Shown here: positions 1 to 64,000 of the stretch, in pieces
Position numbering within the stretch: the first letter of the stretch is position 1
How the letters are laid out: every line of letters begins with the position of its first letter
Assembly: GCF_002744755.1 (NCBI RefSeq)
Contig: NZ_KZ319287.1
Location: 124,001-188,000 of the forward strand
Source: Leeuwenhoekiella nanhaiensis
Lineage (GTDB): Bacteria; Bacteroidota; Bacteroidia; Flavobacteriales; Flavobacteriaceae
Reading direction: 5' to 3'
Length of the DNA: 64,000 nucleotides
Notes under the pieces: model-generated
What the model saw: only the letters and a program-made list of their open reading frames with translations
Databases searched by the model: none
Told to the model about the DNA's origin: nothing
Position numbers and translations under genes: made by a program

Positions 1-1110
1 AGAACCTTTCAGGAAGTTGCAGCCATTTATGGGAAATTTTCGGTGCCCGGTAATGAAAAGCGCTTTTTAAAACTCATTTACTGGCTGGGCAAGCGTGCTA
101 TTGAAGAAGCTTTAGATAGCGATAAGCGTCTGGTTACCTTTTCGCCCTTATTGCGCGAACGTTTAGGCCATCACATACACGGAGAGATCTGGGCAAACGA
201 CATCAAGACCGAACTTGATGCAAAAGGACTTTTAAACAGACCCATTCACATTATCAGCGCAAACATGCACAGCGTGATGAACACGCTCTTTGCGCCGGTG
301 GCCCTTGAGAAAGAAATGGCCAAAAAAGAAAACCTGGAGATTTACGAGACGCTCAGTAATCCCGGGAGTGCTAAACTGCGTGCCCGTGTAGAGAAAACCG
401 CTCAGCAAAATGGCATGATTTTTCTGCGCGATCAAAGCGGTACCAACATCGATGTGCAGATCTTCGACACTAAAAAACTCGATTTAAAGCAGAATAACTT
501 CTGTGACAAAGCCTCTTATCCTGAAGGAAAAGAGCCGGTAATCATCGTGATGGATTATGCTTTTGGCGAGCAGGCCTACGAGACCATGGAAGAATTGCTG
601 AAGCCCTACGAGAACAAGCGTGAAAACGTGCATCTGGATGTAAAGTCTATTTCCATAATGGGCAAGGCCGGCATTCTGGAAGGTGGCAAGGGCGATATTA
701 TGATCCCAAAAGCCCACTTGTTTGAAGGCACAGCCGATAATTATCCGTTTGAAAACCAACTAAAAAAAGAAGATTTAGAAGGCCACGGTATTTCGGTATA
801 TGAGGGTGCAATGATCACCGTTTTGGGCACTTCCCTTCAAAACCGGGATATTCTGCGCTTTTTCTACGAAAGCACCTGGAATGTCATAGGGCTTGAGATG
901 GAAGGCGCACATTATCAAAAAGCCATACAGGCTGCGGCAAAACTCCGCGGCAGCATCAGCGACTCGGTAAAAGTACGTTACGCGTATTATGCATCAGATA
1001 ACCCACTAGAGACCGGAAGCACTCTGGCTTCCGGAGGTCTGGGGACAACCGGTGTTAAACCCACGTATTTAATTACTGAACGTATTTTAGAACAAATTTT
1101 TAGCGAGTAA
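1..1110 (+). CDS. DUF6909 family protein, 3' part (5' end outside window)
   Basis: The reading frame is open from base 1, so the gene begins upstream; the GTG at 43 lies inside it and is not a real start. 369 codons are visible. The sequence matches what I remember of the flavobacterial DUF6909 family, whose function is not established. The visible part contains an IGLEMEG motif (visible residues about 297-303) and an upstream GKAGILEGGKGDIMIP stretch, an arrangement reminiscent of purine nucleoside phosphorylases and nucleosidases, where E-M-E binds the nucleoside. That resemblance is inference. Its stop overlaps the next start (TAATG), so it is translationally coupled to the polysaccharide locus. 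Confidence 0.8.
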   Translation, partial: RTFQEVAAIYGKFSVPGNEKRFLKLIYWLGKRAIEEALDSDKRLVTFSPLLRERLGHHIHGEIWANDIKTELDAKGLLNRPIHIISANMHSVMNTLFAPVALEKEMAKKENLEIYETLSNPGSAKLRARVEKTAQQNGMIFLRDQSGTNIDVQIFDTKKLDLKQNNFCDKASYPEGKEPVIIVMDYAFGEQAYETMEELLKPYENKRENVHLDVKSISIMGKAGILEGGKGDIMIPKAHLFEGTADNYPFENQLKKEDLEGHGISVYEGAMITVLGTSLQNRDILRFFYESTWNVIGLEMEGAHYQKAIQAAAKLRGSISDSVKVRYAYYASDNPLETGSTLASGGLGTTGVKPTYLITERILEQIFSE

Positions 1111-2036
1111 TGGCAGCGAAGCGCTCTAATAACGACATTGAATTGAACGACCTTAAAGAAGGTGTAAAATCGGGCTTTAATGCTGTTGGGATGTTCGTTT
1201 TTAGATGTTTGCGCTTTTTGCTAAAGCGGGTCCTGATAATTGGTATTTTACTTTTAGCAGGTATTGGCCTGGGATTAATTTGGCAGCTGGCTACTTCGAC
1301 ACCCCAAAAAGCAGAACTGCTTGTAAAACTAAATGCCGGCAGTACCGCCTATGTTTATAATGCGGTTGAAAATTTTGAGCAGAGCTCAGACTTTCCTCGT
1401 ATTCAATCCGTACAAATTGAACCGGTTGTGGATCTTTCTGAGATACTTGAGAAATTTAAAGTGCTTGATGACGAGCAGATTATGATGTTTCTCGATGAGG
1501 TAAACAGTTCAAAGCCGCTTTTAAAGTCTGAAGAACTGCGATCTAACTACGAACTACACAAGATCGATCTGATTGTAGATGAGAATGCAAATCCAGAAGA
1601 TGCAACGGGTGTTTTAAAGCTTTTTTCCCAAAGCGAATATTATCAAAAACAACTTGCTGAAACACAAAAAATCAATACTTCTCAAATTGAGTCCAATACC
1701 TTTGCGATTGCTCAGATAGACAGTATGTTGATTAACATGAACAGAAGTCTAAAGGAAACTAAAGGAGGTGGCACGTACACCAATTACGAAGATTTTGATT
1801 TGGCTTCCTTACTTTGGGTTAAGGATTCTATCTTTAAAAAGAACAGACTTTTAATTGCCCAGAACAGGGTGGGCAATTGTTTGGTTTGCGTTGTCAATAC
1901 GCCCAAACTGATCCAGAATAAAACACTATTTCACTACAAGGCGCTTTGGTTACCCATTTTACTAATTACGGTTTATCTGTTATTAAGCGTAGTCATTAGA
2001 TTTTATCAAAAAACCGCTTCACGTATTGATGAATGA
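1110..2036 (+). CDS. Wzz-like chain length determinant / polysaccharide co-polymerase-like protein
   Basis: 308 aa inner-membrane protein. It has a charged cytoplasmic start, a first membrane helix at about residues 41-59, a long extracytoplasmic region with helical coiled segments (about 130-230), and a second helix at about 279-298 followed by a short basic tail. Two helices flanking a coiled periplasmic domain is the topology of Wzz/PCP proteins, which set polysaccharide chain length with a Wzy polymerase. No fused tyrosine kinase domain is present, so it is of the short Wzz type if the call is right. The start overlaps the upstream stop and its own stop overlaps the flippase start (ATGA), so it sits in one operon with the glycan genes. 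The sequence is divergent; topology and context carry the call. Confidence 0.65.
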   Translation: MAAKRSNNDIELNDLKEGVKSGFNAVGMFVFRCLRFLLKRVLIIGILLLAGIGLGLIWQLATSTPQKAELLVKLNAGSTAYVYNAVENFEQSSDFPRIQSVQIEPVVDLSEILEKFKVLDDEQIMMFLDEVNSSKPLLKSEELRSNYELHKIDLIVDENANPEDATGVLKLFSQSEYYQKQLAETQKINTSQIESNTFAIAQIDSMLINMNRSLKETKGGGTYTNYEDFDLASLLWVKDSIFKKNRLLIAQNRVGNCLVCVVNTPKLIQNKTLFHYKALWLPILLITVYLLLSVVIRFYQKTASRIDE

Positions 2037-3322
2037 TAAAACCCCGACAGTTTTTTTCGTTTCTTAAACAAAACGTACAGGACCTTACGGCTCTCGTACT
2101 AAGAGGCGTTGGGGTAGGGGTTTTACTGGGGATTACACTTTTCATTACCAATTTTTTTGATCCGGAATATGTGGGTCAATACGAGTTGGTGCGCAGCTTA
2201 TTGCTTATAGGTGGGGGCTTTGTGGTTTTGGGTTTTGATCAGGCTATTTTGCATCAGGCGGGTGTTTTAAAAGCATCGAACAATTTAGGAGGGCTGAGAT
2301 TGATTTACCGAAAGATGGTCATCATGATTTTCCTGAGTTCGCTTTTGATTTTGGCACTGGTCTTCAGCCTTCCTAAAACTATTTTCACTGATTATTTTGA
2401 AGATGTGCAGGCTCAGCAACTTGTTTTGTTTACCTCCGCAGGTTTTTTCTTCTATGCCGTTTCCGCCTTAAATACAGAACTTTTCAGGGCTTACGGGCAA
2501 ACCAATCGTTCGGAATTATTTAGAGGGCTGTTTAAATACGTCCCCTTTCTAATAGGGGTTATTTTGCTTAGCAGGTATGGTTCAGGATCATTTATTTATC
2601 TGGTTTTTTTAGGGAGTTTTGTATTGCTTGCTCTCGTCAGCAGTATACTGGTGTGGAAAAGACGAGAGCAATCACGCCTTGCTGAAGTTCCCGGAAGTTT
2701 TACAATTTTAAAGCAATCTTTTCCCATGGCGGTAAGTAGTTTGGGGTTCTTTCTTCTGCTGAGTATAGACGTTATAATTCTGAAAAAATACGTTGATTAT
2801 GCTCAGGTAGCTTATTATGCTACCGCCGTAAAACTCGTTTTGATTGTAAGTACCGTTTTAAACACGATAAACGCGCTTTTCGCCACCAATCTGGCACATC
2901 TGTACCAAATGAGAGATAGGAACGCCTTAAAAGCGCTCTTAAAGCGTGCATCGCGACTTATTCTTGTTCTGGCTTTGCCACCCTTGTTGATACTTTTAAT
3001 TTTTCCGGAGTTTATTTTAAGTTTTTTTGGTGAAAGTTATACGCAGGCTCAAAATGCGCTCAGAGTTTTAGCCCTGGGTTATCTGGTTAGCTCCATTTCG
3101 GGGATGGCGGCAATTTATCTGAATATGACCGGCAGGGCCCGCCAGTTTCAATACATCCTGCTTATCGCTGTTTTAATAAACCTTGTATTGAACCTGATTC
3201 TAATTCCATCCTACGGTATTGAAGGAGCGGCGATTGCTTCCGGTATCGCTATCACTTTTTGGAATATATGCGTGGGGGTTTATGTTTATAGAACAGATAA
3301 ACTACAGGTATTTTTAAGTTAA
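2033..3322 (+). CDS. Wzx-like polysaccharide flippase
   Basis: 429 aa polytopic membrane protein with about 12 predicted helices, and the N-terminal pattern of the MATE/MOP superfamily polysaccharide transporters: a basic start, then a helix with RGVGVG, then a NFFDPEYVGQYELVRS segment. Such proteins flip undecaprenyl-linked oligosaccharide units across the inner membrane. It starts within the stop of the Wzz-like gene (ATGA overlap) and a GT4 gene follows after 4 bases, as in Wzx/Wzy clusters. A second flippase of a different subtype lies at 34015-35451; this one is the one linked to the glycan locus. Confidence 0.88.
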   Translation: MIKPRQFFSFLKQNVQDLTALVLRGVGVGVLLGITLFITNFFDPEYVGQYELVRSLLLIGGGFVVLGFDQAILHQAGVLKASNNLGGLRLIYRKMVIMIFLSSLLILALVFSLPKTIFTDYFEDVQAQQLVLFTSAGFFFYAVSALNTELFRAYGQTNRSELFRGLFKYVPFLIGVILLSRYGSGSFIYLVFLGSFVLLALVSSILVWKRREQSRLAEVPGSFTILKQSFPMAVSSLGFFLLLSIDVIILKKYVDYAQVAYYATAVKLVLIVSTVLNTINALFATNLAHLYQMRDRNALKALLKRASRLILVLALPPLLILLIFPEFILSFFGESYTQAQNALRVLALGYLVSSISGMAAIYLNMTGRARQFQYILLIAVLINLVLNLILIPSYGIEGAAIASGIAITFWNICVGVYVYRTDKLQVFLS

Positions 3323-3326
3323 AACT

Positions 3327-4403
3327 ATGGCCGGCTCCAAGCAGAAAACACTTATTCTTTCTTTAGCCAGGCGCAACAGTCAGCCGCTTTATGCGCTCAA
3401 TATTGCACGTAAACTGCCTGAAGGAAGCTTTGATTTAATGACCAGTAAACAGAGCACTTACGACTGTAATAGGTTTAAAAACTGCTTCAGTATTTACACC
3501 TATACCAACACACGGACCTTTTTTTTAAGCAGTATTTTTTTACTTCCGCTACAGTTTATAATGCTTTTGCCTAAACTTGTTAGAAGTTACGACCGGCTGT
3601 ATCTACCCTACGGACATTTTTGGGATTTGCCATTCATACTTCTGTTCAAGATACTGCGAAAGCCGATAATCTACACCGTTCACGATGGGATCCTGCATCA
3701 GGGAGAAGGCCATACAGCAGTGCAGTACCTAGAGAATTTCAGGATTAAACGTGCAGATCATTTGATCTTCTTAACCCATTTTGTTGAACAGGAAATCAAG
3801 AACCAATTTAACCGTTCTGTTCCTTCTTCAGTTATACCTCACGGTTCCCTTGTAGCGCATTTCGATTTTCCACCTAAACTAGAAACCGACGAAACCCGCA
3901 TTCTTTTCCTGGGCAGAATCAGCAGGTATAAAGGGGTTGAATTGTTGCTGGAAGCATTTGAAGAATCACAATTGCCGAATACCCGCTTGATAATTGCAGG
4001 CGAACCTATTTACCCGTTTAAAGCTAAAGAGCTCAAAGCAGTAGATTACCATCTGGAGTACCTTTCTGAAGCAAAAATAGCAGCGCTTCTACAAAACGCT
4101 GATATTTTGGTTTTACCTTATCTTGAGGGGACCCAGTCAGGTGTTGTGAGCTTAGGAATAAGTGCCGGTTTGCCTATGATTTGCACCCGTGTAGGAGGCC
4201 TGCCCGAACAATTGGAGGAGGAGGAATGCATTTGGATTGAGCCAAATAAAAAAGACTTGAAAGAAGCTCTGAAAACCATGGTCACCGACGCTGAGCTGCG
4301 GGCAAAGCTTCGTGAAAAAATGAGTTTTAAAAATCAGGATTTATCGAAGAATCAATTGGCTGAATTAAAACACCTAATTTTAGGAAGAACACCATCGCAT
4401 TGA
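3327..4403 (+). CDS. Glycosyltransferase family 4 protein
   Basis: 358 aa, two Rossmann-like domains as in GT-B enzymes. The C-terminal half has the GT4 hallmarks: RILFLGRISRYKGVELLLEAF near residues 190-210 (written in part), a LILVLPYLEG-like strand, and a GTQSGVVSLGISAGLP segment that supplies the nucleotide-sugar binding glutamate/serine region. The likely role is transfer of a sugar from a nucleotide donor to a lipid-linked glycan at the cytoplasmic face. Donor and acceptor cannot be read from the sequence. It starts 4 bases after the flippase, and the next gene begins inside its stop codon. Confidence 0.85.
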   Translation: MAGSKQKTLILSLARRNSQPLYALNIARKLPEGSFDLMTSKQSTYDCNRFKNCFSIYTYTNTRTFFLSSIFLLPLQFIMLLPKLVRSYDRLYLPYGHFWDLPFILLFKILRKPIIYTVHDGILHQGEGHTAVQYLENFRIKRADHLIFLTHFVEQEIKNQFNRSVPSSVIPHGSLVAHFDFPPKLETDETRILFLGRISRYKGVELLLEAFEESQLPNTRLIIAGEPIYPFKAKELKAVDYHLEYLSEAKIAALLQNADILVLPYLEGTQSGVVSLGISAGLPMICTRVGGLPEQLEEEECIWIEPNKKDLKEALKTMVTDAELRAKLREKMSFKNQDLSKNQLAELKHLILGRTPSH

Positions 4404-5491
4404 GTACATCTGATTTAAATAACAAGCCCGTTCTAATAAACAAAGACCATCTGTTTTTTATGGTTTTGGCTTTTTTGGCAGTGCTTTTAGCCATGCTGGC
4501 CCCCATGTTCTTACCGGGTCGCTTTTACAATGATGCCCGCATCATTACCCTTGATTTGTATAATGAAATTGGCTGGATTGACAGTTATCCGCTAACTATG
4601 GCGTTTTATAAATACACCGGGTTGCGCCTGTTACCGTATTGGCTGGTAGGTTTTATACAATTAACGATTCTTTTTTGGGCACTTTTTAAAATAGGCGTTC
4701 CCAATGGTTTTTCACGATTAAGTCTTAAAAACGCATTGGTCTGGATTTCCTTTTTTATTCTTGCGATTTACACCTCAATGCCTTCTAAAGAGTTTATCAA
4801 CTTTTTGGTAGTGGCTCTTATTCCGGGTTTTCTTTATAAAATTTACAAATCCCAAAGCCGGTTTGCAGTGTTAAGCTGTTTGTTGCTGATCGTTTTCGGA
4901 CTGTTATTTAGAGTCTATTTTGTTTTAATTCCCGTTCTGAGTCTGCTTTTTTATGGCCTGGGTAAATTGCGATTAAAAACTAAAATTGCTTTTGTATTTG
5001 GATTGGGAATTTTTGCCGTTATCGTAATGTCGTTGTCCTACAGTTTTATAAAAGGTCCTTATTTAAGTGAAATTAGCCGCGAAGCAGTAAATAATGAGAG
5101 GCGGTTCAGTCCGGAAGCGGCATCGATGATAGAACCTCCGCTTAACGTTAACACCTGGTATGGGGAAGCGGTAAGTATCTCGTACGGATTTTTCACGGTA
5201 AATGTGCCGGTTAACGGTCTTAAGTTTTTGGGTAAGCCTCAGATTCTGGCATTTGTAATCTGGCAGTTGATGCTTTTTGCGTTTCTTATATGGGGTTTTG
5301 CAAACTCTTTACGCAAGCAGCAAACCTACCCCAGAATGCTGTGGATTTTTTACTTTTTGATGGCCTATTTTATCGTGCAGGGTGTTTTTGAACCCGATTT
5401 AGGCTCGGCTATCAAACATAAAATTGGCATCCTGCCACTCATCTATGTTGCGCTCTATTATGATTATTTCAGAAAGGACATACCGGTTTAG
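4400..5491 (+). CDS. Polytopic membrane protein, possible polysaccharide polymerase (Wzy-like)
   Basis: 363 aa with about nine hydrophobic segments. It opens with TTG inside the stop codon of the GT4 gene (TTGA overlap), a coupling that supports the unusual start; no ATG occurs in frame before residue 22. A SKEF sequence follows an early helix and a larger non-membrane loop lies at about residues 220-260, a layout seen in EpsG/Wzy-type polymerases. I do not recognise a specific family. Position between a GT and an O-antigen-ligase-like gene suggests polymerisation or modification of the glycan. Alternative: a membrane protein specific to this locus with no polymerase activity. Confidence 0.6.
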   Translation: MSTSDLNNKPVLINKDHLFFMVLAFLAVLLAMLAPMFLPGRFYNDARIITLDLYNEIGWIDSYPLTMAFYKYTGLRLLPYWLVGFIQLTILFWALFKIGVPNGFSRLSLKNALVWISFFILAIYTSMPSKEFINFLVVALIPGFLYKIYKSQSRFAVLSCLLLIVFGLLFRVYFVLIPVLSLLFYGLGKLRLKTKIAFVFGLGIFAVIVMSLSYSFIKGPYLSEISREAVNNERRFSPEAASMIEPPLNVNTWYGEAVSISYGFFTVNVPVNGLKFLGKPQILAFVIWQLMLFAFLIWGFANSLRKQQTYPRMLWIFYFLMAYFIVQGVFEPDLGSAIKHKIGILPLIYVALYYDYFRKDIPV

Positions 5492-6767
5492 CTACAATCT
5501 TTGGCTGGTTGTTTTGGGCACATCTTTGATTTTCAGAATGCCGGCAACGCTGTTGCTTATTCTTTTTGTGGCATACAACCTTTTGTTTTATAAGCGGATG
5601 CGATTTACAAAGGATCGTATGCTGATTATGGCGCTGATAGCAACTCCCTTTTTGCTTGATTTACTGTTTTTATGGAATAACGAAAGCCTTGCAGAAGGAT
5701 TTAAACATGCCGAAAAACGCCTGTCACTGCTTATACTTCCGGTATGTTTGCTGAGTCAGACCCACAGATTTAATTCTGCGCGTGTATTGCGCTACTATGC
5801 CTGGCTTACCACGTTAATTTTAGTTATTTGTATCCTGCGCTTTGCCTGGATAGAGTCTGAATTATTTTTGAAATATCTTAGCGGAAAGGACCTCTGGGAA
5901 ATGGGTTACACCTTCGCAAAATCTACCGGAAACCACGCTCCGGCACTTAATATGCATACCGCTTTTGTAGTTGTGATTAACTTCTATTTTTTGAAGGGGA
6001 AAGTCCAAAATGCCAAAATCAGAAGTATTGTTTTACCTCTTTTGTTCTTTATTGCTTCGGTAATTCTTCTCTTTTACATCAACACGAGGTTAGCGATCGC
6101 AAATGCCTTTTTTGGAATTATTCTGGTCAGTCTATACCAAAAAGCGAAGCTTTTCGACCTTAATGTATTGAAGAAACTGGGGCTGGGAGTCCTGATTTTT
6201 GGAGTTATCGGAATAGGTTTTATAAAAATGTTTCCCTACAGCATTCAGAAATTTTCTTCGGTCACGTTTGCCCATATCGACAAGGTGGGAAAACTCGACG
6301 AACTCGAAAATCCGGAAGAAACAGTTTTTAATAGTCTGGTAACCCGTTTGAGTATCTGGCAATCGGCTTTTGAAGTTGCGAAACAGCATCCCTTCATTGG
6401 GGTAGGCGCCGCCGACGGAAAACGAGAACTCATACGCTATTTTAAAACGACCAATCAACAGTTTTTAGCCAAATATGAGTTTCCGGTTCACAATCAATAT
6501 CTGGATTTCTGGATCAAATTTGGAGTTTTGGGTTTGATCACAAGCCTTATGTACGTTAGCCTGTTTCTCTATTTTGGCATTAAAACCCGGCAGGTTTTGT
6601 GCGTGTTTTTCTTTGTTTTATTTGCTTCTGCAAATACCGTTGATGATTTTTTAATTCGTTTTGACGGGATTGTTTTTAGCGGACTTTGGCTTTGCTTTTT
6701 TGCGCAGGCCTACGTGCTGAACCGGGAAAGTAGGAAACGCGGTTTAGATGAGCAAACTCATTTTTAA
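5460..6767 (+). CDS. O-antigen ligase/polymerase family membrane protein
   Basis: 435 aa from the ATG at 5460, which overlaps the preceding gene by 32 bases; an ATG at 5424 in the same frame would add a poorly hydrophobic 12-residue head and looks less likely. About ten helices are present. Near residue 340 comes VHNQYLDFWIKFGVLGLI, the conserved His-Asn plus glycine-rich helix of the Wzy_C/O-antigen ligase family, preceded by a periplasmic loop with GVGAADGK. These enzymes join or polymerise lipid-linked glycans on the periplasmic side. Whether this is the ligase or the polymerase of the locus cannot be decided. Confidence 0.8.
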   Translation: MIISERTYRFSYNLWLVVLGTSLIFRMPATLLLILFVAYNLLFYKRMRFTKDRMLIMALIATPFLLDLLFLWNNESLAEGFKHAEKRLSLLILPVCLLSQTHRFNSARVLRYYAWLTTLILVICILRFAWIESELFLKYLSGKDLWEMGYTFAKSTGNHAPALNMHTAFVVVINFYFLKGKVQNAKIRSIVLPLLFFIASVILLFYINTRLAIANAFFGIILVSLYQKAKLFDLNVLKKLGLGVLIFGVIGIGFIKMFPYSIQKFSSVTFAHIDKVGKLDELENPEETVFNSLVTRLSIWQSAFEVAKQHPFIGVGAADGKRELIRYFKTTNQQFLAKYEFPVHNQYLDFWIKFGVLGLITSLMYVSLFLYFGIKTRQVLCVFFFVLFASANTVDDFLIRFDGIVFSGLWLCFFAQAYVLNRESRKRGLDEQTHF

Positions 6768-6768
6768 A

Positions 6769-7863
6769 TCAGGAAGTCTTTAAGCTCTTTACATATAAGG
6801 CCGCAAGCTTGTTGAAATTGGTAGTGCTGTCAAAGAGAAGCCGGTTGCGTTTTGCTGCTGCCTGCCCAATTTTTTCACGAACAGCTCTGGGTTCCAAAGC
6901 CTTTAAAAAAACCTGAAAATCTTCAGCATCTTCAAAAAGATAGCCGGTAATACCCGGTTTGATAATGTCTTTATTACCAATAATATTAGTGGCAATTACT
7001 GGGATTTCACGTGCTGCAGCTTCAAGAACTGCAATGGGCAGACCTTCCCAAAGCGACGTTTGCAGGTACACATCCAGTTTTTCAAGCCGTTCAAGACCTT
7101 TTTTATTTTCTTTAAACCAACCGGTAATACTGATGTTGGGCGCGGTAAGTAAATGTCTGAGTTCACCGTCACCAATCCAGACAAACTCAATTTGAGGATT
7201 GTTGAGCGCCAGACGGTTAAAAAGCTGAGGATCGCGTTGTGCCGTGGTACGCCCCAAAATCCCTATTCTTTCAATAGTTTCGGTTTTAAGCTGAGGTTGA
7301 GCAGTGATAGCTGCGTGATTAATACCATTGCGTACCAGAACCGCTTTTCCAATTTTTTTAGAATGAAAAAGCTCTGTATCACCACAGGCTACTATGGTGC
7401 CACCGCAGAGTTTCTGGGTGAAAAATTCTATCGTAAAAAAAATAGTTCTTTTCAAAAACCCCACATCCTTCCTTAAAAAGGAATATCCGTGAGGTGTATA
7501 AAATAATTTTGCACGAATGCTACGTGAAAACAAATGCGCAAAACGCCCCAATATTCCGGCTTTTGAGGAATGTACGTGTAAAATATCGGGCTTGATTTTA
7601 AGCAGTTCTTTTCGTATAGACTTAAACGCTTTATAATCTCCAGAGGGGCTGATCTCCCGCATCATAGGGATGACGATGAGTTTTGTTTGGGGATGAAAGT
7701 CCTGCGCCACGCGACCCGGATCAATTTGCTCCCGCCTGTCGCTATAGATAACGGTTACTTCAAAACGAGGGTCAGCTGCAAGAACGTGAGTAAGATTTAT
7801 AAAATAGGTGTACACACCGCCTCCTAAAGCTTCAACAAGGTGTACAATCTTAATTTTCTGCAT
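6769..7863 (-). CDS. Glycosyltransferase family 4 protein
   Basis: 364 aa GT-B enzyme. The start has the glycine-rich IVHLVEALGGGVYTY loop; the middle of the N-domain carries LHVHSSKAGILGRF, typical of GT4 enzymes of capsule and O-antigen loci. The C-domain has IGILGRTTAQRDP, a SLWEGLPIAVLEAAA motif (the E-x7-E region that binds the nucleotide sugar), and ATNIIGN. It is on the minus strand, with its stop 2 bases from the stop of the convergent O-antigen ligase-like gene. It is divergently arranged with the initiating transferase, and 190 bases separate their ATG codons. Confidence 0.88.
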   Translation of the reverse strand: MQKIKIVHLVEALGGGVYTYFINLTHVLAADPRFEVTVIYSDRREQIDPGRVAQDFHPQTKLIVIPMMREISPSGDYKAFKSIRKELLKIKPDILHVHSSKAGILGRFAHLFSRSIRAKLFYTPHGYSFLRKDVGFLKRTIFFTIEFFTQKLCGGTIVACGDTELFHSKKIGKAVLVRNGINHAAITAQPQLKTETIERIGILGRTTAQRDPQLFNRLALNNPQIEFVWIGDGELRHLLTAPNISITGWFKENKKGLERLEKLDVYLQTSLWEGLPIAVLEAAAREIPVIATNIIGNKDIIKPGITGYLFEDAEDFQVFLKALEPRAVREKIGQAAAKRNRLLFDSTTNFNKLAALYVKSLKTS

Positions 7864-7987
7864 AGATAAAGGTTCAGTTTCTGAAAGGTCCTTTCAGGCT
7901 TTAGGAGCTTTTTCGGGGCGAAAAGATATTATCATAATTTGAAATAGCACTGTTCCTTTCGGTTTAATTTGAATTTGTATTTCAAGG

Positions 7988-8021
7988 TTTGGCACTTACC
8001 GAAAATCTTTTAGTAATTTTA
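7988..8021 (+). promoter_or_regulatory. Candidate promoter of the sugar-phosphate transferase gene
   Basis: TTTG at 7988-7991 and TAATTTTA at 8014-8021, 22 bases apart, approximate the Bacteroidota consensus TTTG / TAnnTTTG. It lies about 30 bases before the ATG at 8054. The final base of the -7 element deviates from consensus. Confidence 0.45.
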
Positions 8022-8053
8022 GCTCGTTTGCCCCTTTGGGAATATGTGTATTT

Positions 8054-9406
8054 ATGAACGAAAAATCCATCAGACACAATTACCTGCTGCAACCGGCTAT
8101 TGCACTTTTTGATCTTGTTGTCATCACGGTAAGTGCACTTTTATTGAGCTTGCCTACACGTGCTTTCCTCATTTTCGCGGTTTACAGTGTGTTTGCCTGG
8201 CTTATTACTACAGTAGGTTTTGGTTTTTATAAAGTGTATAGATTTACTCCGCTGGTGCGTATTCTGGGATTGATAAGCCGCCAGATTTTTCTTGTTTTAC
8301 TATACACGCTCTCGTTCTTTGGCATTTTTAACGAAATCGATATCGAGCTGACAGATATTCTCAACTATCTGCTGGTTTCGTTGCTTATCATAGCGCTATT
8401 TAAAATTCTTGTTTTTAACCTTCGCAAGAAATTCAGGACTCGCCTGGGAGCAGATTATGTGCGTGTAGTAATTATTGGGCGCAATGCTAAAACCGAAAAA
8501 CTCAGAGATTTTTTCAATTACAACCGCGCATACGGCTTTAAAATGCTTCAGAATTTCGATCTTAAAAATGATGAAATCAGTTTGGGTGAAATTCAAAATT
8601 ATGTTTTAGAAAACAGGATTGAAGAAGTCTTTTGTTCTATCGCTGAACTCTCCAATAGCGAAATCAAACAGCTCATCGACTTTGCAGACAATCATTTGGT
8701 TAAACTAAAATTCCTGCCAGACAATAAGGACATCTTTACCAAAAAGATGGATTTTCAGTACTACGGGTATACGCCTATTCTTGCCTTGCGCACGCTCTCT
8801 CTTGATTCTCCTATCAATATGTTTCTAAAGCGTTTGCTGGATGTTATCATTTCGGTTCTTGTGATTGTTGGTGTTTTATCCTGGTTAACCCCCTTGCTTG
8901 CAGTAGTTATATATTTCGACAATAAGGGTCCGCTGTTTTTTAAACAATTACGGACGGGTCTTGACGGCAGGGAGTTTTACTGCTATAAATTCAGGTCGAT
9001 GGCCGTCAATTCTGACGCCAATAAGCAACAGGCGAGCCGCAATGATTGCCGTACCACGCGTGTGGGTAGATTTTTAAGACGTACCAGTCTTGATGAGTTT
9101 CCGCAATTTTATAATGTCTTGATGGGTAATATGTCTGTAGTTGGGCCAAGGCCACATATGCTGAGTCATACCCTGGATTTTGCTTCACAGATCGATAAAT
9201 TTATGTTGCGCCATTTGGTAAAACCGGGAATCACAGGTCTCGCCCAGATTAGCGGCTATCGTGGAGAGATTGAAACCAAACTTGATATCAAAAATCGGGT
9301 ACGCCTCGATATCTTTTATGTGGAAAACTGGTCTATCTTGATGGATCTGCGTATTATCGCTAAAACATTTTTACAGGTCATCTATGGCGATAAAAAAGCC
9401 TATTAA
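8054..9406 (+). CDS. Undecaprenyl-phosphate sugar phosphotransferase (polyprenyl glycosylphosphotransferase)
   Basis: 450 aa from the ATG at 8054; a TTG at 8036 in frame would add six residues and is less likely. Four to five N-terminal helices (to about residue 125) lead to a CoA_binding_3-like Rossmann region, then a membrane-entry helix and the bacterial sugar transferase domain from about residue 255: KRLLDVIIS, FFKQLRTGLDG, YKFRSM, RRTSLDEFPQ and VVGPRPHM. This is the WbaP/WcaJ type of enzyme that transfers a hexose-1-phosphate to undecaprenyl phosphate and so starts repeat-unit synthesis. It overlaps the following GT2 gene by 23 bases. Confidence 0.93.
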   Translation: MNEKSIRHNYLLQPAIALFDLVVITVSALLLSLPTRAFLIFAVYSVFAWLITTVGFGFYKVYRFTPLVRILGLISRQIFLVLLYTLSFFGIFNEIDIELTDILNYLLVSLLIIALFKILVFNLRKKFRTRLGADYVRVVIIGRNAKTEKLRDFFNYNRAYGFKMLQNFDLKNDEISLGEIQNYVLENRIEEVFCSIAELSNSEIKQLIDFADNHLVKLKFLPDNKDIFTKKMDFQYYGYTPILALRTLSLDSPINMFLKRLLDVIISVLVIVGVLSWLTPLLAVVIYFDNKGPLFFKQLRTGLDGREFYCYKFRSMAVNSDANKQQASRNDCRTTRVGRFLRRTSLDEFPQFYNVLMGNMSVVGPRPHMLSHTLDFASQIDKFMLRHLVKPGITGLAQISGYRGEIETKLDIKNRVRLDIFYVENWSILMDLRIIAKTFLQVIYGDKKAY

Positions 9407-10151
9407 CACTCCGCTAATCTCGATTGTAACGCCCTGTTACAATTCGGCAGCCTATATTGAAGCGACTGTAAAATCCATTCAAAACCAAAGCATCATAGGC
9501 TGGGAGTTACTGCTCATTGACGATGGCTCTACAGATGCAACTCTTGAAATTGTAAGCCAACTGGCTGAAGCAGATGCGCGTATTTCTTATTTTCAACAGC
9601 CTAAAAATTTGGGCCCTGCGGCGGCACGTAATCGCGGTATCGAGATGGCTCGTGGCAGTTACCTCACTTTTATTGATGCCGATGATTTGTGGTTTCCGTA
9701 CTTTCTAGAGCGCAGTCTAAAGGCCACAGAGGATCACGCTTTTGTATTTAGTTCGTATCAACGCCTAGATGAAAATCTGCAGCCCTACCTTTCTGATTTC
9801 ATTGTACCGAAACGGGTGAGCTATACCGATATTTTAAAGAGCAATTCCATCAGTTGTCTTACGGCTTTTATTGACATTTCAAAGCTTGGAAAAAAGTACA
9901 TGCCCTTGATTAAAAAGCGTCAGGATATGGGTTTGTGGCTGCAGTATTTAAAGGAAACCGGTTATGCTTATGGCATTCAGGAGCCGCTCGCGGTGTACCG
10001 AATACGACAGGGTTCGCTTTCGCGTAATAAATTAGCCCTGCTCAAATACCAATGGCAGTTTTACCGGGAATTTGCAAACTTAAATCCCTTACAATCGGCG
10101 TACTATATGGCTTGCTGGGCATATAACGGATATGTGAAATACCGCAATTAA
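9384..10151 (+). CDS. Glycosyltransferase family 2 protein
   Basis: 255 aa GT-A enzyme. The N-terminus has SIVTPCYNSAAYIEATVKSI and LLIDDGSTD, the nucleotide-binding core of GT2; FIDADDLW near residue 93 provides the DxD-type metal-binding site. It resembles WcaA-type transferases that elongate lipid-linked exopolysaccharide units. The start lies inside the end of the upstream phosphotransferase gene, implying coupled translation, and the end overlaps by 4 bases with the convergent PaaK-like gene. Confidence 0.9.
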   Translation: MAIKKPINTPLISIVTPCYNSAAYIEATVKSIQNQSIIGWELLLIDDGSTDATLEIVSQLAEADARISYFQQPKNLGPAAARNRGIEMARGSYLTFIDADDLWFPYFLERSLKATEDHAFVFSSYQRLDENLQPYLSDFIVPKRVSYTDILKSNSISCLTAFIDISKLGKKYMPLIKKRQDMGLWLQYLKETGYAYGIQEPLAVYRIRQGSLSRNKLALLKYQWQFYREFANLNPLQSAYYMACWAYNGYVKYRN

Positions 10152-11440
10152 AAACTTCGGGTGAATTGTTTCAGCTTACCGCGCTTGCTTCGGTCTAGCT
10201 GTTTTTTTTGTTCTATTTTGACAGTAACTTCCTGTCCCAGATAATGCAGTAATGCACGCTTTATTTTTTGGAGTTCCGCTTCCGCGAAAGCGTTATCAGC
10301 CACATATGCAATCTCAAAGCGATCAGGCTTAGACTGATGAATCACAAATTCTTTGACCGAGCCGGTGTCAGAAATGATTTCTTTGGTCACATAGTAAAAC
10401 GCCAGCGCCGGAATCTTTTTTCCGTCAGGTAACAGCGCATAATCGCCCACCCGACCTTCCAGTTTGCTTAAAACCGGCAAGCCCTTTTCAAAACTCAAAG
10501 CTCCAAGATCTCCTATTTCATAGCGGATAAAAGGATGCGCCTTATTGAATAGTGCCGTAATCACGATTTTCCCCGAAACACCTTCAGGTAACGGCTTATT
10601 GTGCTCATCCAGAATTTCCACAAAAATCAGTCTGGAGTCTATCTGTAAGTCGCTTCCGGCATTGCCGATTGCAATAATTCCGGTTTCTGAAGCGCCGTAT
10701 TCATTAATAACGGGAACGCCAAACTGCTTTTCAAGCAACGCCAAATCTTCCGGAAACAGCATTTCGGCAGTGACAATGCAGTGGGTAAGACTTGGGCAAA
10801 TACGTTTCAGAACCAGATTTTTTTCAGCCAAATATTTTGCAAACAGCAGCAGCGAACTCGTGTAACCGTTGAGGTAGCTGTAAGCCCTGGTTTTAAAACG
10901 GTGTATAAAGGTTTCAAAATTTTCAGGCGAAGCGTCAAAAATGGGAAAGCGATAGCGATTGCCTAAAAAGTCTTTTAAACGCTCCCCATAATGATCGATA
11001 CCGCTTTTTGGGATTCCATAAAAACGTGCTTCCGTTAGGCCCGTGTTAATCCCCAGCCCGGTATATAAATCCTGAATAGAAGCCCAGGTAAGTGCGTGGG
11101 CGAATTTGTCTTTAGCAAAAATAAAGGGATGACCCGACGACCCGGAAGTCTTGTGTTTGTGAATCGTTTTTTCAGAAAAGTCTTCAGAAAGACGTCTGGA
11201 AAGCGGTTGCTGCAAATCACTTTTGGTCAATACAGGCAGGGAATTCCAGTCTTTGACCTTTCCGGCCAAATTCTTGTAAAAGGGATTTTCAGCAAGATGA
11301 TGCCTAAGAATTTCTGCCTTTCGGGCTTCTGTATAGGCGGAAAAATCCTGTTCTATTTCAGCCTGTAATTGCTGCAATTTGCGTTTCGCGGCCGCGATAG
11401 GATAGCCGTTAAGGCGCAGACTGAGGTTGGTTAAATTCAC
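10148..11440 (-). CDS. Phenylacetate-CoA ligase-like (PaaK/CapK family) adenylate-forming protein
   Basis: 430 aa. A TSGSSG phosphate-binding motif at about residue 98 and NEYGASETG further on are those of the AMP-binding superfamily; IRYEIGDLG corresponds to the ATP-ribose aspartate region. The whole resembles the CapK branch of PaaK-like proteins, often found in capsule loci without a proven substrate. Activity as an acyl-adenylating enzyme is inferred from family; a role in acyl or amino-acid modification of the glycan is inferred from position at the edge of the polysaccharide cluster. It contains a near-copy of the palindrome GCTTTCGCGAAAGC at 10278-10291. Confidence 0.8.
   Translation of the reverse strand: MNLTNLSLRLNGYPIAAAKRKLQQLQAEIEQDFSAYTEARKAEILRHHLAENPFYKNLAGKVKDWNSLPVLTKSDLQQPLSRRLSEDFSEKTIHKHKTSGSSGHPFIFAKDKFAHALTWASIQDLYTGLGINTGLTEARFYGIPKSGIDHYGERLKDFLGNRYRFPIFDASPENFETFIHRFKTRAYSYLNGYTSSLLLFAKYLAEKNLVLKRICPSLTHCIVTAEMLFPEDLALLEKQFGVPVINEYGASETGIIAIGNAGSDLQIDSRLIFVEILDEHNKPLPEGVSGKIVITALFNKAHPFIRYEIGDLGALSFEKGLPVLSKLEGRVGDYALLPDGKKIPALAFYYVTKEIISDTGSVKEFVIHQSKPDRFEIAYVADNAFAEAELQKIKRALLHYLGQEVTVKIEQKKQLDRSKRGKLKQFTRSF
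10278..10291. repeat. Near-perfect copy of the GCTTTCGCGAAAGC palindrome
   Basis: GCTTCCGCGAAAGC differs by one base from the perfect 14-base palindrome at 14450. It lies inside the PaaK-like gene, in a frame that encodes A-F-A-E-A. Confidence 0.5.
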
Positions 11441-11474
11441 AAGACTAAAATTAGTAGGTCAATTTACAAACATT

Positions 11475-11482
11475 TATTTTTG
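11475..11482 (+). promoter_or_regulatory. Candidate -7 element of the purD promoter
   Basis: TATTTTTG fits TAnnTTTG exactly and lies 29 bases before the purD ATG. The -33 side has only TTAG at 11451-11454, 20 bases upstream. A short inverted repeat (GCTTAA / TTAAGC) follows in the leader. Confidence 0.4.
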
Positions 11483-11510
11483 AGGCTTAATTAATTTTTA
11501 AGCTCATCTG

Positions 11511-12782
11511 ATGCATATTCTTATTCTGGGCGCCGGCGGGCGTGAACATACATTTGCCTACAAAATTGCTCAAAGTCCTAAATGTGAGAAGCTTTTTGTG
11601 GCTCCGGGTAATGCTGGTACTGCCGGTATCGCGACTAACGTTGATATTTCGGTAACCGATTTTGAAGCGATAAAAAAACTGGTTTTAGACGAAAATATAG
11701 ATATGGTGGTTGTAGGCCCTGAAGATCCGCTGGTACACGGGGTATACGATTTCTTTAAAAATGATAAGGAATTAGCGCAGGTTGCGGTAATTGGTCCGTC
11801 AAAACGCGGGGCATTACTGGAAGGTAGTAAAGAGCGGGCTAAAGAATTTATGGCGCTGTACAACATTCCCACAGCGGCTTATGAAAGTTTTAAAGCCGAA
11901 AGTCTTGACGCCGGAAAAGCATTTTTAGAAGACTTGAAGCCACCTTATGTGTTGAAAGCAGATGGTTTGGCCGCCGGAAAAGGCGTTGTGATCTTAAATG
12001 ATCTTGAAGATGCTAAAGCCGAATTGACCGATATGCTCACCAATAAAAAATTTGGTGCTGCCAGCGAAACCGTGGTAATCGAAGAGTTTTTGGATGGTAT
12101 TGAGCTCAGTGTTTTTGTGCTTACAGACGGTAAAAATTACATCACCTTGCCTACGGCGAAAGATTACAAGCGTATTGGTGAAGGCGATAAAGGGCTGAAC
12201 ACCGGCGGGATGGGAGCAGTTTCTCCCGTTCCGTTTGCAGATGCGACCTTTATGGAAAAAATAGAAAATCGAATCGTAAAACCTACGATAGAAGGGCTAA
12301 AGGCCGAAGAAATTGATTACAAAGGCTTTATCTTTATCGGACTCATCAAAGTAGGGGATGATCCTAAAGTGATTGAGTACAACGTACGTATGGGCGACCC
12401 TGAGACTGAAGTCGTGCTGCCGCGTATCAAAAATGATCTCGTAGACGTTTTTGAAAAAGTTGCCGCACAAAAACTAGATGAGGTCGAGCTGGACCTAGAT
12501 CCCAGATCTGCAGCTACCGTAATGCTTGTGAGCGGCGGTTACCCCGAGGCTTATGAAAAAGGAAAGGTTTTAACCGGCTCCGAAGCTGTTGAAAGTTCTC
12601 TGGTATTCCACGCAGGTACCCATCTAAAAGATGGAGAAGTGGTTACCTCCGGAGGGCGTGTGATGGCGGTGACTTCGCTTCACGAGGATTTTAAGGAAGC
12701 GCTTAAAACATCTTATAAAAACATTGAGAAAATCAAATTTGATAAGATGAACTACCGCAAAGACATTGGTTTTGATTTGTAA
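11511..12782 (+). CDS. purD: Phosphoribosylamine-glycine ligase
   Basis: 423 aa, usual length for the family. The ATP-grasp enzyme joins 5-phosphoribosylamine and glycine to GAR, the second step of purine synthesis. Visible marks: N-terminal ILGAGGREHTFAYK, VVVGPEDPLVHG, KADGLAAGKGVV around residue 145-157 (ATP-grasp lysine and glycine loop), NTGGMGAVSP, and YNVRMGDPETEVVLPR, which carries the metal-binding Glu/Asn set. It is monocistronic: a -7 element upstream and a strong terminator immediately downstream. Confidence 0.98.
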   Translation: MHILILGAGGREHTFAYKIAQSPKCEKLFVAPGNAGTAGIATNVDISVTDFEAIKKLVLDENIDMVVVGPEDPLVHGVYDFFKNDKELAQVAVIGPSKRGALLEGSKERAKEFMALYNIPTAAYESFKAESLDAGKAFLEDLKPPYVLKADGLAAGKGVVILNDLEDAKAELTDMLTNKKFGAASETVVIEEFLDGIELSVFVLTDGKNYITLPTAKDYKRIGEGDKGLNTGGMGAVSPVPFADATFMEKIENRIVKPTIEGLKAEEIDYKGFIFIGLIKVGDDPKVIEYNVRMGDPETEVVLPRIKNDLVDVFEKVAAQKLDEVELDLDPRSAATVMLVSGGYPEAYEKGKVLTGSEAVESSLVFHAGTHLKDGEVVTSGGRVMAVTSLHEDFKEALKTSYKNIEKIKFDKMNYRKDIGFDL

Positions 12783-12801
12783 AACCAAAAGCATAGAACT
12801 A

Positions 12802-12831
12802 AAAAAAGCCCCGTAATTCGGGGCTTTTTTA
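12802..12831. terminator. Bidirectional intrinsic terminator
   Basis: A 12-bp stem (A-run, GCCCCG, loop TAATT, CGGGGC, T-run) is flanked by A's on the left and T's on the right, so it can end purD transcription on the plus strand and the DUF6341 gene on the minus strand. Confidence 0.92.
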
Positions 12832-12851
12832 ATATGATTAGGGAACAAAAA

Positions 12852-13067
12852 CTAGCTGTTAAGGTTGTGGTGTTCCTGACTGTCAAATTTATTGAGCTGT
12901 ATGCACCAGTACACAAACGCAACTGAAACTACAATGATAAACACAATATTAATGAGATTTGCGGCTAACCAGCTGCTGTCCTGTAACTCACGCAACCAAT
13001 CAAGTGGTGCAAATGCCACATCAACAAAAAAATCCTGAATTCCGTAAAATAAATCTTTCAATTCCAT
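12852..13067 (-). CDS. DUF6341 family small membrane protein
   Basis: 71 aa with one membrane helix at about residues 38-56, preceded by a conserved-looking FVDVAFAPLDWLRELQDSSWLAAN segment (in part) and ending in a short polar tail. I recognise the pattern as the flavobacterial DUF6341 family; function unknown. It is divergent from the DUF6427 gene and convergent with purD, an arrangement I recall as common in this family of bacteria. Confidence 0.8.
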   Translation of the reverse strand: MELKDLFYGIQDFFVDVAFAPLDWLRELQDSSWLAANLINIVFIIVVSVAFVYWCIQLNKFDSQEHHNLNS

Positions 13068-13148
13068 AATTGTATACTTTTACATCCTGATTACGAATGC
13101 CGCACCCGTTATTTTGAGTTGTGCGTTGCAAAAATAGAAAAAACTACA

Positions 13149-14081
13149 ATGCTAACAAGCTTTTTTGGCGCTTCAAAACCTATAAATTTCGCAGTAATCG
13201 TGCTGGGTGTGATTCTGTTTCTAACAGGATATTACACACTTTCAGAATATTATGAGTTAACGGCTCTGGGTATTTTGAGTCGGTTTATGGTTTTACTACT
13301 GTATTTGTTTTCGCTGGGAGTGCTCAATTTTGTGGTAAAACGCAACACCCTAACTCGCAGAACGACTTACATTGTATTCTTTTTCGCCTGCTTTACCCTG
13401 GCTATTCCGCAGACTTTTTTTAACACAAACACCATACTTTCGGGCTTGTTTGTGCTTTTAGCCCTACGCCGAATCATCAGTTTAAAGTCAGAAAAAGACC
13501 AAAAAAAGAAAATTTTTGACGCTGCCTTCTGGATTGCCATCGCCTCGCTGTTTTTCTTCTGGAGTCTTCTTTTTCTGGTGGTACTCTATTTTGCCATACT
13601 GTTTTACACGCCTAACGAATACCGGAACTGGTTGCTTCCGTTTGCGGGTTTATTTACCGTTTTCATCCTGACATTTACTTTCAGCCTGTATTACGAAGGG
13701 GCAGCTGTATTTGCGCGTAACTACGTGCAATTACCCACCTATGATTTTTCGGCCTATAACAACCTGAGACTTTTACTGCCCACATCGTTTATTATTACGC
13801 TTTACCTGTGGTGCGGCTTTCGGTATATATCGCAGATTAGTGACGTGAGCCAAAAATTGAAAGCTTCGTATCTGCTTACCTTTATCAGCTCTGTGGTGGC
13901 TCTGTTTATCGCAATTATTCTGGCCCCTGACCGCGACGGCAGCGAATTGTATTTTCTGTTTGGTCCTTTAGCAATTATCACAGCAAATTATATCGAAACC
14001 AGCACGGGTTTTTGGTTTAAAGAAATGATGATGTGGCTGGCGCTGCTCATTCCGTTTATGGCAATCTTATGGGGTGCTTAG
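13149..14081 (+). CDS. DUF6427 family membrane protein
   Basis: 310 aa from the ATG at 13149, which gives the family-typical beginning MLTSFFGASKPINF; a TTG at 13119 in frame is less likely. It has nine to ten hydrophobic helices and no catalytic motif that I recognise. DUF6427 proteins are widespread in Flavobacteriaceae and uncharacterised. The nuclease-like gene starts inside its last codons. Confidence 0.82.
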   Translation: MLTSFFGASKPINFAVIVLGVILFLTGYYTLSEYYELTALGILSRFMVLLLYLFSLGVLNFVVKRNTLTRRTTYIVFFFACFTLAIPQTFFNTNTILSGLFVLLALRRIISLKSEKDQKKKIFDAAFWIAIASLFFFWSLLFLVVLYFAILFYTPNEYRNWLLPFAGLFTVFILTFTFSLYYEGAAVFARNYVQLPTYDFSAYNNLRLLLPTSFIITLYLWCGFRYISQISDVSQKLKASYLLTFISSVVALFIAIILAPDRDGSELYFLFGPLAIITANYIETSTGFWFKEMMMWLALLIPFMAILWGA

Positions 14082-14713
14082 ATTTGCCTACCATTGAAGA
14101 CCAACTTAAAAGGCGCTGGACCTATCCTGAACACTGGTTTCAAAAGCAGAATGATCTCTGGGATTCTCGCAGTAATTTTATTTATGATTTACCTGATTTT
14201 GAAGTTTTGATTTCACGCATCAAGCTTGAATCTCAGGCTCACAATCTGGATTATCAACACTTTTTTCAGTATGCGATCAACCGCTGGTACAACTACTGGA
14301 GCGCCCGCGCTGTTGAACAGGTTTTTTGCGAGCAGCGGGGAGTAGTCGCTGCACAAAATGCCAAAGACCGTCTGGTTGATTTTAGCATAAACAGGATTAA
14401 TTTTGACTTGAAAACTTCCGTTTTTCCAAAGGCTTTTAATCAGGATCTCGCTTTCGCGAAAGCAAACCCCGCACAACTCATCAACTGGCTGTATACGCAT
14501 CAAAGCACCGGCAGGCGCTTTCATCTGGAAAACCGGCTCTTTATAATCGTGCATAAAGCGGACGGAAGGCATTACCGGTTAAAGGCAGAAATATCCTGGT
14601 TGCAAGGGCTTATTGCAGATTATGTGAGTACTTTTGATGCCTCAAAATTAGTTGCAGTTTCAACAATTAACTCAAAAAGCGTTTTTGCGGATATTATCTG
14701 GGCAGTACGATGA
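14069..14713 (+). CDS. Putative PD-(D/E)XK-type endonuclease partnered with a DNA adenine methylase
   Basis: 214 aa from the ATG at 14069, overlapping the DUF6427 gene by 13 bases; an ATG at 14033 is possible but would deepen the overlap. No named family is assigned with confidence. A candidate nuclease core is visible: E83 in a helix, D104 in LVDFS, then FDLKTSV with D113-x-K115, spaced as in PD-(D/E)XK enzymes and followed by a strand carrying the lysine. Trp/Tyr-rich helices precede it. The start of the adenine methylase overlaps its stop (ATGA), the typical architecture of type II restriction-modification pairs. The activity is inference. Homologous gene pairs in other Bacteroidota are usually annotated only as hypothetical plus methylase. 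Confidence 0.6.
   Translation: MGCLDLPTIEDQLKRRWTYPEHWFQKQNDLWDSRSNFIYDLPDFEVLISRIKLESQAHNLDYQHFFQYAINRWYNYWSARAVEQVFCEQRGVVAAQNAKDRLVDFSINRINFDLKTSVFPKAFNQDLAFAKANPAQLINWLYTHQSTGRRFHLENRLFIIVHKADGRHYRLKAEISWLQGLIADYVSTFDASKLVAVSTINSKSVFADIIWAVR
14450..14463. repeat. Perfect palindrome GCTTTCGCGAAAGC
   Basis: A 14-base perfect palindrome inside the nuclease-like gene, reading A-F-A-K-A in frame. A one-mismatch copy occurs at 10278-10291 and a degraded one at 39775-39788. I recall this motif as frequent in several marine Flavobacteriaceae genomes. Confidence 0.55.
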
Positions 14714-15705
14714 ATTATATAGGCTCAAAACATAAACTTTCTTCTTGGTTGCTCAGCAGCATCAGTGACGTGTGTGGGCCTGATTTATCGAAGTTTGTTT
14801 TCTGTGATTTGTTTGCCGGTACGGGTAGTGTGGGGCGCACGTTTAAGCCTTTGGTTAAAGGGGTTATCGCAAACGATCTGGAGTTTTACAGCTATGTCCT
14901 AAACCAAAATTACATCGGCAACAATGAGCCGATTGATGCTTCGGCCTATATTGAAGAATTAGAAAATCTACCACCAAAAGCAGGTTTTATCTTCAATACC
15001 TATTGCGAGGATGGAGCATCGGGGCGTTTGTATTTTTCGGCCGAAAACGGCAAAAAAATTGATACGATCCGCAGCCAAATTGAAGTATGGTTTTCGCAGG
15101 GCGAAATAAACGAAGACGTGTATTTCTTTCTGTTGGCCAGTTTGCTGGAGAGTGCCGATAAGGTTGCCAATACGGCTTCGGTTTATGGCGCGTATTTAAA
15201 AAAACTGAAAAAATCGGCTCAAAACACCCTGACCTTAAAACCTGCTGATTTCGAAATCACCCCGGGTAATCATTCGGTCTATAACCAAAACAGCAACGAA
15301 CTCATCAAAGCTATTTCGGGCGATATTTTATACCTCGACCCGCCTTACAACGCGCGGCAGTATGGTGCCAATTATCATGTGCTTAATACTATTGCAAAAA
15401 AAGATACCTTTGTACCCAAAGGGAAAACCGGGTTGCGGAGCTATAAAAAAAGTGCCTTTTGCAGTAAAATTGAGGTTGCAACCGCTTTTGAAGAATTGAT
15501 AAAGCAGGCAGATTTTAAAACGATTTTCCTGAGTTACAATAATGAAGGCTTAATGCCCGCTGAAACCGTAAAAGCGATTATGCAGCGGTACGGCAAATAC
15601 GATTTGGTCACCACATCGTATCAGCGTTTTAAAGCCGACAAGACCGAAAACCGCAATCATAAAGCAACCGGTACAACCGAATATTTACACATTTTAGAAA
15701 AATAA
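14710..15705 (+). CDS. DNA adenine methylase (D12 class N6-adenine methyltransferase)
   Basis: 331 aa. MNYIGSKHKLSSWLL is the N-terminal motif X of Dam/D12 methylases; DLFAGTGSVG from about residue 33 is the AdoMet-binding motif I; DPPYNARQYGANYH with D210-P-P-Y213 is catalytic motif IV. It transfers a methyl group from AdoMet to N6 of adenine at an unknown DNA site. The ATGA overlap with the nuclease-like gene means coupled synthesis. It probably protects the host from that partner; alternatively the pair is a regulatory methylation unit. DUF4254 follows after 6 bases. Confidence 0.92.
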   Translation: MNYIGSKHKLSSWLLSSISDVCGPDLSKFVFCDLFAGTGSVGRTFKPLVKGVIANDLEFYSYVLNQNYIGNNEPIDASAYIEELENLPPKAGFIFNTYCEDGASGRLYFSAENGKKIDTIRSQIEVWFSQGEINEDVYFFLLASLLESADKVANTASVYGAYLKKLKKSAQNTLTLKPADFEITPGNHSVYNQNSNELIKAISGDILYLDPPYNARQYGANYHVLNTIAKKDTFVPKGKTGLRSYKKSAFCSKIEVATAFEELIKQADFKTIFLSYNNEGLMPAETVKAIMQRYGKYDLVTTSYQRFKADKTENRNHKATGTTEYLHILEK

Positions 15706-15711
15706 CCAGCC

Positions 15712-16326
15712 ATGATAACACATACCGCAAAACGTATATTTGAGCGCGCTGTAGACGATTACCACATAAAAGACCGCGTTGATCAGCCTTTTGACAACCC
15801 GTACGACACCGATGTTGATTTTTTAGAGCATTTGCTCTACCGCAAAGCCTGGATCGATACGGTGCAGTGGCATTATGAAGACCTTATTCGCGATCCGCAA
15901 ATCGATCCCGTTGATGCGCTGGAGCTCAAGCGAAAAATCGACGCTTCAAACCAGGATCGTACCGATATGGTGGAGTATATAGACAGCTATTTCTTAAAGC
16001 TTTACCGCGATGTAGAGCCTAAGGATTCGGCAACCATCAATACCGAAAGTCCGGCCTGGGCATTAGACCGTCTCGCCATTCTCACCCTTAAGATTTACCA
16101 TATGGAAGAGGAGGCAAATCGTGAAGATGCCTCAGACGAGCACAAAATCGCCTGTCAAAACAAACTCGACGTACTTATTGAGCAGCGTGTAGATTTATGT
16201 ACGGCTATAGACACGCTGGTGCGCGATATCGAAAACGGTGACAAGTATATGAAGGTCTATAAGCAGATGAAAATGTACAACGACGAGGAACTCAACCCCG
16301 TGCTGCGCAGCCAAAGCAAGAAGTAA
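15712..16326 (+). CDS. DUF4254 domain-containing protein
   Basis: 204 aa, soluble and strongly acidic, almost wholly helical. It matches the DUF4254 family of Bacteroidota as I recall it, with the HLLYRKAWIDTVQWHYED segment near residue 45-60 and NTESPAWALDRLAILTLK around residue 106-123. Function unknown. Its stop directly abuts the ATG of a GT9 heptosyltransferase-type gene, and the two commonly occur together, so a link to lipopolysaccharide core synthesis is possible. Confidence 0.88.
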   Translation: MITHTAKRIFERAVDDYHIKDRVDQPFDNPYDTDVDFLEHLLYRKAWIDTVQWHYEDLIRDPQIDPVDALELKRKIDASNQDRTDMVEYIDSYFLKLYRDVEPKDSATINTESPAWALDRLAILTLKIYHMEEEANREDASDEHKIACQNKLDVLIEQRVDLCTAIDTLVRDIENGDKYMKVYKQMKMYNDEELNPVLRSQSKK

Positions 16327-17367
16327 ATGCCGGTTGCCCAAAATCCCCATATTCTGTGCATACGCCTTTCTGCAATGGGGGATGTGGCGATGACCGTACC
16401 CGTATTAATCGCCTTGACACGTACCTATCCCAATTTGGAGATTACGGTGGTGTCGAGGCCTTTTTTTGCGCCTTTTTTTGAACCGCTGGAGCGTGTGCAT
16501 TTCTTTGGCGCAGATGTTAAGGGCAGGTATAAAGGAGCCGTAGGACTCTATAAACTGTATAAAGACCTGCAGCCCGGCCGTTTTACTGCGATTGCCGATT
16601 TGCATAACGTAATCCGCTCTAATGTGCTAAGATCTTTTTTTCGCTTACGCGGAAGTGAATCGGCACAAATTGATAAAGGCAGGGCCGAAAAGAAAGCCTT
16701 AACCCGGGAGATTGATAAGGATTTCAGGGCCTTAAAAAGCACCCACGCGCGTTATGCCGAAGTCTTTAAAAAATTAGGATATCCCGTGCAATTAACGGGC
16801 AACGAATTCCTACCAAAACAACCTATTACCGACAGTATTCGGGAGCATATAGGTCACGAACCTTACAAATGGCTGGGCGTTGCGCCTTTTGCCGCACACG
16901 CCGGTAAGCACTATCCACTGGAGTTGATTGATGTTGTTCTGTCTCAATTGAACCGCGAATCCTATAAAATCATCCTGTTTGGTGGTGGGGAAGAAGAGAC
17001 TCAAAAGCTACAATCTTTTGCCGATAAATATCCCAATTGCGTTTCGGTAGCAGGTACATTCAGCTTTGCTGAAGAACTCGCGTTGATTTCCCATCTCGAC
17101 GCGATGCTGGCGATGGATAGCGGTAACGGGCATCTTGCCGCGCTTTTTGGTATTCCGGTAGTTACAATTTGGGGAATGACGCATCCGTATTTGGGTTTTA
17201 CGCCCTACGGTCAGCCTCCCGAAAATCAGTTATTGGCAGACCGGGAGCAATTTCCGGCGATTCCCACTTCGGTTTATGGCAATAAAGTCCCTGCCGGCTA
17301 CGAGAAGGCGATGTACAGCATTAAACCGCAACAGGTAGTTGATTGCATCAAAACGGTTTTAGCGTAA
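16327..17367 (+). CDS. Glycosyltransferase family 9 protein (heptosyltransferase-like)
   Basis: 346 aa. The start ILCIRLSAMGDVAMTVPVL carries the SAMGD-type glycine loop of GT9 enzymes such as RfaC/RfaF. The C-domain shows ILFGGGEEE, then LDAMLAMDSGNGHLAALFGIPVVTIWG, the MDSGxxHLAA motif that holds the nucleotide sugar. A role adding an ADP-heptose-like sugar or another sugar to lipid A-core is inferred from family. It begins at the base after the DUF4254 stop. A repeat element and no obvious terminator follow. Confidence 0.9.
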   Translation: MPVAQNPHILCIRLSAMGDVAMTVPVLIALTRTYPNLEITVVSRPFFAPFFEPLERVHFFGADVKGRYKGAVGLYKLYKDLQPGRFTAIADLHNVIRSNVLRSFFRLRGSESAQIDKGRAEKKALTREIDKDFRALKSTHARYAEVFKKLGYPVQLTGNEFLPKQPITDSIREHIGHEPYKWLGVAPFAAHAGKHYPLELIDVVLSQLNRESYKIILFGGGEEETQKLQSFADKYPNCVSVAGTFSFAEELALISHLDAMLAMDSGNGHLAALFGIPVVTIWGMTHPYLGFTPYGQPPENQLLADREQFPAIPTSVYGNKVPAGYEKAMYSIKPQQVVDCIKTVLA

Positions 17368-17410
17368 ACTATCCAGTACAGGTGCTCTCTTTTTTTACTT
17401 CTGATTTTCA

Positions 17411-17512
17411 GGTTTGGGCGTGACCCTGCGGGTCGGGCCATTCGCTGCAATTCCTCGTCCCGATCTGTCGGGACTGCGGGATTTACGCTGCTGTCCCTCA
17501 CGCGGTTTGCAA
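17411..17512. repeat. Cloverleaf-like intergenic repeat element
   Basis: GCGTGA (17418-17423) pairs with TCACGC (17498-17503). Inside are GACCC-TGC-GGGTC (about 17422-17434) and GTCCCGA-TCTG-TCGGGAC (17457-17474), so the segment folds as a closed multi-arm structure. It is more GC-rich than its surroundings and fills the gap between the GT9 and nitronate-monooxygenase genes. I recall similar GGGCGTGACCC...CCTCACGC elements in many Flavobacteriaceae genomes; copy number here cannot be tested. Confidence 0.65.
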
Positions 17513-17598
17513 CTACCATTTTAAAGACTGCTTTTTAATACGCTTTTAAAACAGGAAAGCTGATTAAAAAACTAACTTTAGAAATCAATAAATTGACC

Positions 17599-18546
17599 AT
17601 GAAAGCATCCCTTACGCAGTTACTCCCTATTCAGCATCCCATTATTATGGCGCCTATGTTTCTCGTGTCAAACGTGGCTATGGTTAAAGCTGCTATGCAG
17701 GCCGGGATCGCAGGCTGTATCCCGGCGCTCAACTACCGTACTTTACCTGAATTACGGGAAGCAATTAGCGAACTTAAAGCCGCAAAAGCAGATGGGGAAG
17801 CCTTTGGCTTTAATCTCATTGTCAATAAATCAAACACCAAATACCCCGATCAGTTGGCAGTTTGCTGCGAACTGGGTTGTGATTTCATCATCACTTCCCT
17901 GGGTAATCCCAAACAGGTAATTGAAGAAGCGCATAAAAAAGGAATTCTGGTGTTTTGCGATGTGGTCAATCTTGAGCAGGCCAAAAAGGTAGAAAGCTTG
18001 GGCTGCGATGCCATTATAGCCGTAAACAACGAAGCCGGCGGCCATCGTGGAGACATTTCGCCCCAAAAACTAATCGAAAGCCTCAATGCAGCGGTAACGA
18101 TTCCTGTGATTTCTGCAGGCGGGGTAGGAACCCGTGCAGACCTGGAAGAAAAAATGAGCTATGGAGCAGCCGGGGTCAGCATCGGGAGTCCGTTTATTGC
18201 ATCAGAAGAAGCGGGGGTTTCGCAGGATTACAAGCAGGCCTGTGTAGATTATGGGGAACAGGATATTGTGATGACCCAAAAGATCAGCGGTACACCCTGT
18301 ACGGTGATCAATACGCCTTATGTGCAGAAAATAGGCACCGAGCAAACCTGGATAGAAAAGCTGCTCAATAAAAACAAATGGCTCAAAAAGTATGTAAAAA
18401 TGCTTCGCTTTTTAAAAGGAACCAACATGGTAACCAAAGCCGCCACCGAAGCCACCTACAAAACAGTCTGGGTCGCCGGTCCCACTATTGAACATACCAA
18501 AGCCATTGAACAGGTAGCAAAAATCATTGCGCGCTTTACTAAATAA
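17599..18546 (+). CDS. Nitronate monooxygenase-type FMN oxidoreductase
   Basis: 315 aa from the ATG at 17599 (a TTG six bases earlier is in frame). TIM-barrel flavoprotein of the 2-nitropropane dioxygenase/nitronate monooxygenase family: PIIMAPMFLVS at the start, FGFNLIVN, ITSLGNP, NNEAGGHRG with the HRG loop, and ISAGGVGTR plus GAAGVSIGSPF for phosphate binding of FMN. Related proteins include enoyl-ACP reductase FabK-like enzymes, so the substrate is uncertain. It lies just before a 46-codon small gene. Confidence 0.88.
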   Translation: MKASLTQLLPIQHPIIMAPMFLVSNVAMVKAAMQAGIAGCIPALNYRTLPELREAISELKAAKADGEAFGFNLIVNKSNTKYPDQLAVCCELGCDFIITSLGNPKQVIEEAHKKGILVFCDVVNLEQAKKVESLGCDAIIAVNNEAGGHRGDISPQKLIESLNAAVTIPVISAGGVGTRADLEEKMSYGAAGVSIGSPFIASEEAGVSQDYKQACVDYGEQDIVMTQKISGTPCTVINTPYVQKIGTEQTWIEKLLNKNKWLKKYVKMLRFLKGTNMVTKAATEATYKTVWVAGPTIEHTKAIEQVAKIIARFTK

Positions 18547-18555
18547 TAGCAAACT

Positions 18556-18696
18556 ATGAAAGCAAACGACTTAACTCCTAATGAACCTGAACCATCTGAA
18601 AGCTATAAAGCGATGATGGATGAGATGTTGTTGAAACATAAGGAAGGCAAATTGGAGTATACACCGATAGAAGAGGTTTTAAAGAAATATTCCTAA
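18556..18696 (+). CDS. Small acidic protein, antitoxin-like
   Basis: A 46-codon frame starting 9 bases after the oxidoreductase stop. The sequence is highly charged; its second half, KHKEGKLEYTPIEEVLKKYS, looks like the C-terminal toxin-binding tail of Phd/RelB-type antitoxins. No toxin frame follows; only a hairpin and a repeat. It is either an orphan antitoxin, the remnant of a toxin-antitoxin pair, or an unrelated small protein. Confidence 0.5.
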   Translation: MKANDLTPNEPEPSESYKAMMDEMLLKHKEGKLEYTPIEEVLKKYS

Positions 18697-18701
18697 CAAA
18701 A

Positions 18702-18734
18702 AATTCTCACCCGTTTTTAAAACGGGTGAGAATT
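18702..18734 (-). terminator. Hairpin terminator for the minus-strand reductase gene
   Basis: A 16-bp perfect inverted repeat (AATTCTCACCCGTTTT and its complement). On the minus strand it is followed by T6, on the plus strand by no T-run, so it best serves the transcript coming from 19842. Confidence 0.7.
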
Positions 18735-18758
18735 AATTCAAAATCGTAAGATTTTATA

Positions 18759-18787
18759 ATTCCCCCTTCGGGGGTTAGGGGGCTGGG
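18759..18787. repeat. Short G/C-run intergenic repeat
   Basis: CCCCC-TTCG-GGGGG followed by TTAGGGGGCTGGG. It resembles the CCCTTCC/GGAAGGG-type elements at 21421, 22213 and 22885 in this window. Confidence 0.45.
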
Positions 18788-18789
18788 CT

Positions 18790-19842
18790 TTATATTTCGT
18801 CGTAATCAACTGTAAGGGTTGCTGAGGTAGCCAGAGCCTGGCAGGTCAGGATCAGACCTTCTTCAACCTCATCATCGGTAAGGATCTGGTTTTTGCGCAT
18901 TACTGCGGTGCCTTCGGTAATGCGGGCAATACAGCTGCTGCAAATACCTCCCTGGCAGGAGTGCGGTGCATCAATATCCTGCTCTAAAGCTGCGTCAAGA
19001 ATCACCTTATCCTGAGGGATTGTGAATTCAAATTCTTCATCGTCGCAGATGATTTTTACCTGGGTTACTCCGTCAAGGGCTTCAGCGATCTCATCCCCTT
19101 CATCAGAACTGGTAAAGAGTTCAAATTTCACCTTATCGTCTGCAACTCCGTTTTCTTTTAAAACGCCTTTTACACCATTGATCATTTCTTCAGGTCCGCA
19201 GAGGAAAAACTGATCAAAATCGTGCGATTTGAATTTGTTTTTCAGCACAAAATTGACGGTAGCTTTTTCGATTCGGCCAAAATGCGCATCGGTTTCCTGC
19301 TTACGACTGTATATAAATTCGATAAACAAACGCTCGGGGTACTTCAGCTGTAATTCCAGCAATTCTTTGTGGAAAATCGTCTCTTCAACTGCTCTGTTTC
19401 CGTAAGCTAAAACAAACCGACTCTTAGGCTCCTGCTCCAATACGGTTTTAAGGATTGAAAGTACCGGTGTGATTCCGCTTCCGGCAGCAAATGCGGCGTA
19501 ATCCTTCTGATTTTCGGGATTGGTTTCTACGATAAATTTTCCTTCAGGCGGGTGTACTTCAAGCGACTCACCAACCGTAAGTTTATTATTGGCTAAAACG
19601 GAAAAGGTTCCGCCTTCAACCTCTTTTACGGCAACTTTCAACATTCCGCTTTGCGGAGTAGAACACAGCGAATACGCACGGCGCACTTCTTTACCGTCAA
19701 TTTGTGTTTTAAGGGTGATGTACTGGCCGGCTTTAAAGCTGAACTCCTCTTTTAAGTTTTGAGGGACTCCAAAGGTGATGCTCACTGCTTTATCGGTCTC
19801 GCGGGTAATATCCTGTATGGTTAGTGCGTGAAAATCGCTCAT
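18790..19842 (-). CDS. PaaE-like ferredoxin-NADP reductase with C-terminal 2Fe-2S domain
   Basis: 350 aa. The N-terminal FAD domain has RRAYSLCS (the RxYS flavin motif, near residue 54-60) and GGTFS; the NAD(P) domain has AAGSGITPVLSIL and FLCGPEEM. The C-terminal 90 residues are a plant-type ferredoxin: SCQGGICSSC gives Cx4CxxC and LTCQA the fourth ligand. The architecture is that of PaaE, the reductase of phenylacetyl-CoA epoxidase, and of related oxygenase reductases. No paaABCD genes are in the window, so the electron acceptor is open. A TATTTTTG -7 element lies upstream. Confidence 0.9.
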   Translation of the reverse strand: MSDFHALTIQDITRETDKAVSITFGVPQNLKEEFSFKAGQYITLKTQIDGKEVRRAYSLCSTPQSGMLKVAVKEVEGGTFSVLANNKLTVGESLEVHPPEGKFIVETNPENQKDYAAFAAGSGITPVLSILKTVLEQEPKSRFVLAYGNRAVEETIFHKELLELQLKYPERLFIEFIYSRKQETDAHFGRIEKATVNFVLKNKFKSHDFDQFFLCGPEEMINGVKGVLKENGVADDKVKFELFTSSDEGDEIAEALDGVTQVKIICDDEEFEFTIPQDKVILDAALEQDIDAPHSCQGGICSSCIARITEGTAVMRKNQILTDDEVEEGLILTCQALATSATLTVDYDEI

Positions 19843-19859
19843 AGTTCAAAAAATTTGGG

Positions 19860-19867
19860 CAAAAATA
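19860..19867 (-). promoter_or_regulatory. Candidate -7 element for the PaaE-like gene
   Basis: On the minus strand this reads TATTTTTG, an exact TAnnTTTG, 17 bases before the ATG. No good TTG lies at the expected distance upstream. Confidence 0.4.
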
Positions 19868-19950
19868 CGAAGCACAGGCGTTTTGCGCTGTAACAATTCT
19901 ATAATTTTCGCACTAATGCGATGACAATACGTTCAAAAAAAGGCAATACA

Positions 19951-21420
19951 ATGATCAAACACTTTATCAATCTGGAATGGAAGAGCTTTTTTAGATCTGC
20001 AGCTTTTCAAACCAATCTGGTACTCAAAATATTTATGGCCCTCGGGGCGCTGTATTTTATAGGTCTTTTTACACTTGCGGGTGTCGGAGCCTATTTTGGT
20101 CTTGAGGAAGCAGGTTATGAGCCCTTGCAAACGCTTAATAGGTTTATGATTTATTATGTGGTGCTTGATTTGATCGTAAAATATATGCTGCAAAAGATGC
20201 CGGTGGTCAATATTAAACCCCTGCTTTTACTGCCCTTTAATAAGTCTAAGATTGTAGATTTTGCGCTAGGCAAAACCCTGCTTTCGTTTTTCAATATCGT
20301 ACACGCGTTTTTCTTTATTCCATTTAGTGTGGTGTTGCTGGCGCAGGGTTACGATCCGCTGCACGTGATTACCTGGCACCTGGGGATGATGGCGCTTATT
20401 TATGTAAACAACTTCATCAATGTGTTTCTTAACGATGCGATGGCTCTGGTTGTAGGTTTAGGTTCTATTATCCTTGGACTTGGAGCCCTTCAGTATTACG
20501 GAATTTTCGATATCACGCCCTACGTAGCGCCCTTTTTTCAGGGATTGTATGATACGCTATGGATGTTTGCCATCCCGGTAATTGCTGCAATCGCGCTCTA
20601 TAAAGTCGCGCACGGCTATTTTCTGAAGCGTCTGTATCTGGATGCCGGTCTGGCCGTAAAAGCTCAAAAAGCATCAACCGAAAATCTAGATTGGCTGGAT
20701 CGTTTTGGGAAAACCGCAACCTTCTTAAAGAACGACATCAAACTCATTAAGCGCAACAAGCGGTCTAAAACTACTGTGATTATGAGCGTGGTGTTTTTAT
20801 TTTACGGTTTGCTCTTTTTTACCGGTGGTATTGAAAGTTATGACAACCCGTTTATGAAGATTTTTGCCGGAATATTTGTTTCCGGAGGGTTCCTGTTCAG
20901 TTTTGGGCAGTTTGTACCCAGTTGGGACAGCGCGTATTATCCACTGATGATGACTCAAAACATCCGTTATCAGGAATATTTAAAGTCTAAATGGATGCTG
21001 GTGGTGCTGGCAACGGCAGTATCAACCATTTTAGGTCTGGGCTATTTGTATTTTGGTTGGGAAGCTTATGCCGCTGTTTTGGTAGGCGGAATTTACAATA
21101 TGGGCGTAAACGGACACGTCGTACTGCTAGGTGGCGCATACATCAAAACTCCTATTGATTTGACCAGCAACAAAAAGGCTTTTGGTGACAGTTCGGCATT
21201 TAACGTGAAAACCCTGCTGATTACGATCCCTAAACTGGTACTGCCTATAATTTTATACACTATTGGTCATTTCACTCTAGGACCGGTATTTGGTTATGCA
21301 CTGGTCGCTTTGGCCGGTGTCGCGGGCTTTGCGTTCCGTGATTTTATGTTCAGAAAAATCGAATCGGTTTATAAAGCCGAAAAGTATAAAACCATAGCTG
21401 CGTATAAGCAGAAAAACTAA
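19951..21420 (+). CDS. DUF5687 family membrane protein (ABC transporter permease-like)
   Basis: 489 aa from the ATG at 19951; another in-frame ATG at 19921 would add ten polar residues. The beginning, MIKHFINLEWKSFFRS, is what I recall for DUF5687. There are about twelve helices in two halves with a cytoplasmic KRNKRSK segment near the middle. The next gene encodes an ABC ATPase without its own permease, so the two very likely form one transporter, probably an exporter. Substrate unknown. Confidence 0.85.
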   Translation: MIKHFINLEWKSFFRSAAFQTNLVLKIFMALGALYFIGLFTLAGVGAYFGLEEAGYEPLQTLNRFMIYYVVLDLIVKYMLQKMPVVNIKPLLLLPFNKSKIVDFALGKTLLSFFNIVHAFFFIPFSVVLLAQGYDPLHVITWHLGMMALIYVNNFINVFLNDAMALVVGLGSIILGLGALQYYGIFDITPYVAPFFQGLYDTLWMFAIPVIAAIALYKVAHGYFLKRLYLDAGLAVKAQKASTENLDWLDRFGKTATFLKNDIKLIKRNKRSKTTVIMSVVFLFYGLLFFTGGIESYDNPFMKIFAGIFVSGGFLFSFGQFVPSWDSAYYPLMMTQNIRYQEYLKSKWMLVVLATAVSTILGLGYLYFGWEAYAAVLVGGIYNMGVNGHVVLLGGAYIKTPIDLTSNKKAFGDSSAFNVKTLLITIPKLVLPIILYTIGHFTLGPVFGYALVALAGVAGFAFRDFMFRKIESVYKAEKYKTIAAYKQKN

Positions 21421-21455
21421 TATCCCATCCCTAACCCTTCCAACAGGGGAGGGAA
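21421..21455. repeat. Short intergenic repeat (CCCTTCC...GGGAGGG type)
   Basis: ATCCCTAACCCTTCC followed by AACAGGGGAGGGAATT. It sits between the two transporter genes and is related to the copies at 22213 and 22885, in the opposite orientation. Confidence 0.5.
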
Positions 21456-21474
21456 TTATTAAAAACATATAATT

Positions 21475-22188
21475 ATGATTCAGATTCACAACTTATCGAA
21501 GACCTATAGCGGCGTAACTGTTTTAAATATCGAAGAACTTCATATTCCTAAAGGCGAATCTTTTGGCCTTGTGGGGAATAACGGAGCCGGAAAGACCACA
21601 CTGTTTAGCGCGTTACTGGATCTGATTCAGCCTACAACCGGTTATATTCAAAATGGGGAAAGCAAGGTTAATGAAAGCGAAGCCTGGAAATCGCACACGG
21701 CTTCCTTTATTGACGAAAGTTTCCTGATTGGGTATCTTACGGCTGAAGAATATTTTTACTTCATTGGCGAACTGCGGGGGCAAAACAAGGCTGATGTGGA
21801 TGCTTTACTCGCCGGGTTTACTGACTTTTTTAATGACGAAATCCTCGGTAAGCGTAAGTATTTACGCGATTTGTCTAAAGGAAACCAAAAGAAAGTAGGC
21901 ATTGTGGCTACGCTAATTGGTAATCCTGATGTGATTATTTTAGACGAGCCTTTTGCGAATCTCGATCCTACGACCCAGATTCGTTTAAAAGGTATTATTA
22001 AAAAACTGGCAACTGACCGAGACATAACCGTGCTGGTCTCAAGCCACGACCTCATTCATGTAACCGAAGTCTGCGAGCGTATTGTAGTACTCGAAAAAGG
22101 GAAACTGGTAAAAGACATCAAAACTTCTGAGGCAACACTTAAAGAACTGGAGGCGTATTTTAGTAAGGAGGAGCCTTTGGTGAATTAG
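21475..22188 (+). CDS. ABC transporter ATP-binding protein
   Basis: 237 aa, a single nucleotide-binding domain. Walker A GNNGAGKTT at about residues 35-43, a degenerate signature LSKGNQKKV near residue 138, Walker B VIILDEPFANLDP, and the switch histidine in SSHDL. LSKGNQ instead of LSGGQ places it among the exporter-type subfamily that works with large integral membrane partners, here the DUF5687 protein 54 bases upstream. Confidence 0.93.
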   Translation: MIQIHNLSKTYSGVTVLNIEELHIPKGESFGLVGNNGAGKTTLFSALLDLIQPTTGYIQNGESKVNESEAWKSHTASFIDESFLIGYLTAEEYFYFIGELRGQNKADVDALLAGFTDFFNDEILGKRKYLRDLSKGNQKKVGIVATLIGNPDVIILDEPFANLDPTTQIRLKGIIKKLATDRDITVLVSSHDLIHVTEVCERIVVLEKGKLVKDIKTSEATLKELEAYFSKEEPLVN

Positions 22189-22212
22189 TTCTGATATAAT
22201 GCATCAGAAGAC

Positions 22213-22243
22213 TCCCAACCTTTGAAGGAAGGCTTGGGATAAA
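22213..22243. repeat. Short intergenic repeat (CCTTTGAAGGAAGG type)
   Basis: CCAACCTTTGAAGGAAGGCTTGGGAT forms an imperfect hairpin. It lies between the ABC gene and the toxin-antitoxin pair and is nearly repeated at 22885-22918. Confidence 0.55.
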
Positions 22244-22251
22244 TGTTTTAC

Positions 22252-22285
22252 TTGTTATCCTGTAAAAATTTATCGCTAATTTTAC
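22252..22285 (+). promoter_or_regulatory. Promoter with overlapping inverted-repeat operator of the toxin-antitoxin operon
   Basis: TTG at 22252-22254 and TAATTTTA at 22277-22284, 22 bases apart, form a Bacteroidota-like promoter ending 16 bases before the antitoxin ATG. GTAAAAATT (22262-22270) and AATTTTAC (22278-22285) form an inverted repeat across the -7 element, the position expected for autoregulation by the antitoxin. Confidence 0.5.
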
Positions 22286-22300
22286 GGTAAACACTTGCTT

Positions 22301-22540
22301 ATGGACTTACAGGCTGATATTAAATGGATTATACGGGAATTACAGGATGTAAACGACCCTAAGCTTATAGCGATATTTAAGGATCTTCTCAAATCCAGAT
22401 TATCAGATCAAGAGCCTGAGATCACGAAGGAACAAAAAGAGCTATTAGACAGGCGTCTGGAAGACCATTTAGCCAATCCCGATGCAGGAACTGACTGGCA
22501 GGAACTCAAGCAGAGTTTGTTTTCAAAATATGGAATATAA
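22301..22540 (+). CDS. Addiction module antitoxin
   Basis: 79 aa from the ATG at 22301. The early part, DIKWIIRELQDVNDPKLIAIFKDLLKSR (in part), is helical, and the C-terminal half is charged with NPDAGTDWQELKQSL near the end, the pattern of the RelB/ParD-like antitoxins annotated as addiction module components. It would neutralise the downstream toxin and repress the operon. The toxin start overlaps it by 11 bases. Confidence 0.75.
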   Translation: MDLQADIKWIIRELQDVNDPKLIAIFKDLLKSRLSDQEPEITKEQKELLDRRLEDHLANPDAGTDWQELKQSLFSKYGI

Positions 22541-22808
22541 ACTAATCATTAAGCCTGAAGCCGAACAGGATTTGGTTGAGGCTTTCGAATGGTTATATGA
22601 GAATTCTAACGTAGCTCCAGATTTTCTTCAAGAGGTTGATGAATCCTTGCAACGCATACTTCAGAATCCATATAATTTTCAAAAAAAGTACAGGGAGATT
22701 CGTGTTGTTTTCACCACGAGATTTCGATATGGAATACATTACTTAATTGAAGATACCACCATTTTTATATTGGCTTTCTTGCATACTAGTAGGAGACCTC
22801 TTGAATAA
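22530..22808 (+). CDS. RelE/ParE family toxin
   Basis: 92 aa from the ATG at 22530, in overlap with the antitoxin. YKLIIKPEAEQDLVEAFEWL is the usual beginning of RelE/ParE proteins (beta strand, then helix with A-E-x-D); the end has RFRYGIHYLIEDTTIFILAFLHTSRRP, matching the conserved R-Y-x-I-x-Y and final H-x-x-R-x-P. It may cut mRNA on ribosomes (RelE) or poison gyrase (ParE); the sequence does not decide between them. Confidence 0.85.
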   Translation: MEYKLIIKPEAEQDLVEAFEWLYENSNVAPDFLQEVDESLQRILQNPYNFQKKYREIRVVFTTRFRYGIHYLIEDTTIFILAFLHTSRRPLE

Positions 22809-22884
22809 TTTGAAAAATTTATTGGCTCATTTAGGTAATCAAGAGCCTTTAGTTGACTAGTGCCATTAGAATACTGCAGTAGAC

Positions 22885-22918
22885 TACCTTCCTTTGAAGG
22901 AAGGGTTGGGGATGGATG
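22885..22918. repeat. Short intergenic repeat (CCTTTGAAGGAAGG type)
   Basis: CCTTCCTTTGAAGGAAGG is a near-perfect palindrome followed by GTTGGGGATGGATG. It is a close relative of the copy at 22213-22243; the two bracket the toxin-antitoxin pair. Confidence 0.6.
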
Positions 22919-22976
22919 TTTTAAATCGAAGAAAGTGGCTCGCTTAGATATTTTTAAGACTGAAATAATTTTAATT

Positions 22977-24110
22977 TTACTGAAAAATTGAAATACTCCC
23001 CGGATAGTACGGCAATTCCGTTTTACTTAAAACTTCAGAGTCCATCGTTACAAACGCAACACCGTAATGAGGATTATTTGAAGAATCGTAATATCTATAG
23101 CCAATAACAGCGATTTCAAATTTCAGGTGTACTTCATATTGTACTATTTCCAGGTTGTTTGAACTTTCTATCGTATCGAATTGACTCAAAAGTTTATTGC
23201 GGTCAATGAGAAGCGTTTGTTTTGAAGAGAAATCGAAAATTCCTGGTGTATAACCAATATTAGAACGGTAGTCGTGAATGGCAATTTTGTTATTAATAAT
23301 CGGGCTTGGAGTAAAAAACTGCCCTTTTCCTCCACCAATAAGGCGTTCCCCTTCAGAAAGCACCCTATCGTTTACAAAATCGTAAAGTTTATAGCCCGAA
23401 CTTCCGCCCATTAGAATCTTGTTTTGGTCTATACCAAATCCCTCATAAGGATCAACATTTATAGTTCTTACCTTGTTTAAAGAAGACCATTCATAAATAT
23501 CGATAAACCGCGATGGGTTTTGATTTTCCAGTCTTATGTTATAATCGTCATACCCAAAAAACAGATACTTGCCACGCACCACCAGTGTGTTTGATCCCCA
23601 ACCTGATTTATTTTCTCCGGTAAAAGCTTTTTGTATCCGGTTATTAGAATAATCATACGAAATTACAGATTCCTGATTATCCATAAAACAAGTGGTAATT
23701 AATTTATTGCCAACGGGAATAGGATACGGGAAGCTACATTCTGCCAGGGGTATTTTAAGGGAAATTTCCTCCCTCCCTAGAATTTGATTGGTGGCTAAAT
23801 TTTTCCTCCACAGGTTTAAGACATCCCCTTCCTGTAATTGAAAACTTATTGTGTTATCAATTAAACGAGAAGCTGCATTTCGAGGAAATCCCAGTTGCTC
23901 ATTCATAAATACTGGTGTTGAGGCAGAAGCAGCCCCTTTCTCCAGGTCGATTTGAAAACGATTTTTGGTATCTATATTATTTTCAATCTCACTCGCCAAT
24001 ACAGTCACCTTAAACGGAAATCCCGTTTCAGCAATTTGTTCCGTTTCATCAGAATCACTAGAACAAGACAAAGCGACAAGGCTAATGAAGAGTAGTTGTA
24101 ATTTTCGCAT
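22977..24110 (-). CDS. Hypothetical lipoprotein
   Basis: 377 aa. A signal peptide ends in LVALSC, a lipobox with Cys16, followed by SSDSDE, so it is probably an outer-membrane lipoprotein. The rest is beta-rich with repeated Y-D/Y-x-N-x-R and GG/GSSGYKLYDF segments that suggest a beta-propeller, but I recognise no family. Local codon use is AT-richer than the neighbours. The gene stands alone between the toxin-antitoxin pair and sprE. Confidence 0.75.
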   Translation of the reverse strand: MRKLQLLFISLVALSCSSDSDETEQIAETGFPFKVTVLASEIENNIDTKNRFQIDLEKGAASASTPVFMNEQLGFPRNAASRLIDNTISFQLQEGDVLNLWRKNLATNQILGREEISLKIPLAECSFPYPIPVGNKLITTCFMDNQESVISYDYSNNRIQKAFTGENKSGWGSNTLVVRGKYLFFGYDDYNIRLENQNPSRFIDIYEWSSLNKVRTINVDPYEGFGIDQNKILMGGSSGYKLYDFVNDRVLSEGERLIGGGKGQFFTPSPIINNKIAIHDYRSNIGYTPGIFDFSSKQTLLIDRNKLLSQFDTIESSNNLEIVQYEVHLKFEIAVIGYRYYDSSNNPHYGVAFVTMDSEVLSKTELPYYPGSISIFQ

Positions 24111-24303
24111 TAGTAGAAAAAAGTTAAGCGCTCAAATTGAGACATTGATAGAAATGCGTAGGGGAGATTGATAATTTCGTGAAATATAACAATTAGTTTT
24201 TATAATAAATTAGCTAAATGACTGTCTGCTTAAACTAAATGGATTAAGTCATTCTAAATTTTCAGCTTAAAATTATTTTCTCACCATTTAAACCCCTTCA
24301 TAC

Positions 24304-24311
24304 TAATTTTG
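24304..24311 (+). promoter_or_regulatory. Candidate -7 element of the sprE/porW promoter
   Basis: TAATTTTG fits TAnnTTTG exactly, 36 bases before the TTG start. A T-rich tract at 24276-24280 is the best -33 candidate, 23 bases upstream. Confidence 0.45.
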
Positions 24312-24347
24312 CTACTTTGCAGTTATTGCTCTATAATCAATTAAGAT

Positions 24348-26894
24348 TTGCAGACTTCGGCACAAAAAATACTTCTCGTTACCCTACTTCTGGCTGTTTT
24401 GGCAGGTTGTTCGCGTAAGAAAGATAAATTTCTGAGTAGAAATTTTCACGCGATTACCGCAGAGTATAACACGCTGTTTAACGGTAGACAGGCTTTTGAG
24501 CAGGGGCGTGATGCGCTTATTGAGGGCTATCAGGATAATTTTTGGGAGATTTTACCGGTAGAACGCCTGGATTCTCCAGATTTTATACCGCTTCCCGGTG
24601 ATGCCGTAGATCCCAGTTTTGAGCGTGCCGAAGAAAAGGCCATAAAAGCCATACAAAAACACAGTATGGAGATTGACGGCACCGAGCGTAATCCCCAGAT
24701 TGACGAGGCTTTTATGCTTTTAGGTAAAGCCCGATATTACGATTTGCGGTATGTACGCGCCCTTGAGGCTTTTAATTATATTCTGGCGTATTATCCTGCC
24801 AGCAATAACATTGCTCAGGCCAAAATCTGGAAGGCCAAAACAAACCTGCGTCTCAGTAACACCAAAATCGCAATTGAAAGCCTGCATAAGCTCCTTGACG
24901 AGGAAGATGCTTTAGATCAGCAGGATTTTGCTGATGCTTCGGCTATGCTGGCTCAGGGTTATATTGAAGAAAACCGCCTGGACAGCGCTTTGGTTTATAT
25001 TGAAAAAGCCGCGTACCTCACCCGTAAAAATGAAGAGAAAGGTCGTTATTACTTTATAAAAGGGCAGTTGTACGATAGAGTAGGTCAAACGCTGCTAGCC
25101 AATGCCAATTACGATAAGGTAATTGACCTGAATCGCAAGTCGCCGCGCAGGTATATGATCAATGCGTATGTAAATAAACTGCGCAATTTCAATTATGAAG
25201 ATCAGGATCCACAGCTTGCCTTCAATCTTTTGACAGACCTGGAAGAGAATCGGGAAAACAGACCTTATCTCGACATCATTCAGCATCAGTTTGCACAATT
25301 TTACCTCAATGTAGGACAACAGGATTCTGCAGTTTCTTATTTCAATAAATCCATTCGGTCTAACAGCCCCGATAAATACCTCACGTCACGCAATTACCTG
25401 AGTCTGGGAGATCTTAATTTTGACAATTCAGAATACCTGATTGCAGGGGCATATTACGACAGCACGCTAACTTTCGTACCTGAGAATACCCGGGAGTATC
25501 GTGGCATCAGCAAAAAGCGTGAAAATCTAAACGATGTCATCCTTTATGAAGGTATAGCAACCCGCAATGACAGTATTTTAAGTCTGGTGCGTATGAGTGA
25601 CGCCGAGCGTACGGCGTACTTTGAGGCATACATAGCAAAACTGAAAGAAGAGCGCGCAAAAGATTCAATCGCAGCAGAAATCGCTGAGGCTACTCTGGCA
25701 AATAATGAGTTCTTTGTTCCTGATAATAGCAATGGGCCGCCACAGGCAGGAGGCTTTTATTTTTACAATCCTACGCAGGTAGCTCAGGGTAAACTCGATT
25801 TTAAAAATAGGTGGGGCTCACGACCCAATGAAGATTACTGGCGTATTTCTGACCGGCAGGGAACTTTACCGGAAAATACAGTAACTACAGGAGCTGATGA
25901 ATTACGGGACGTTGAAGAAGACCGGCTTTTTGTGGTGGAGACCTATACCAGTCAAATTCCCACCGCACCGGCGGCGATAGACAGCATTAGTACGGAGCGT
26001 AATTTTGCGTATTATCAGTTGGGACTCATTTATAAGGAAAAACTGCGCGAACCCGATCTTGCCATTCAAAGACTGGAGAATTTGCTGGCCAGTAATCCTG
26101 AAAAGCGATTAATTCTTCCGGCTAAGTACAATTTATACCAGCTTTATGAGGCCGAAGGCGATACGTTTAACAGCGATAAATACAAGTTTGATATTCTTCA
26201 AAACTATGGGGAGACGCGCTATGCGAGCATCATTAAAAACCCAAATAAAGCTTTAGAGCAGGACGCCTCTGGCCCTGAAGCAGTCTATAACAACCTGTAC
26301 AGGCAGTATGAGAATCAGGAGTACGAGGCGGTAATCGCAAAAGCTCAGGATTATATTGACGAGTTTGCAGGCGATGCCTTTGTGCCAAAATTTGAATTGC
26401 TTAAGGCTCTAGCCACTGGTAAACTTAAGGGCTTTGAGGCCTATGAAGAGGCGCTTAATTATGTAGCGCTCAATTATCCCAATCAGGAGGAAGGAAAGCA
26501 GGCTAAAGAATTGATTGAAAAAGGATTGCCGGCGGTTAAGAGCAGCACTTTTGTACCTGATGCGGAAGCTTTCAGCTTTAAACTGGTTTATCCGTTTTCA
26601 AAAATAAATCATTTGGAAACACTTAAGCTGAAAGATTCTACAGAGGTATTTCTGAATCGTCAGTCACGTAGCGATCTAAGTATTTCTGTGGATGTTTACG
26701 ATGAAAGCACCGAATTTTTGGTTTTCCACGGATTTGTATCTGCTGCGGAAGCTTTAATTTTTTCAGAAACCTTAAACCGGGAAAAGCTTATCGCGTTGAA
26801 AGAAGAGGAACCGGTTATTATAAATTCGCAGAATTACCGAACCATTCAAATACACAAGAATCTGCAAGCCTATAAAAATCTAGAGACGAAGTGA
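24348..26894 (+). CDS. sprE: Type IX secretion / gliding motility TPR lipoprotein SprE (PorW)
   Basis: 848 aa with a TTG start: no in-frame ATG lies upstream and the TTG gives a proper signal peptide ending in the lipobox LAGC (Cys about 21). The following KKDKFLSRNFHAITAEYNTLFNG (in part) is the hallmark start of SprE/PorW. TPR-like helical repeats fill residues 90-430 and 560-720; the C-terminal about 100 residues form a separate alpha/beta module. SprE is needed for T9SS protein secretion and gliding in Flavobacterium and works with the PorK/L/M/N machinery. Bactofilin starts inside its stop codon. Confidence 0.92.
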   Translation: MQTSAQKILLVTLLLAVLAGCSRKKDKFLSRNFHAITAEYNTLFNGRQAFEQGRDALIEGYQDNFWEILPVERLDSPDFIPLPGDAVDPSFERAEEKAIKAIQKHSMEIDGTERNPQIDEAFMLLGKARYYDLRYVRALEAFNYILAYYPASNNIAQAKIWKAKTNLRLSNTKIAIESLHKLLDEEDALDQQDFADASAMLAQGYIEENRLDSALVYIEKAAYLTRKNEEKGRYYFIKGQLYDRVGQTLLANANYDKVIDLNRKSPRRYMINAYVNKLRNFNYEDQDPQLAFNLLTDLEENRENRPYLDIIQHQFAQFYLNVGQQDSAVSYFNKSIRSNSPDKYLTSRNYLSLGDLNFDNSEYLIAGAYYDSTLTFVPENTREYRGISKKRENLNDVILYEGIATRNDSILSLVRMSDAERTAYFEAYIAKLKEERAKDSIAAEIAEATLANNEFFVPDNSNGPPQAGGFYFYNPTQVAQGKLDFKNRWGSRPNEDYWRISDRQGTLPENTVTTGADELRDVEEDRLFVVETYTSQIPTAPAAIDSISTERNFAYYQLGLIYKEKLREPDLAIQRLENLLASNPEKRLILPAKYNLYQLYEAEGDTFNSDKYKFDILQNYGETRYASIIKNPNKALEQDASGPEAVYNNLYRQYENQEYEAVIAKAQDYIDEFAGDAFVPKFELLKALATGKLKGFEAYEEALNYVALNYPNQEEGKQAKELIEKGLPAVKSSTFVPDAEAFSFKLVYPFSKINHLETLKLKDSTEVFLNRQSRSDLSISVDVYDESTEFLVFHGFVSAAEALIFSETLNREKLIALKEEEPVIINSQNYRTIQIHKNLQAYKNLETK

Positions 26895-27295
26895 TGAGAA
26901 AAGAAAAAGGAAGAAACGAAATCGAAGACGGAAGCAAGCAAAACAGAATCAGTAAAGGAACCTCTATTACCGGAGAAATCAAATCTGAAGGTGATTTTAG
27001 GATTGACGGAACCCTTGACGGAAAAATAGAAAGTACCGGCAAGGTGGTGATTGGTAAGGCAGGTAAACTCAAAGGTACTCTGGTGTGTAAAGAGGCAGAT
27101 CTTGAAGGTACGGTTGACGGCACCTTGACTATTGACGGACTTTTAAATTTGCGCAGCTCGGCTGTGGTAAAGGGAGAAGTGACCACCGGCAGACTTTCAG
27201 TAGAGCCGGGAGCCGATTTTAACGCAACCTGCAGCATGGGAGCAGCAGGTAAGAATGGAGAAGATGTCAGAAAAGAAACCGGAAAGTCCGCTTAA
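26894..27295 (+). CDS. Bactofilin (polymer-forming cytoskeletal protein)
   Basis: 133 aa from the ATG at 26894, whose A is the last base of the sprE stop; a GTG directly before it is in frame. It has the bactofilin core of short repeated beta segments: ISKGTSITGEIKSEGDFRIDG, then GKIESTGKVVIG, KGTLVCKEADLEGTVDG (in parts), building a right-handed beta-helix. Bactofilins form filaments in the cytoplasm or on the membrane and help to place cell-wall and envelope machinery. Coupling to sprE and to the ATP synthase genes is usual in this family of bacteria. It overlaps AtpZ by 32 bases. Confidence 0.93.
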   Translation: MRKEKGRNEIEDGSKQNRISKGTSITGEIKSEGDFRIDGTLDGKIESTGKVVIGKAGKLKGTLVCKEADLEGTVDGTLTIDGLLNLRSSAVVKGEVTTGRLSVEPGADFNATCSMGAAGKNGEDVRKETGKSA

Positions 27296-27479
27296 GAGCT
27301 GGGCAAAATTTTCAACCATAGCCATTCAGATGGGAGTTACCATTTGGTTAGGAAATCTCTTTGGCGCCTGGCTGGACCGTAAATTTGAAACCGAATTTTT
27401 GGAGCCCGTTGTTTCGCTTCTGGCGGTTTTTCTATCTATGTACGTGATCATACGCGCCGTAAAAAGCCTCAATTCATGA
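27264..27479 (+). CDS. atpZ: AtpZ/AtpI-like membrane protein
   Basis: 71 aa from the ATG at 27264 (one at 27255 is also in frame). Two helices with WAKFSTIAIQMGVTIWLGNLFGAWLD, the pattern of AtpZ/AtpI proteins, which assist assembly of the ATP synthase c-ring or import Mg2+ for it. It overlaps bactofilin by 32 bases and the next gene by 4 (ATGA), so it opens the ATP synthase operon. Confidence 0.85.
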   Translation: MSEKKPESPLKSWAKFSTIAIQMGVTIWLGNLFGAWLDRKFETEFLEPVVSLLAVFLSMYVIIRAVKSLNS

Positions 27480-27874
27480 ATTTAACGAAACCACTGGTTT
27501 TAAATGCTGTACTTATAGTCGTACTGGGCATTTTGGCCTATTTTATACACACCGCTGTTTTAGGGTATTTTGAAGTAGAACTTCCATATGCTTTAATCAA
27601 CTTTTACCTCTTTGCAGGTATCAGCAGTCTCATTATTTGTCTCACATTTATCAGCCTTCCGGCTTTGGTTCCGGAGTTTTACGATAAGCTCGGCTTTATT
27701 TTTTTATTCACAATTTTTGGAAAGCTTCTTTTTATGGGATTAGTCTTTAAAGATTTGTTGTTTCAGGAGACCGTTTTTACGCGTCTGCAACGTCTTAGCA
27801 TGTTGATACCCATATTTATATTCCTGATTTATGAGGTTCTGGTGCTTGTGAAAATCTTAAATAAAAATTCCTGA
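27476..27874 (+). CDS. DUF6168 family membrane protein
   Basis: 132 aa with four helices and almost no loops. I recall this position (between AtpZ and subunit a) as the place of the DUF6168 family in Flavobacteriaceae, the counterpart of AtpI-like proteins in other operons. A role in ATP synthase assembly is inferred only from position. ATGA overlap with atpZ. Confidence 0.75.
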   Translation: MNLTKPLVLNAVLIVVLGILAYFIHTAVLGYFEVELPYALINFYLFAGISSLIICLTFISLPALVPEFYDKLGFIFLFTIFGKLLFMGLVFKDLLFQETVFTRLQRLSMLIPIFIFLIYEVLVLVKILNKNS

Positions 27875-27917
27875 TTTTATATTTGCGCAAAAAGGGTGCA
27901 ATTGTGAATAAAATGAT

Positions 27918-27925
27918 TAGTTTTG
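27918..27925 (+). promoter_or_regulatory. Candidate internal -7 element before atpB
   Basis: TAGTTTTG fits TAnnTTTG exactly and lies 39 bases before the atpB ATG, in the only sizeable gap (90 bases) at the head of the operon. The -33 spacing is poor, so this is tentative. Confidence 0.4.
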
Positions 27926-27964
27926 CACCAAATTTTAGCAAGCCTGATTTTTTAAAAAATAATA

Positions 27965-29358
<1,394 letters not shown>

Positions 29359-29435
29359 TCCCAGTTTAAACAACTAAGCAATTCCTGCAACGGTTGGTTG
29401 CAGGAGTTGTTTTATTTAAAACATTAAATACACAG

Positions 29436-29936
29436 ATGGATCAGTTATTAAATGATTTTTCGCCGGGCTTGTTCTTAATGCAGGCTGTTATATTGATAAT
29501 TCTCATCTTATTGATGAAGAAATTTGCCTGGAAACCTATCCTAAACTCACTAGACGAACGTGAGCAAGGTATTCAGGGTGCTTTAGAAGCTGCTGAAAAA
29601 GCACGCCTAGAGATGAAAAATCTTCAGGCAGATAATGAAAAAGCGTTGCAGGAAGCTCGTGTAGAGCGTGATGCTATGCTTAAAGATGCACGCGACATAA
29701 GAACTAAAATGATCGCAGAAGCTGAAGAAGATGCTAAGGCTCAGGCTTCAAAAATCATCACCCAGGCACAGGAAGCAATCGCTGCAGAAAAGCGTGCTGC
29801 CGTTGCTGAATTGAAAAGTCAGGTAGCTGCACTTTCATTGGAGATCGCAGAAAAGGTGGTTAAAGATGAACTTTCAGATAAAAAGAAACAAATGCAGTAT
29901 GTAGAGAAAATGCTGCAAGACGCTACCCTTAATTAA
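29436..29936 (+). CDS. atpF: F-type ATP synthase subunit b
   Basis: 166 aa from the ATG at 29436, giving the typical start MDQLLNDFSPGLFLMQAV; an upstream ATG at 29394 overlaps the GCAACGG/CCGTTGC leader hairpin and is rejected. One membrane helix (about residues 11-30), then a long charged coiled coil that forms the peripheral stalk and binds delta. Located in the fixed order B-E-F-H-A-G. Confidence 0.95.
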   Translation: MDQLLNDFSPGLFLMQAVILIILILLMKKFAWKPILNSLDEREQGIQGALEAAEKARLEMKNLQADNEKALQEARVERDAMLKDARDIRTKMIAEAEEDAKAQASKIITQAQEAIAAEKRAAVAELKSQVAALSLEIAEKVVKDELSDKKKQMQYVEKMLQDATLN

Positions 29937-29950
29937 TAAAAAAGCAGTTC

Positions 29951-30490
29951 ATGTCTTCAAGAGCAGCAATACGTTATGCAAAAGCCGTTTTAGGTCAGGC
30001 CCAGGATAAGGGTACTGCTGAGGTGGTTTTTGGTAACATGAAATCTATAAGCGCTACCCTTAATTCCAGTAGAGAATTGCGTAGTGTGCTTAAAAGTCCG
30101 GTGGTTAAAGCCGAAGATAAGCGCGCTTCCTTACACGCTATTTTCAAAGGTCACGATGTAAGTACGTTAAGTCTTATTGATCTTTTGGTTGAAAAAAACC
30201 GTTCTGCTATCTTAGGCGATGTTGCAGAGTCGTATCAGGAGCTTTACAATGCTTCAAAAGGTATTGTGTCGGCAAAAGTAACTACGGCAGTAGAACTTGA
30301 CTCGGCGCTTGAGGCTAAGATTTTAGCAAAGGTAAAATCTATTACCGGCAGTGAAGAAGTGTCTCTGGAGCATCATATTGATCCAAGTATTCTTGGTGGG
30401 TTTTTGTTGCGGGTAGGAGATGTACAGTACGACGCAAGCGTGAGTAATCAGCTTGAACGCGTACAAAAAGAATTTAGTAAACGTATATAA
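29951..30490 (+). CDS. atpH: F-type ATP synthase subunit delta
   Basis: 179 aa, average for the family. SSRAAIRYAKAVLGQAQDKG is the N-terminal helical domain that binds subunit alpha; near the C-terminus the segment DPSILGGFLLRVGDVQYDASV is the conserved OSCP/delta signature. It connects the F1 head to the peripheral stalk. It starts 14 bases after atpF. Confidence 0.95.
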   Translation: MSSRAAIRYAKAVLGQAQDKGTAEVVFGNMKSISATLNSSRELRSVLKSPVVKAEDKRASLHAIFKGHDVSTLSLIDLLVEKNRSAILGDVAESYQELYNASKGIVSAKVTTAVELDSALEAKILAKVKSITGSEEVSLEHHIDPSILGGFLLRVGDVQYDASVSNQLERVQKEFSKRI

Positions 30491-30537
30491 TTAAAATGGG
30501 CTTTAATTTTTTAAAGCTTGCTTAGATATCAAACAAA

Positions 30538-32118
30538 ATGGCAGAAGTAAATCCAGCTGAAGTTTCATCAATTTTAAAGAAACAACTTTCAGGTTTTGAA
30601 GCCTCGGCTTCTTTAAATGAAGTAGGTACCGTACTTACCGTGGGTGATGGTATTGCCCGTGTTTACGGTCTTTCTAATGCTCAATACGGCGAACTTGTAG
30701 AGTTTGACGGTGGTCTAGAAGGTATCGTACTTAACCTTGAAGAAGATAACGTAGGGGTTGTACTCTTAGGTCCTTCAAAAGAAATTAGAGAAGGTGCAAC
30801 CGTAAAACGTACTCAACGTATTGCTTCAATCAATGTAGGTGAAGGTATTGTAGGCCGTGTGGTAAACACTCTGGGTCAGCCTATAGACGGTAAAGGAGCA
30901 ATTCAGGGAGAAACTTATGAGATGCCGCTTGAGCGCAAAGCTCCTGGGGTAATCTATCGTCAGCCGGTAAACGAGCCGCTTCAAACAGGTATTAAGTCTA
31001 TTGACGCGATGATTCCTGTAGGTCGTGGTCAGCGTGAGCTTGTTATTGGTGACCGTCAGACCGGTAAAACAACGGTTTGTATTGATACCATTTTGAATCA
31101 AAAAGAATTTTACGATGCAGGTGAGCCTGTTTATTGTATTTATGTTGCTGTAGGTCAAAAAGCTTCAACAGTAGCCGGTATTGCCAGCGTACTTGAAGAA
31201 AAAGGCGCTATGGCCTATACCACTATCGTAGCTGCAAACGCTTCAGATCCTGCTCCTATGCAGGTATATGCTCCTTTTGCAGGTGCTGCAATTGGTGAGT
31301 ACTTTAGAGATACTGGTCGTCCTGCTTTGATCATCTATGATGATTTATCTAAGCAAGCGGTAGCCTATCGTGAGGTGTCACTTTTGCTTCGTCGCCCACC
31401 GGGTCGTGAGGCGTATCCTGGAGACGTTTTCTTCCTGCACTCGCGTTTATTAGAGCGTGCAGCAAAGGTTATTGCAGATGATGATATCGCTAAGAATATG
31501 AACGATCTTCCAGATAGCTTAAAGCCTATCGTAAAAGGTGGTGGTTCTTTAACTGCACTTCCTATCATTGAGACACAGGCAGGTGACGTATCAGCATATA
31601 TTCCTACTAACGTGATTTCGATCACTGATGGTCAGATCTTCTTGGATGGAGATTTGTTTAACTCGGGTGTGCGTCCTGCAATTAACGTAGGTATTTCGGT
31701 ATCTCGTGTGGGTGGTTCTGCTCAGATTAAATCAATGAAGAAGGTTGCAGGTACCTTAAAACTGGATCAGGCAGCTTTCCGTGAATTGGAAGCTTTTGCG
31801 AAATTCGGTTCTGACCTCGATGCGGCTACATTAAGCGTAATTGAGAAGGGTAAACGTAACGTTGAAATCCTAAAGCAGGCAGAGAATGATCCATATACCG
31901 TTGAAGATCAGATCGCTATTATTTATGCAGGTTCTAAAAACTTAATGCGTAATGTGCCTATCGACAAGATCAAGGAATTTGAGCGCGACTATTTAGAATT
32001 CTTAAATGCCAAGCACAGAGATGTATTGGATGCGCTTAAAGCCGGTAAACTTACCGATGAGGCTATTGATACCTTAACTACAGTAGCTAACGATCTTTCA
32101 TCGCGTTATAAAAAATAA
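30538..32118 (+). CDS. atpA: F-type ATP synthase subunit alpha
   Basis: 526 aa. Walker [10 protein letters not shown] (about residues 170-178), the [16 protein letters not shown] segment, and [14 protein letters not shown], the family signature near residue 380 which includes the arginine finger. It is the non-catalytic nucleotide-binding subunit of F1. An unusual element follows: an S23-type gene stands between atpA and atpG. Confidence 0.98.
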
Positions 32119-32176
32119 TTTAAAAGTTAGGAAGGCAGAGTAGCGAGTGCAGAGTTATGTAATAAAGTGAACCAAA

Positions 32177-32512
32177 ATGAGTAATAATGAAAGCCCTATT
32201 CGATTAAAGAGTTTTCTTTTTGCTTGTGAAATAGTTCATTATTGCGATGCGCTGAAGGTCAATAAAGACTATGAAATCGCTTCCCAACTTTTAAAAAGTG
32301 GGACCAGTATAGGTGCTAATACTCGCGAGGCGCAACGGGGTGTTAGTAAAAAGGATTTTAAAAATAAAATGGGGATTGCCCTTAAAGAAGCTGAAGAAAC
32401 AAAATATTGGTTAGAGATTCTTCAGGCCACTGGCAGGGATGTTCCTTTAAAAATGATTGAAAGTTGTGAGGAGTTGATACGAATTTTAGTAGCAATATGT
32501 AAGAACTCTTAA
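32177..32512 (+). CDS. Four-helix-bundle protein (S23 / 23S rRNA intervening-sequence family)
   Basis: 111 aa. LLKSGTSIGANTREAQRG followed by FKNKMGIALKEAEETKYWL is the signature of the S23/TIGR02436 family: proteins first found in intervening sequences of 23S rRNA in Leptospira and now seen as dispersed insertions in Bacteroidota. The role is unknown; nucleic acid binding has been proposed. It lies in the middle of the ATP synthase operon, same strand, with 58 and 29 bases to atpA and atpG, so atpG transcripts probably pass through it. Confidence 0.92.
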   Translation: MSNNESPIRLKSFLFACEIVHYCDALKVNKDYEIASQLLKSGTSIGANTREAQRGVSKKDFKNKMGIALKEAEETKYWLEILQATGRDVPLKMIESCEELIRILVAICKNS

Positions 32513-32541
32513 CTCAGCATTCTTAATTCATAATTTCAAAA

Positions 32542-33414
32542 ATGGCCAATTTAAAGGAAATACGTAACCGCATTTCATCAGTATCTTCTACGATGCAGAT
32601 CACCAGTGCTATGAAAATGGTATCTGCTGCTAAGTTAAAGAAGGCTCAGGATGCGATTACGGCAATGCGACCTTATTCTGATAAACTTACTGAGTTGTTG
32701 CAAAACTTAAGTGCTTCACTTGAAGGCGACAGCGGTAGCCGTTTTGCAGAAGAGCGCCCGATACAAAAAGTACTTGTCGTGGCAATCTCTTCAAACAGAG
32801 GTCTTGCAGGTGCTTTTAACTCAAACATTGTAAAAGAGTCAAAAAACATCGTTGAGAATGTTTATCCCGGCAAAGAAGTACACTTCTTAACCATCGGTAA
32901 AAAGGCTAACGATATTCTTAAAAAGTCATACCAGATCATCTACAACAACAATGTTGTATTTGATGAGCTGACTTTCGAAAATGTAGAGGAGATTGCAGAG
33001 CGCATTATGAATCTGTTTACTGAAGGGGCTTACGATAAGGTAGAACTGGTTTACAATTCCTTTAAAAACGCTGCGACTCAGGTTGTGATGCGTGAGCAGT
33101 TTTTGCCAATCGTTCCACTTAAAGAACAGTTTGAAGATGTAGCTCCCAGCAATGTTGATTATATCTTTGAACCTTCAAAAGGCGAGATCGTAAAACAGTT
33201 GATCCCAAAATCCTTAAAGACACAATTTTTTAAAGGAATTAGAGACTCTGTAGCTAGTGAGCACGGTGCTCGAATGACTGCGATGCATAAAGCGACAGAT
33301 AATGCCAAGGAATTAAGAGATCAGCTTAAGTTGACCTATAACAAAGCAAGACAGGCTGCTATTACCAATGAAATCCTTGAGATTGTAGGTGGTGCAGAAG
33401 CGCTTAACAATTAA
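32542..33414 (+). CDS. atpG: F-type ATP synthase subunit gamma
   Basis: 290 aa. The N-terminal helix NLKEIRNRISSVSSTMQITSAMKMVSAAKL (in part) and the C-terminal helix TYNKARQAAITNEILEIVGGAEAL, which ends with the family signature, form the central rotor shaft. It closes this operon; the beta and epsilon genes (atpD, atpC) do not follow, as is usual in Bacteroidota. An intrinsic terminator lies 21 bases downstream. Confidence 0.97.
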   Translation: MANLKEIRNRISSVSSTMQITSAMKMVSAAKLKKAQDAITAMRPYSDKLTELLQNLSASLEGDSGSRFAEERPIQKVLVVAISSNRGLAGAFNSNIVKESKNIVENVYPGKEVHFLTIGKKANDILKKSYQIIYNNNVVFDELTFENVEEIAERIMNLFTEGAYDKVELVYNSFKNAATQVVMREQFLPIVPLKEQFEDVAPSNVDYIFEPSKGEIVKQLIPKSLKTQFFKGIRDSVASEHGARMTAMHKATDNAKELRDQLKLTYNKARQAAITNEILEIVGGAEALNN

Positions 33415-33434
33415 GAAAATAATTTTTATCTTGA

Positions 33435-33459
33435 AGCCTCGCAACTTGCGGGGCTTTTT
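33435..33459 (+). terminator. Intrinsic terminator of the ATP synthase operon
   Basis: AGCCTCGCAA / TTGCGGGGCT stem with one G-T pair, then T5, 20 bases past atpG. Confidence 0.85.
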
Positions 33460-33513
33460 GGTTTTATCCCTATACCATTCTGACGGCTTTCGCGTTTATT
33501 CAAAAAGCAGTTT

Positions 33514-33939
33514 ATGATGAACTTAAAATGGGTGTCACTTTTTTTATTGATTATAATTACTTCCTGCGGTGGAAGTTCAGATCTGGTAAGCAATCCTCCC
33601 TTTAAAATTTTAAATCCGGAAAAACAGACGCTAAAGGCAAACGGACATAAAATTCTATTCCAAACTTCCGTATTGCCCCGTAATGTAGCTTTTAAAAGCC
33701 TGTATTTTGGTCAGCGAAAAGCCACCGTTTTATGGGATTCTGAAAATACTTACTATGCAGATTTTCCCCTTTTTAATTCGGATGGTGAAAAAATACTTTC
33801 TTCAGATATGAGCGAAGAAGCGAATAATCCCTTACCGGTTATGCCGGTGGAAGTTCCCTACGAGTTAGAGGATAATGAAGCCCTGTTGCACTATTCCGAA
33901 GGTGAAGAAACCTATTACACTATTTTTGAAGTGCAATAA
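33514..33939 (+). CDS. Hypothetical small lipoprotein
   Basis: 141 aa. Signal peptide ending in ITSC (Cys18) followed by GGSSD, so lipid-anchored. The mature part is beta-rich with an acidic C-terminus (about 90-141). No family recognised. It stands alone between the ATP synthase terminator and the flippase gene. Confidence 0.7.
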   Translation: MMNLKWVSLFLLIIITSCGGSSDLVSNPPFKILNPEKQTLKANGHKILFQTSVLPRNVAFKSLYFGQRKATVLWDSENTYYADFPLFNSDGEKILSSDMSEEANNPLPVMPVEVPYELEDNEALLHYSEGEETYYTIFEVQ

Positions 33940-33962
33940 AGCATTACCTCTAAGCAGAATGC

Positions 33963-33970
33963 TACTTTTG
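33963..33970 (+). promoter_or_regulatory. Candidate -7 element before the second flippase gene
   Basis: TACTTTTG, an exact TAnnTTTG, 45 bases before the TTG start. No good -33 TTG at 17-23 bases. Confidence 0.45.
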
Positions 33971-34014
33971 CAGTGTTAATTCGGCTTTCCAATTAATTTC
34001 TAAAAAGCTATTAC

Positions 34015-35451
34015 TTGAGCATCCTAAAGCGTTTTGTAAAAGATACTGCGGTCTATGGCCTGGCAACCATTCTGCCGCGTATTATGAGCGTGGTGCTGGT
34101 TTATCTGCATACTGATAAGCTGGAGACTTCAGGCTACGCCGAAAACACTTCATTTTACGTTGGAGCCGCGTTTCTTAACGTGATGCTTACTTACGGTATG
34201 GAAACCGCTTTTTTTCGTTTTTTTTCAAAGACGGAAGATAAACAGAGGGTGTATAGTACCGTCCTGATAGCACTTACCACAACAACATTGATCGCTTTCG
34301 GCATCCTTTGGCTGTTTAAAATACCCATTTCTGAAGCCTTAGAGCTGCCTGTGCGCTATTTCGGTTATCTCTTGGGGGTAGTTATACTTGATGCGCTGGT
34401 TGTGGCTCCATTCGCATATTTACGCGCCAAAGGCAAGGCGCTGCGTTTTGCAGGAATCAAGCTTACCAATCTGGCAATCTATGTAGTTCTAAATGTAGGC
34501 TTGCTTTGGGTAATACCACATTTCGGATTAAACTTCAGCTGGTATAGTACAGACGAGTATTTGGTTTATATATTTTTTGCAAACCTGATGGCCAGTGCGG
34601 TGACCTTTCTGCTCATTTTACCTGACTTTTTTACAACCAAACTTATTTTTGACAAACAGTTGTTTGGTCAACTCTGGCGCTATGGCTGGCCGGTTTTGGT
34701 CGCAGGGCTGGCTTTTGTGGTCAATGAAAACCTGGATAAGCTTCTGCTGGGTGATATGCTTGATAAGAATATTATGGGAGCCTATTCCGGCTGCTACAAG
34801 CTGGCTGTATTCATGACCATTTTTATTCAGGCATTCAGGCTGGGGGCAGAGCCCTTCTTTTTTAACCACGCCAGCAGTAAAAATGCCCCGGCCACCTATG
34901 CCACCATTCTGAAGTATTTTACAATAGCCGGTGCGTTGGGCCTTATGATCATCGTATGTTTCATCGATTTTTTTAAAGACTTGCTCATCGGTAATGCTGA
35001 TTATTTTATCGCGCTTGAGATTGTTCCCTACATTCTGCTGGCCAATCTATTTCTGGGTATTTACCACAATCTTGCGGTGTGGTATAAACTCACCGATAAA
35101 ACGCTTTACGGTATGTATTTCTCGCTGCTTGGTGCCGGGCTAACCATTGGCTTAAACTGGTATTTTATTCCACGAATTGGTTTTATGGCTTCGGCTTACG
35201 CCACCGTGGCGGCTTACGGCGCGATGATGGGTATTTCTTATTATTTCGGGCAACGTCATTACCGCATTCCTTATAACAGCCTGCGAATTATACTATATCT
35301 GGTTTTGGCAATGGGAAGCGCCCTGCTTTCGTTCTATATTTTTAGAGGAAATTACCTTGTCAATACCCTATTTATTTTACTTTTCTCAGGAATCACATTT
35401 GCGCTGGAAGGCCGCGAACTCAAACGAATTTTAACCAAAAAATCAGCATAA
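34015..35451 (+). CDS. Oligosaccharide flippase / lipid II flippase-like membrane protein
   Basis: 478 aa, about 14 helices. A TTG start gives [22 protein letters not shown], the usual beginning of this MOP-superfamily group in Flavobacteriaceae; no ATG lies nearby. A segment [23 protein letters not shown] marks the middle of the polysaccharide transporter family. dut follows after 2 bases. Its partners downstream are a nucleotidyltransferase and peptidoglycan genes, so a murein- or O-antigen-precursor may be the substrate. Confidence 0.87.
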
Positions 35452-35453
35452 AT

Positions 35454-35888
35454 ATGCAAATCAATATCATCAACAAGTCCAGTCACGACCTGCCCCATTA
35501 CGAAACCGAAGCTTCAGCAGGAATGGACCTTCGCGCCGAGCTTAATGCGCCCGTAACCCTTAAACCTTTGGAGCGTGCCATCATCAAAACCGGACTTTTT
35601 ATAGAGCTTCCCGTTGGGATCGAGGCGCAGGTGCGTCCACGTAGCGGTCTGGCGGCCAAAAAAGGCATCACTGTTCTCAACGCACCCGGAACCATCGATG
35701 CCGATTACCGTGGGGAAATAGGAGTGATTCTGGTAAATTTATCCAACGAAGATTTTACCATCGAAAGCGGGGAGCGTATCGCCCAGCTGGTGATCGCCAA
35801 ACACGAGCGCGCCGAGTGGAATCCTGTAGAGATCTTGAGCGAAACTGCCCGCGGAGCAGGTGGCTTTGGAAGTACCGGCACAAAATAG
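35454..35888 (+). CDS. dut: dUTP diphosphatase
   Basis: 144 aa, normal for the trimeric enzyme. The five motifs are seen in order: AGMDLRA (motif 1), [10 protein letters not shown] (2), [17 protein letters not shown] (3), GERIAQLV (4) and the C-terminal [10 protein letters not shown] (5), a Walker-like loop closing over the phosphate. It cuts dUTP to dUMP and PPi, keeping uracil out of DNA. Confidence 0.98.
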
Positions 35889-35920
35889 TATTAGCTATTT
35901 TTGTCTTTTCCGCCCTTCGG

Positions 35921-36004
35921 CTATCGCTCAGGATAAACTTCGGCGGAAAACGTTCAATAATAAACCAAGAGCTTCATCGTGCTATCGCTCCCTATAAACT
36001 TTGG
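35921..36004. repeat. Imperfect 23-base direct repeat between dut and the MOSC gene
   Basis: CTATCGCTCnnnATAAACTTyGGC occurs at 35921-35943 and 35982-36004. The first copy is also the right part of a 9-bp stem TTTTCCGCC (35906-35914) / GGCGGAAAA (35942-35950). Confidence 0.6.
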
Positions 36005-36023
36005 CAAAAAATCCCTTACAAAC

Positions 36024-36827
36024 TTGAATCAGCCCACAATACAATCGCTTTATACCTATCCGCTTAAATCTGCGGGAGCTGTTGCCTTGCAAAAAACACA
36101 GATAGGCGACCTGGGTTTTGCACACGACCGGGAGTTTGCACTGGTCAATGCTGAAAACAAAATCCTAACTGCCCGAGAAAAGCCTCAATTGCTGCAGGTA
36201 GAGGTTGCCTTAAAGGCTGATGTGATGCTAGTTTCTGCGGAAGGAACTGCAATCGAAATTCCTTTAAATGCCGAAGAAGAAAGCGTTTACGAGTTAGAGC
36301 TATTCAAAAAACCGGCATTTGGGAAAGCGGTTTCCGGGAAAGCTGACGAATGGTTTAGCGGACTCTTTGATGAACCTTTGCGTTTGGTGCGGCTGTATCC
36401 TCAAAAACTGCGTCAGGTAAGTGCGAAATACGCGTTAAACGAGGAGCATGCCATTTCGTTTGCAGACGGTTTCCCCATTCATTTGATCTCAGAAGCTTCG
36501 GTAGCTGATCTTAATACCCTATTAGAAAAACCCCTTCCGGGGGAACGCTTCCGGCCAAACATCGTGATTTCAGGAGTTGAAGCTTATGCCGAAGAAGCCT
36601 GGAAAAAGATTATAATTGGCGATTGTGTTTTCGATGTGATTACCGCCACGCCGCGCTGTTCGCTTATTACCATCAAACCCGAAACTGCCGTTTTTGACTC
36701 CAATCAGGAACCTTTACGCAGTCTTTCCGCCTATAAAAAAGAGGGAAACAAAATTAATTTTGGCGTATACCTGATCCCAAAAACTACCGGGACTATTGCT
36801 CTAACTGATGCCGTACATCTTAAATAG
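36024..36827 (+). CDS. MOSC domain-containing protein (mARC-like)
   Basis: 267 aa if started at TTG 36024; a GTG at 35979 is in frame but lies inside a direct repeat, so it is less credible. N-terminal beta-barrel domain: SLYTYPLKSAGAV, GFAHDREFALV; then the MOSC domain with HAISFADGFPIHLIS, RFRPNIVISG, and TPRCSLITI, whose cysteine is the expected molybdenum ligand. These proteins bind Mo-cofactor and reduce N-hydroxylated compounds. The electron partner is not adjacent. The gene interrupts the otherwise familiar order dut - nucleotidyltransferase - TPR - DUF4292 - envC. Confidence 0.82.
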   Translation: MNQPTIQSLYTYPLKSAGAVALQKTQIGDLGFAHDREFALVNAENKILTAREKPQLLQVEVALKADVMLVSAEGTAIEIPLNAEEESVYELELFKKPAFGKAVSGKADEWFSGLFDEPLRLVRLYPQKLRQVSAKYALNEEHAISFADGFPIHLISEASVADLNTLLEKPLPGERFRPNIVISGVEAYAEEAWKKIIIGDCVFDVITATPRCSLITIKPETAVFDSNQEPLRSLSAYKKEGNKINFGVYLIPKTTGTIALTDAVHLK

Positions 36828-36931
36828 CTGTTAGTGAATTCGGCAAACAATCAAATCCTTTGTATTTTGCAACATCGCCGGCTGATTACCAGAAGCAGTC
36901 GGTGTCTTTACCTACAATTAAAACACAAAAA

Positions 36932-37942
36932 ATGAAAATCATTGTCCCTATGGCAGGCCGCGGTTCCCGACTGCGACCGCACACCCTTACAATACCTAAA
37001 CCCCTGATTCCCATTGCCGGTAAACCCATTGTACAGCGACTGGTTGAAGATATAGCCGGTGTTTTAGAAGAAAAAATTGAAGAAATTGCTTTTATCATTG
37101 CCGAGGATTTTGGCCCTGAAACCGAAGAAAACCTCAAAGCAGTGGCTCAAAGTCTGGGTGCAAAAGGCACGATTTATTATCAGGATAAACCCCTGGGTAC
37201 CGGGCACGCCATTATGTGCGCTCAGGATTCGCTAAGCGGACCTTGCGTGATCGCTTATGCCGATACACTTTTTAGAGCCGACTTTACGTTAGACAAGGAG
37301 GCAGACAGCGTAATCTGGGTAAAACAGGTTGCAAATCCCCAGGCTTATGGTGTGGTGTCGCTTAATGAGGCTGATGAAATTACCGGTCTCGTTGAGAAAC
37401 CGGCCGAGTTTGTATCAGACCTTGCAGTGATTGGTATCTACTATTTCAAACAGGGCGAAGTGCTTAAACAGGAACTTCAGGCGGTTTTAGATGCGCAATT
37501 GATGCACGGGGGTGAGTACCAGATCAACGACGGTATCAAGCAAATGCAGGCTAAAGGCTACGTCTTTAAGCCCGGAAAAATTGACGAGTGGATGGATTGC
37601 GGAAATAAGAATGTGACGGTAGAGACCAATGGCAGAATGCTTCAGTTTTTGCATAAAGAAGGGAAGCATCTCGTTTCAGAAACCGCAAAACTGGAAAACG
37701 CATCGATTATTCCGCCTTGTTTTATTGGCGAAAACGCGGTGATTAAAGACAGCACTGTGGGACCTAACGTGTCTGTAGGTGCCGGAACGGTAATTAAAAA
37801 CAGCACTGTTTCTGAAAGTTTGATTCAGAATTTCAGCACAATTACTAATGCGCAGTTAAAAAATGCGATGATAGGTAATCATGCCAAATTCGATGGTAAC
37901 TTTACCGCGATAAGCATCGGGGATTACTCAGAATTGATTTAG
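36932..37942 (+). CDS. Sugar-phosphate nucleotidyltransferase
   Basis: 336 aa from the ATG at 36932; an earlier ATG at 36860 would add a 24-residue stretch before the conserved start. IIVPMAGRGSRLRPHTLTIP is the pyrophosphorylase signature (GxGxRLxPxT, then KPL) binding the NTP. LGTGHAIM and CVIAYADTLF follow, the latter with the metal-binding aspartate. The last third (from about residue 240) has hexapeptide-like ENAVIKDSTVGPNVSVGAG repeats of a left-handed beta-helix. It makes an NDP-sugar; base and sugar are not determined. Confidence 0.88.
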   Translation: MKIIVPMAGRGSRLRPHTLTIPKPLIPIAGKPIVQRLVEDIAGVLEEKIEEIAFIIAEDFGPETEENLKAVAQSLGAKGTIYYQDKPLGTGHAIMCAQDSLSGPCVIAYADTLFRADFTLDKEADSVIWVKQVANPQAYGVVSLNEADEITGLVEKPAEFVSDLAVIGIYYFKQGEVLKQELQAVLDAQLMHGGEYQINDGIKQMQAKGYVFKPGKIDEWMDCGNKNVTVETNGRMLQFLHKEGKHLVSETAKLENASIIPPCFIGENAVIKDSTVGPNVSVGAGTVIKNSTVSESLIQNFSTITNAQLKNAMIGNHAKFDGNFTAISIGDYSELI

Positions 37943-37951
37943 ATTTTAAAG

Positions 37952-39298
37952 ATGAAATGGCTCTCGCTCGTACTCGTATTATTTTTGTTTTCGCCTTTGG
38001 CGGAAGCACAGGAGCCCAGTCCCCTGCAGGATGTAAATGTGGATGAGCTTGAGGATGTGACCGATGATTTTCAGGAGCTTTTTTTTGAAGCCCTGAAGCA
38101 AAAAGGCATCGAAAACTACGACCGGGCCATCACAGCTCTGGATAAATGCATCAATCTGCGCCCGCAGGAACCCTTTTTATATTTTGAAAAAGGGAAAAAT
38201 GAAGCTGCATTAGGCAATCTGCAGCAGGCTGAAAATAATTACCTCAAAGCGCTTCAGCTTAAGCCCAATCAACAGGACATTATGGAAAGCCTGTACGAGG
38301 TCTATTACGCCCGTCAGGATTTTGAGAAAGCGATTGATCTGGTGAGGGATCTGGCGAAATTTGATTTGCATTACGAGGAAGATCTGGCACGTATTTACGT
38401 GCTTAAAGGAGATTTTGAGCAGGCGATTAAGGTGCTTGATAAACTGGATGCCGAGTTGGGTAAAGATGCCTATCGCAATCAGATTCGCACTCAGGCTTTA
38501 GCCCTGAGTGGTGGGGATTTTAAAGAGCAGATGCTTCTGGAAAAAATAAAAACCAGTCCGCAGGAGGAGCAAAATTATCTGAACCTGATCTATGTGTACA
38601 GCGAGCAGGGCAAGACTGACAAAGCTTATGCCACTGCTCAGAAATTGCTTAAGGTGAATCCGCAGGCAGATGAGGTGCATTTGGCGTTGTATAAATTTTA
38701 TTTGGAACAGGGCTCGGTGCCTCAGGCTTTAAAATCGCTCGAAAAGGTGATGAAAAGCAAGCGAATTGATCCAAAAGCCAAACACAGTGTACTCAATGAT
38801 TTTTTGATTTTCGCAGATCGCAATCCCGAGTATCAACCCGAACTGGAGGAAGCTATCGCGCTGTTTTCTGAGGAAGAAAATACCGATGTAAGCGAAGAAT
38901 TGGGCGCCTATTATCTGAAAAATCAGGAAACCGATAAAGCCTTATCGTATTACGAGTCTGCTTATACAAATGAACCTACAGATCTGGGTGTCCTGCGTAA
39001 TTTAACCCTGCTTAAACTAGAAGCCGGGCAAAATAAGGAAGCTGCTGAGTTGAGCGAAGAGGCTCTAAGCCTGTATCCTGCTCAGGCCGTGTTTTATTTG
39101 GCTTATGGTGTGGCTCAAAATGAGCTGGGCAATTTTAAAGACGCTGTAAGCTATCTCGAGATGGGGATAGATTATGTAGTGGAAAACCCAAAAATGGAGG
39201 CCGATTTCTACCGGCAACTGGCTCGTGGCTATACCGGTCTGGGCGATGCCGTAAAAGCGGAAGCCTATCAAAAACGCCTCACAAACCTGAATCAATAG
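37952..39298 (+). CDS. Exported tetratricopeptide repeat protein
   Basis: 448 aa. Signal peptide cut after AEAQ (about residue 20), then some ten TPR units, e.g. ENYDRAITALDKCINLRPQ and GNLQQAENNYLKALQLKPN. TPR arrays bind partner proteins; periplasmic location is inferred from the signal. It lies 9 bases after the nucleotidyltransferase, and the DUF4292 lipoprotein starts at the base after its stop. Confidence 0.85.
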   Translation: MKWLSLVLVLFLFSPLAEAQEPSPLQDVNVDELEDVTDDFQELFFEALKQKGIENYDRAITALDKCINLRPQEPFLYFEKGKNEAALGNLQQAENNYLKALQLKPNQQDIMESLYEVYYARQDFEKAIDLVRDLAKFDLHYEEDLARIYVLKGDFEQAIKVLDKLDAELGKDAYRNQIRTQALALSGGDFKEQMLLEKIKTSPQEEQNYLNLIYVYSEQGKTDKAYATAQKLLKVNPQADEVHLALYKFYLEQGSVPQALKSLEKVMKSKRIDPKAKHSVLNDFLIFADRNPEYQPELEEAIALFSEEENTDVSEELGAYYLKNQETDKALSYYESAYTNEPTDLGVLRNLTLLKLEAGQNKEAAELSEEALSLYPAQAVFYLAYGVAQNELGNFKDAVSYLEMGIDYVVENPKMEADFYRQLARGYTGLGDAVKAEAYQKRLTNLNQ

Positions 39299-40066
39299 AT
39301 GCAAATAGTATATAAAATTTTCATTCTTGCTTTAGTTATCACTCTTTCGGCTTGTAAATCTACCCGAAGCGTAGCCTCAACCGAAGACCTGGAATCTGCA
39401 AAAATTATCGCCTCCCATTACGATACCCATCCGCAGTTTGAAACCCTGGCGGCACGTTTAAAAATTCGTTATCAGGATCCCGAAACCAATCAAAGTGTCA
39501 CCGTAAGTCTGCGTATGAAAAAAGGAGAAGCCATCTGGATGAGCGCTTCAGTGCTTGGAATTTCGCTGGCTAAGGCGATGATCACACCAGATCGGGTGCA
39601 GTTTTATGAGAAAATAGACGGTTCGTATTTCGACGGAGACTTTGAATTACTCAGCGAGGTGCTGGGCACCGAACTCAATTACGAGCAGGTAGAAGCTCTG
39701 CTTCTGGGGCAGCCTATTTACGATTTACGCAGCGGCGGTTTTAGTGCCGGGCCTACTTCTACGCGTTATGTGATCGCTCCGCGAAAGCAATCTACATTGT
39801 TTGATCTGTTTTTCTATTTGAATAGCGGGTCGTTTACGCTTCAGCAGCAACGCCTAACGCAGCGGGAAGAAAGTCGGGATCTGGTGATTGATTATGGAGA
39901 TTTTACTCTGGAACAGGCCGGTTATTTTCCGTCAGAAATACACGTTAAAGCTCAGGAAGGCGATAAAATCACCTTGATTGATATTGAATACCGCGGTTTA
40001 GATTTTAATACGCCGGTAAGTTTTCCATTTTCAATACCTTCGGGGCTTAAAGAAATCGAATTGTAA
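39299..40066 (+). CDS. DUF4292 domain-containing lipoprotein
   Basis: 255 aa. Signal peptide ends in LSAC (Cys19), lipid-anchored. LKIRYQDPETNQSVTVSLRMKKGEAIWMSA (in part) is the start of the DUF4292 domain, which has a LolA/LolB-like half-barrel fold according to family comparison. It may carry a lipid or lipoprotein ligand at the outer membrane; not proven. TAATG overlap with the EnvC-like gene suggests joint function. Confidence 0.87.
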   Translation: MQIVYKIFILALVITLSACKSTRSVASTEDLESAKIIASHYDTHPQFETLAARLKIRYQDPETNQSVTVSLRMKKGEAIWMSASVLGISLAKAMITPDRVQFYEKIDGSYFDGDFELLSEVLGTELNYEQVEALLLGQPIYDLRSGGFSAGPTSTRYVIAPRKQSTLFDLFFYLNSGSFTLQQQRLTQREESRDLVIDYGDFTLEQAGYFPSEIHVKAQEGDKITLIDIEYRGLDFNTPVSFPFSIPSGLKEIEL

Positions 40067-41313
40067 TGCAGTCATCCCGCTTTTACAAACTCCTCATTTT
40101 TATGATGCTCCTGTTGGGGGCTTCTACGCTTTTCGCCCAAAACGACCGTCAGGCTGAACTTGAGCGTCAGCGCCGGCAGTTGATGAGCCAGATTGAAGAG
40201 CTGAGCAAATTGCGCCAAAACAACAAAAAAGACGAGCGCAACGTACTGAGTCAGGTTGAAGATTTGGACTCTAAAATCAAAACCCGTCAAAACCTGATTA
40301 AGGTTACAAACAGTCAGGCCAATTTGCTCACCCAGAAAATAAACCAGAACATAAACAAAATAAGCGATCTGCGCGACGAACTCGAAAAGCTGAAAACCGA
40401 TTATGCCGCAATGGTTGAAAAGTCATACAAAAGCAAGAGCAGTCAGAGCCGGATTATGTTTTTGCTGTCTTCGGAAAGTTTTTTGCAGGCCTATAAGCGG
40501 GTGCAGTATATGAAGCAGTACAGCAATTACCGCAAAAAACAGGGCGATCAAATCAAGGAGCGCACCGAATTGCTGAAACAAACCAACAACGACCTCATAA
40601 AGCAGAAGGAAGAAAAGCAACAACTTATTGCCCAAAACCGCGAAGAGCAGGAAAAACTGGAGGCCGAGAAAAAGCAGCAGGATGCACTTATTGCTAAAAT
40701 CAGGGAGAAAGAGTCAACGTATGTGGCACAAATTCGCGAAAAGCAAAAAGCCGCAGACCGTATTGATAAAGAAATTGACCGACTGATTCGCGAAGCAATT
40801 GCCGCGTCTAAAAAGGAAACCGGAGCAGAGCCCACTAAAGTTGAAAAAGCAGGGGAGATGCCTACCTTTAACCTGACACCGGCAGCTAAAGCCCTGGCAA
40901 GTGACTTTGCGTCCAACAAAGGACGAATGGACTGGCCCGTAGAACGAGGCAGGGTTTACAAGCGCTTCGGGACTTCTCAGCATCCTACTTTACCAAATAT
41001 TACGACCTACAACAGTGGGGTAGAGATTGAAACTGCTCCCGGAAGCGTTGCACGTGCTGCTTTTAAAGGTACGGTTCAACAAATACAATTGATACGTGGT
41101 GGAGGTTACACCGTACTTATACGCCACGGAAATTACCTTACCGTATATCAAAACCTCAAAAACCTCAAAGTCAAAGTAAATGATGAGGTGTCCACTAAAC
41201 AGGCTTTGGGCGAAATCGCAGTAAACTCATTTACCGGTAAAACCATCCTAAAATTCCTGGTTTATAAAGATTCTCAGCGCCTTAACCCTGAAGAGTGGGT
41301 TTATAATATGTAG
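40066..41313 (+). CDS. EnvC-like murein hydrolase activator (degenerate M23 domain)
   Basis: 415 aa. Signal peptide to about residue 24 (LFAQ), then a long coiled coil (about 25-255) as in EnvC, and a C-terminal LytM/M23 fold. The zinc ligands of active M23 enzymes look replaced: NSGVEIE stands where H-x-G-x-D is expected, and YQNL and LKFLVY where the HxH region would be. EnvC of E. coli is likewise inactive and turns on amidases at the septum. A regulatory role in septal peptidoglycan splitting is inferred. Confidence 0.9.
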   Translation: MQSSRFYKLLIFMMLLLGASTLFAQNDRQAELERQRRQLMSQIEELSKLRQNNKKDERNVLSQVEDLDSKIKTRQNLIKVTNSQANLLTQKINQNINKISDLRDELEKLKTDYAAMVEKSYKSKSSQSRIMFLLSSESFLQAYKRVQYMKQYSNYRKKQGDQIKERTELLKQTNNDLIKQKEEKQQLIAQNREEQEKLEAEKKQQDALIAKIREKESTYVAQIREKQKAADRIDKEIDRLIREAIAASKKETGAEPTKVEKAGEMPTFNLTPAAKALASDFASNKGRMDWPVERGRVYKRFGTSQHPTLPNITTYNSGVEIETAPGSVARAAFKGTVQQIQLIRGGGYTVLIRHGNYLTVYQNLKNLKVKVNDEVSTKQALGEIAVNSFTGKTILKFLVYKDSQRLNPEEWVYNM

Positions 41314-41383
41314 ATAGATTCTCAGTTCATAAAAATTGATTGTTGTATTTTTAAATGAGCAGAAATACTTCAATCTTATTTTT

Positions 41384-42805
41384 ATGAAAAAAGCGACCTT
41401 TCTTTTTTACTTCTTAACGCTTTCCGGTGTTCTTTTGGCACAGGAAACGCAGTCCAAACTTATTGCTGAACTGGATGACCATACTGAAACTTATGGCGAA
41501 ATAGCGCATAAAATTTGGTCTTTTGCTGAAATGGGATATCAGGAAGAACAAAGTGTAGCCCTACTTCAAAAAACTTTAAAAGAAGAAGGATTTAGTATTG
41601 AAGCCGGCGTTGCGGCTATGCCAACGGCCTTTATTGCCAGTTATGGTTCGGGTAAACCTGTGATTGCAGTTTTAGGTGAATATGATGCTTTACCAGGCTT
41701 GTCACAGAAAGCTATCGCACAAAAAGAATCAAATGGAGGTGAAGCGGGTCATGCTTGTGGGCATCACTTATTTGGCACAGCATCTTCTGCTGCGGCAATA
41801 ACTATTAAAAAATACCTTGAGGAAACAGGAAAAACGGGGACAATTCGCTTTTATGGTTGCCCTGCAGAAGAAGGTGGTTCCGGTAAGGTATATCTTACCA
41901 GAGCGGGACTTTTTGATGATGTTGATGCTGTGATTAACTGGCATCCCGGTAATTCTAACGGGGCCAACCCTGGTGCTGCATTGGCAAATAAATCGGCAAA
42001 ATTCAGATTTTATGGAATTTCTGCTCACGCTGCCGCCGCACCAGAGAAGGGCCGCTCAGCCTTAGATGCTGTAGAGGCTATGAACTATATGATAAATATG
42101 ATGCGCGAGCACGTACCGGAAGACACCCGAATTCATTATGTAATTACCCAAGGAGGAAAAGCACCAAATGTAGTTCCTGATTTTGCAGAGGTATATTATT
42201 ATGCCCGGCATACCACAAGAGATGTGGTCATAGACGTCTTTGACCGCATGGTTAAGGCTGCTGAGGGAGCTGCTTTAGGAACAGGAACGAAGATGGATTA
42301 TGAAATGATTGGGGGTACACATGAATTATTACCAAACCTCACCTTGCAGAAGCTTATGTATGAAAACCTCAAAGAGGTGGGCGGTTATACATATACTCCC
42401 GAAGAGCTTGAATTTGCAGAGGAAATTGCTTCAAGTCTTAATACAGAACTTGATGTCAAAAATGTTGAAGGCATATGTGAGTACAATCTCAATCCAGAGG
42501 CAGGCGGCTCTACAGATGTGGGCGATGTAAGTTTTACAGTGCCTACTGTTGGATTATATACTGCAACCTGGGTTCCCGGCACACCGGCACACAGTTGGCA
42601 GGCCGTAGCTGCAGGTGGAACCAGTATTGGCGTAAAAGGGATGATGGTTGCTGCAAAAACAATGGCAATGACCGGTATGGATCTTTTTGATGATCCTGCT
42701 ATACTTAAAGCTGCAAAAAAAGAATTTGAAGAAAAACGTGGGGCAGACTTTGAATACATTCCATTGCTGGGAGATCGGGAGCCCGCATTAGATTATAGAA
42801 ACTAG
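41384..42805 (+). CDS. Secreted M20 family amidohydrolase
   Basis: 473 aa from the ATG at 41384, which begins a signal peptide (cut after LLAQ, residue 19); an ATG-less extension from 41336 is rejected. GEYDALPGLSQ and GEAGHACGHHLFG provide the metal-binding residues of the M20D/AbgB group; AEEGGSGK follows and HAAAAPEKGRSALDA is the dimerisation domain. It probably removes an acyl or aminobenzoyl-type group from an amino acid derivative outside the cytoplasm. A leader T-rich stretch and a downstream terminator make it monocistronic. Confidence 0.9.
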   Translation: MKKATFLFYFLTLSGVLLAQETQSKLIAELDDHTETYGEIAHKIWSFAEMGYQEEQSVALLQKTLKEEGFSIEAGVAAMPTAFIASYGSGKPVIAVLGEYDALPGLSQKAIAQKESNGGEAGHACGHHLFGTASSAAAITIKKYLEETGKTGTIRFYGCPAEEGGSGKVYLTRAGLFDDVDAVINWHPGNSNGANPGAALANKSAKFRFYGISAHAAAAPEKGRSALDAVEAMNYMINMMREHVPEDTRIHYVITQGGKAPNVVPDFAEVYYYARHTTRDVVIDVFDRMVKAAEGAALGTGTKMDYEMIGGTHELLPNLTLQKLMYENLKEVGGYTYTPEELEFAEEIASSLNTELDVKNVEGICEYNLNPEAGGSTDVGDVSFTVPTVGLYTATWVPGTPAHSWQAVAAGGTSIGVKGMMVAAKTMAMTGMDLFDDPAILKAAKKEFEEKRGADFEYIPLLGDREPALDYRN

Positions 42806-42818
42806 AATAAAATCAGAT

Positions 42819-42849
42819 AAAAAAGGGAAGCCTGTGCTTCCCTTTTTTT
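42819..42849 (+). terminator. Intrinsic terminator (bidirectional)
   Basis: A6 - GGGAAGC - CTGT - GCTTCCC - T7. It serves the M20 gene and, with its A-run, also the convergent thioesterase gene. Confidence 0.92.
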
Positions 42850-42864
42850 AGTTTAAGATCCTAT

Positions 42865-43374
42865 TTACTCAAACAACGCCTTCAGCTCTGTGGCATCCTG
42901 AGCTTTCATTTTTCCGGCAAGTACCAGACTGAGTTGTTTTCTGCGTAGAGCAGCAGCATAACGTTCTTTTTCCTGTTCCGTTTCGGGTTTAATTTCAGGG
43001 ATGGGTACAGGTGTACCGGTACGGTCAACAGCTACAAAGGTATAAATGGCGTCATTTGCCTTAGATCTTAGGCCGCTTTCCCGATCTTCTACCCATACGT
43101 CTATGATGACCTCCATAGAGGTCTTAAACGCTCTTGAAATGGTTGCTTCAACCGTAACAACGCTTCCTAAGGGAATAGCCTTGTTAAAGGCGACATGATT
43201 TACTGAAGCGGTTACTACAATCCTTCTGCTGTGACGGCGGGCAGTAATACTAGCCACACGGTCCATACGCGCCAGCAACTCGCCCCCAAACATATTGTTT
43301 AGCGGATTGGTCTCATTAGGCAGTACGAGGTCGGTTTGTACCGTTTTCGATTCAGAAGGTGTTTTTGCGTCCAT
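42865..43374 (-). CDS. Acyl-CoA thioesterase (hotdog fold)
   Basis: 169 aa. NETNPLNNMFGGELLARMDRVASITARRH (in part) is the YciA/ACOT-type pattern: an Asn/Asp before a helix beginning with G-G-x-L-L-x-x-M-D. TASVNHVAFNKAIPLGSVV and EVIIDVWVEDRES follow on the hotdog sheet. It cleaves acyl-CoA to free acid and CoA; chain length preference is unknown. It stands alone between two terminators. Confidence 0.88.
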   Translation of the reverse strand: MDAKTPSESKTVQTDLVLPNETNPLNNMFGGELLARMDRVASITARRHSRRIVVTASVNHVAFNKAIPLGSVVTVEATISRAFKTSMEVIIDVWVEDRESGLRSKANDAIYTFVAVDRTGTPVPIPEIKPETEQEKERYAAALRRKQLSLVLAGKMKAQDATELKALFE

Positions 43375-43425
43375 CAGGCTTTTATTTTCGGCAAAAATAG
43401 GAAGAATACAGGCAATACAATCAAA

Positions 43426-43450
43426 AAAGCCTCCTGAGTTAGGAGGCTTT
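43426..43450 (-). terminator. Intrinsic terminator of the HU/SPOR gene
   Basis: AAAGCCTCCT - 5-base loop - AGGAGGCTTT; on the minus strand T6 follows directly. It lies 30 bases past the stop of the SPOR gene. Confidence 0.88.
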
Positions 43451-43479
43451 CAATGCGTTTGTTCGGTATTTAGTTAAGC

Positions 43480-44409
43480 TTAGTCGAGCTCCTGTACTAA
43501 CATCCAGGCATTCGGGTTGTCTGAATTGCGCACTTCACGCAAGACTTTCGCGGCCTCGCTGCGATCTGCATAACTACCATAAACTACCTGATGTAAGCCG
43601 TATTTGTTTTCACCAATAAGTCGTGCTTTATAGCCCGCTTCTCTGAGCTCTTCTACTTTTACCTCTGCGTTTTCGGGAATGCGAAAAGCTCCTGCGACAA
43701 TATGATAGTTACCTCGGGGTTTAAAGACGTTTAAGGTTACTGCGGGCAACGGGTTTTCTATAGTAAATGTCGCTTTCTGTATGGTCTCATCTACAACCTG
43801 CTTGGCTTTTTGCTCTTCGGCTAAATTGTGATCTGCGATGTCTTTGAAATATAGGAATCCCAGAGAACCGGAAAGTCCTATTGCAAGTAAACCTACGGCT
43901 GCATATTTCAGCCAGGGCGAATTGTGCTGCTTTTGCTCTAAAGCTACCACTTTGGGTTCTTCCGCAGGCTCTTCAACAACAGGTGTTGTACGCGATAATG
44001 CATCAAAGCGATAAGTGGCAAGGCCAAATGCTTCCGTTAAGAAATTAGACTCACCTGCCGGCTCAAAATTGATTTTACCGGCTTCATTTTTTGAAAGTGT
44101 TCCTATTTTATCAAAAACCACCTCATTACCGGCCTGCAAGTCGGCATTCAGTTGTGCCGCAAATTCCTGCACATTTTGAAGTGCTTCTCCATAACTAATT
44201 TGTTCTGCAGAGGCAGCATAATTAGCTAATAAACCATCATTTTGCGTGAGTTGGGCATTAAAGGATAAGCGCTTGTAAGGTGGGAAAAAGGTGTGCGTTT
44301 CTGCGTCATGTCGCGCTGCAACGCGATGGCCTAAAAAGGCTCCAAAACCGGGTATGATTACACATTCATACCGGTATAGTAAATCGCTGATGTAGGTTGT
44401 AAAATGCAT
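43480..44409 (-). CDS. Membrane protein with HU-CCDC81-like and SPOR domains
   Basis: 309 aa. Residues 1-55 and about 58-130 resemble the two HU/CCDC81-like domains of Bacteroidota (ECVIIPGFGAFLGH, then VVFDKIGTLSKNEAGKINF, an HU-type beta-hairpin pattern). One membrane helix spans about 167-188. The periplasmic end, about 232-309, is a SPOR domain (YHIVAGAFR...A-x-x-x-V-x-x-L-R-x-A-G), which binds denuded septal glycan. The protein thus joins a putative DNA- or protein-binding cytoplasmic module to the division-site wall. Function is inferred. Confidence 0.88.
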   Translation of the reverse strand: MHFTTYISDLLYRYECVIIPGFGAFLGHRVAARHDAETHTFFPPYKRLSFNAQLTQNDGLLANYAASAEQISYGEALQNVQEFAAQLNADLQAGNEVVFDKIGTLSKNEAGKINFEPAGESNFLTEAFGLATYRFDALSRTTPVVEEPAEEPKVVALEQKQHNSPWLKYAAVGLLAIGLSGSLGFLYFKDIADHNLAEEQKAKQVVDETIQKATFTIENPLPAVTLNVFKPRGNYHIVAGAFRIPENAEVKVEELREAGYKARLIGENKYGLHQVVYGSYADRSEAAKVLREVRNSDNPNAWMLVQELD

Positions 44410-44537
44410 ATCGTAAAATTATAAAAAAATGCCAGTGGGCTAAACTTATAAACCGTGATTTGTTAACAATTTTATAATACCTTTAGGCTAAGTTGCTTAG
44501 CGCCCCCGAAAACCTAACCAACCCACGGTTTTTATAC

Positions 44538-45638
44538 ATGACGCAAGACGAACTTCTGGCTTATTTGATTCTGCAACGCATTCCCAATCTGGGGGATACT
44601 TCCATTAAACGGCTCATCAACCGCTTTGAGACGGCCGAAAATGTTTTGAGGCAGAAGAAAGAAACCCTTCTCAAAATTGATGGGATTGGGGAGATACGGC
44701 TGAAAGAATTCTACGAAAAAAGCCATAGGCAGGCTGCCGAACAGGAATTACATTTCATTGAAAGAACGGGAATTTCCTGTTGTAATTTTAGGGAAGCACA
44801 TTACCCTGAGCGTCTGAAGCATTGCGTTGATGGCCCCATCTTGCTTTTTAAACGCGGTGATGCGGGTTATGAGAATAAGCGGGTTTTGGCAATAGTTGGT
44901 ACCCGTAAAGTCACGACTCACGGTCTTCAATTTATTAGAAAGTTCATAGAAGACTTAGCTCCCTTGCAGCCGCTTATTGTATCGGGTTTTGCCTATGGAG
45001 TGGATATCGCAGCGCACACCGCAGCATTAGATAATGGTCTCGATACGCTTGCAGTTTTGGCTCACGGTTTAAACCAAATCTATCCAAAAGTGCACGCTAA
45101 ATATCAAAAGGCGGTAGAACGTCAGGGTGCTTTTATGACCGATTTTTGGAGTTCTGATGCTTTTGATCGAACAAATTTCTTAAGGCGCAACCGCATTATT
45201 GCGGGTATAGCCGAAGCTACTCTGGTCGTAGAAAGTGCCGAAAAGGGTGGTTCTTTGGTTACAGCTGAAATTGCAAATTCCTATAATCGTGATGTGTTTG
45301 CGGTTCCCGGAAGGGCAGATGATTTGCAAAGTGTAGGCTGCAATAATTTAATTAAAACCCAAAAAGCACAGTTGATAACCAGCGCGGCAGACCTGATTTA
45401 TCAGCTAAACTGGCAACCAGAAGAAATTTTCAAACCGGTGCAAAAGCAATTGTTTGTAGAACTTACCGATGAGGAAAGAATCGTCTGGCGCCTGCTTTCA
45501 GATCGCGGTAAAGAGGAACTTGATCTCATCGCATTAAACTGCAATCTGCCTACGTACAAAACGGCTTCACTGCTTTTAAATATGGAACTTAAAGGAGTGG
45601 TTCGTCCACTTCCGGGTAAATTATTTGAGCTGATTTAG
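44538..45638 (+). CDS. dprA: DNA-processing protein DprA
   Basis: 366 aa from the ATG at 44538; an upstream TTG at 44493 is in frame. A helix-hairpin-helix pair at the N-terminus (IPNLGDTSIKRLI, LLKIDGIGEIRL), then the Rossmann domain: LAIVGTRKVTTHG, VSGFAYGVDIAAHTAAL, LAHGLNQIYP, FLRRNRIIAGI and EKGGSLVTAE; a C-terminal winged-helix module ends the protein. DprA loads RecA on incoming single strands during natural transformation. It converges with trpS, overlapping by 4 bases. Confidence 0.96.
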   Translation: MTQDELLAYLILQRIPNLGDTSIKRLINRFETAENVLRQKKETLLKIDGIGEIRLKEFYEKSHRQAAEQELHFIERTGISCCNFREAHYPERLKHCVDGPILLFKRGDAGYENKRVLAIVGTRKVTTHGLQFIRKFIEDLAPLQPLIVSGFAYGVDIAAHTAALDNGLDTLAVLAHGLNQIYPKVHAKYQKAVERQGAFMTDFWSSDAFDRTNFLRRNRIIAGIAEATLVVESAEKGGSLVTAEIANSYNRDVFAVPGRADDLQSVGCNNLIKTQKAQLITSAADLIYQLNWQPEEIFKPVQKQLFVELTDEERIVWRLLSDRGKEELDLIALNCNLPTYKTASLLLNMELKGVVRPLPGKLFELI

Positions 45639-46603
45639 TAGCCCAATTTTTCGCGTACGCGATTTAAAACAGCATTGGCCGCTTCTCGGGCTTTTTCCGC
45701 TCCTTTTTCAAGAGCAGCGTCGACTTCTTCAAGATTATTCATATAGTACGTGTAAGCCTCCCGTTGCTTGGCATATTTCGCTACAAGAAGTTCGTAAAGC
45801 GCTTGTTTCGCGTGACCGTAACCGTAATTTCCACCTAAATAATTTTGACGCATCTGGGCAACTTCGGCTTCTGAAGCAATTACTTTGTAGAGATTGAAAA
45901 CATTACAGGTATCGGGGTTTTTCGGTTCTTCAAGAGGCGTACTGTCTGTCTGAATGCCCATCACCTGTTTCCGCAATTGCTTATCGGGCAAAAAGAGGTT
46001 GATGTAGTTATCACGCGACTTACTCATTTTTTCACCGTCTGTACCGGGAATGTATTTGGTATTTTCCTCAATCTTAGCCTCCGGAAGCACAAAGGTTTCA
46101 CCCATCTGGGCATGAAAACGGGAAGCCACATCGCGGGTCATTTCAATATGTTGCAACTGGTCTTTTCCTACCGGTACAAATTCGGCATCATACAACAGGA
46201 TATCAGCCGCCATAAGCATCGGGTAGGTAAAAAGCCCTGAGTTTACATCGGCTAACCGGTCTGCCTTATCTTTAAACGAATGCGCGAGAGTAAGTCTTTG
46301 ATAGGGAAAAAAGCAGCTCAAATACCAGGTAAGTTCGGTAGTTTGCGGTACATCGCTCTGACGGTAGAATACGGTTTTCTCTATATCAAGACCAAAGGCA
46401 AGCCAGGTCGCTGCCACTGAATAGGTGTTTTCTTTTAAGACTGAAGCGTCTTTAATCTGCGTGAGCGTATGCAGGTTGGCAATAAAGAGAAACGACTCGT
46501 TGTTAGAGTCATTTGCCATCTCAATTGCAGGTATAATAGCTCCCAGTAAATTACCTAAATGCGGGGTTCCTGTACTTTGAACACCGGTTAAAATTCGTGA
46601 CAT
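45635..46603 (-). CDS. trpS: Tryptophan-tRNA ligase
   Basis: 322 aa class I synthetase. The HIGH-type motif reads PHLGN (residues 14-18), and KMSKS occurs in DGEKMSKSRDNYI near residue 195. PVGKDQLQHIEMTRD is the tryptophan-tRNA synthetase signature. It charges tRNA-Trp. It converges with dprA and is divergent from plsC. Confidence 0.97.
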   Translation of the reverse strand: MSRILTGVQSTGTPHLGNLLGAIIPAIEMANDSNNESFLFIANLHTLTQIKDASVLKENTYSVAATWLAFGLDIEKTVFYRQSDVPQTTELTWYLSCFFPYQRLTLAHSFKDKADRLADVNSGLFTYPMLMAADILLYDAEFVPVGKDQLQHIEMTRDVASRFHAQMGETFVLPEAKIEENTKYIPGTDGEKMSKSRDNYINLFLPDKQLRKQVMGIQTDSTPLEEPKNPDTCNVFNLYKVIASEAEVAQMRQNYLGGNYGYGHAKQALYELLVAKYAKQREAYTYYMNNLEEVDAALEKGAEKAREAANAVLNRVREKLGY

Positions 46604-46623
46604 GCCTTTAATTTAATTTGGCG

Positions 46624-46631
46624 CAAAGTTA
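46624..46631 (-). promoter_or_regulatory. Candidate -7 element of trpS
   Basis: Reads TAACTTTG on the minus strand, an exact TAnnTTTG, 20 bases before the start codon. No clear TTG at the -33 position. Confidence 0.4.
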
Positions 46632-46665
46632 CCCCTTTTGAGCAATTAACTCTTTTTAAAATGCC

Positions 46666-46673
46666 TATTTTTG
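46666..46673 (+). promoter_or_regulatory. Candidate -7 element of plsC
   Basis: TATTTTTG, an exact TAnnTTTG, 46 bases before the ATG. TTTG at 46637-46640 is 25 bases upstream, somewhat long. Confidence 0.4.
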
Positions 46674-46719
46674 AACTAACCAAAGCCCGAAAGGGCATCC
46701 TAACCTAGAACCAACCTGA

Positions 46720-47484
46720 ATGATAAGTATCTTACGTAAAATACTGATTTTGCTGTGGCGCATTTGGTTTTATGTGATTCTTATCGTCCCGATCCTGATT
46801 CTATTTCCCATCCTGCTTATATCGGTTGCTAAAGATTCGTGGTATCCGTTTTTCTTCAGGTTGGCCCGTTTTTGGGCTCGAATTATTCTCTATGGAATGG
46901 GCTTTTGGCCAAAAGTGGAACGGCTTGAGAAAACCGAGCGTGGCAAAAGTTACATGTACATCGCCAATCACACTTCGATGACAGACATTATGCTGATGTT
47001 GCACAGCGTGAGAAACCCGTTTGTATTTGTAGGCAAGCAGGAACTGGCTAAATTTCCCATTTTTGGATACTTCTACAAGCAAACCTGTATTTTGGTTGAT
47101 CGCGGAGACCCGAAAAGCAGACGTGCGGTTTTTGAAAGCGCTCAAAAGCGTCTCAATCAGGGATTGAGTATTTGCATCTTTCCGGAAGGCGGTGTGCCGG
47201 ATGATACTTCAGTTGTTCTCGATACGTTTAAAGATGGGGCATTCAGGCTAGCGATTGACCATCAGGTACCTATTGTTCCCATGGTTTTTTACGATAATAA
47301 GAAGCGTTTTTCCTATGATTTTTTTACCGGTTCGCCGGGCGTGATGCGGGTTAAAGTATTGCCTTTTATAGAAACGGAAGGCAAAGATCCTAATGATCGT
47401 CGTGATTTGAGAGATGAGGCCTACAAAGCCATTCACAGCGAACTACTCAAAGATAAAACCACACCTCAGGCCTTAAAAGGATGA
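46720..47484 (+). CDS. plsC: 1-acyl-sn-glycerol-3-phosphate acyltransferase
   Basis: 254 aa. Two N-terminal helices (about 8-35 and 50-65), then the acyltransferase core: NHTSMTD (H-x4-D catalytic pair near residue 86), FVGKQELAKFPIFGYF, and FPEGG (substrate-binding motif III). It makes phosphatidic acid from lysophosphatidic acid at the inner membrane. A strong terminator follows. Confidence 0.93.
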   Translation: MISILRKILILLWRIWFYVILIVPILILFPILLISVAKDSWYPFFFRLARFWARIILYGMGFWPKVERLEKTERGKSYMYIANHTSMTDIMLMLHSVRNPFVFVGKQELAKFPIFGYFYKQTCILVDRGDPKSRRAVFESAQKRLNQGLSICIFPEGGVPDDTSVVLDTFKDGAFRLAIDHQVPIVPMVFYDNKKRFSYDFFTGSPGVMRVKVLPFIETEGKDPNDRRDLRDEAYKAIHSELLKDKTTPQALKG

Positions 47485-47497
47485 GGTTTATTCCACA

Positions 47498-47527
47498 AAA
47501 AAGCTGCCTCTACCCGGGCAGCTTTTT
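47498..47527. terminator. Bidirectional intrinsic terminator
   Basis: AAAAAGCTGCC - 8-base loop - GGCAGCTTTTT, an 11-bp stem, between the convergent plsC and beta-barrel protein genes. Confidence 0.92.
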
Positions 47528-47592
47528 CTGTCATCATCTACACGATGACTAACCTAACCAACTAATAAAATCTAATTTTTCTTTTTCAAAAC

Positions 47593-49116
47593 TTAGAACC
47601 TTAGGTTTATACCGGTGTATAGCCCCATATAATAGGGCTTAAAGTCGCTTACGCCTTTAGTATAGGCATTGAGCTGATATTTAAACATAGGCTCCAGATT
47701 AAATTCAATCGCAGGAGTAATGCGATAATCAAAGCCCAGACCTATGTTAGTGCTAAAACTGGTGTTATTTAAACTATTTGACGAGCCCAATTCGGTAGAA
47801 AAACGCGAACCCTCTTCTAAAATAACGGAATCATTATTCAGAAATAGCGTACTGAAACCCCCTATAATCTGCATCCCGAATTTGTTGTCAACCAATGCAT
47901 ATTCAGCCTCAAGCGGAACTTCAATATAGCCCAGCTGCTGGCGTAATGTACTTGATGACTCTGAAGTGTTCATAATGAAAGCCGATGAAAATTCTTCGGC
48001 AGCAGGGGCATTAGGAATTGAATTTGCGGTATTCATCCTGTTGCTAAACGTGGAAACCTGCACCTGAGATGCACTCTTATTATAATCAATACTGCGCAAT
48101 GAACTTGCCTGAATACTTGGGGTGAAAGCCACTTGCTCGGTGCGGTAACCCAGATCTACGCGGTTTACACCCGCTCTCAGCTTCAACTTATCATTAAGGG
48201 CATAACTTACCTGAACGCCATAGCTCAAATTAACATCACCGCGTTTTGCATTATCTGCAAATTGGGGATCAATACCTGAGCCTCCAAAGTCACCGTAATA
48301 CACAGGAGCAACTAAAGGAGCGATGCCCCAACGATTCGCTTTTTGAGTTTCAGGGTCTTCTGTATTTGTATCAGCAATTGCTTCTTCTCGGTTTGCCAGA
48401 CGCAGTAATTCGTCAGGATCTTTTGCGGTCTCCTGATCTTTTTCCTGCTCTTGAGTAGTTGCAGCCACCGCGTCCTGAGTTGTATTTGTTTCGGTATTTA
48501 AACCAGCATCTGAAGATTTAGAATTTGAGGTCTCAGTGTTGTTAGTATTGTTGACTGCGTTCTGGGGTTTATTGTTTCCGCTTTGCGAAAAGGCTACAGC
48601 ATCATTGCTTTTTGAATTATCAGAAGGTTGATATGGGGCAGGTGTGTTTGTTTTGGGTCGATTTGCGTTTGCAAACTGACTTTCGCCCGAAGCTTTAGAA
48701 TTGGAACTCACCTGCTCTTCCTGCTCAGTCCTGATTTCTTCACTTGCAACGGCATTAGACTGACCCGAAACAGAGTCAGTTGATTCATCTTCCGTTCGCT
48801 GATTTGGCGTTTGTTCCGCAGCAACCTCAGTTGGTGAATTTGTGCTTTCGCCTGATGCATCAGTATCTTTAGACGGTTCTTCCTGAACCAATTTGGGTGA
48901 GCCCGTATGCTGCGTATCAAAAACGAAATTACCTGCAAATAGTAATAAGGCAAGAACAGCGGCAACACCACCCAGTTTCATCCAGAGCGGGATCACGCGC
49001 TTGCGCTTTTGTTTTTCACGCGCAGCGATAGACTCCCAAACGTGAGGGCCGGGTTGTGCTTCAAAGTCTTTAAACTTCTCCTGAAACAGTCTGTCTATGT
49101 TCTTCTTTTCTTTCAC
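47593..49116 (-). CDS. Inner-membrane-anchored protein with C-terminal outer-membrane-type beta-barrel domain
   Basis: 507 aa. A soluble start (residues 1-40; LFQEKFKDFEAQPGPHVWESIA) resembles the N-terminal stretch of Bacteroidota anti-sigma-like proteins; one helix at about 45-65; a long Ser/Thr/Asn/Gln/Glu-rich low-complexity linker (about 75-250); then a PorT/OmpA-like beta-barrel region to the end (repeated amphipathic strands, terminal GLYTGINLRF with a final Phe). The gene follows the ECF sigma gene by 25 bases, so it may control that factor. How one chain could span both membranes is not clear. Confidence 0.82.
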   Translation of the reverse strand: MKEKKNIDRLFQEKFKDFEAQPGPHVWESIAAREKQKRKRVIPLWMKLGGVAAVLALLLFAGNFVFDTQHTGSPKLVQEEPSKDTDASGESTNSPTEVAAEQTPNQRTEDESTDSVSGQSNAVASEEIRTEQEEQVSSNSKASGESQFANANRPKTNTPAPYQPSDNSKSNDAVAFSQSGNNKPQNAVNNTNNTETSNSKSSDAGLNTETNTTQDAVAATTQEQEKDQETAKDPDELLRLANREEAIADTNTEDPETQKANRWGIAPLVAPVYYGDFGGSGIDPQFADNAKRGDVNLSYGVQVSYALNDKLKLRAGVNRVDLGYRTEQVAFTPSIQASSLRSIDYNKSASQVQVSTFSNRMNTANSIPNAPAAEEFSSAFIMNTSESSSTLRQQLGYIEVPLEAEYALVDNKFGMQIIGGFSTLFLNNDSVILEEGSRFSTELGSSNSLNNTSFSTNIGLGFDYRITPAIEFNLEPMFKYQLNAYTKGVSDFKPYYMGLYTGINLRF

Positions 49117-49141
49117 AGAGTGAAAATCTAATTTTTATGCG

Positions 49142-49678
49142 TTATGAGGTCCTGGATTGCGTTTGAAAGTGTTCTACTTTTTGTTTCAAAATCATTCGGG
49201 CACGTGCCAGATTTGATTTTGAAGTCCCTTCACTAATCTCAAGCATAGTTGCAATTTCTTTATGCGAATAACCATCTAGGGCATAAAGGTTAAAAACAAG
49301 TCGGTACCTGTCGGGTAATTCCTGTACGATTTTGAGTAAAAATTGTAATGAAACATCTTCTTCATCAACCAGAACATCTTCCTGTTCAATTTGCTCTTCA
49401 TTTACAATATTAAAAACACGCTGCTTTCTATAGCGCTGCAAAGCGGTATTAATTACAATACGTTTTAGCCAGCCTTCAAACGAACCTTTGTGTTTGTACT
49501 GAGCTATTTTGTCAAAAATTGTGATAAACCCATCCTGCAAGATATCTTCTGCTTCGGTATAATTACGAGCGTATTTCAAAGACACAGAGAACAGTGTATT
49601 TGCGTAACGCCTGTACAACTGAGCCTGTGCCTTTGTATCTTTTTTAATGCATTTCTTGATGAGTTCGTCCAGACTCAC
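49142..49678 (-). CDS. ECF-type RNA polymerase sigma factor
   Basis: 178 aa. Region 2: YRRYANTLFSVSLKYARNYTEAEDILQDGFITIF (in part), with the DxLQDxF motif of sigma-70 region 2; region 4: LPDRYRLVFNLYALDGYSHKEIATMLEISEGTSKS, a helix-turn-helix for the -35 element. It directs RNA polymerase to an unknown regulon. The membrane protein downstream is the probable regulator. An upstream lipoprotein gene lies 21 bases away. Confidence 0.95.
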   Translation of the reverse strand: MSLDELIKKCIKKDTKAQAQLYRRYANTLFSVSLKYARNYTEAEDILQDGFITIFDKIAQYKHKGSFEGWLKRIVINTALQRYRKQRVFNIVNEEQIEQEDVLVDEEDVSLQFLLKIVQELPDRYRLVFNLYALDGYSHKEIATMLEISEGTSKSNLARARMILKQKVEHFQTQSRTS

Positions 49679-49699
49679 ATTTTTGTGGTGTTTAAGCCA

Positions 49700-50113
49700 T
49701 TAACCCTTCACAGGTATGGTGTCTGTTATAAATAGATCTTCACCATTTTCGTCTTCACCTGCATAGAATTTAAAGATATAATCGTAATTATATCGGGTTT
49801 CAAAAGGCAGATAAACAGATACGGTATCTGTTGGGGTATCTGTACACATTTCTTCCTCATACACCCCTTCAAAAACATAAATTAAACGCGTACTATCCTG
49901 ACGCGCATAGTCAAAATCATAAAAGTAATTACAGCTTGTAGGGGAGACATAACGAATTTTAAAGTTATAACGCTGACCCCAAACCAGTGTGTCTGGCAAC
50001 TCATAATCAACTACAGGTTGTAATTCATAATTGATCTGTACACGGTCATCATCAAGTGAACAGGAGGTGATTAATCCCAGTAGGGCTAAAATTAAAAAAA
50101 CCTTTTTCATCAT
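49700..50113 (-). CDS. Hypothetical lipoprotein (DUF6452-like)
   Basis: 137 aa. Signal peptide ending in ITSC (Cys18), then SLDDDR. The mature part is beta-rich with two further cysteines (in SPTSCNYFYDF and EEEMCTD) that could form a disulfide. It looks like a small Bacteroidota lipoprotein family found near recA and the sigma gene; DUF6452 is a tentative name only. Confidence 0.72.
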   Translation of the reverse strand: MMKKVFLILALLGLITSCSLDDDRVQINYELQPVVDYELPDTLVWGQRYNFKIRYVSPTSCNYFYDFDYARQDSTRLIYVFEGVYEEEMCTDTPTDTVSVYLPFETRYNYDYIFKFYAGEDENGEDLFITDTIPVKG

Positions 50114-50177
50114 TTAAATATTTACCTGGTAGATACCTAAAGATGAAAAAGGTTGCGTCAAAGGCTGAATTTTTTTC

Positions 50178-51188
50178 CTAAGCCTGATTTGCAAGTTTAA
50201 TGGCTTCTTTGATTTTGACCTCAAGCTCTTCTAAAAGATCGGGATTGTCTTTTAAAATCGCTTTTACCGCATCACGACCCTGACCCAGCTTCGTGTCTTC
50301 ATAGCTAAACCATGAACCACTTTTCTTGATGATCTCATAATCAACGCCAATGTCAAGTATTTCACCAACTTTAGAGATTCCTTCACCGTACATAATATCA
50401 AATTCTGCCTGGCGGAAAGGCGGCGCTACTTTATTCTTAACCACTTTTACTCGGGTTTTGTTACCCTGTACCTCGCCATTTGAATCTTTTATTTGAGTAG
50501 AACGGCGTATGTCAAGACGTACCGAAGCATAGAACTTAAGTGCATTACCACCGGTTGTGGTCTCCGGGTTTCCAAACATCACCCCGATTTTCTCACGCAA
50601 CTGGTTGATGAAAATCACGGTACAGTTGGTTTTGCTGATAGAGCCGGTAAGTTTACGCAATGCCTGAGACATCAGACGGGCGTGAAGTCCCATTTTAGAA
50701 TCTCCCATCTCGCCTTCAATCTCACTCTTAGGAGTTAAAGCGGCAACCGAGTCGACAACAATAATGTCAATAGCTCCGGAGCGAATCAGGTTATCGGTGA
50801 TTTCAAGAGCCTGCTCGCCATTGTCGGGTTGTGAGATAATCAGGTTTTCAATATCTACACCTAATTTTTCAGCATAAAAGCGGTCAAAGGCGTGTTCTGC
50901 ATCTATAAAAGCGGCGATACCTCCCTTTTTTTGAGCCTCCGCAATCGCGTGCAGGGTTAGGGTTGTTTTACCTGAAGATTCCGGACCGTAGATTTCAATG
51001 ACACGACCTTTAGGTAACCCACCTACTCCTAATGCAAGGTCAAGACCCAGTGACCCGGTTGAGATGGCTTCAACTTCTACTATGGCGTTATCACCCATTT
51101 TCATAACCGTACCCTTACCGTAGGTTTTATCCATCTTGTCAAGGGTAAGTTTAAGGGCTTTTAACTTGGCTTCTTTCTCTGAACTCAT
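50178..51188 (-). CDS. recA: Recombinase RecA
   Basis: 336 aa. Walker [10 protein letters not shown] at residues 68-76, [14 protein letters not shown] (family signature), Walker B VDSVAAL, loop L2 region with [19 protein letters not shown] (in part). It binds single-stranded DNA and drives strand exchange and repair. The acidic C-terminal tail is short. A promoter with a TACTTTAG element lies about 105 bases upstream. I see no clear LexA-type palindrome in the leader. Confidence 0.98.
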
Positions 51189-51292
51189 AAGATTTAATGT
51201 CTTTACCCCTGTGACGGGGATTTTAATTTTGAAGTTTTCTAAAAATCTAATGTTTCTGTATTAGACCTGAAATAACCTCATTTTACAAGCCG

Positions 51293-51323
51293 CTAAAGTA
51301 CTATTTCTTTTTAATCGAAACAA
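51293..51323 (-). promoter_or_regulatory. recA: Candidate recA promoter
   Basis: On the minus strand TTG (51323-51321), 20 bases, then TACTTTAG (51300-51293), one base off TAnnTTTG. The leader of about 100 bases contains a CCCC/GGGG hairpin (51206-51219) and CTAAT/ATTAG (51247-51264). Confidence 0.5.
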
Positions 51324-51499
51324 TGAAAGCAGACTTAAATATTGGAAAAATTCCGTAGAAAACAGCTATAGGCGAGAATATTTCTGATAAAAATGGAATA
51401 ATTCCTAGTTTAAAAAAGTTTTTACTCTCATCAGGCAACCTTTTGAGTATTTGTGCATCTCTACATCAAACGTAAAATCTGTAAAGCTATGATGCAGAA

Positions 51500-51667
51500 A
51501 TTACAAACCCTGTGTTGCGGTAGTTATGCGTTTACGCGTATAAGTATGTATTGCAACTTTAAGCTGGACGGCGGTTAATAGTGCTTTTTGAGATAATCAA
51601 AAAATATTAACTGAATTAGCCGTTCAAGAAAATGCCCCCAGGTGATACCTGCGGGCATTTTTTTATT
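51500..51667 (+). ncRNA. Structured noncoding RNA candidate with intrinsic terminator
   Basis: No credible reading frame lies between recA and trhO, yet plus-strand sequence folds strongly. Arm 1: 51514-51522 pairs with 51549-51557 (9 bp) and encloses TATGCG/CGCGTA (51525-51530/51535-51540). Arm 2: 51566-51572 with 51619-51625, then 51573-51580 with 51605-51612 (8 bp), then TTTTTGA/TCAAAAA (51585-51591/51597-51603) with loop GATAA. A terminator hairpin at 51630-51660 plus T7 follows. The 5' end is not fixed. It is not tmRNA, SRP RNA or RNase P RNA by their usual core motifs; 6S-Flavo or Flavo-1 families are possible but I cannot test them. Confidence 0.65.
51630..51664 (+). terminator. Intrinsic terminator of the 51.5 kb RNA
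   Basis: AAATGCCC-C-CAGGT-GAT-ACCTG-C-GGGCATTT followed by TTTT; 13 base pairs with one C/C mismatch. No coding gene on the plus strand precedes it for more than 4 kb. Confidence 0.88.
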
Positions 51668-51692
51668 GCCAACGTACGCATATTATCATCGG

Positions 51693-51724
51693 TTTGCCCT
51701 AAACGTCTAAAAACTGTACTTTTG
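51693..51724 (+). promoter_or_regulatory. trhO: Promoter of trhO, consensus Bacteroidota type
   Basis: TTTG (51693-51696), 20 bases, TACTTTTG (51717-51724): exact match to both boxes at preferred spacing. The start site would be near 51731, giving a leader of about 97 bases that contains C/G-rich CCGGGG segments. Confidence 0.75.
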
Positions 51725-51827
51725 CAGCGTTTTTTAATCCCTTTCCGGGGATTTGAATACTACATTGTTATAAATCACGCTCCGGGGGCATACCTCGGGG
51801 GTTCTTTAATCTTAAATCGCGTATAGC

Positions 51828-52862
51828 ATGCAACTGTACAACAAATTAAGTGCAAAAGAACGTGCAGCTCTCATTGACGAGGCCGGAGAAGACCGGCTTA
51901 CGCTCTCGTTCTATCAATATGCCAAAATTGGCAATCCGCACCTGTTTCGCAATCATTTATTTATCGCCTGGGACGAACTTGAGGTTTTGGGCCGAATCTA
52001 TGTTGCCCACGAAGGGATCAACGCGCAGCTTTCGGTACCCGCAAAAAACTTTGAAAAGTTTAAAGCCTTTCTTGATGGAATTTATTTCCTCGAAAATGTG
52101 CGTCTCAACATTGCCATTGAGCAGGATGCGAAATCCTTTCTTAAACTTAAAGTCAAGGTACGCCCTAAAATTGTGGCAGACGGTCTTAACGACGAGACGT
52201 TTGACGTGACCAACAAAGGAATTCACGTAGACGCTGTTACGTTTAATGAACTTATAGAGAGCGAAGATGTGGTTTTGGTAGATATGCGCAACCATTACGA
52301 GAGCGAAATCGGCCATTTTAAAAACGCGATTACTCCAGATGTGGACACTTTTCGCGACAGCTTAGACCTGATAGAAGAAGATCTTAAAGATCATAAGGAA
52401 GATAAAAAACTGGTGATGTATTGCACCGGCGGCATTCGCTGCGAAAAAGCCAGCGCATACTACAAGCATAAAGGTTTTAAACAGGTGTATCAGTTAGAGG
52501 GCGGAATCATTGAATATGCCCGTCAGGTTGAGCAATTGAAGCTTGAGAATAAATTTAAAGGAAAGAACTTTGTGTTTGATCACCGTCGTGGCGAGCGCAT
52601 TACCGAAGATATCATTTCCAATTGCCATCAATGCGGAAAGCCTTGCGATACGCACGTAAATTGTGCTAATGAAGCCTGTCATTTACTGTTTATACAATGT
52701 GACGAGTGTGCTGAAGCGATGAATCATACCTGTTCAGATGACTGTAAGGAAATTGTAGCTTTGCCCGAAGAAGTTCAAAAAGAACTGCGCAAAGGCATTC
52801 CGAACAGTAACAAAATCTTTAAAAAAGGAAGGTCTGAAAAGCTGAAATTTCAGCGGAAATAA
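51828..52862 (+). CDS. trhO: tRNA uridine(34) hydroxylase (rhodanese-family TrhO/YceA)
   Basis: 344 aa. N-terminal acylphosphatase-like domain, then a rhodanese domain with VDMRNHYESEIGHF and the active-site loop YCTGGIRCEKASAY (Cys199 and Cys205), then a C-terminal cysteine-rich stretch CHQCGKPCDTHVNC...CDECAEAMNHTC that may bind zinc. TrhO makes 5-hydroxyuridine at the tRNA wobble position. Preceded by a consensus promoter and followed by a terminator, so it is a single-gene unit. Confidence 0.94.
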   Translation: MQLYNKLSAKERAALIDEAGEDRLTLSFYQYAKIGNPHLFRNHLFIAWDELEVLGRIYVAHEGINAQLSVPAKNFEKFKAFLDGIYFLENVRLNIAIEQDAKSFLKLKVKVRPKIVADGLNDETFDVTNKGIHVDAVTFNELIESEDVVLVDMRNHYESEIGHFKNAITPDVDTFRDSLDLIEEDLKDHKEDKKLVMYCTGGIRCEKASAYYKHKGFKQVYQLEGGIIEYARQVEQLKLENKFKGKNFVFDHRRGERITEDIISNCHQCGKPCDTHVNCANEACHLLFIQCDECAEAMNHTCSDDCKEIVALPEEVQKELRKGIPNSNKIFKKGRSEKLKFQRK

Positions 52863-52866
52863 CACC

Positions 52867-52896
52867 AATCCCGAAGTAACCGCTTCGGGATTTTTT
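52867..52896 (+). terminator. Intrinsic terminator of trhO
   Basis: AATCCCGAAG - TAACCG - CTTCGGGATT, then T-run; 10-bp perfect stem 5 bases past the stop. Confidence 0.92.
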
Positions 52897-52988
52897 AGTT
52901 TGCGTTTAGCGGTTTTGTATCAGGCAGAGCGTATGCAGGGAGCATCAGATTTTACAAGAGGTTTAAAAATGTAATAGGCATTCCCGCT

Positions 52989-53016
52989 TTTGCAATTTAG
53001 ATTTACTATATTTTTG
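52989..53016 (+). promoter_or_regulatory. Candidate promoter of the ricT-gldH-PBP operon
   Basis: TTTG (52989-52992) and TATTTTTG (53009-53016), 16 bases apart (slightly short). The leader to the ATG at 53121 is about 100 bases. Confidence 0.5.
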
Positions 53017-53120
53017 CATAGCTAAAACGCTATCTTTAGCAAGACATTAAAACAGAATAGTTCTGTTTGAAAACATCAAACCCTGACGTTTTTCAGAGGT
53101 TTACTAAATATATAGGGTAC

Positions 53121-54290
53121 ATGGCGTGTGGAAATTGTGGTACGACCGTTAACGGTCAACCGCGTGGTTGTCAAAATAATGGTACTTGTGGTACCGATGG
53201 TTGTAATAAATTAACGGTTTTTGACTGGCTTTCTAATATGAGTTTGCCTGAAGGTCAGGAGCCTTTCGACTTTGTTGAGGTACGTTTTAAAAACGGTCGC
53301 AAAGAGTTCTATAAAAATGTAGATAAGCTACAAATCAATGTAGGCGAGGTGCTGGCTGTACAGGCACAATCCGGCCACGATGTGGGCATTGTGTCCCTTA
53401 CCGGGGAACTGGTGCGCATACAGATGAAAAAGAAAAAAGTGCCTTTTGACACTGATGATTTTCAAAAGATCTACCGAAAGGCCAATACCCGGGATATTGA
53501 AGTCTGGGAAGAAGTAAAAGGCCGGGAGGAAGCCATTAAGGTAAAATCCCGCCAAATAGCAATCCGTCTGGGGTTGCAGATGAAAATATCAGATATTGAG
53601 TTTCAGGGTGACGGTTCTAAAGCCACCTTTTATTATACAGCCGAAGATCGTGTCGATTTCCGGCAACTGATCAAGGAGTTTGCTCAGGAATTCAGAACCC
53701 GTATCGAAATGCGCCAGATCGGTTTCCGTCAGGAGGCTTCCCGTCTGGGAGGCATCGGCTCTTGCGGCCGCGAACTGTGCTGCTCTACCTGGCTTACCGA
53801 TTTCAGATCGGTCACAACCAGCGCTGCGCGTTATCAGCAGCTATCCCTCAATCCACAAAAACTTGCGGGACAATGTGGGAAGCTCAAGTGTTGTCTAAAT
53901 TATGAACTTGACGCCTACCTTGATGCGTTGAAGGACTTTCCGTCAACAGATCAAAAGCTCAAAACCGAAAAAGGAACGGCTGTTTGTCAAAAGATCGACA
54001 TCTTTCAGGGACACCTGTGGTATGCCTATGAAGGCGAGTGGATGAACTGGCACAAGCTCACTACCGAGCAGGCTAATGAGATCCTTGAAAAAAATAAGAC
54101 TAATCAACCTGTAGCCAGTCTTGAGGAATACGCCGCAGACCTGGTAACCGATACTAAAGTTGATTTTGGTAACGTTGTGGGGCAGGATAGTCTTACCCGT
54201 TTTGACACGCCTAAAAACAACAAAAAGCGATCTAAAAATCGCAGAAAGAAAAAGAATTACCGCAAACGAGGCCCTAAGAAAGATGCATAA
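53121..54290 (+). CDS. ricT: PSP1 domain protein, RicT/YaaT-like
   Basis: 389 aa from the ATG at 53121, giving a start MACGNCGTTVNGQPRGCQNN typical for Bacteroidota RicT; a TTG at 53067 would add 18 residues. Cysteines at the N-terminus and in GIGSCGRELCCSTWL and QCGKLKCCLNYE could bind Fe-S clusters as in the RicAFT complex of Bacillus. The centre is the PSP1 domain. The C-terminus is a basic tail KKNNKKRSKNRRKKK. In Bacillus RicT acts in RNA maturation by RNase Y; here the role is unknown. gldH starts inside its last codons. Confidence 0.88.
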   Translation: MACGNCGTTVNGQPRGCQNNGTCGTDGCNKLTVFDWLSNMSLPEGQEPFDFVEVRFKNGRKEFYKNVDKLQINVGEVLAVQAQSGHDVGIVSLTGELVRIQMKKKKVPFDTDDFQKIYRKANTRDIEVWEEVKGREEAIKVKSRQIAIRLGLQMKISDIEFQGDGSKATFYYTAEDRVDFRQLIKEFAQEFRTRIEMRQIGFRQEASRLGGIGSCGRELCCSTWLTDFRSVTTSAARYQQLSLNPQKLAGQCGKLKCCLNYELDAYLDALKDFPSTDQKLKTEKGTAVCQKIDIFQGHLWYAYEGEWMNWHKLTTEQANEILEKNKTNQPVASLEEYAADLVTDTKVDFGNVVGQDSLTRFDTPKNNKKRSKNRRKKKNYRKRGPKKDA

Positions 54291-54765
54291 ATTCCTTTTG
54301 ATTTTGGCTGCGTGTTTGTTGCTCTCATCCTGTGACGATGATGCGGTATTTCACGAGTTCAAAGAATTACCTGGCAGCTGGCAACGCGATTCGGCTGTGG
54401 TTTTTAAGCTTCAGGCACCAGACACGCTTCAGCCCTACAATGCTTTTATCACCTTGCGCAATGACAACACCTATGCGTTTAGTAACCTATTTTTAATTAC
54501 CCAAATGCAATTTCCTAATGGAAAAACAGTTACAGATACGCTGGAGTATATGATGGCTGAACCTGACGGAAGCTGGCTCGGGGAAGGTTTTGGAGATCTG
54601 AAGGAAAGCAAGCTCTGGTATAAAGAAAACATTCGGTTTAATGAAGCCGGAACCTATCAATTTAAAGTAATGCAGGCCATGCGCCGCAATGGAGATATAA
54701 ACGCTATACCTGAACTCAACGGCATCAGAGACGTAGGTTTGCGGATAGAGCGTATAAAAGAATAA
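54283..54765 (+). CDS. gldH: Gliding motility lipoprotein GldH
   Basis: 160 aa from the ATG at 54283, which gives a lipoprotein signal ending in LSSC (Cys17) and DDD; the longer frame from 54160 lies over ricT and lacks a signal. F-H-x-F and LPGSWQRDSAVVF follow, then a beta-sandwich with IRFNEAGTYQFKVMQAMR, as in GldH. It is one of the gliding-motility proteins that also affect T9SS secretion in Flavobacterium. PBP gene starts 4 bases later. Confidence 0.93.
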   Translation: MHKFLLILAACLLLSSCDDDAVFHEFKELPGSWQRDSAVVFKLQAPDTLQPYNAFITLRNDNTYAFSNLFLITQMQFPNGKTVTDTLEYMMAEPDGSWLGEGFGDLKESKLWYKENIRFNEAGTYQFKVMQAMRRNGDINAIPELNGIRDVGLRIERIKE

Positions 54766-54769
54766 ACAC

Positions 54770-57106
54770 ATGGCGACACCAAAAAAGAAGGTTTCAAAAA
54801 AGGAAACCAAGTCAGATTTTAGCACCTACATCAAAGGATTTTGGATTCTGTTTTTAGGAGGATTAGGCGCCCTTGCGCTCGTTTTCCTGTTGGCTTCCTG
54901 GGGTGTTTTCGGGAAACTGCCCACCTTTGAAGAACTTGAAAACCCCGAGAGCAATCTCGCTACCGAAATTCTTTCGTCTGACGGAAAAACTTTGGGTAAA
55001 TTTTATAACGAAAACCGTACCCCAGTAAAGTATGACGATCTGCCTCAAAACCTTATTGATGCTGTAGTTGCTACCGAGGACCGCCGGTTTTACGAGCATT
55101 CAGGTATTGATGTGCGAGGTACCGCCCGTGCTGTGGCCTACTTAGGTTCAAAAGGAGGAGCAAGTACAATCACCCAGCAGCTTGCCAAGCTGCTGTTTTC
55201 AGACGAGCCCAGTAACAAGCTGGAGCGTGTGATTCAAAAGGTAAAAGAATGGATCATCGCTGCACGTCTGGAGCGCCAGTATACCAAAGAAGAAATCATC
55301 ACGATGTACCTGAACAAGCAGGATTTCCTGTTTCAGGCCGTGGGAATTCGTTCGGCTTCAAAAATTTATTTTGATAAAGAGCCCATAGAATTACGTCCCG
55401 AAGAATCTGCGGTGATTGCGGCGATGCTTAAAAATCCGCGACAATTCAATCCCTATCGCGAAATTTCAAAAGACAAGTCTTTAGAGCGTCGCAATACGGT
55501 GCTTGCCCTTATGGCCCAGACCGATAAAATTACGGAAGCTGAAAAAGACAGCTTGATTGCGATGCCTATGAAGATCAATTTCTCTCCGGAAGGGCACGCA
55601 GACGGGATTGCGACGTATTTCAGAGAATACCTGCGTGCGTTTATGGCAGACTGGATTCAGAAAAATCCAAAAGGTAAAGATGCAGACGGTAACGACGAGT
55701 ATTACAATATTTACCGGGATGGTCTGGTCATTACCACAACACTAGACTCGCGTATGCAGCGTTTTGCAGAGCAGGCGGTAACCGCACATATGGAAAACCT
55801 GCAGCGGGAATTTGACAAGCAAAACGAGAAAAATAAGACCGCTCCGTTTAGAGATATCACTGTAGAGGAAGAAGATAATATTATTAACCGAGCAATGCGT
55901 AATTCAGACCGCTGGCGAAAAATGGCTGCGCGGGACATTGATGTGGAGCAAATAAAGGCCTCATTCAATAAAAAAACGGATATGCGTGTGTTTGTTTGGG
56001 ATAATGGTCCTAAAGAGAAAGATACGATCATGACTCCGCGCGACAGTATTCTCTATTACAAACGCTTCCTGAGAGCAGGTTTACTCAGTATGACGCCACA
56101 AACCGGAGAGGTTAAGGCCTGGGTGGGCGGTATTGACTACAAGCATTTTCAGTACGACCACGTCAAAACCGGAAGACGCCAGGTGGGATCTACCTTTAAG
56201 CCTTTCTTATACGCTACGGCGATTGATCAGTTACACCTTTCGCCTTGCGATACGATTCCAGATAACCCGTATTGTATTCCTGCAGGTGAGATGGGTACGC
56301 AAAAAGACTGGTGCCCGGTTAACTCAAGCGGAGGTTACCGCGGGATGGTTACGTTGAAAAAAGCATTGGCTGAATCTATCAATACCGTTTCTGCGAGACT
56401 GATGCACCGTGTAGGTCCCAATACGGTTATTGATCTGATCAAAAAGTTAGGAGTTGATACTAAAGAAATTCCTGCGGTACCATCTATTGCTTTGGGTACA
56501 GCAGATTTAAGTTTGTTTGAGATGGTTTCGGCCTATTCGGCCTTTGCTAACAAAGGTGTCCACGTAGACCCGCAGATTGTATCTACCATTGTTGATAAAA
56601 ACGGTACGGTTTTGTACCAAAGCGTGCCAAAAGCTCAGGATGTATTGAGCAAAGAATCGGCTTATGTAACCGTAAACTTAATGGAAGGGGTTACGCAATA
56701 CGGTTCAGGAGCTCGTTTACGCTCGGGAGCTATTAATAGTTATGTCTATAAAAACGTTATAACCGGGCACCCTTATGGCTTTACAAATCCTATTGCAGGT
56801 AAAACCGGAACGACACAAAACCAGAGTGACGGCTGGTTTATGGGGATGGTTCCTAATCTCGTAACAGGCGTTTGGGTAGGCGGTGATGATCGTTCGGTTC
56901 ACTTTCCTACTATCACCTATGGACAGGGAGCGACTATGGCGCTTCCTATCTGGGCCAGTTACATGAAGAAGTGTTATGCTGATGAGGATTTAAAAATCTC
57001 ACGGGACGCCTTTGAGCGTCCCGAAGAGCTTTCCATCCGTATAGATTGCTCGATCCCTGCAGGAGGAAGTCAGGAAATTGAAATACCTGACGAACTTGAT
57101 TTTTAG
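54770..57106 (+). CDS. Class A penicillin-binding protein (bifunctional transglycosylase/transpeptidase)
   Basis: 778 aa. One helix (about residues 22-44), then the GT51 domain: ATEDRRFYEHSGID with the catalytic Glu, GGASTITQQLAK, then RKVKEWIIAARLER-like and TKEEIITMYLN. The transpeptidase domain has GSTFKPFLY (S-x-x-K nucleophile), SIN (SxN motif) and GKTGTT (KTG). It polymerises lipid II and cross-links glycan strands. Co-location with gldH is what I expect in Flavobacteriaceae. Confidence 0.96.
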   Translation: MATPKKKVSKKETKSDFSTYIKGFWILFLGGLGALALVFLLASWGVFGKLPTFEELENPESNLATEILSSDGKTLGKFYNENRTPVKYDDLPQNLIDAVVATEDRRFYEHSGIDVRGTARAVAYLGSKGGASTITQQLAKLLFSDEPSNKLERVIQKVKEWIIAARLERQYTKEEIITMYLNKQDFLFQAVGIRSASKIYFDKEPIELRPEESAVIAAMLKNPRQFNPYREISKDKSLERRNTVLALMAQTDKITEAEKDSLIAMPMKINFSPEGHADGIATYFREYLRAFMADWIQKNPKGKDADGNDEYYNIYRDGLVITTTLDSRMQRFAEQAVTAHMENLQREFDKQNEKNKTAPFRDITVEEEDNIINRAMRNSDRWRKMAARDIDVEQIKASFNKKTDMRVFVWDNGPKEKDTIMTPRDSILYYKRFLRAGLLSMTPQTGEVKAWVGGIDYKHFQYDHVKTGRRQVGSTFKPFLYATAIDQLHLSPCDTIPDNPYCIPAGEMGTQKDWCPVNSSGGYRGMVTLKKALAESINTVSARLMHRVGPNTVIDLIKKLGVDTKEIPAVPSIALGTADLSLFEMVSAYSAFANKGVHVDPQIVSTIVDKNGTVLYQSVPKAQDVLSKESAYVTVNLMEGVTQYGSGARLRSGAINSYVYKNVITGHPYGFTNPIAGKTGTTQNQSDGWFMGMVPNLVTGVWVGGDDRSVHFPTITYGQGATMALPIWASYMKKCYADEDLKISRDAFERPEELSIRIDCSIPAGGSQEIEIPDELDF

Positions 57107-57224
57107 GAGGTTTCGTATTGTTTTCGCCAAGACGGAAAAACAGCTTTATGAATTCTATAAAATCCTGCTAAAAGATTGTCACTAGACCGGGTATTTTGTA
57201 ATTTTCTTATTCTAAAATGAGAAA

Positions 57225-57929
57225 ATGATAACAAAAAAAGTAAACTCGGTAACCGAAGCTCTCGAAGGGGTTCACGACGATATGACCCTGATGCTGGGTG
57301 GCTTCGGCCTAAGCGGTATTCCTGAAAATGCCATTTCAGAACTCGTAAAACGTAATGTAAAGGGTTTAACCTGTATTTCAAACAATGCAGGGGTTGATGA
57401 TTTTGGCCTGGGCTTACTGCTTCAAAAGAAGCAAATCAAAAAAATGATTTCTTCTTATGTGGGCGAAAATGCTGAGTTTGAACGCCAGATGTTGAGTGGT
57501 GAACTTGATGTCGAATTAATACCGCAAGGCACGCTGGCCGAACGTTGCCGTGCTGCGCAAGGTGGCTTTCCGGCAATATATACTCCTGCAGGATATGGTA
57601 CCGAAGTAGCCGAAGGCAAGGAAACCCGTGAATTTGATGGCAAAATGTACGTTCTGGAACGCGCATTTAAAGCGGATTTTGCTTTTGTAAAGGCCTGGAA
57701 GGGTGACACCGCAGGGAATCTCATTTTTAAAGGTACTGCACGCAATTTTAATCCTGTGATGTGTGGCGCAGCGACTATTACTGTTGCTGAGGTTGAAGAG
57801 CTGCTACCGGCCGGGGAGCTTGATCCTAATCAGATTCACATACCGGGCATATTTGTTCAGCGCATCTTTGAAGGTAAGAACTATGAAAAGCGCATAGAAC
57901 AGCGTACCGTACGGAAACGCGAAAACTAA
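57225..57929 (+). CDS. scoA: 3-oxoacid CoA-transferase subunit A
   Basis: 234 aa. [13 protein letters not shown] is the family I CoA-transferase alpha signature (GGFxxxGxP); [21 protein letters not shown] and [16 protein letters not shown] follow. With the B subunit it moves CoA from succinyl-CoA to acetoacetate or a related 3-oxoacid. The B gene is not next to it: a peroxiredoxin gene of 213 codons stands between, on the same strand with short gaps (23 and 4 bases). Confidence 0.95.
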
Positions 57930-57952
57930 AAACCAACAAAAACCAAAATACA

Positions 57953-58591
57953 ATGGCACATTTAAGACTGGGCGACACCGCCCCCGATTTTAAAGCAGAT
58001 ACAACAGAAGGAACCATTAATTTTCATGAATGGCTGGGCGACAGCTGGGGGATTTTATTTTCACACCCCGGCGATTATACGCCTGTTTGCACTACCGAAT
58101 TAGGAACTGTGGCTAACTACCACGGCGAGTTCAAAAAACGTAATGTAAAGCCTATCGCAATAAGTGTGGATAGTGTGAAAGATCATATGGACTGGATTAA
58201 AGATATCAATGAGACCCAGAACACCACAGTAGATTATCCTATTATTGGAGATGAAGATCGCAAAGTCTCTGAACTGTATGACATGATTCACCCCAACGCC
58301 AGCGAAAAAGCTACCGTCCGTTCGGTATTTGTTATAGGCCCTGATAAGAAAATTAAGTTGACCATAACCTATCCGCCTTCAACCGGTCGTAATTTTGATG
58401 AGATTCTTCGGGTGATAGACTCGCTTCAATTGACGGCTTATCACAAAGTGGCTACACCTGCTAACTGGAAAGATGGTGAAGACTGTGTGATTTCGCCCAG
58501 CGTAAGCAATGAGCAAATCCCTGAGTTTTTCCCTAAAGGACATCGTGAAATCAAACCCTATCTGCGTATGACGCCGCAGCCTAATAAATAA
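57953..58591 (+). CDS. Peroxiredoxin (Prx6-type, AhpC/TSA family)
   Basis: 212 aa. FSHPGDYTPVCTTELG contains the peroxidatic Cys46 in the P-V-C-T-T-E form of the Prx6 group; R at about residue 124 in RSVFVIG completes the site. The long C-terminal extension (PPSTGRNFDEILRVIDSLQ and CVISPSV) is typical of 1-Cys Prx6 and places a second cysteine near residue 179. It removes H2O2 and alkyl peroxides. It is embedded between the CoA-transferase subunits. Confidence 0.95.
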   Translation: MAHLRLGDTAPDFKADTTEGTINFHEWLGDSWGILFSHPGDYTPVCTTELGTVANYHGEFKKRNVKPIAISVDSVKDHMDWIKDINETQNTTVDYPIIGDEDRKVSELYDMIHPNASEKATVRSVFVIGPDKKIKLTITYPPSTGRNFDEILRVIDSLQLTAYHKVATPANWKDGEDCVISPSVSNEQIPEFFPKGHREIKPYLRMTPQPNK

Positions 58592-58595
58592 TTTT

Positions 58596-59252
58596 ATGCT
58601 AGACAAGAACGGAATCGCAAGACGTATTGCACGGGAAGTACAGGATGGCTTTTATGTCAATCTGGGCATAGGGATACCTACGCTGGTTGCCAATTATGTG
58701 AGAGATGATATCGAAGTGGAATTTCAGAGTGAAAACGGTGTCTTGGGAATGGGGCCTTTTCCATTTGAAGGTGAAGAGGATGCAGATATTATAAACGCCG
58801 GTAAGCAAACGATCACCACGCTTAAAGGTGCTTCGTTTTTCGATTCTGCTATGAGTTTCTCTATGATCAGAGGTCAGCACGTAGATCTTACGATTCTGGG
58901 TGCGATGGAAGTCGCAGAGAATGGGGATATCGCAAACTGGAAAATCCCCGGAAAGATGGTAAAAGGTATGGGAGGCGCTATGGATCTTGTGGCTAGCGCC
59001 GAAAATATCATTGTCGCGATGATGCATACCAATAGAGCAGGGGAGTCTAAGTTGCTGAAGCGTTGCACCTTACCACTTACAGGTGTAGGTTGTGTGACTA
59101 AGATTGTGACTAATCTTGCTGTGCTGGAAGTAACCGAAAAGGGTTTTAAACTATTGGAACGCGCTCCGGGAGTTAGTGTGGAAGAAATTAAAAAGGCAAC
59201 CGAGGGAGCCCTCGAAATTCCTGATGACGTACCCGAAATGGTACTGGCCTAG
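58596..59252 (+). CDS. scoB: 3-oxoacid CoA-transferase subunit B
   Basis: 218 aa. VNLGIGIPTLVANY and SENGVLGMG (catalytic Glu46, which forms the glutamyl-CoA thioester) are the beta-subunit signatures; VVAMMHTNRAGES-like and LTGVGCVTKIVTNLAV follow. It works with subunit A at 57225. A terminator lies 22 bases downstream. Confidence 0.95.
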   Translation: MLDKNGIARRIAREVQDGFYVNLGIGIPTLVANYVRDDIEVEFQSENGVLGMGPFPFEGEEDADIINAGKQTITTLKGASFFDSAMSFSMIRGQHVDLTILGAMEVAENGDIANWKIPGKMVKGMGGAMDLVASAENIIVAMMHTNRAGESKLLKRCTLPLTGVGCVTKIVTNLAVLEVTEKGFKLLERAPGVSVEEIKKATEGALEIPDDVPEMVLA

Positions 59253-59273
59253 TTTTACCAGATACAAAAATAA

Positions 59274-59300
59274 GAGGAGCCTGAAAGGGCTTCTTTTTTT
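59274..59300 (+). terminator. Intrinsic terminator of the CoA-transferase operon
   Basis: AGGAGCC - TGAAA - GGGCTTCT stem with one G-T pair, then T7. Confidence 0.85.
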
Positions 59301-59426
59301 ATGCCATTAAATGCAGCTTAAGCCCGTTGAAAAGCCTTTTTCAACTGAAGACACGTTCAAAATGTCTTTTTTGACGTCTAAAAACGTTAAAAATTAACAT
59401 TTATTGTATAAATTTTAAGTTTTCTC

Positions 59427-59456
59427 TTGTATAAATCAAATTTTAAAGTACTTTAG
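59427..59456 (+). promoter_or_regulatory. Candidate promoter of the 59.5 kb small RNA
   Basis: TTG (59427-59429), 19 bases, TACTTTAG (59449-59456), the same -7 variant as at recA. Transcription would start near 59463. Confidence 0.55.
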
Positions 59457-59462
59457 CAAAAC

Positions 59463-59590
59463 CCCAAATTCAAAACACTTAAAATTCAGATTCGGGAGGA
59501 GTCCCGGATGTGTATGTAACTTCAGAATAGGAGTATTTTGATGTTGTGATTTGTTAGAAACCGCGGGGGGAGCCCCGCGGATTTTTTTGT
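59463..59590 (+). ncRNA. Small RNA candidate with GGAG hairpin loops
   Basis: Promoter-like boxes at 59427-59456, a hairpin ATTCGGGA-GGAG-TCCCGGAT (59490-59509), an unpaired centre with another GGAG (59530-59533), and a terminator hairpin CCGCGGGG-GGAG-CCCCGCGG (59561-59580) with T7. No credible coding frame is inside (only two- and three-codon frames). The minus-strand neighbour points the other way, so it is an independent plus-strand transcript of about 125 bases. Family unknown. Confidence 0.62.
59561..59588 (+). terminator. Intrinsic terminator of the 59.5 kb small RNA
   Basis: 8-bp all-GC stem CCGCGGGG/CCCCGCGG with loop GGAG, then ATTTTTTT. Confidence 0.9.
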
Positions 59591-59619
59591 AGTATTTGAA
59601 CTAATAAAAATCCCTTATA

Positions 59620-59724
59620 ATGATTTCATCCCTACGTAAAACAAAGCATTCATTACTTGAATTTTTTAAGACAACAGCCAAATTAGCCTATGTTGCTAAA
59701 AAGGTATTTCTTTTTATGATCTAA
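59620..59724 (+). CDS. Possible 34-residue basic amphipathic peptide
   Basis: ATG at 59620 to TAA at 59722-59724, MISSLRKTKHSLLEFFKT and then a hydrophobic end LAYVAKKVFLFMI. Seven Lys/Arg against one Glu; membrane-active character. It starts about 30 bases after the small RNA terminator and overlaps the convergent ABC gene by 4 bases. No ribosome-binding signal stands out. It may well be chance. Confidence 0.25.
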   Translation: MISSLRKTKHSLLEFFKTTAKLAYVAKKVFLFMI

Positions 59725-61409
59725 ATTCCTTTCGGGATTGCCTCTATAAGCGCTTTTGTATAGTCGCTTTGCGGATTTTCATAAACCGCATCTGCCTCTC
59801 CGGTTTCTTCAAACTGCCCTGCGCGCATAACCAGTAAACGGTCTGACAGGTATTTTACCACAGCAAGATCGTGTGAGATAAATAAGTAGGTGAAGTTATA
59901 GCGCTCTTTTAGCGAGTTAAGCAAATTAAGCACCTGCGCCTGCACCGAAATATCGAGAGCAGAGACTGACTCGTCACACACAATAAATTTTGGTTTTACC
60001 GCAATTGTACGCGCAATACCTATACGCTGACGCTGCCCACCGCTAAATTCGTGAGGATAACGGTCAAAATGCTCCGGTAATAAGCCCACTTCTTCCAATA
60101 GTTTTAATGCTTCGGCTTTGCGCTCTTGTGCTGAGTTGTACAGTTTATGTACCTGCATAGCTTCTGTAATGGCACGCCCTACGGTAAGCCTGGGGTTAAG
60201 TGATGAGTACGGATCCTGAAAAATGATCTGAATATCTTTACGCAGATTGCGCAATTCTGAGCTACTTAATTTCGTAAGATCTTTCCCCTTATAGAAAATA
60301 CTTCCTTTAGTGACCTTGTCTAATTGAAGAATGAGATTTCCCAATGTTGATTTTCCGCAACCGCTTTCGCCCACCAGTCCCAGCGTTTCGCCTTCGTAAA
60401 TTGCAAAACTTACATCATTAACTGCCTTGACGCTTTCGGCTTTGCCAAAAAAAGACACCGAGCTGTAGTATTCTTTTTCGACATTTTTAATTTCGAGTAG
60501 CGGTGATTTCTCGTAAATCCGTTGGTGCTCTGACTCTCGCTCGGCAGAGGTAACGGGCTTAGAGAGTGGTTTGTTATTTAGAAAGTCAGCTACGGTGGGT
60601 AATTTTTTCAAACGCTCTTTGGTAGAAGGCCTTGCATAAATAAGGGCTTTGGTATAATCTTCTTTAGGATTTTCAAAAATAGCTTTCGTGTTCCCGCTTT
60701 CAACAATTTTGCCTTTATACATCACAATTACCCGGTCTGCAATTTCACTTACCAGTGACAAATCGTGTGAAATAAAGAGAATACTCAAGGCGGTCTGCTG
60801 CTGCAGTTCTTTGAGTAGCAAAATAATCTCTTTTTGAACGGTAACATCAAGTGCAGTAGTGGGTTCATCAGCGATAAGCAATTTAGGTTTGCAGGCAATA
60901 GCCATCGCAATCATCACACGCTGCTTTTGGCCCCCGCTGATCTCGTGGGGATAGGAATTAAAAACGGCTTCGGGTCGCGGTAATTTAACCTGATTAAAGA
61001 GCTGTATAACCTGAGATCTAGCTTCTTTCTTTGTAATTGAGGTATGCCTGAGTAAAATTTCGGCTACCTGTTTGCCGCATTTCATTGAAGGATTGAGCGA
61101 ACTCATAGGCTCCTGAAAAATCATGGAAATGTCCTTGCCGCGCAGGTCTCGCATTTCATTTTTAGGGTATTCCAGAAGGTTTTGACCTTCAAAATAAATA
61201 GCACCCTTGGTAATTCTCGAAATGCGCTCAGGCAGCAGTCCCAAAATCGCGAGACTGGTCACCGATTTACCGGAGCCAGACTCCCCAACTACTCCTAATA
61301 TTTCATTATTATTAATAAAGAAGTCTATGCCGTGAAGCACGTTATTAACGTCTTTACCACTTTTAAACGCAACGTCCAGGTTATTTATGTGGAGCAAGGT
61401 GTTTCTCAT
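59721..61409 (-). CDS. Fused oligopeptide/dipeptide ABC transporter ATPase (DppD-DppF type)
   Basis: 562 aa with two nucleotide-binding domains. First domain: GESGSGKSV, SGGQKQRVMIA, LLIADEPTTALDV. Second: GESGCGKSTLG, SGGQRQRIGIA, FIVCDESVSALDI. Each is followed by an oligopeptide-transporter C-terminal segment (DYTKALI). The fusion corresponds to GsiA/YejF-type proteins that energise peptide uptake. No permease or binding-protein genes are adjacent, so partners are elsewhere. Confidence 0.95.
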   Translation of the reverse strand: MRNTLLHINNLDVAFKSGKDVNNVLHGIDFFINNNEILGVVGESGSGKSVTSLAILGLLPERISRITKGAIYFEGQNLLEYPKNEMRDLRGKDISMIFQEPMSSLNPSMKCGKQVAEILLRHTSITKKEARSQVIQLFNQVKLPRPEAVFNSYPHEISGGQKQRVMIAMAIACKPKLLIADEPTTALDVTVQKEIILLLKELQQQTALSILFISHDLSLVSEIADRVIVMYKGKIVESGNTKAIFENPKEDYTKALIYARPSTKERLKKLPTVADFLNNKPLSKPVTSAERESEHQRIYEKSPLLEIKNVEKEYYSSVSFFGKAESVKAVNDVSFAIYEGETLGLVGESGCGKSTLGNLILQLDKVTKGSIFYKGKDLTKLSSSELRNLRKDIQIIFQDPYSSLNPRLTVGRAITEAMQVHKLYNSAQERKAEALKLLEEVGLLPEHFDRYPHEFSGGQRQRIGIARTIAVKPKFIVCDESVSALDISVQAQVLNLLNSLKERYNFTYLFISHDLAVVKYLSDRLLVMRAGQFEETGEADAVYENPQSDYTKALIEAIPKGI

Positions 61410-61598
61410 AGCGCTAATTTACGACGTTTGAAACGCTTAACTGCGCAGTTAAATATCTGATTATCAGAATTTTGATTTAAAAGTTAAACTTTACAATGTG
61501 TTTTAACGAAAATATTTGTTTTATGTCAATAAAAGAGGCAATTTGAGACAATTCTTTAACAAGAATAAGGGTAACATTAACATTTTTAACAAGCATTT

Positions 61599-64000
61599 AT
61601 GAAAAAAAACTACTCGAGGCACATTCTTTTGGCTTCTGTTCTTAGTTTGAGTTTGTGTGGTCTTCACGCTCAAAAGAAGAATGCAGAACAAACTTCAGAG
61701 AAAAAGCCCGTTCAGGCTTTGGGTCTCTTCAAATTAGATCGCGTGCAGTCTAAATCGATGACTGGTCCACGTGCTATTCTGGGCTCTCAGCTGGAGCTCA
61801 CTGATGCAAATACCTTTACTCAGGTTGACCTGATTTCTGAAAAGTCAGGGATGCAACATCAGCGTTTTGATCAGTATTACGATAAGGTACGTGTAGAATT
61901 TTCGAGCCCGGTGATTCATTCAGAAAAAGGAATACCTGTCGCAATTAGTGGGGAGTTTTATGCTGTGAAGGACTTAAGCACAACTCCTGCAATCAGCGCT
62001 CAACAGGGTTTTCAAAATGCGTTGCGCCAGGTTGGGGCACAACAGTATTTATGGGAATATCCTGATGCTGCTCAGGAAATTGACTATCAAAAACCGGAAG
62101 GCGAACTGGTTGTTCTGCCCTATATAACCGATGCCGGGACTACAATGAAACTGGCCTATAAGTATGATATCTATGCCACCTATCCGCTAAGCAGAGGTGA
62201 GGTTTATGTAGATGCACAAAAAGGCGAGGTGTTATTTTACAACAGTATTATTAAGCACGTAGATAGTTTTGGCCACGTGGGTGAAATCGCTGCAACTGTA
62301 AAAACTGCTGACGAAGCTAAAAAGGCTTTGGAGAATTACGATGCTTTAGCCTACATTACCGGTAGTGCCGCCACCCGTTATAGCGGTACGCGTTCTATAG
62401 AAACTGCTCTAAGTGGCGGAAGCTATATTCTTGCCGATGCAGGAAGAAAACTATACACCCGTGATGCTAAAAATCAGGCGCCGGGCTCAACCTATCCCTA
62501 CATTAACAACTACGACCAGTTTACAGATAACGACAATAACTGGACAAGTGCAGAACACAGTGTAAACAAAGATGACGCGGCATTAGATGCACACTGGGGT
62601 GCGATGATGACCTATGACTACTTTTTAAGTCAGCACAACCGCAACTCCTATGACAATAACGGAGCTCAAATACGCAGTTATGTGCACGTAGATGTGAACT
62701 ACGACAACGCATTCTGGAATGGTTCGGTTATGTCTTATGGAGACGGTTCTTCAAACGGACAGGAAGGTAACGGCTATTTTGATGCCTTAACTTCTCTTGA
62801 CGTGGCAGCTCACGAAATAGGTCATGCAGTCTGTACCTATACGGCAAACCTGGCTTATCAGCGCGAATCAGGGGGTCTTAATGAAGGCTTCTCAGATATC
62901 TGGGGTGCTGCTGTTGAATTTTATGCTAAAGGAAACGGCAACGAGACCAATCCCAATCCTGAAATTTGGCTGATTGGTGATGAGATTGACCGCAGAGCAG
63001 GCTCAGCAGCCCTGCGTTCTATGTCAGATCCAAAATCTTTAGGGCAACCCGACACCTACGGCGGTACATACTGGAAAGAGCCTAATTGTGGTACACCTAC
63101 CCGAACTAACGATTATTGCGGGGTACATACCAATTCCGGGGTTTTAAATCACTGGTTTTACCTGACTTCTGTGGGAGGAGCAGGCACGAATGATGTGGGA
63201 GATTCTTATTCGGTTAACGGAATCGGCGTTACTAAAGCTGCATGCATCAGCTACAGAACCGAGTCGCTTTACCTTTCTTCCAACTCAACCTATGCAGATG
63301 CACGTGCTGCGAGTATTCAGGCGGCTATAGATCTTTATGGTGCCGGTGGTGCCGAAGAGCAGGCCGTAACCAATGCCTGGTATGCGGTCAACGTGGGCAG
63401 TGCCTATGGAGAAACACCTCCGGTAGAATACTGTACGTCTCAGGGCAATAGTGTAGCAGATGAGTACATAGGCCGGGTACAGTTGGGAAGCATTGATAAC
63501 ACCAGTGGCGCTTCAAGCGGATATACCAATCATACAGCAATCAGTACCGAATTGACTCGTGGAAGCGCTGCAACCATAACCATCACTCCGGTTTGGAGGG
63601 GAACTGTTTATGCGGAAGGTTATGCGGTATGGATAGATTACAACCAAAACGGAAGCTTTACCGATAACGGCGAATTGGTATTTAGCCGTGCGGCTTCAAC
63701 CAGCACTTCAGTTAGCGGAAGCTTTACCGTTCCTGCTTCAGCATTAGATGGTTCTACCCGTATGCGTGTTTCTATGAAATACAATGGAATTCCATCTTCT
63801 TGCGAAACCTTTAGCTACGGGGAAGTGGAAGATTATACCATCACTTTTGGAGGTGGTACTGCAGATACTGAAGCTCCATCAGCCCCCACAAATCTTGCTG
63901 CCTCTAACATAACCGAAACCACTTTAGATTTAAACTGGAATGCTTCCACAGATAACGTGGGTGTAACCGGTTATGATGTATATCAGGGAGCCAGCCTTTT
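61599..64000 (+). CDS. Secreted M4 (thermolysin-like) metalloprotease with GEVED and fibronectin III domains, 5' part
   Basis: Start ATG at 61599; the frame runs off the window, 800 codons visible. Signal peptide (cut after LHAQ, about residue 26), FTP-like propeptide to about residue 230, then the M4 catalytic domain: HEIGH at 405-409 (zinc His pair and Glu406), N-E-G-x-S-D with the third zinc ligand Glu429, and [14 protein letters not shown] with the transition-state His. A GEVED module follows (IDYNQNGSF ... YGEVEDYTI, about 640-755), then a fibronectin III repeat starting near 765. Such modular proteins are normally T9SS cargo; the C-terminal sorting domain would be outside the window. 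Confidence 0.93.

Follow-up and report, generated by a model that had tools for sequence, protein, structure and literature searches.

MicA, RybB and MicL are sigmaE-dependent small RNAs of enterobacteria, and SgrS/SgrT and RNAIII are dual-function RNAs, that is, short structured stress RNAs with a small open reading frame (ORF). In Bacteroides thetaiotaomicron, Dma/Das has been described as an ECF21 sigma factor with a dual membrane-spanning anti-sigma factor (PMC13088901), and among the Rfp sRNAs of Flavobacterium psychrophilum, Rfp11 is listed with an ECF-type promoter (PMC9723704).

We analysed a window of 64,000 nucleotides (the whole stretch of DNA) from Leeuwenhoekiella nanhaiensis, a member of the Flavobacteriaceae. 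The plus strand of its recA-trhO gap holds a candidate element composed of a promoter, a small ORF, a hairpin enclosing the stop codon and a terminator. The element begins at the promoter, 5' of position 51500, where a preliminary description of the gap had placed its start, and finishes at about 51666. Like MicA, RybB and MicL, it would be a short stand-alone transcript with a terminator, its predicted driver is an autoregulated envelope-stress ECF sigma factor, and the rest of the predicted regulon consists of envelope proteins; unlike in these RNAs, what is conserved here is an ORF of 30 codons whose stop lies in a hairpin, and the phylum is a different one. It resembles SgrS/SgrT and RNAIII as a short, structured, predicted stress RNA bearing a small ORF, but here the hairpin overlaps the ORF end. 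As in Dma/Das, the sigma factor gene adjoins that of an anti-sigma factor with an N-terminal domain, a transmembrane helix, a disordered tether and a C-terminal barrel (PMC13088901). In contrast to Dma/Das, the present pair is recA-linked, belongs to the Flavobacteriaceae and is preceded by a lipoprotein gene; the term sRNA is absent from PMC13088901, and here the predicted target is a small ORF or RNA. With the Rfp sRNAs the element shares a predicted independent structured transcript in Flavobacteriaceae (PMC9723704); ten genomes of the probable genus Flavobacterium lack the element upstream of trhO, and for this reason a promoter assigned to yceA/trhO in F. psychrophilum SM6 was excluded as evidence.

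In our best reading, to which we give a probability of roughly 0.6, an envelope-sensing ECF regulon includes this element as a self-contained micro-mRNA coding for a peptide of about 30 residues. By analogy, it would be placed and controlled like the sigmaE-dependent small RNAs, but coding.

Promoter, sigma operon and predicted regulon

The features of the locus are as follows, with their basis in brackets.

51435-51460, plus strand: ECF-type promoter GCAACCTTTTGAGTATTTGTGCATCT (GCAACC-N15-CATCT) (pattern sites in the same genome and in family gaps)
51489-51578, plus strand: small ORF of 29 codons and TAA, MMQKLQTLCCGSYAFTRISMYCNFKLDGG before the stop (homologues, HMM match, coding tests)
51514-51557, plus strand: arm 1, a predicted, unconserved hairpin within the ORF body (genus alignment, fold z)
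51565-51626, plus strand: stop-codon hairpin (folds, z-scores against shuffles, pair counts)
51627-51666, plus strand: intrinsic terminator AAAAUGCCCCCAGG..CCUGCGGGCAUUUUUUU (fold, homologue folds)
51693-51724, plus strand: trhO's own housekeeping-type promoter (TTTG ... TACTTTTG, TAnnTTTG type), outside the element (sequence)
50131-50156, minus strand: ECF-type promoter (GCAACCTTTTTCATCTTTAGGTATCT) before the sigma operon (same pattern, kept in relatives)
49700-50113, minus strand: lipoprotein with the lipoprotein signal MMKKVFLILALLGLITSCSLDDD, first gene of the sigma operon (ORF)
49142-49678, minus strand: ECF sigma factor (Pfam Sigma70_r2 and Sigma70_r4_2, TIGR02937 sigma70-ECF)
47593-49116, minus strand: Dma-like anti-sigma factor (Pfam OMP_b-brl_2, AlphaFold model)

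Beyond recA lies an operon that runs from the lipoprotein through the ECF sigma factor to the anti-sigma factor, with the same promoter in front. The genes for both factors follow recA, behind this promoter, in all 20 relatives compared, including three without the element, and a related lipoprotein at the operon start was detected in most of the 20. Among the ECF-type models of Pfam and NCBIfam, only general ones pass their cut-offs for the sigma factor. The AlphaFold model of the anti-sigma factor places helices at residues 5-35, two short ones N-terminal to a long helix (44-67) that fits a membrane span, followed by disorder (67-236) and strands (263-506). Its mean pLDDT is 57 because the disordered tether is long, and most of the C-terminal strands reach 78-95. 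As modelled, the protein shows each part of the Dma layout, from the N-terminal domain to the C-terminal beta barrel.

The genome itself contains ten exact GCAACC-N15-YATCT sites, against 0 for the reversed control pattern. One of the ten precedes the element, one the sigma operon and one (L326) no clear gene start, while the remaining sites precede genes starting with a lipoprotein signal or, at L327, with a fragment of one. One near match besides (L162) lies before a lipoprotein gene; the loci with lipoprotein-type sites are L158, L160, L161, L162, L323, L324, L325 and L327. We further assembled 100 distinct recA-trhO gaps of Flavobacteriaceae with a covariance model and a TrhO search, for which 80 upstream regions were fetched. 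A site of this promoter type was found in 71 of them; 41 gaps have the ORF, in 38 cases together with the promoter, 33 have the promoter without the ORF and 26 have neither, fractions that are not frequencies in nature because the sample is enriched for element matches. When 84,980 genomes were scanned for the promoter combined with GCTATGAA, 119 stretches were returned; the 80 loci listed hold 82 sites, of which 67 are at the element and 8 at the sigma operon, while the other 7 belong to six lipoprotein-like genes and one RNA-like element at different places. A mini-ORF at GCTATGAA was tried as a partner coupled to the conserved ORF and rejected, since the distances ranged from -93 to +196 with nothing fixed. 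At another locus, in Flavobacterium sp. Sd200 (L241, about 1760-1830, minus strand), the same promoter stands before GCTATGAAAAAGAAA, after which come a hairpin and a terminator, with neither recA nor trhO near.

The comparison with ECF-controlled stress RNAs is thus borne out in that the element has its own ECF-type promoter common to the sigma operon, its own terminator and no fixed downstream gene. The earlier proposal that the gap forms a plus-strand transcription unit of its own is plausible, because a dedicated ECF-type promoter is predicted at 51435-51460, with the terminator at the other end. Because this promoter is shared with lipoprotein genes and the sigma operon, the element probably belongs to an envelope-stress response.

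The small ORF and the stop-codon hairpin

The preliminary description saw no credible gene in the gap. This was wrong: a conserved 29-codon ORF extends from the ATG at 51489 to the TAA at 51576-51578, and an ORF listing at 60 amino acids misses a gene of this size. The ORF runs through arm 1 and stops inside the base of hairpin 2, whose arm starts in the last codons. A longer ORF of 64 codons (51632-51826), which overlaps the terminator, was not accepted as a gene. Homologous ORFs comprise 27-33 codons and end in [K/R]-x-D-G-G-stop, and a peptide profile HMM matches window positions 51489-51575 with an E value of 2.1e-9, the window sequence being itself in the profile. In the window genus, the length of about 29 codons and the ending C-x-x-[KR]-[LM]-D-G-G-stop are kept; the N-terminal part is poorly conserved, with an alignment-wide pN/pS of 0.70. 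Constraint is strongest on the last five codons (pN/pS 0.19 and 0.21), and the hairpin constrains the same codons too. Outside the window genus the peptide is more uniform, with the consensus MKFFKKxIFNxALGVSVAVxVNSNCKADGG. The window peptide and that of one relative gave 0 family matches in Pfam and NCBIfam.

Coding tests favoured the reading frame of the ORF. In an alignment of 22 ORFs from other genera, codons that had changed gave a mean BLOSUM62 score of 1.02 in frame, compared with 0.02 and -0.25 in the other frames, and none of 300 column permutations reached the in-frame value. The same test was weaker in the window genus (-0.01 in frame versus -0.56 and -0.04; 1 of 300 permutations). 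Between close pairs of this genus, nonsynonymous differences per site were clearly fewer than synonymous ones, at about 0.3-0.4 of them, for example in L001/L002; the counts were 10.7/71.3 nonsynonymous versus 6.3/15.7 synonymous for L001/L002, 6.0/70.3 versus 4.0/16.7 for L006/L008, and 5.0/70.5 versus 10.0/19.5 for L011/L020. On this comparative evidence, the conserved core is a small ORF under coding-type evolution. The structured RNA proposed earlier therefore holds good for its conserved hairpin 2, and not as an RNA without a gene, the core being an ORF with its stop in that hairpin and arm 1 being incidental.

The plus strand from 51500 to 51670 has a predicted fold of -57.5 kcal/mol against -37.2 +/- 3.7 for shuffled sequences (z -5.5; 0 of 200 as low), and the two arms and the terminator drawn in the preliminary description all fold as drawn; hairpin 2 and the terminator are conserved, whereas arm 1 is not conserved in the genus alignment. 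The fold z of the ORF body averages -1.69 in 39 homologues and is -0.5 in the window. For the stop-codon hairpin, the mean z against shuffled sequence is -4.69, with values below -2 in 36 of the 39 homologues. It pairs UGGACGGC (codons L-D-G) with GCCGUUCA, with an inner stem and loop between them, and an alternative register pairs GGUUAA (the last Gly and the stop) with UUAGCC. The window genus keeps UGGACGGYGGYUAR ... UGAAUUAGCCGUUCA together with the terminator, and a terminator hairpin with a U-run lies 3' of the stop-codon hairpin in the homologues folded.

A fixed-register alignment revealed no covariation beyond shuffles, because 1-nt bulges shift the register. When bulges were allowed, the hairpin's own arms paired at 7.07 of 9 positions versus 6.38 for swapped arms, and none of 5000 swaps was as good. 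In a model-fitted alignment of 75 matches, which leans towards structure, includes two reverse-strand rows and was compared with shuffles that ignore relatedness, 86.5% of paired cells were pairs versus 85.1 +/- 0.3 in shuffles and at most 51.9% when slid, and both-sided changes numbered 12 versus 5.0 in shuffles (1 of 500). These features of the alignment leave the support from pair counts moderate, and RNAalifold predicted no structure on this gapped alignment with its two reverse-strand rows. Taken together, the sequence comparisons indicate that hairpin 2 is a real conserved hairpin, with compensatory changes that are present yet modest.

It had been suggested that the RNA might be 6S-Flavo, Flavo-1 or new. 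It is neither of the two named families, because no Rfam family reaches its threshold; there were 0 matches above the gathering threshold in the window, which is consistent with novelty, and 0 in 20 homologous loci of different kinds. The best sub-threshold match in the gap was trpB, at 31.9 bits versus a cut-off of 59. We found no report of the element in the open-access literature.

Distribution and competing readings

A DNA search, run first against 40 relatives and then in the window genus, identified real homologues in 11 of the 13 genomes of that genus. In one genome (G007) the recA-trhO gap lacks the element, and in another (G012) it is missing from the region before trhO. A covariance model built from the window genus and run over the family finds the element in other genera and also picks chance terminators near E 0.001-0.01; eight loci were set aside as apparent chance matches (L013, L014, L032, L036, L037, L039, L040 and L043). 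Many marine flavobacteria have the element next to recA. Among the carriers with a name are Olleya, Gelidibacter, Tamlana, Bizionia, Lacinutrix, Psychroserpens, Mangrovimonas and Hanstruepera. An order-wide profile search gave no convincing match beyond the Flavobacteriaceae; the one match outside the family (G470) has two internal stops and an E value of 0.008. Degenerate ORF copies with frameshifts or stops occur at three loci (L226, L249 and L143, the last with a palindromic insertion), where promoter and terminator remain. Because the ORF is degenerate at these loci and missing in G007, and because further genera retain the promoter with a structured RNA but no such ORF, the peptide cannot be essential to the role of the locus.

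A form without the ORF, at the same place and with the same promoter, was seen at seven loci (L087, L091, L095, L096, L103, L116 and L130); it contains hairpins, often CTAACTCAA, with an arm TTCCTTTTT facing GCTATGAAAAAGAAAA, and then a terminator. This form, which is present in many genera, has no Rfam match.

The strongest rival to the micro-mRNA is a regulatory RNA within the envelope-stress regulon that would act by base pairing, as MicA, RybB and MicL do, and whose ORF would be secondary or lineage-specific. It owes this rank to the roughly one-third of sampled gaps that keep the promoter and the place, in most cases together with a structured RNA, and lack the DGG ORF. Non-coding forms contain CUAACUC as well as an arm UUCCUUUUU, opposite GCUAUGAAAAAG, that could pair with lipoprotein start regions, and the 3' side of the hairpin, GAAUUAGCCGUUC, hardly varies in the window genus. 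The clear coding signature and the in-frame ORF of the ORF-bearing form argue against it, and we regard it as possible but doubtful.

A peptide-RNA regulator of a new, coupled type, in which slow or stalled ribosomes at the invariant [KR]-x-D-G-G-stop would hold the hairpin open and thereby set the activity of the stress RNA, seems rather unlikely. If it were true, translation of a 30-codon ORF would directly set an RNA controlled by an outer-membrane-sensing sigma factor.

The succession of ORF, hairpin and terminator is also the classic layout of a leader peptide or attenuator, and trhO lies downstream in the same orientation, its distance from the promoter being usually 216-631 bp. However, an intact ORF is followed by unrelated genes at three loci, which we take to be U32-peptidase-like (L196), FeoB-like (L201) and oxidoreductase-like (L261), so a conserved downstream gene to be regulated is not found, and a reverse-strand gene sits between the terminator and trhO at two others (L002 and L003). 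A TAnnTTTG-like promoter box precedes trhO both in gaps that have the element and in gaps that lack it, the sigma operon adjoins recA in every genome sampled even where the element is missing, and hairpin and terminator fold side by side among the minimum-energy folds inspected in homologues, with no antiterminator alternative seen. Since the element persists at loci that lack a downstream trhO, it is more than a leader of that gene, and control of trhO by attenuation is decidedly unlikely.

The constraint on the last five codons, the stop codon within the hairpin, and the near-constant length of about 30 residues with a poorly conserved N-terminus in the window genus would also suit an arrest peptide, which by stalling at [KR]xDGG-stop would hold the hairpin open and so change what happens to the RNA or make its 3' arm accessible. 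Outside the window genus, however, the N-terminal part is conserved too, and no downstream switch was identified; this makes arrest very improbable. A minimal lipoprotein, with a signal peptide ending in Cys-Lys-Ala-Asp-Gly-Gly, deserves almost no credence: most other regulon members are lipoproteins and some genera show a lipobox-like N[SG][NS]C, but Asn at -3 is unfit for a lipobox, the window peptide has no hydrophobic signal segment, and several homologues (L025, L042 and L144) lack Cys at their ends.

Further features were noted on either side of the element. Around the trhO start codon, nearly all genomes share an almost unchanged TATAGCATGCAACTGTACAA, bases 5' of the ATG included, and the trhO 5' leader contains a GC-rich inverted repeat (CTCCGGGGGCATACCTCGGGG, window 51736-51800) with a counterpart in L002. 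On the minus strand, a small hairpin (CCCCGTCACAGGGG, 51203-51222) sits in the recA mRNA leader shortly 5' of the start codon; its stem varies on both sides within the genus (CCCC/GGGG, ACCT/AGGT and AAACTC/GAGTTT).

A model for the proposed micro-mRNA and its meaning

For the preferred reading, a micro-mRNA that codes for a small peptide, we propose the following course of events. Envelope stress at the outer membrane would, via the membrane-spanning anti-sigma factor, free the recA-adjacent sigma factor, which would then transcribe its own operon, the lipoprotein genes and the micro-mRNA. Ribosomes would produce the small basic peptide as the main product, opening the stop-codon hairpin meanwhile; the hairpin would refold and, with the terminator, cap the 3' end. 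The peptide may perhaps feed back on the sensor or on membrane machinery for the envelope response, a step that is a guess.

On this reading, a widespread small gene new to Rfam, Pfam and NCBIfam would join the predicted regulon of a Dma-type sigma/anti-sigma pair, and the Flavobacteriaceae would gain a candidate equivalent of the sigmaE-dependent small RNAs. It also provides a concrete promoter motif and a predicted regulon, lipoproteins and one micro-gene, both open to testing in marine strains that can be cultured.
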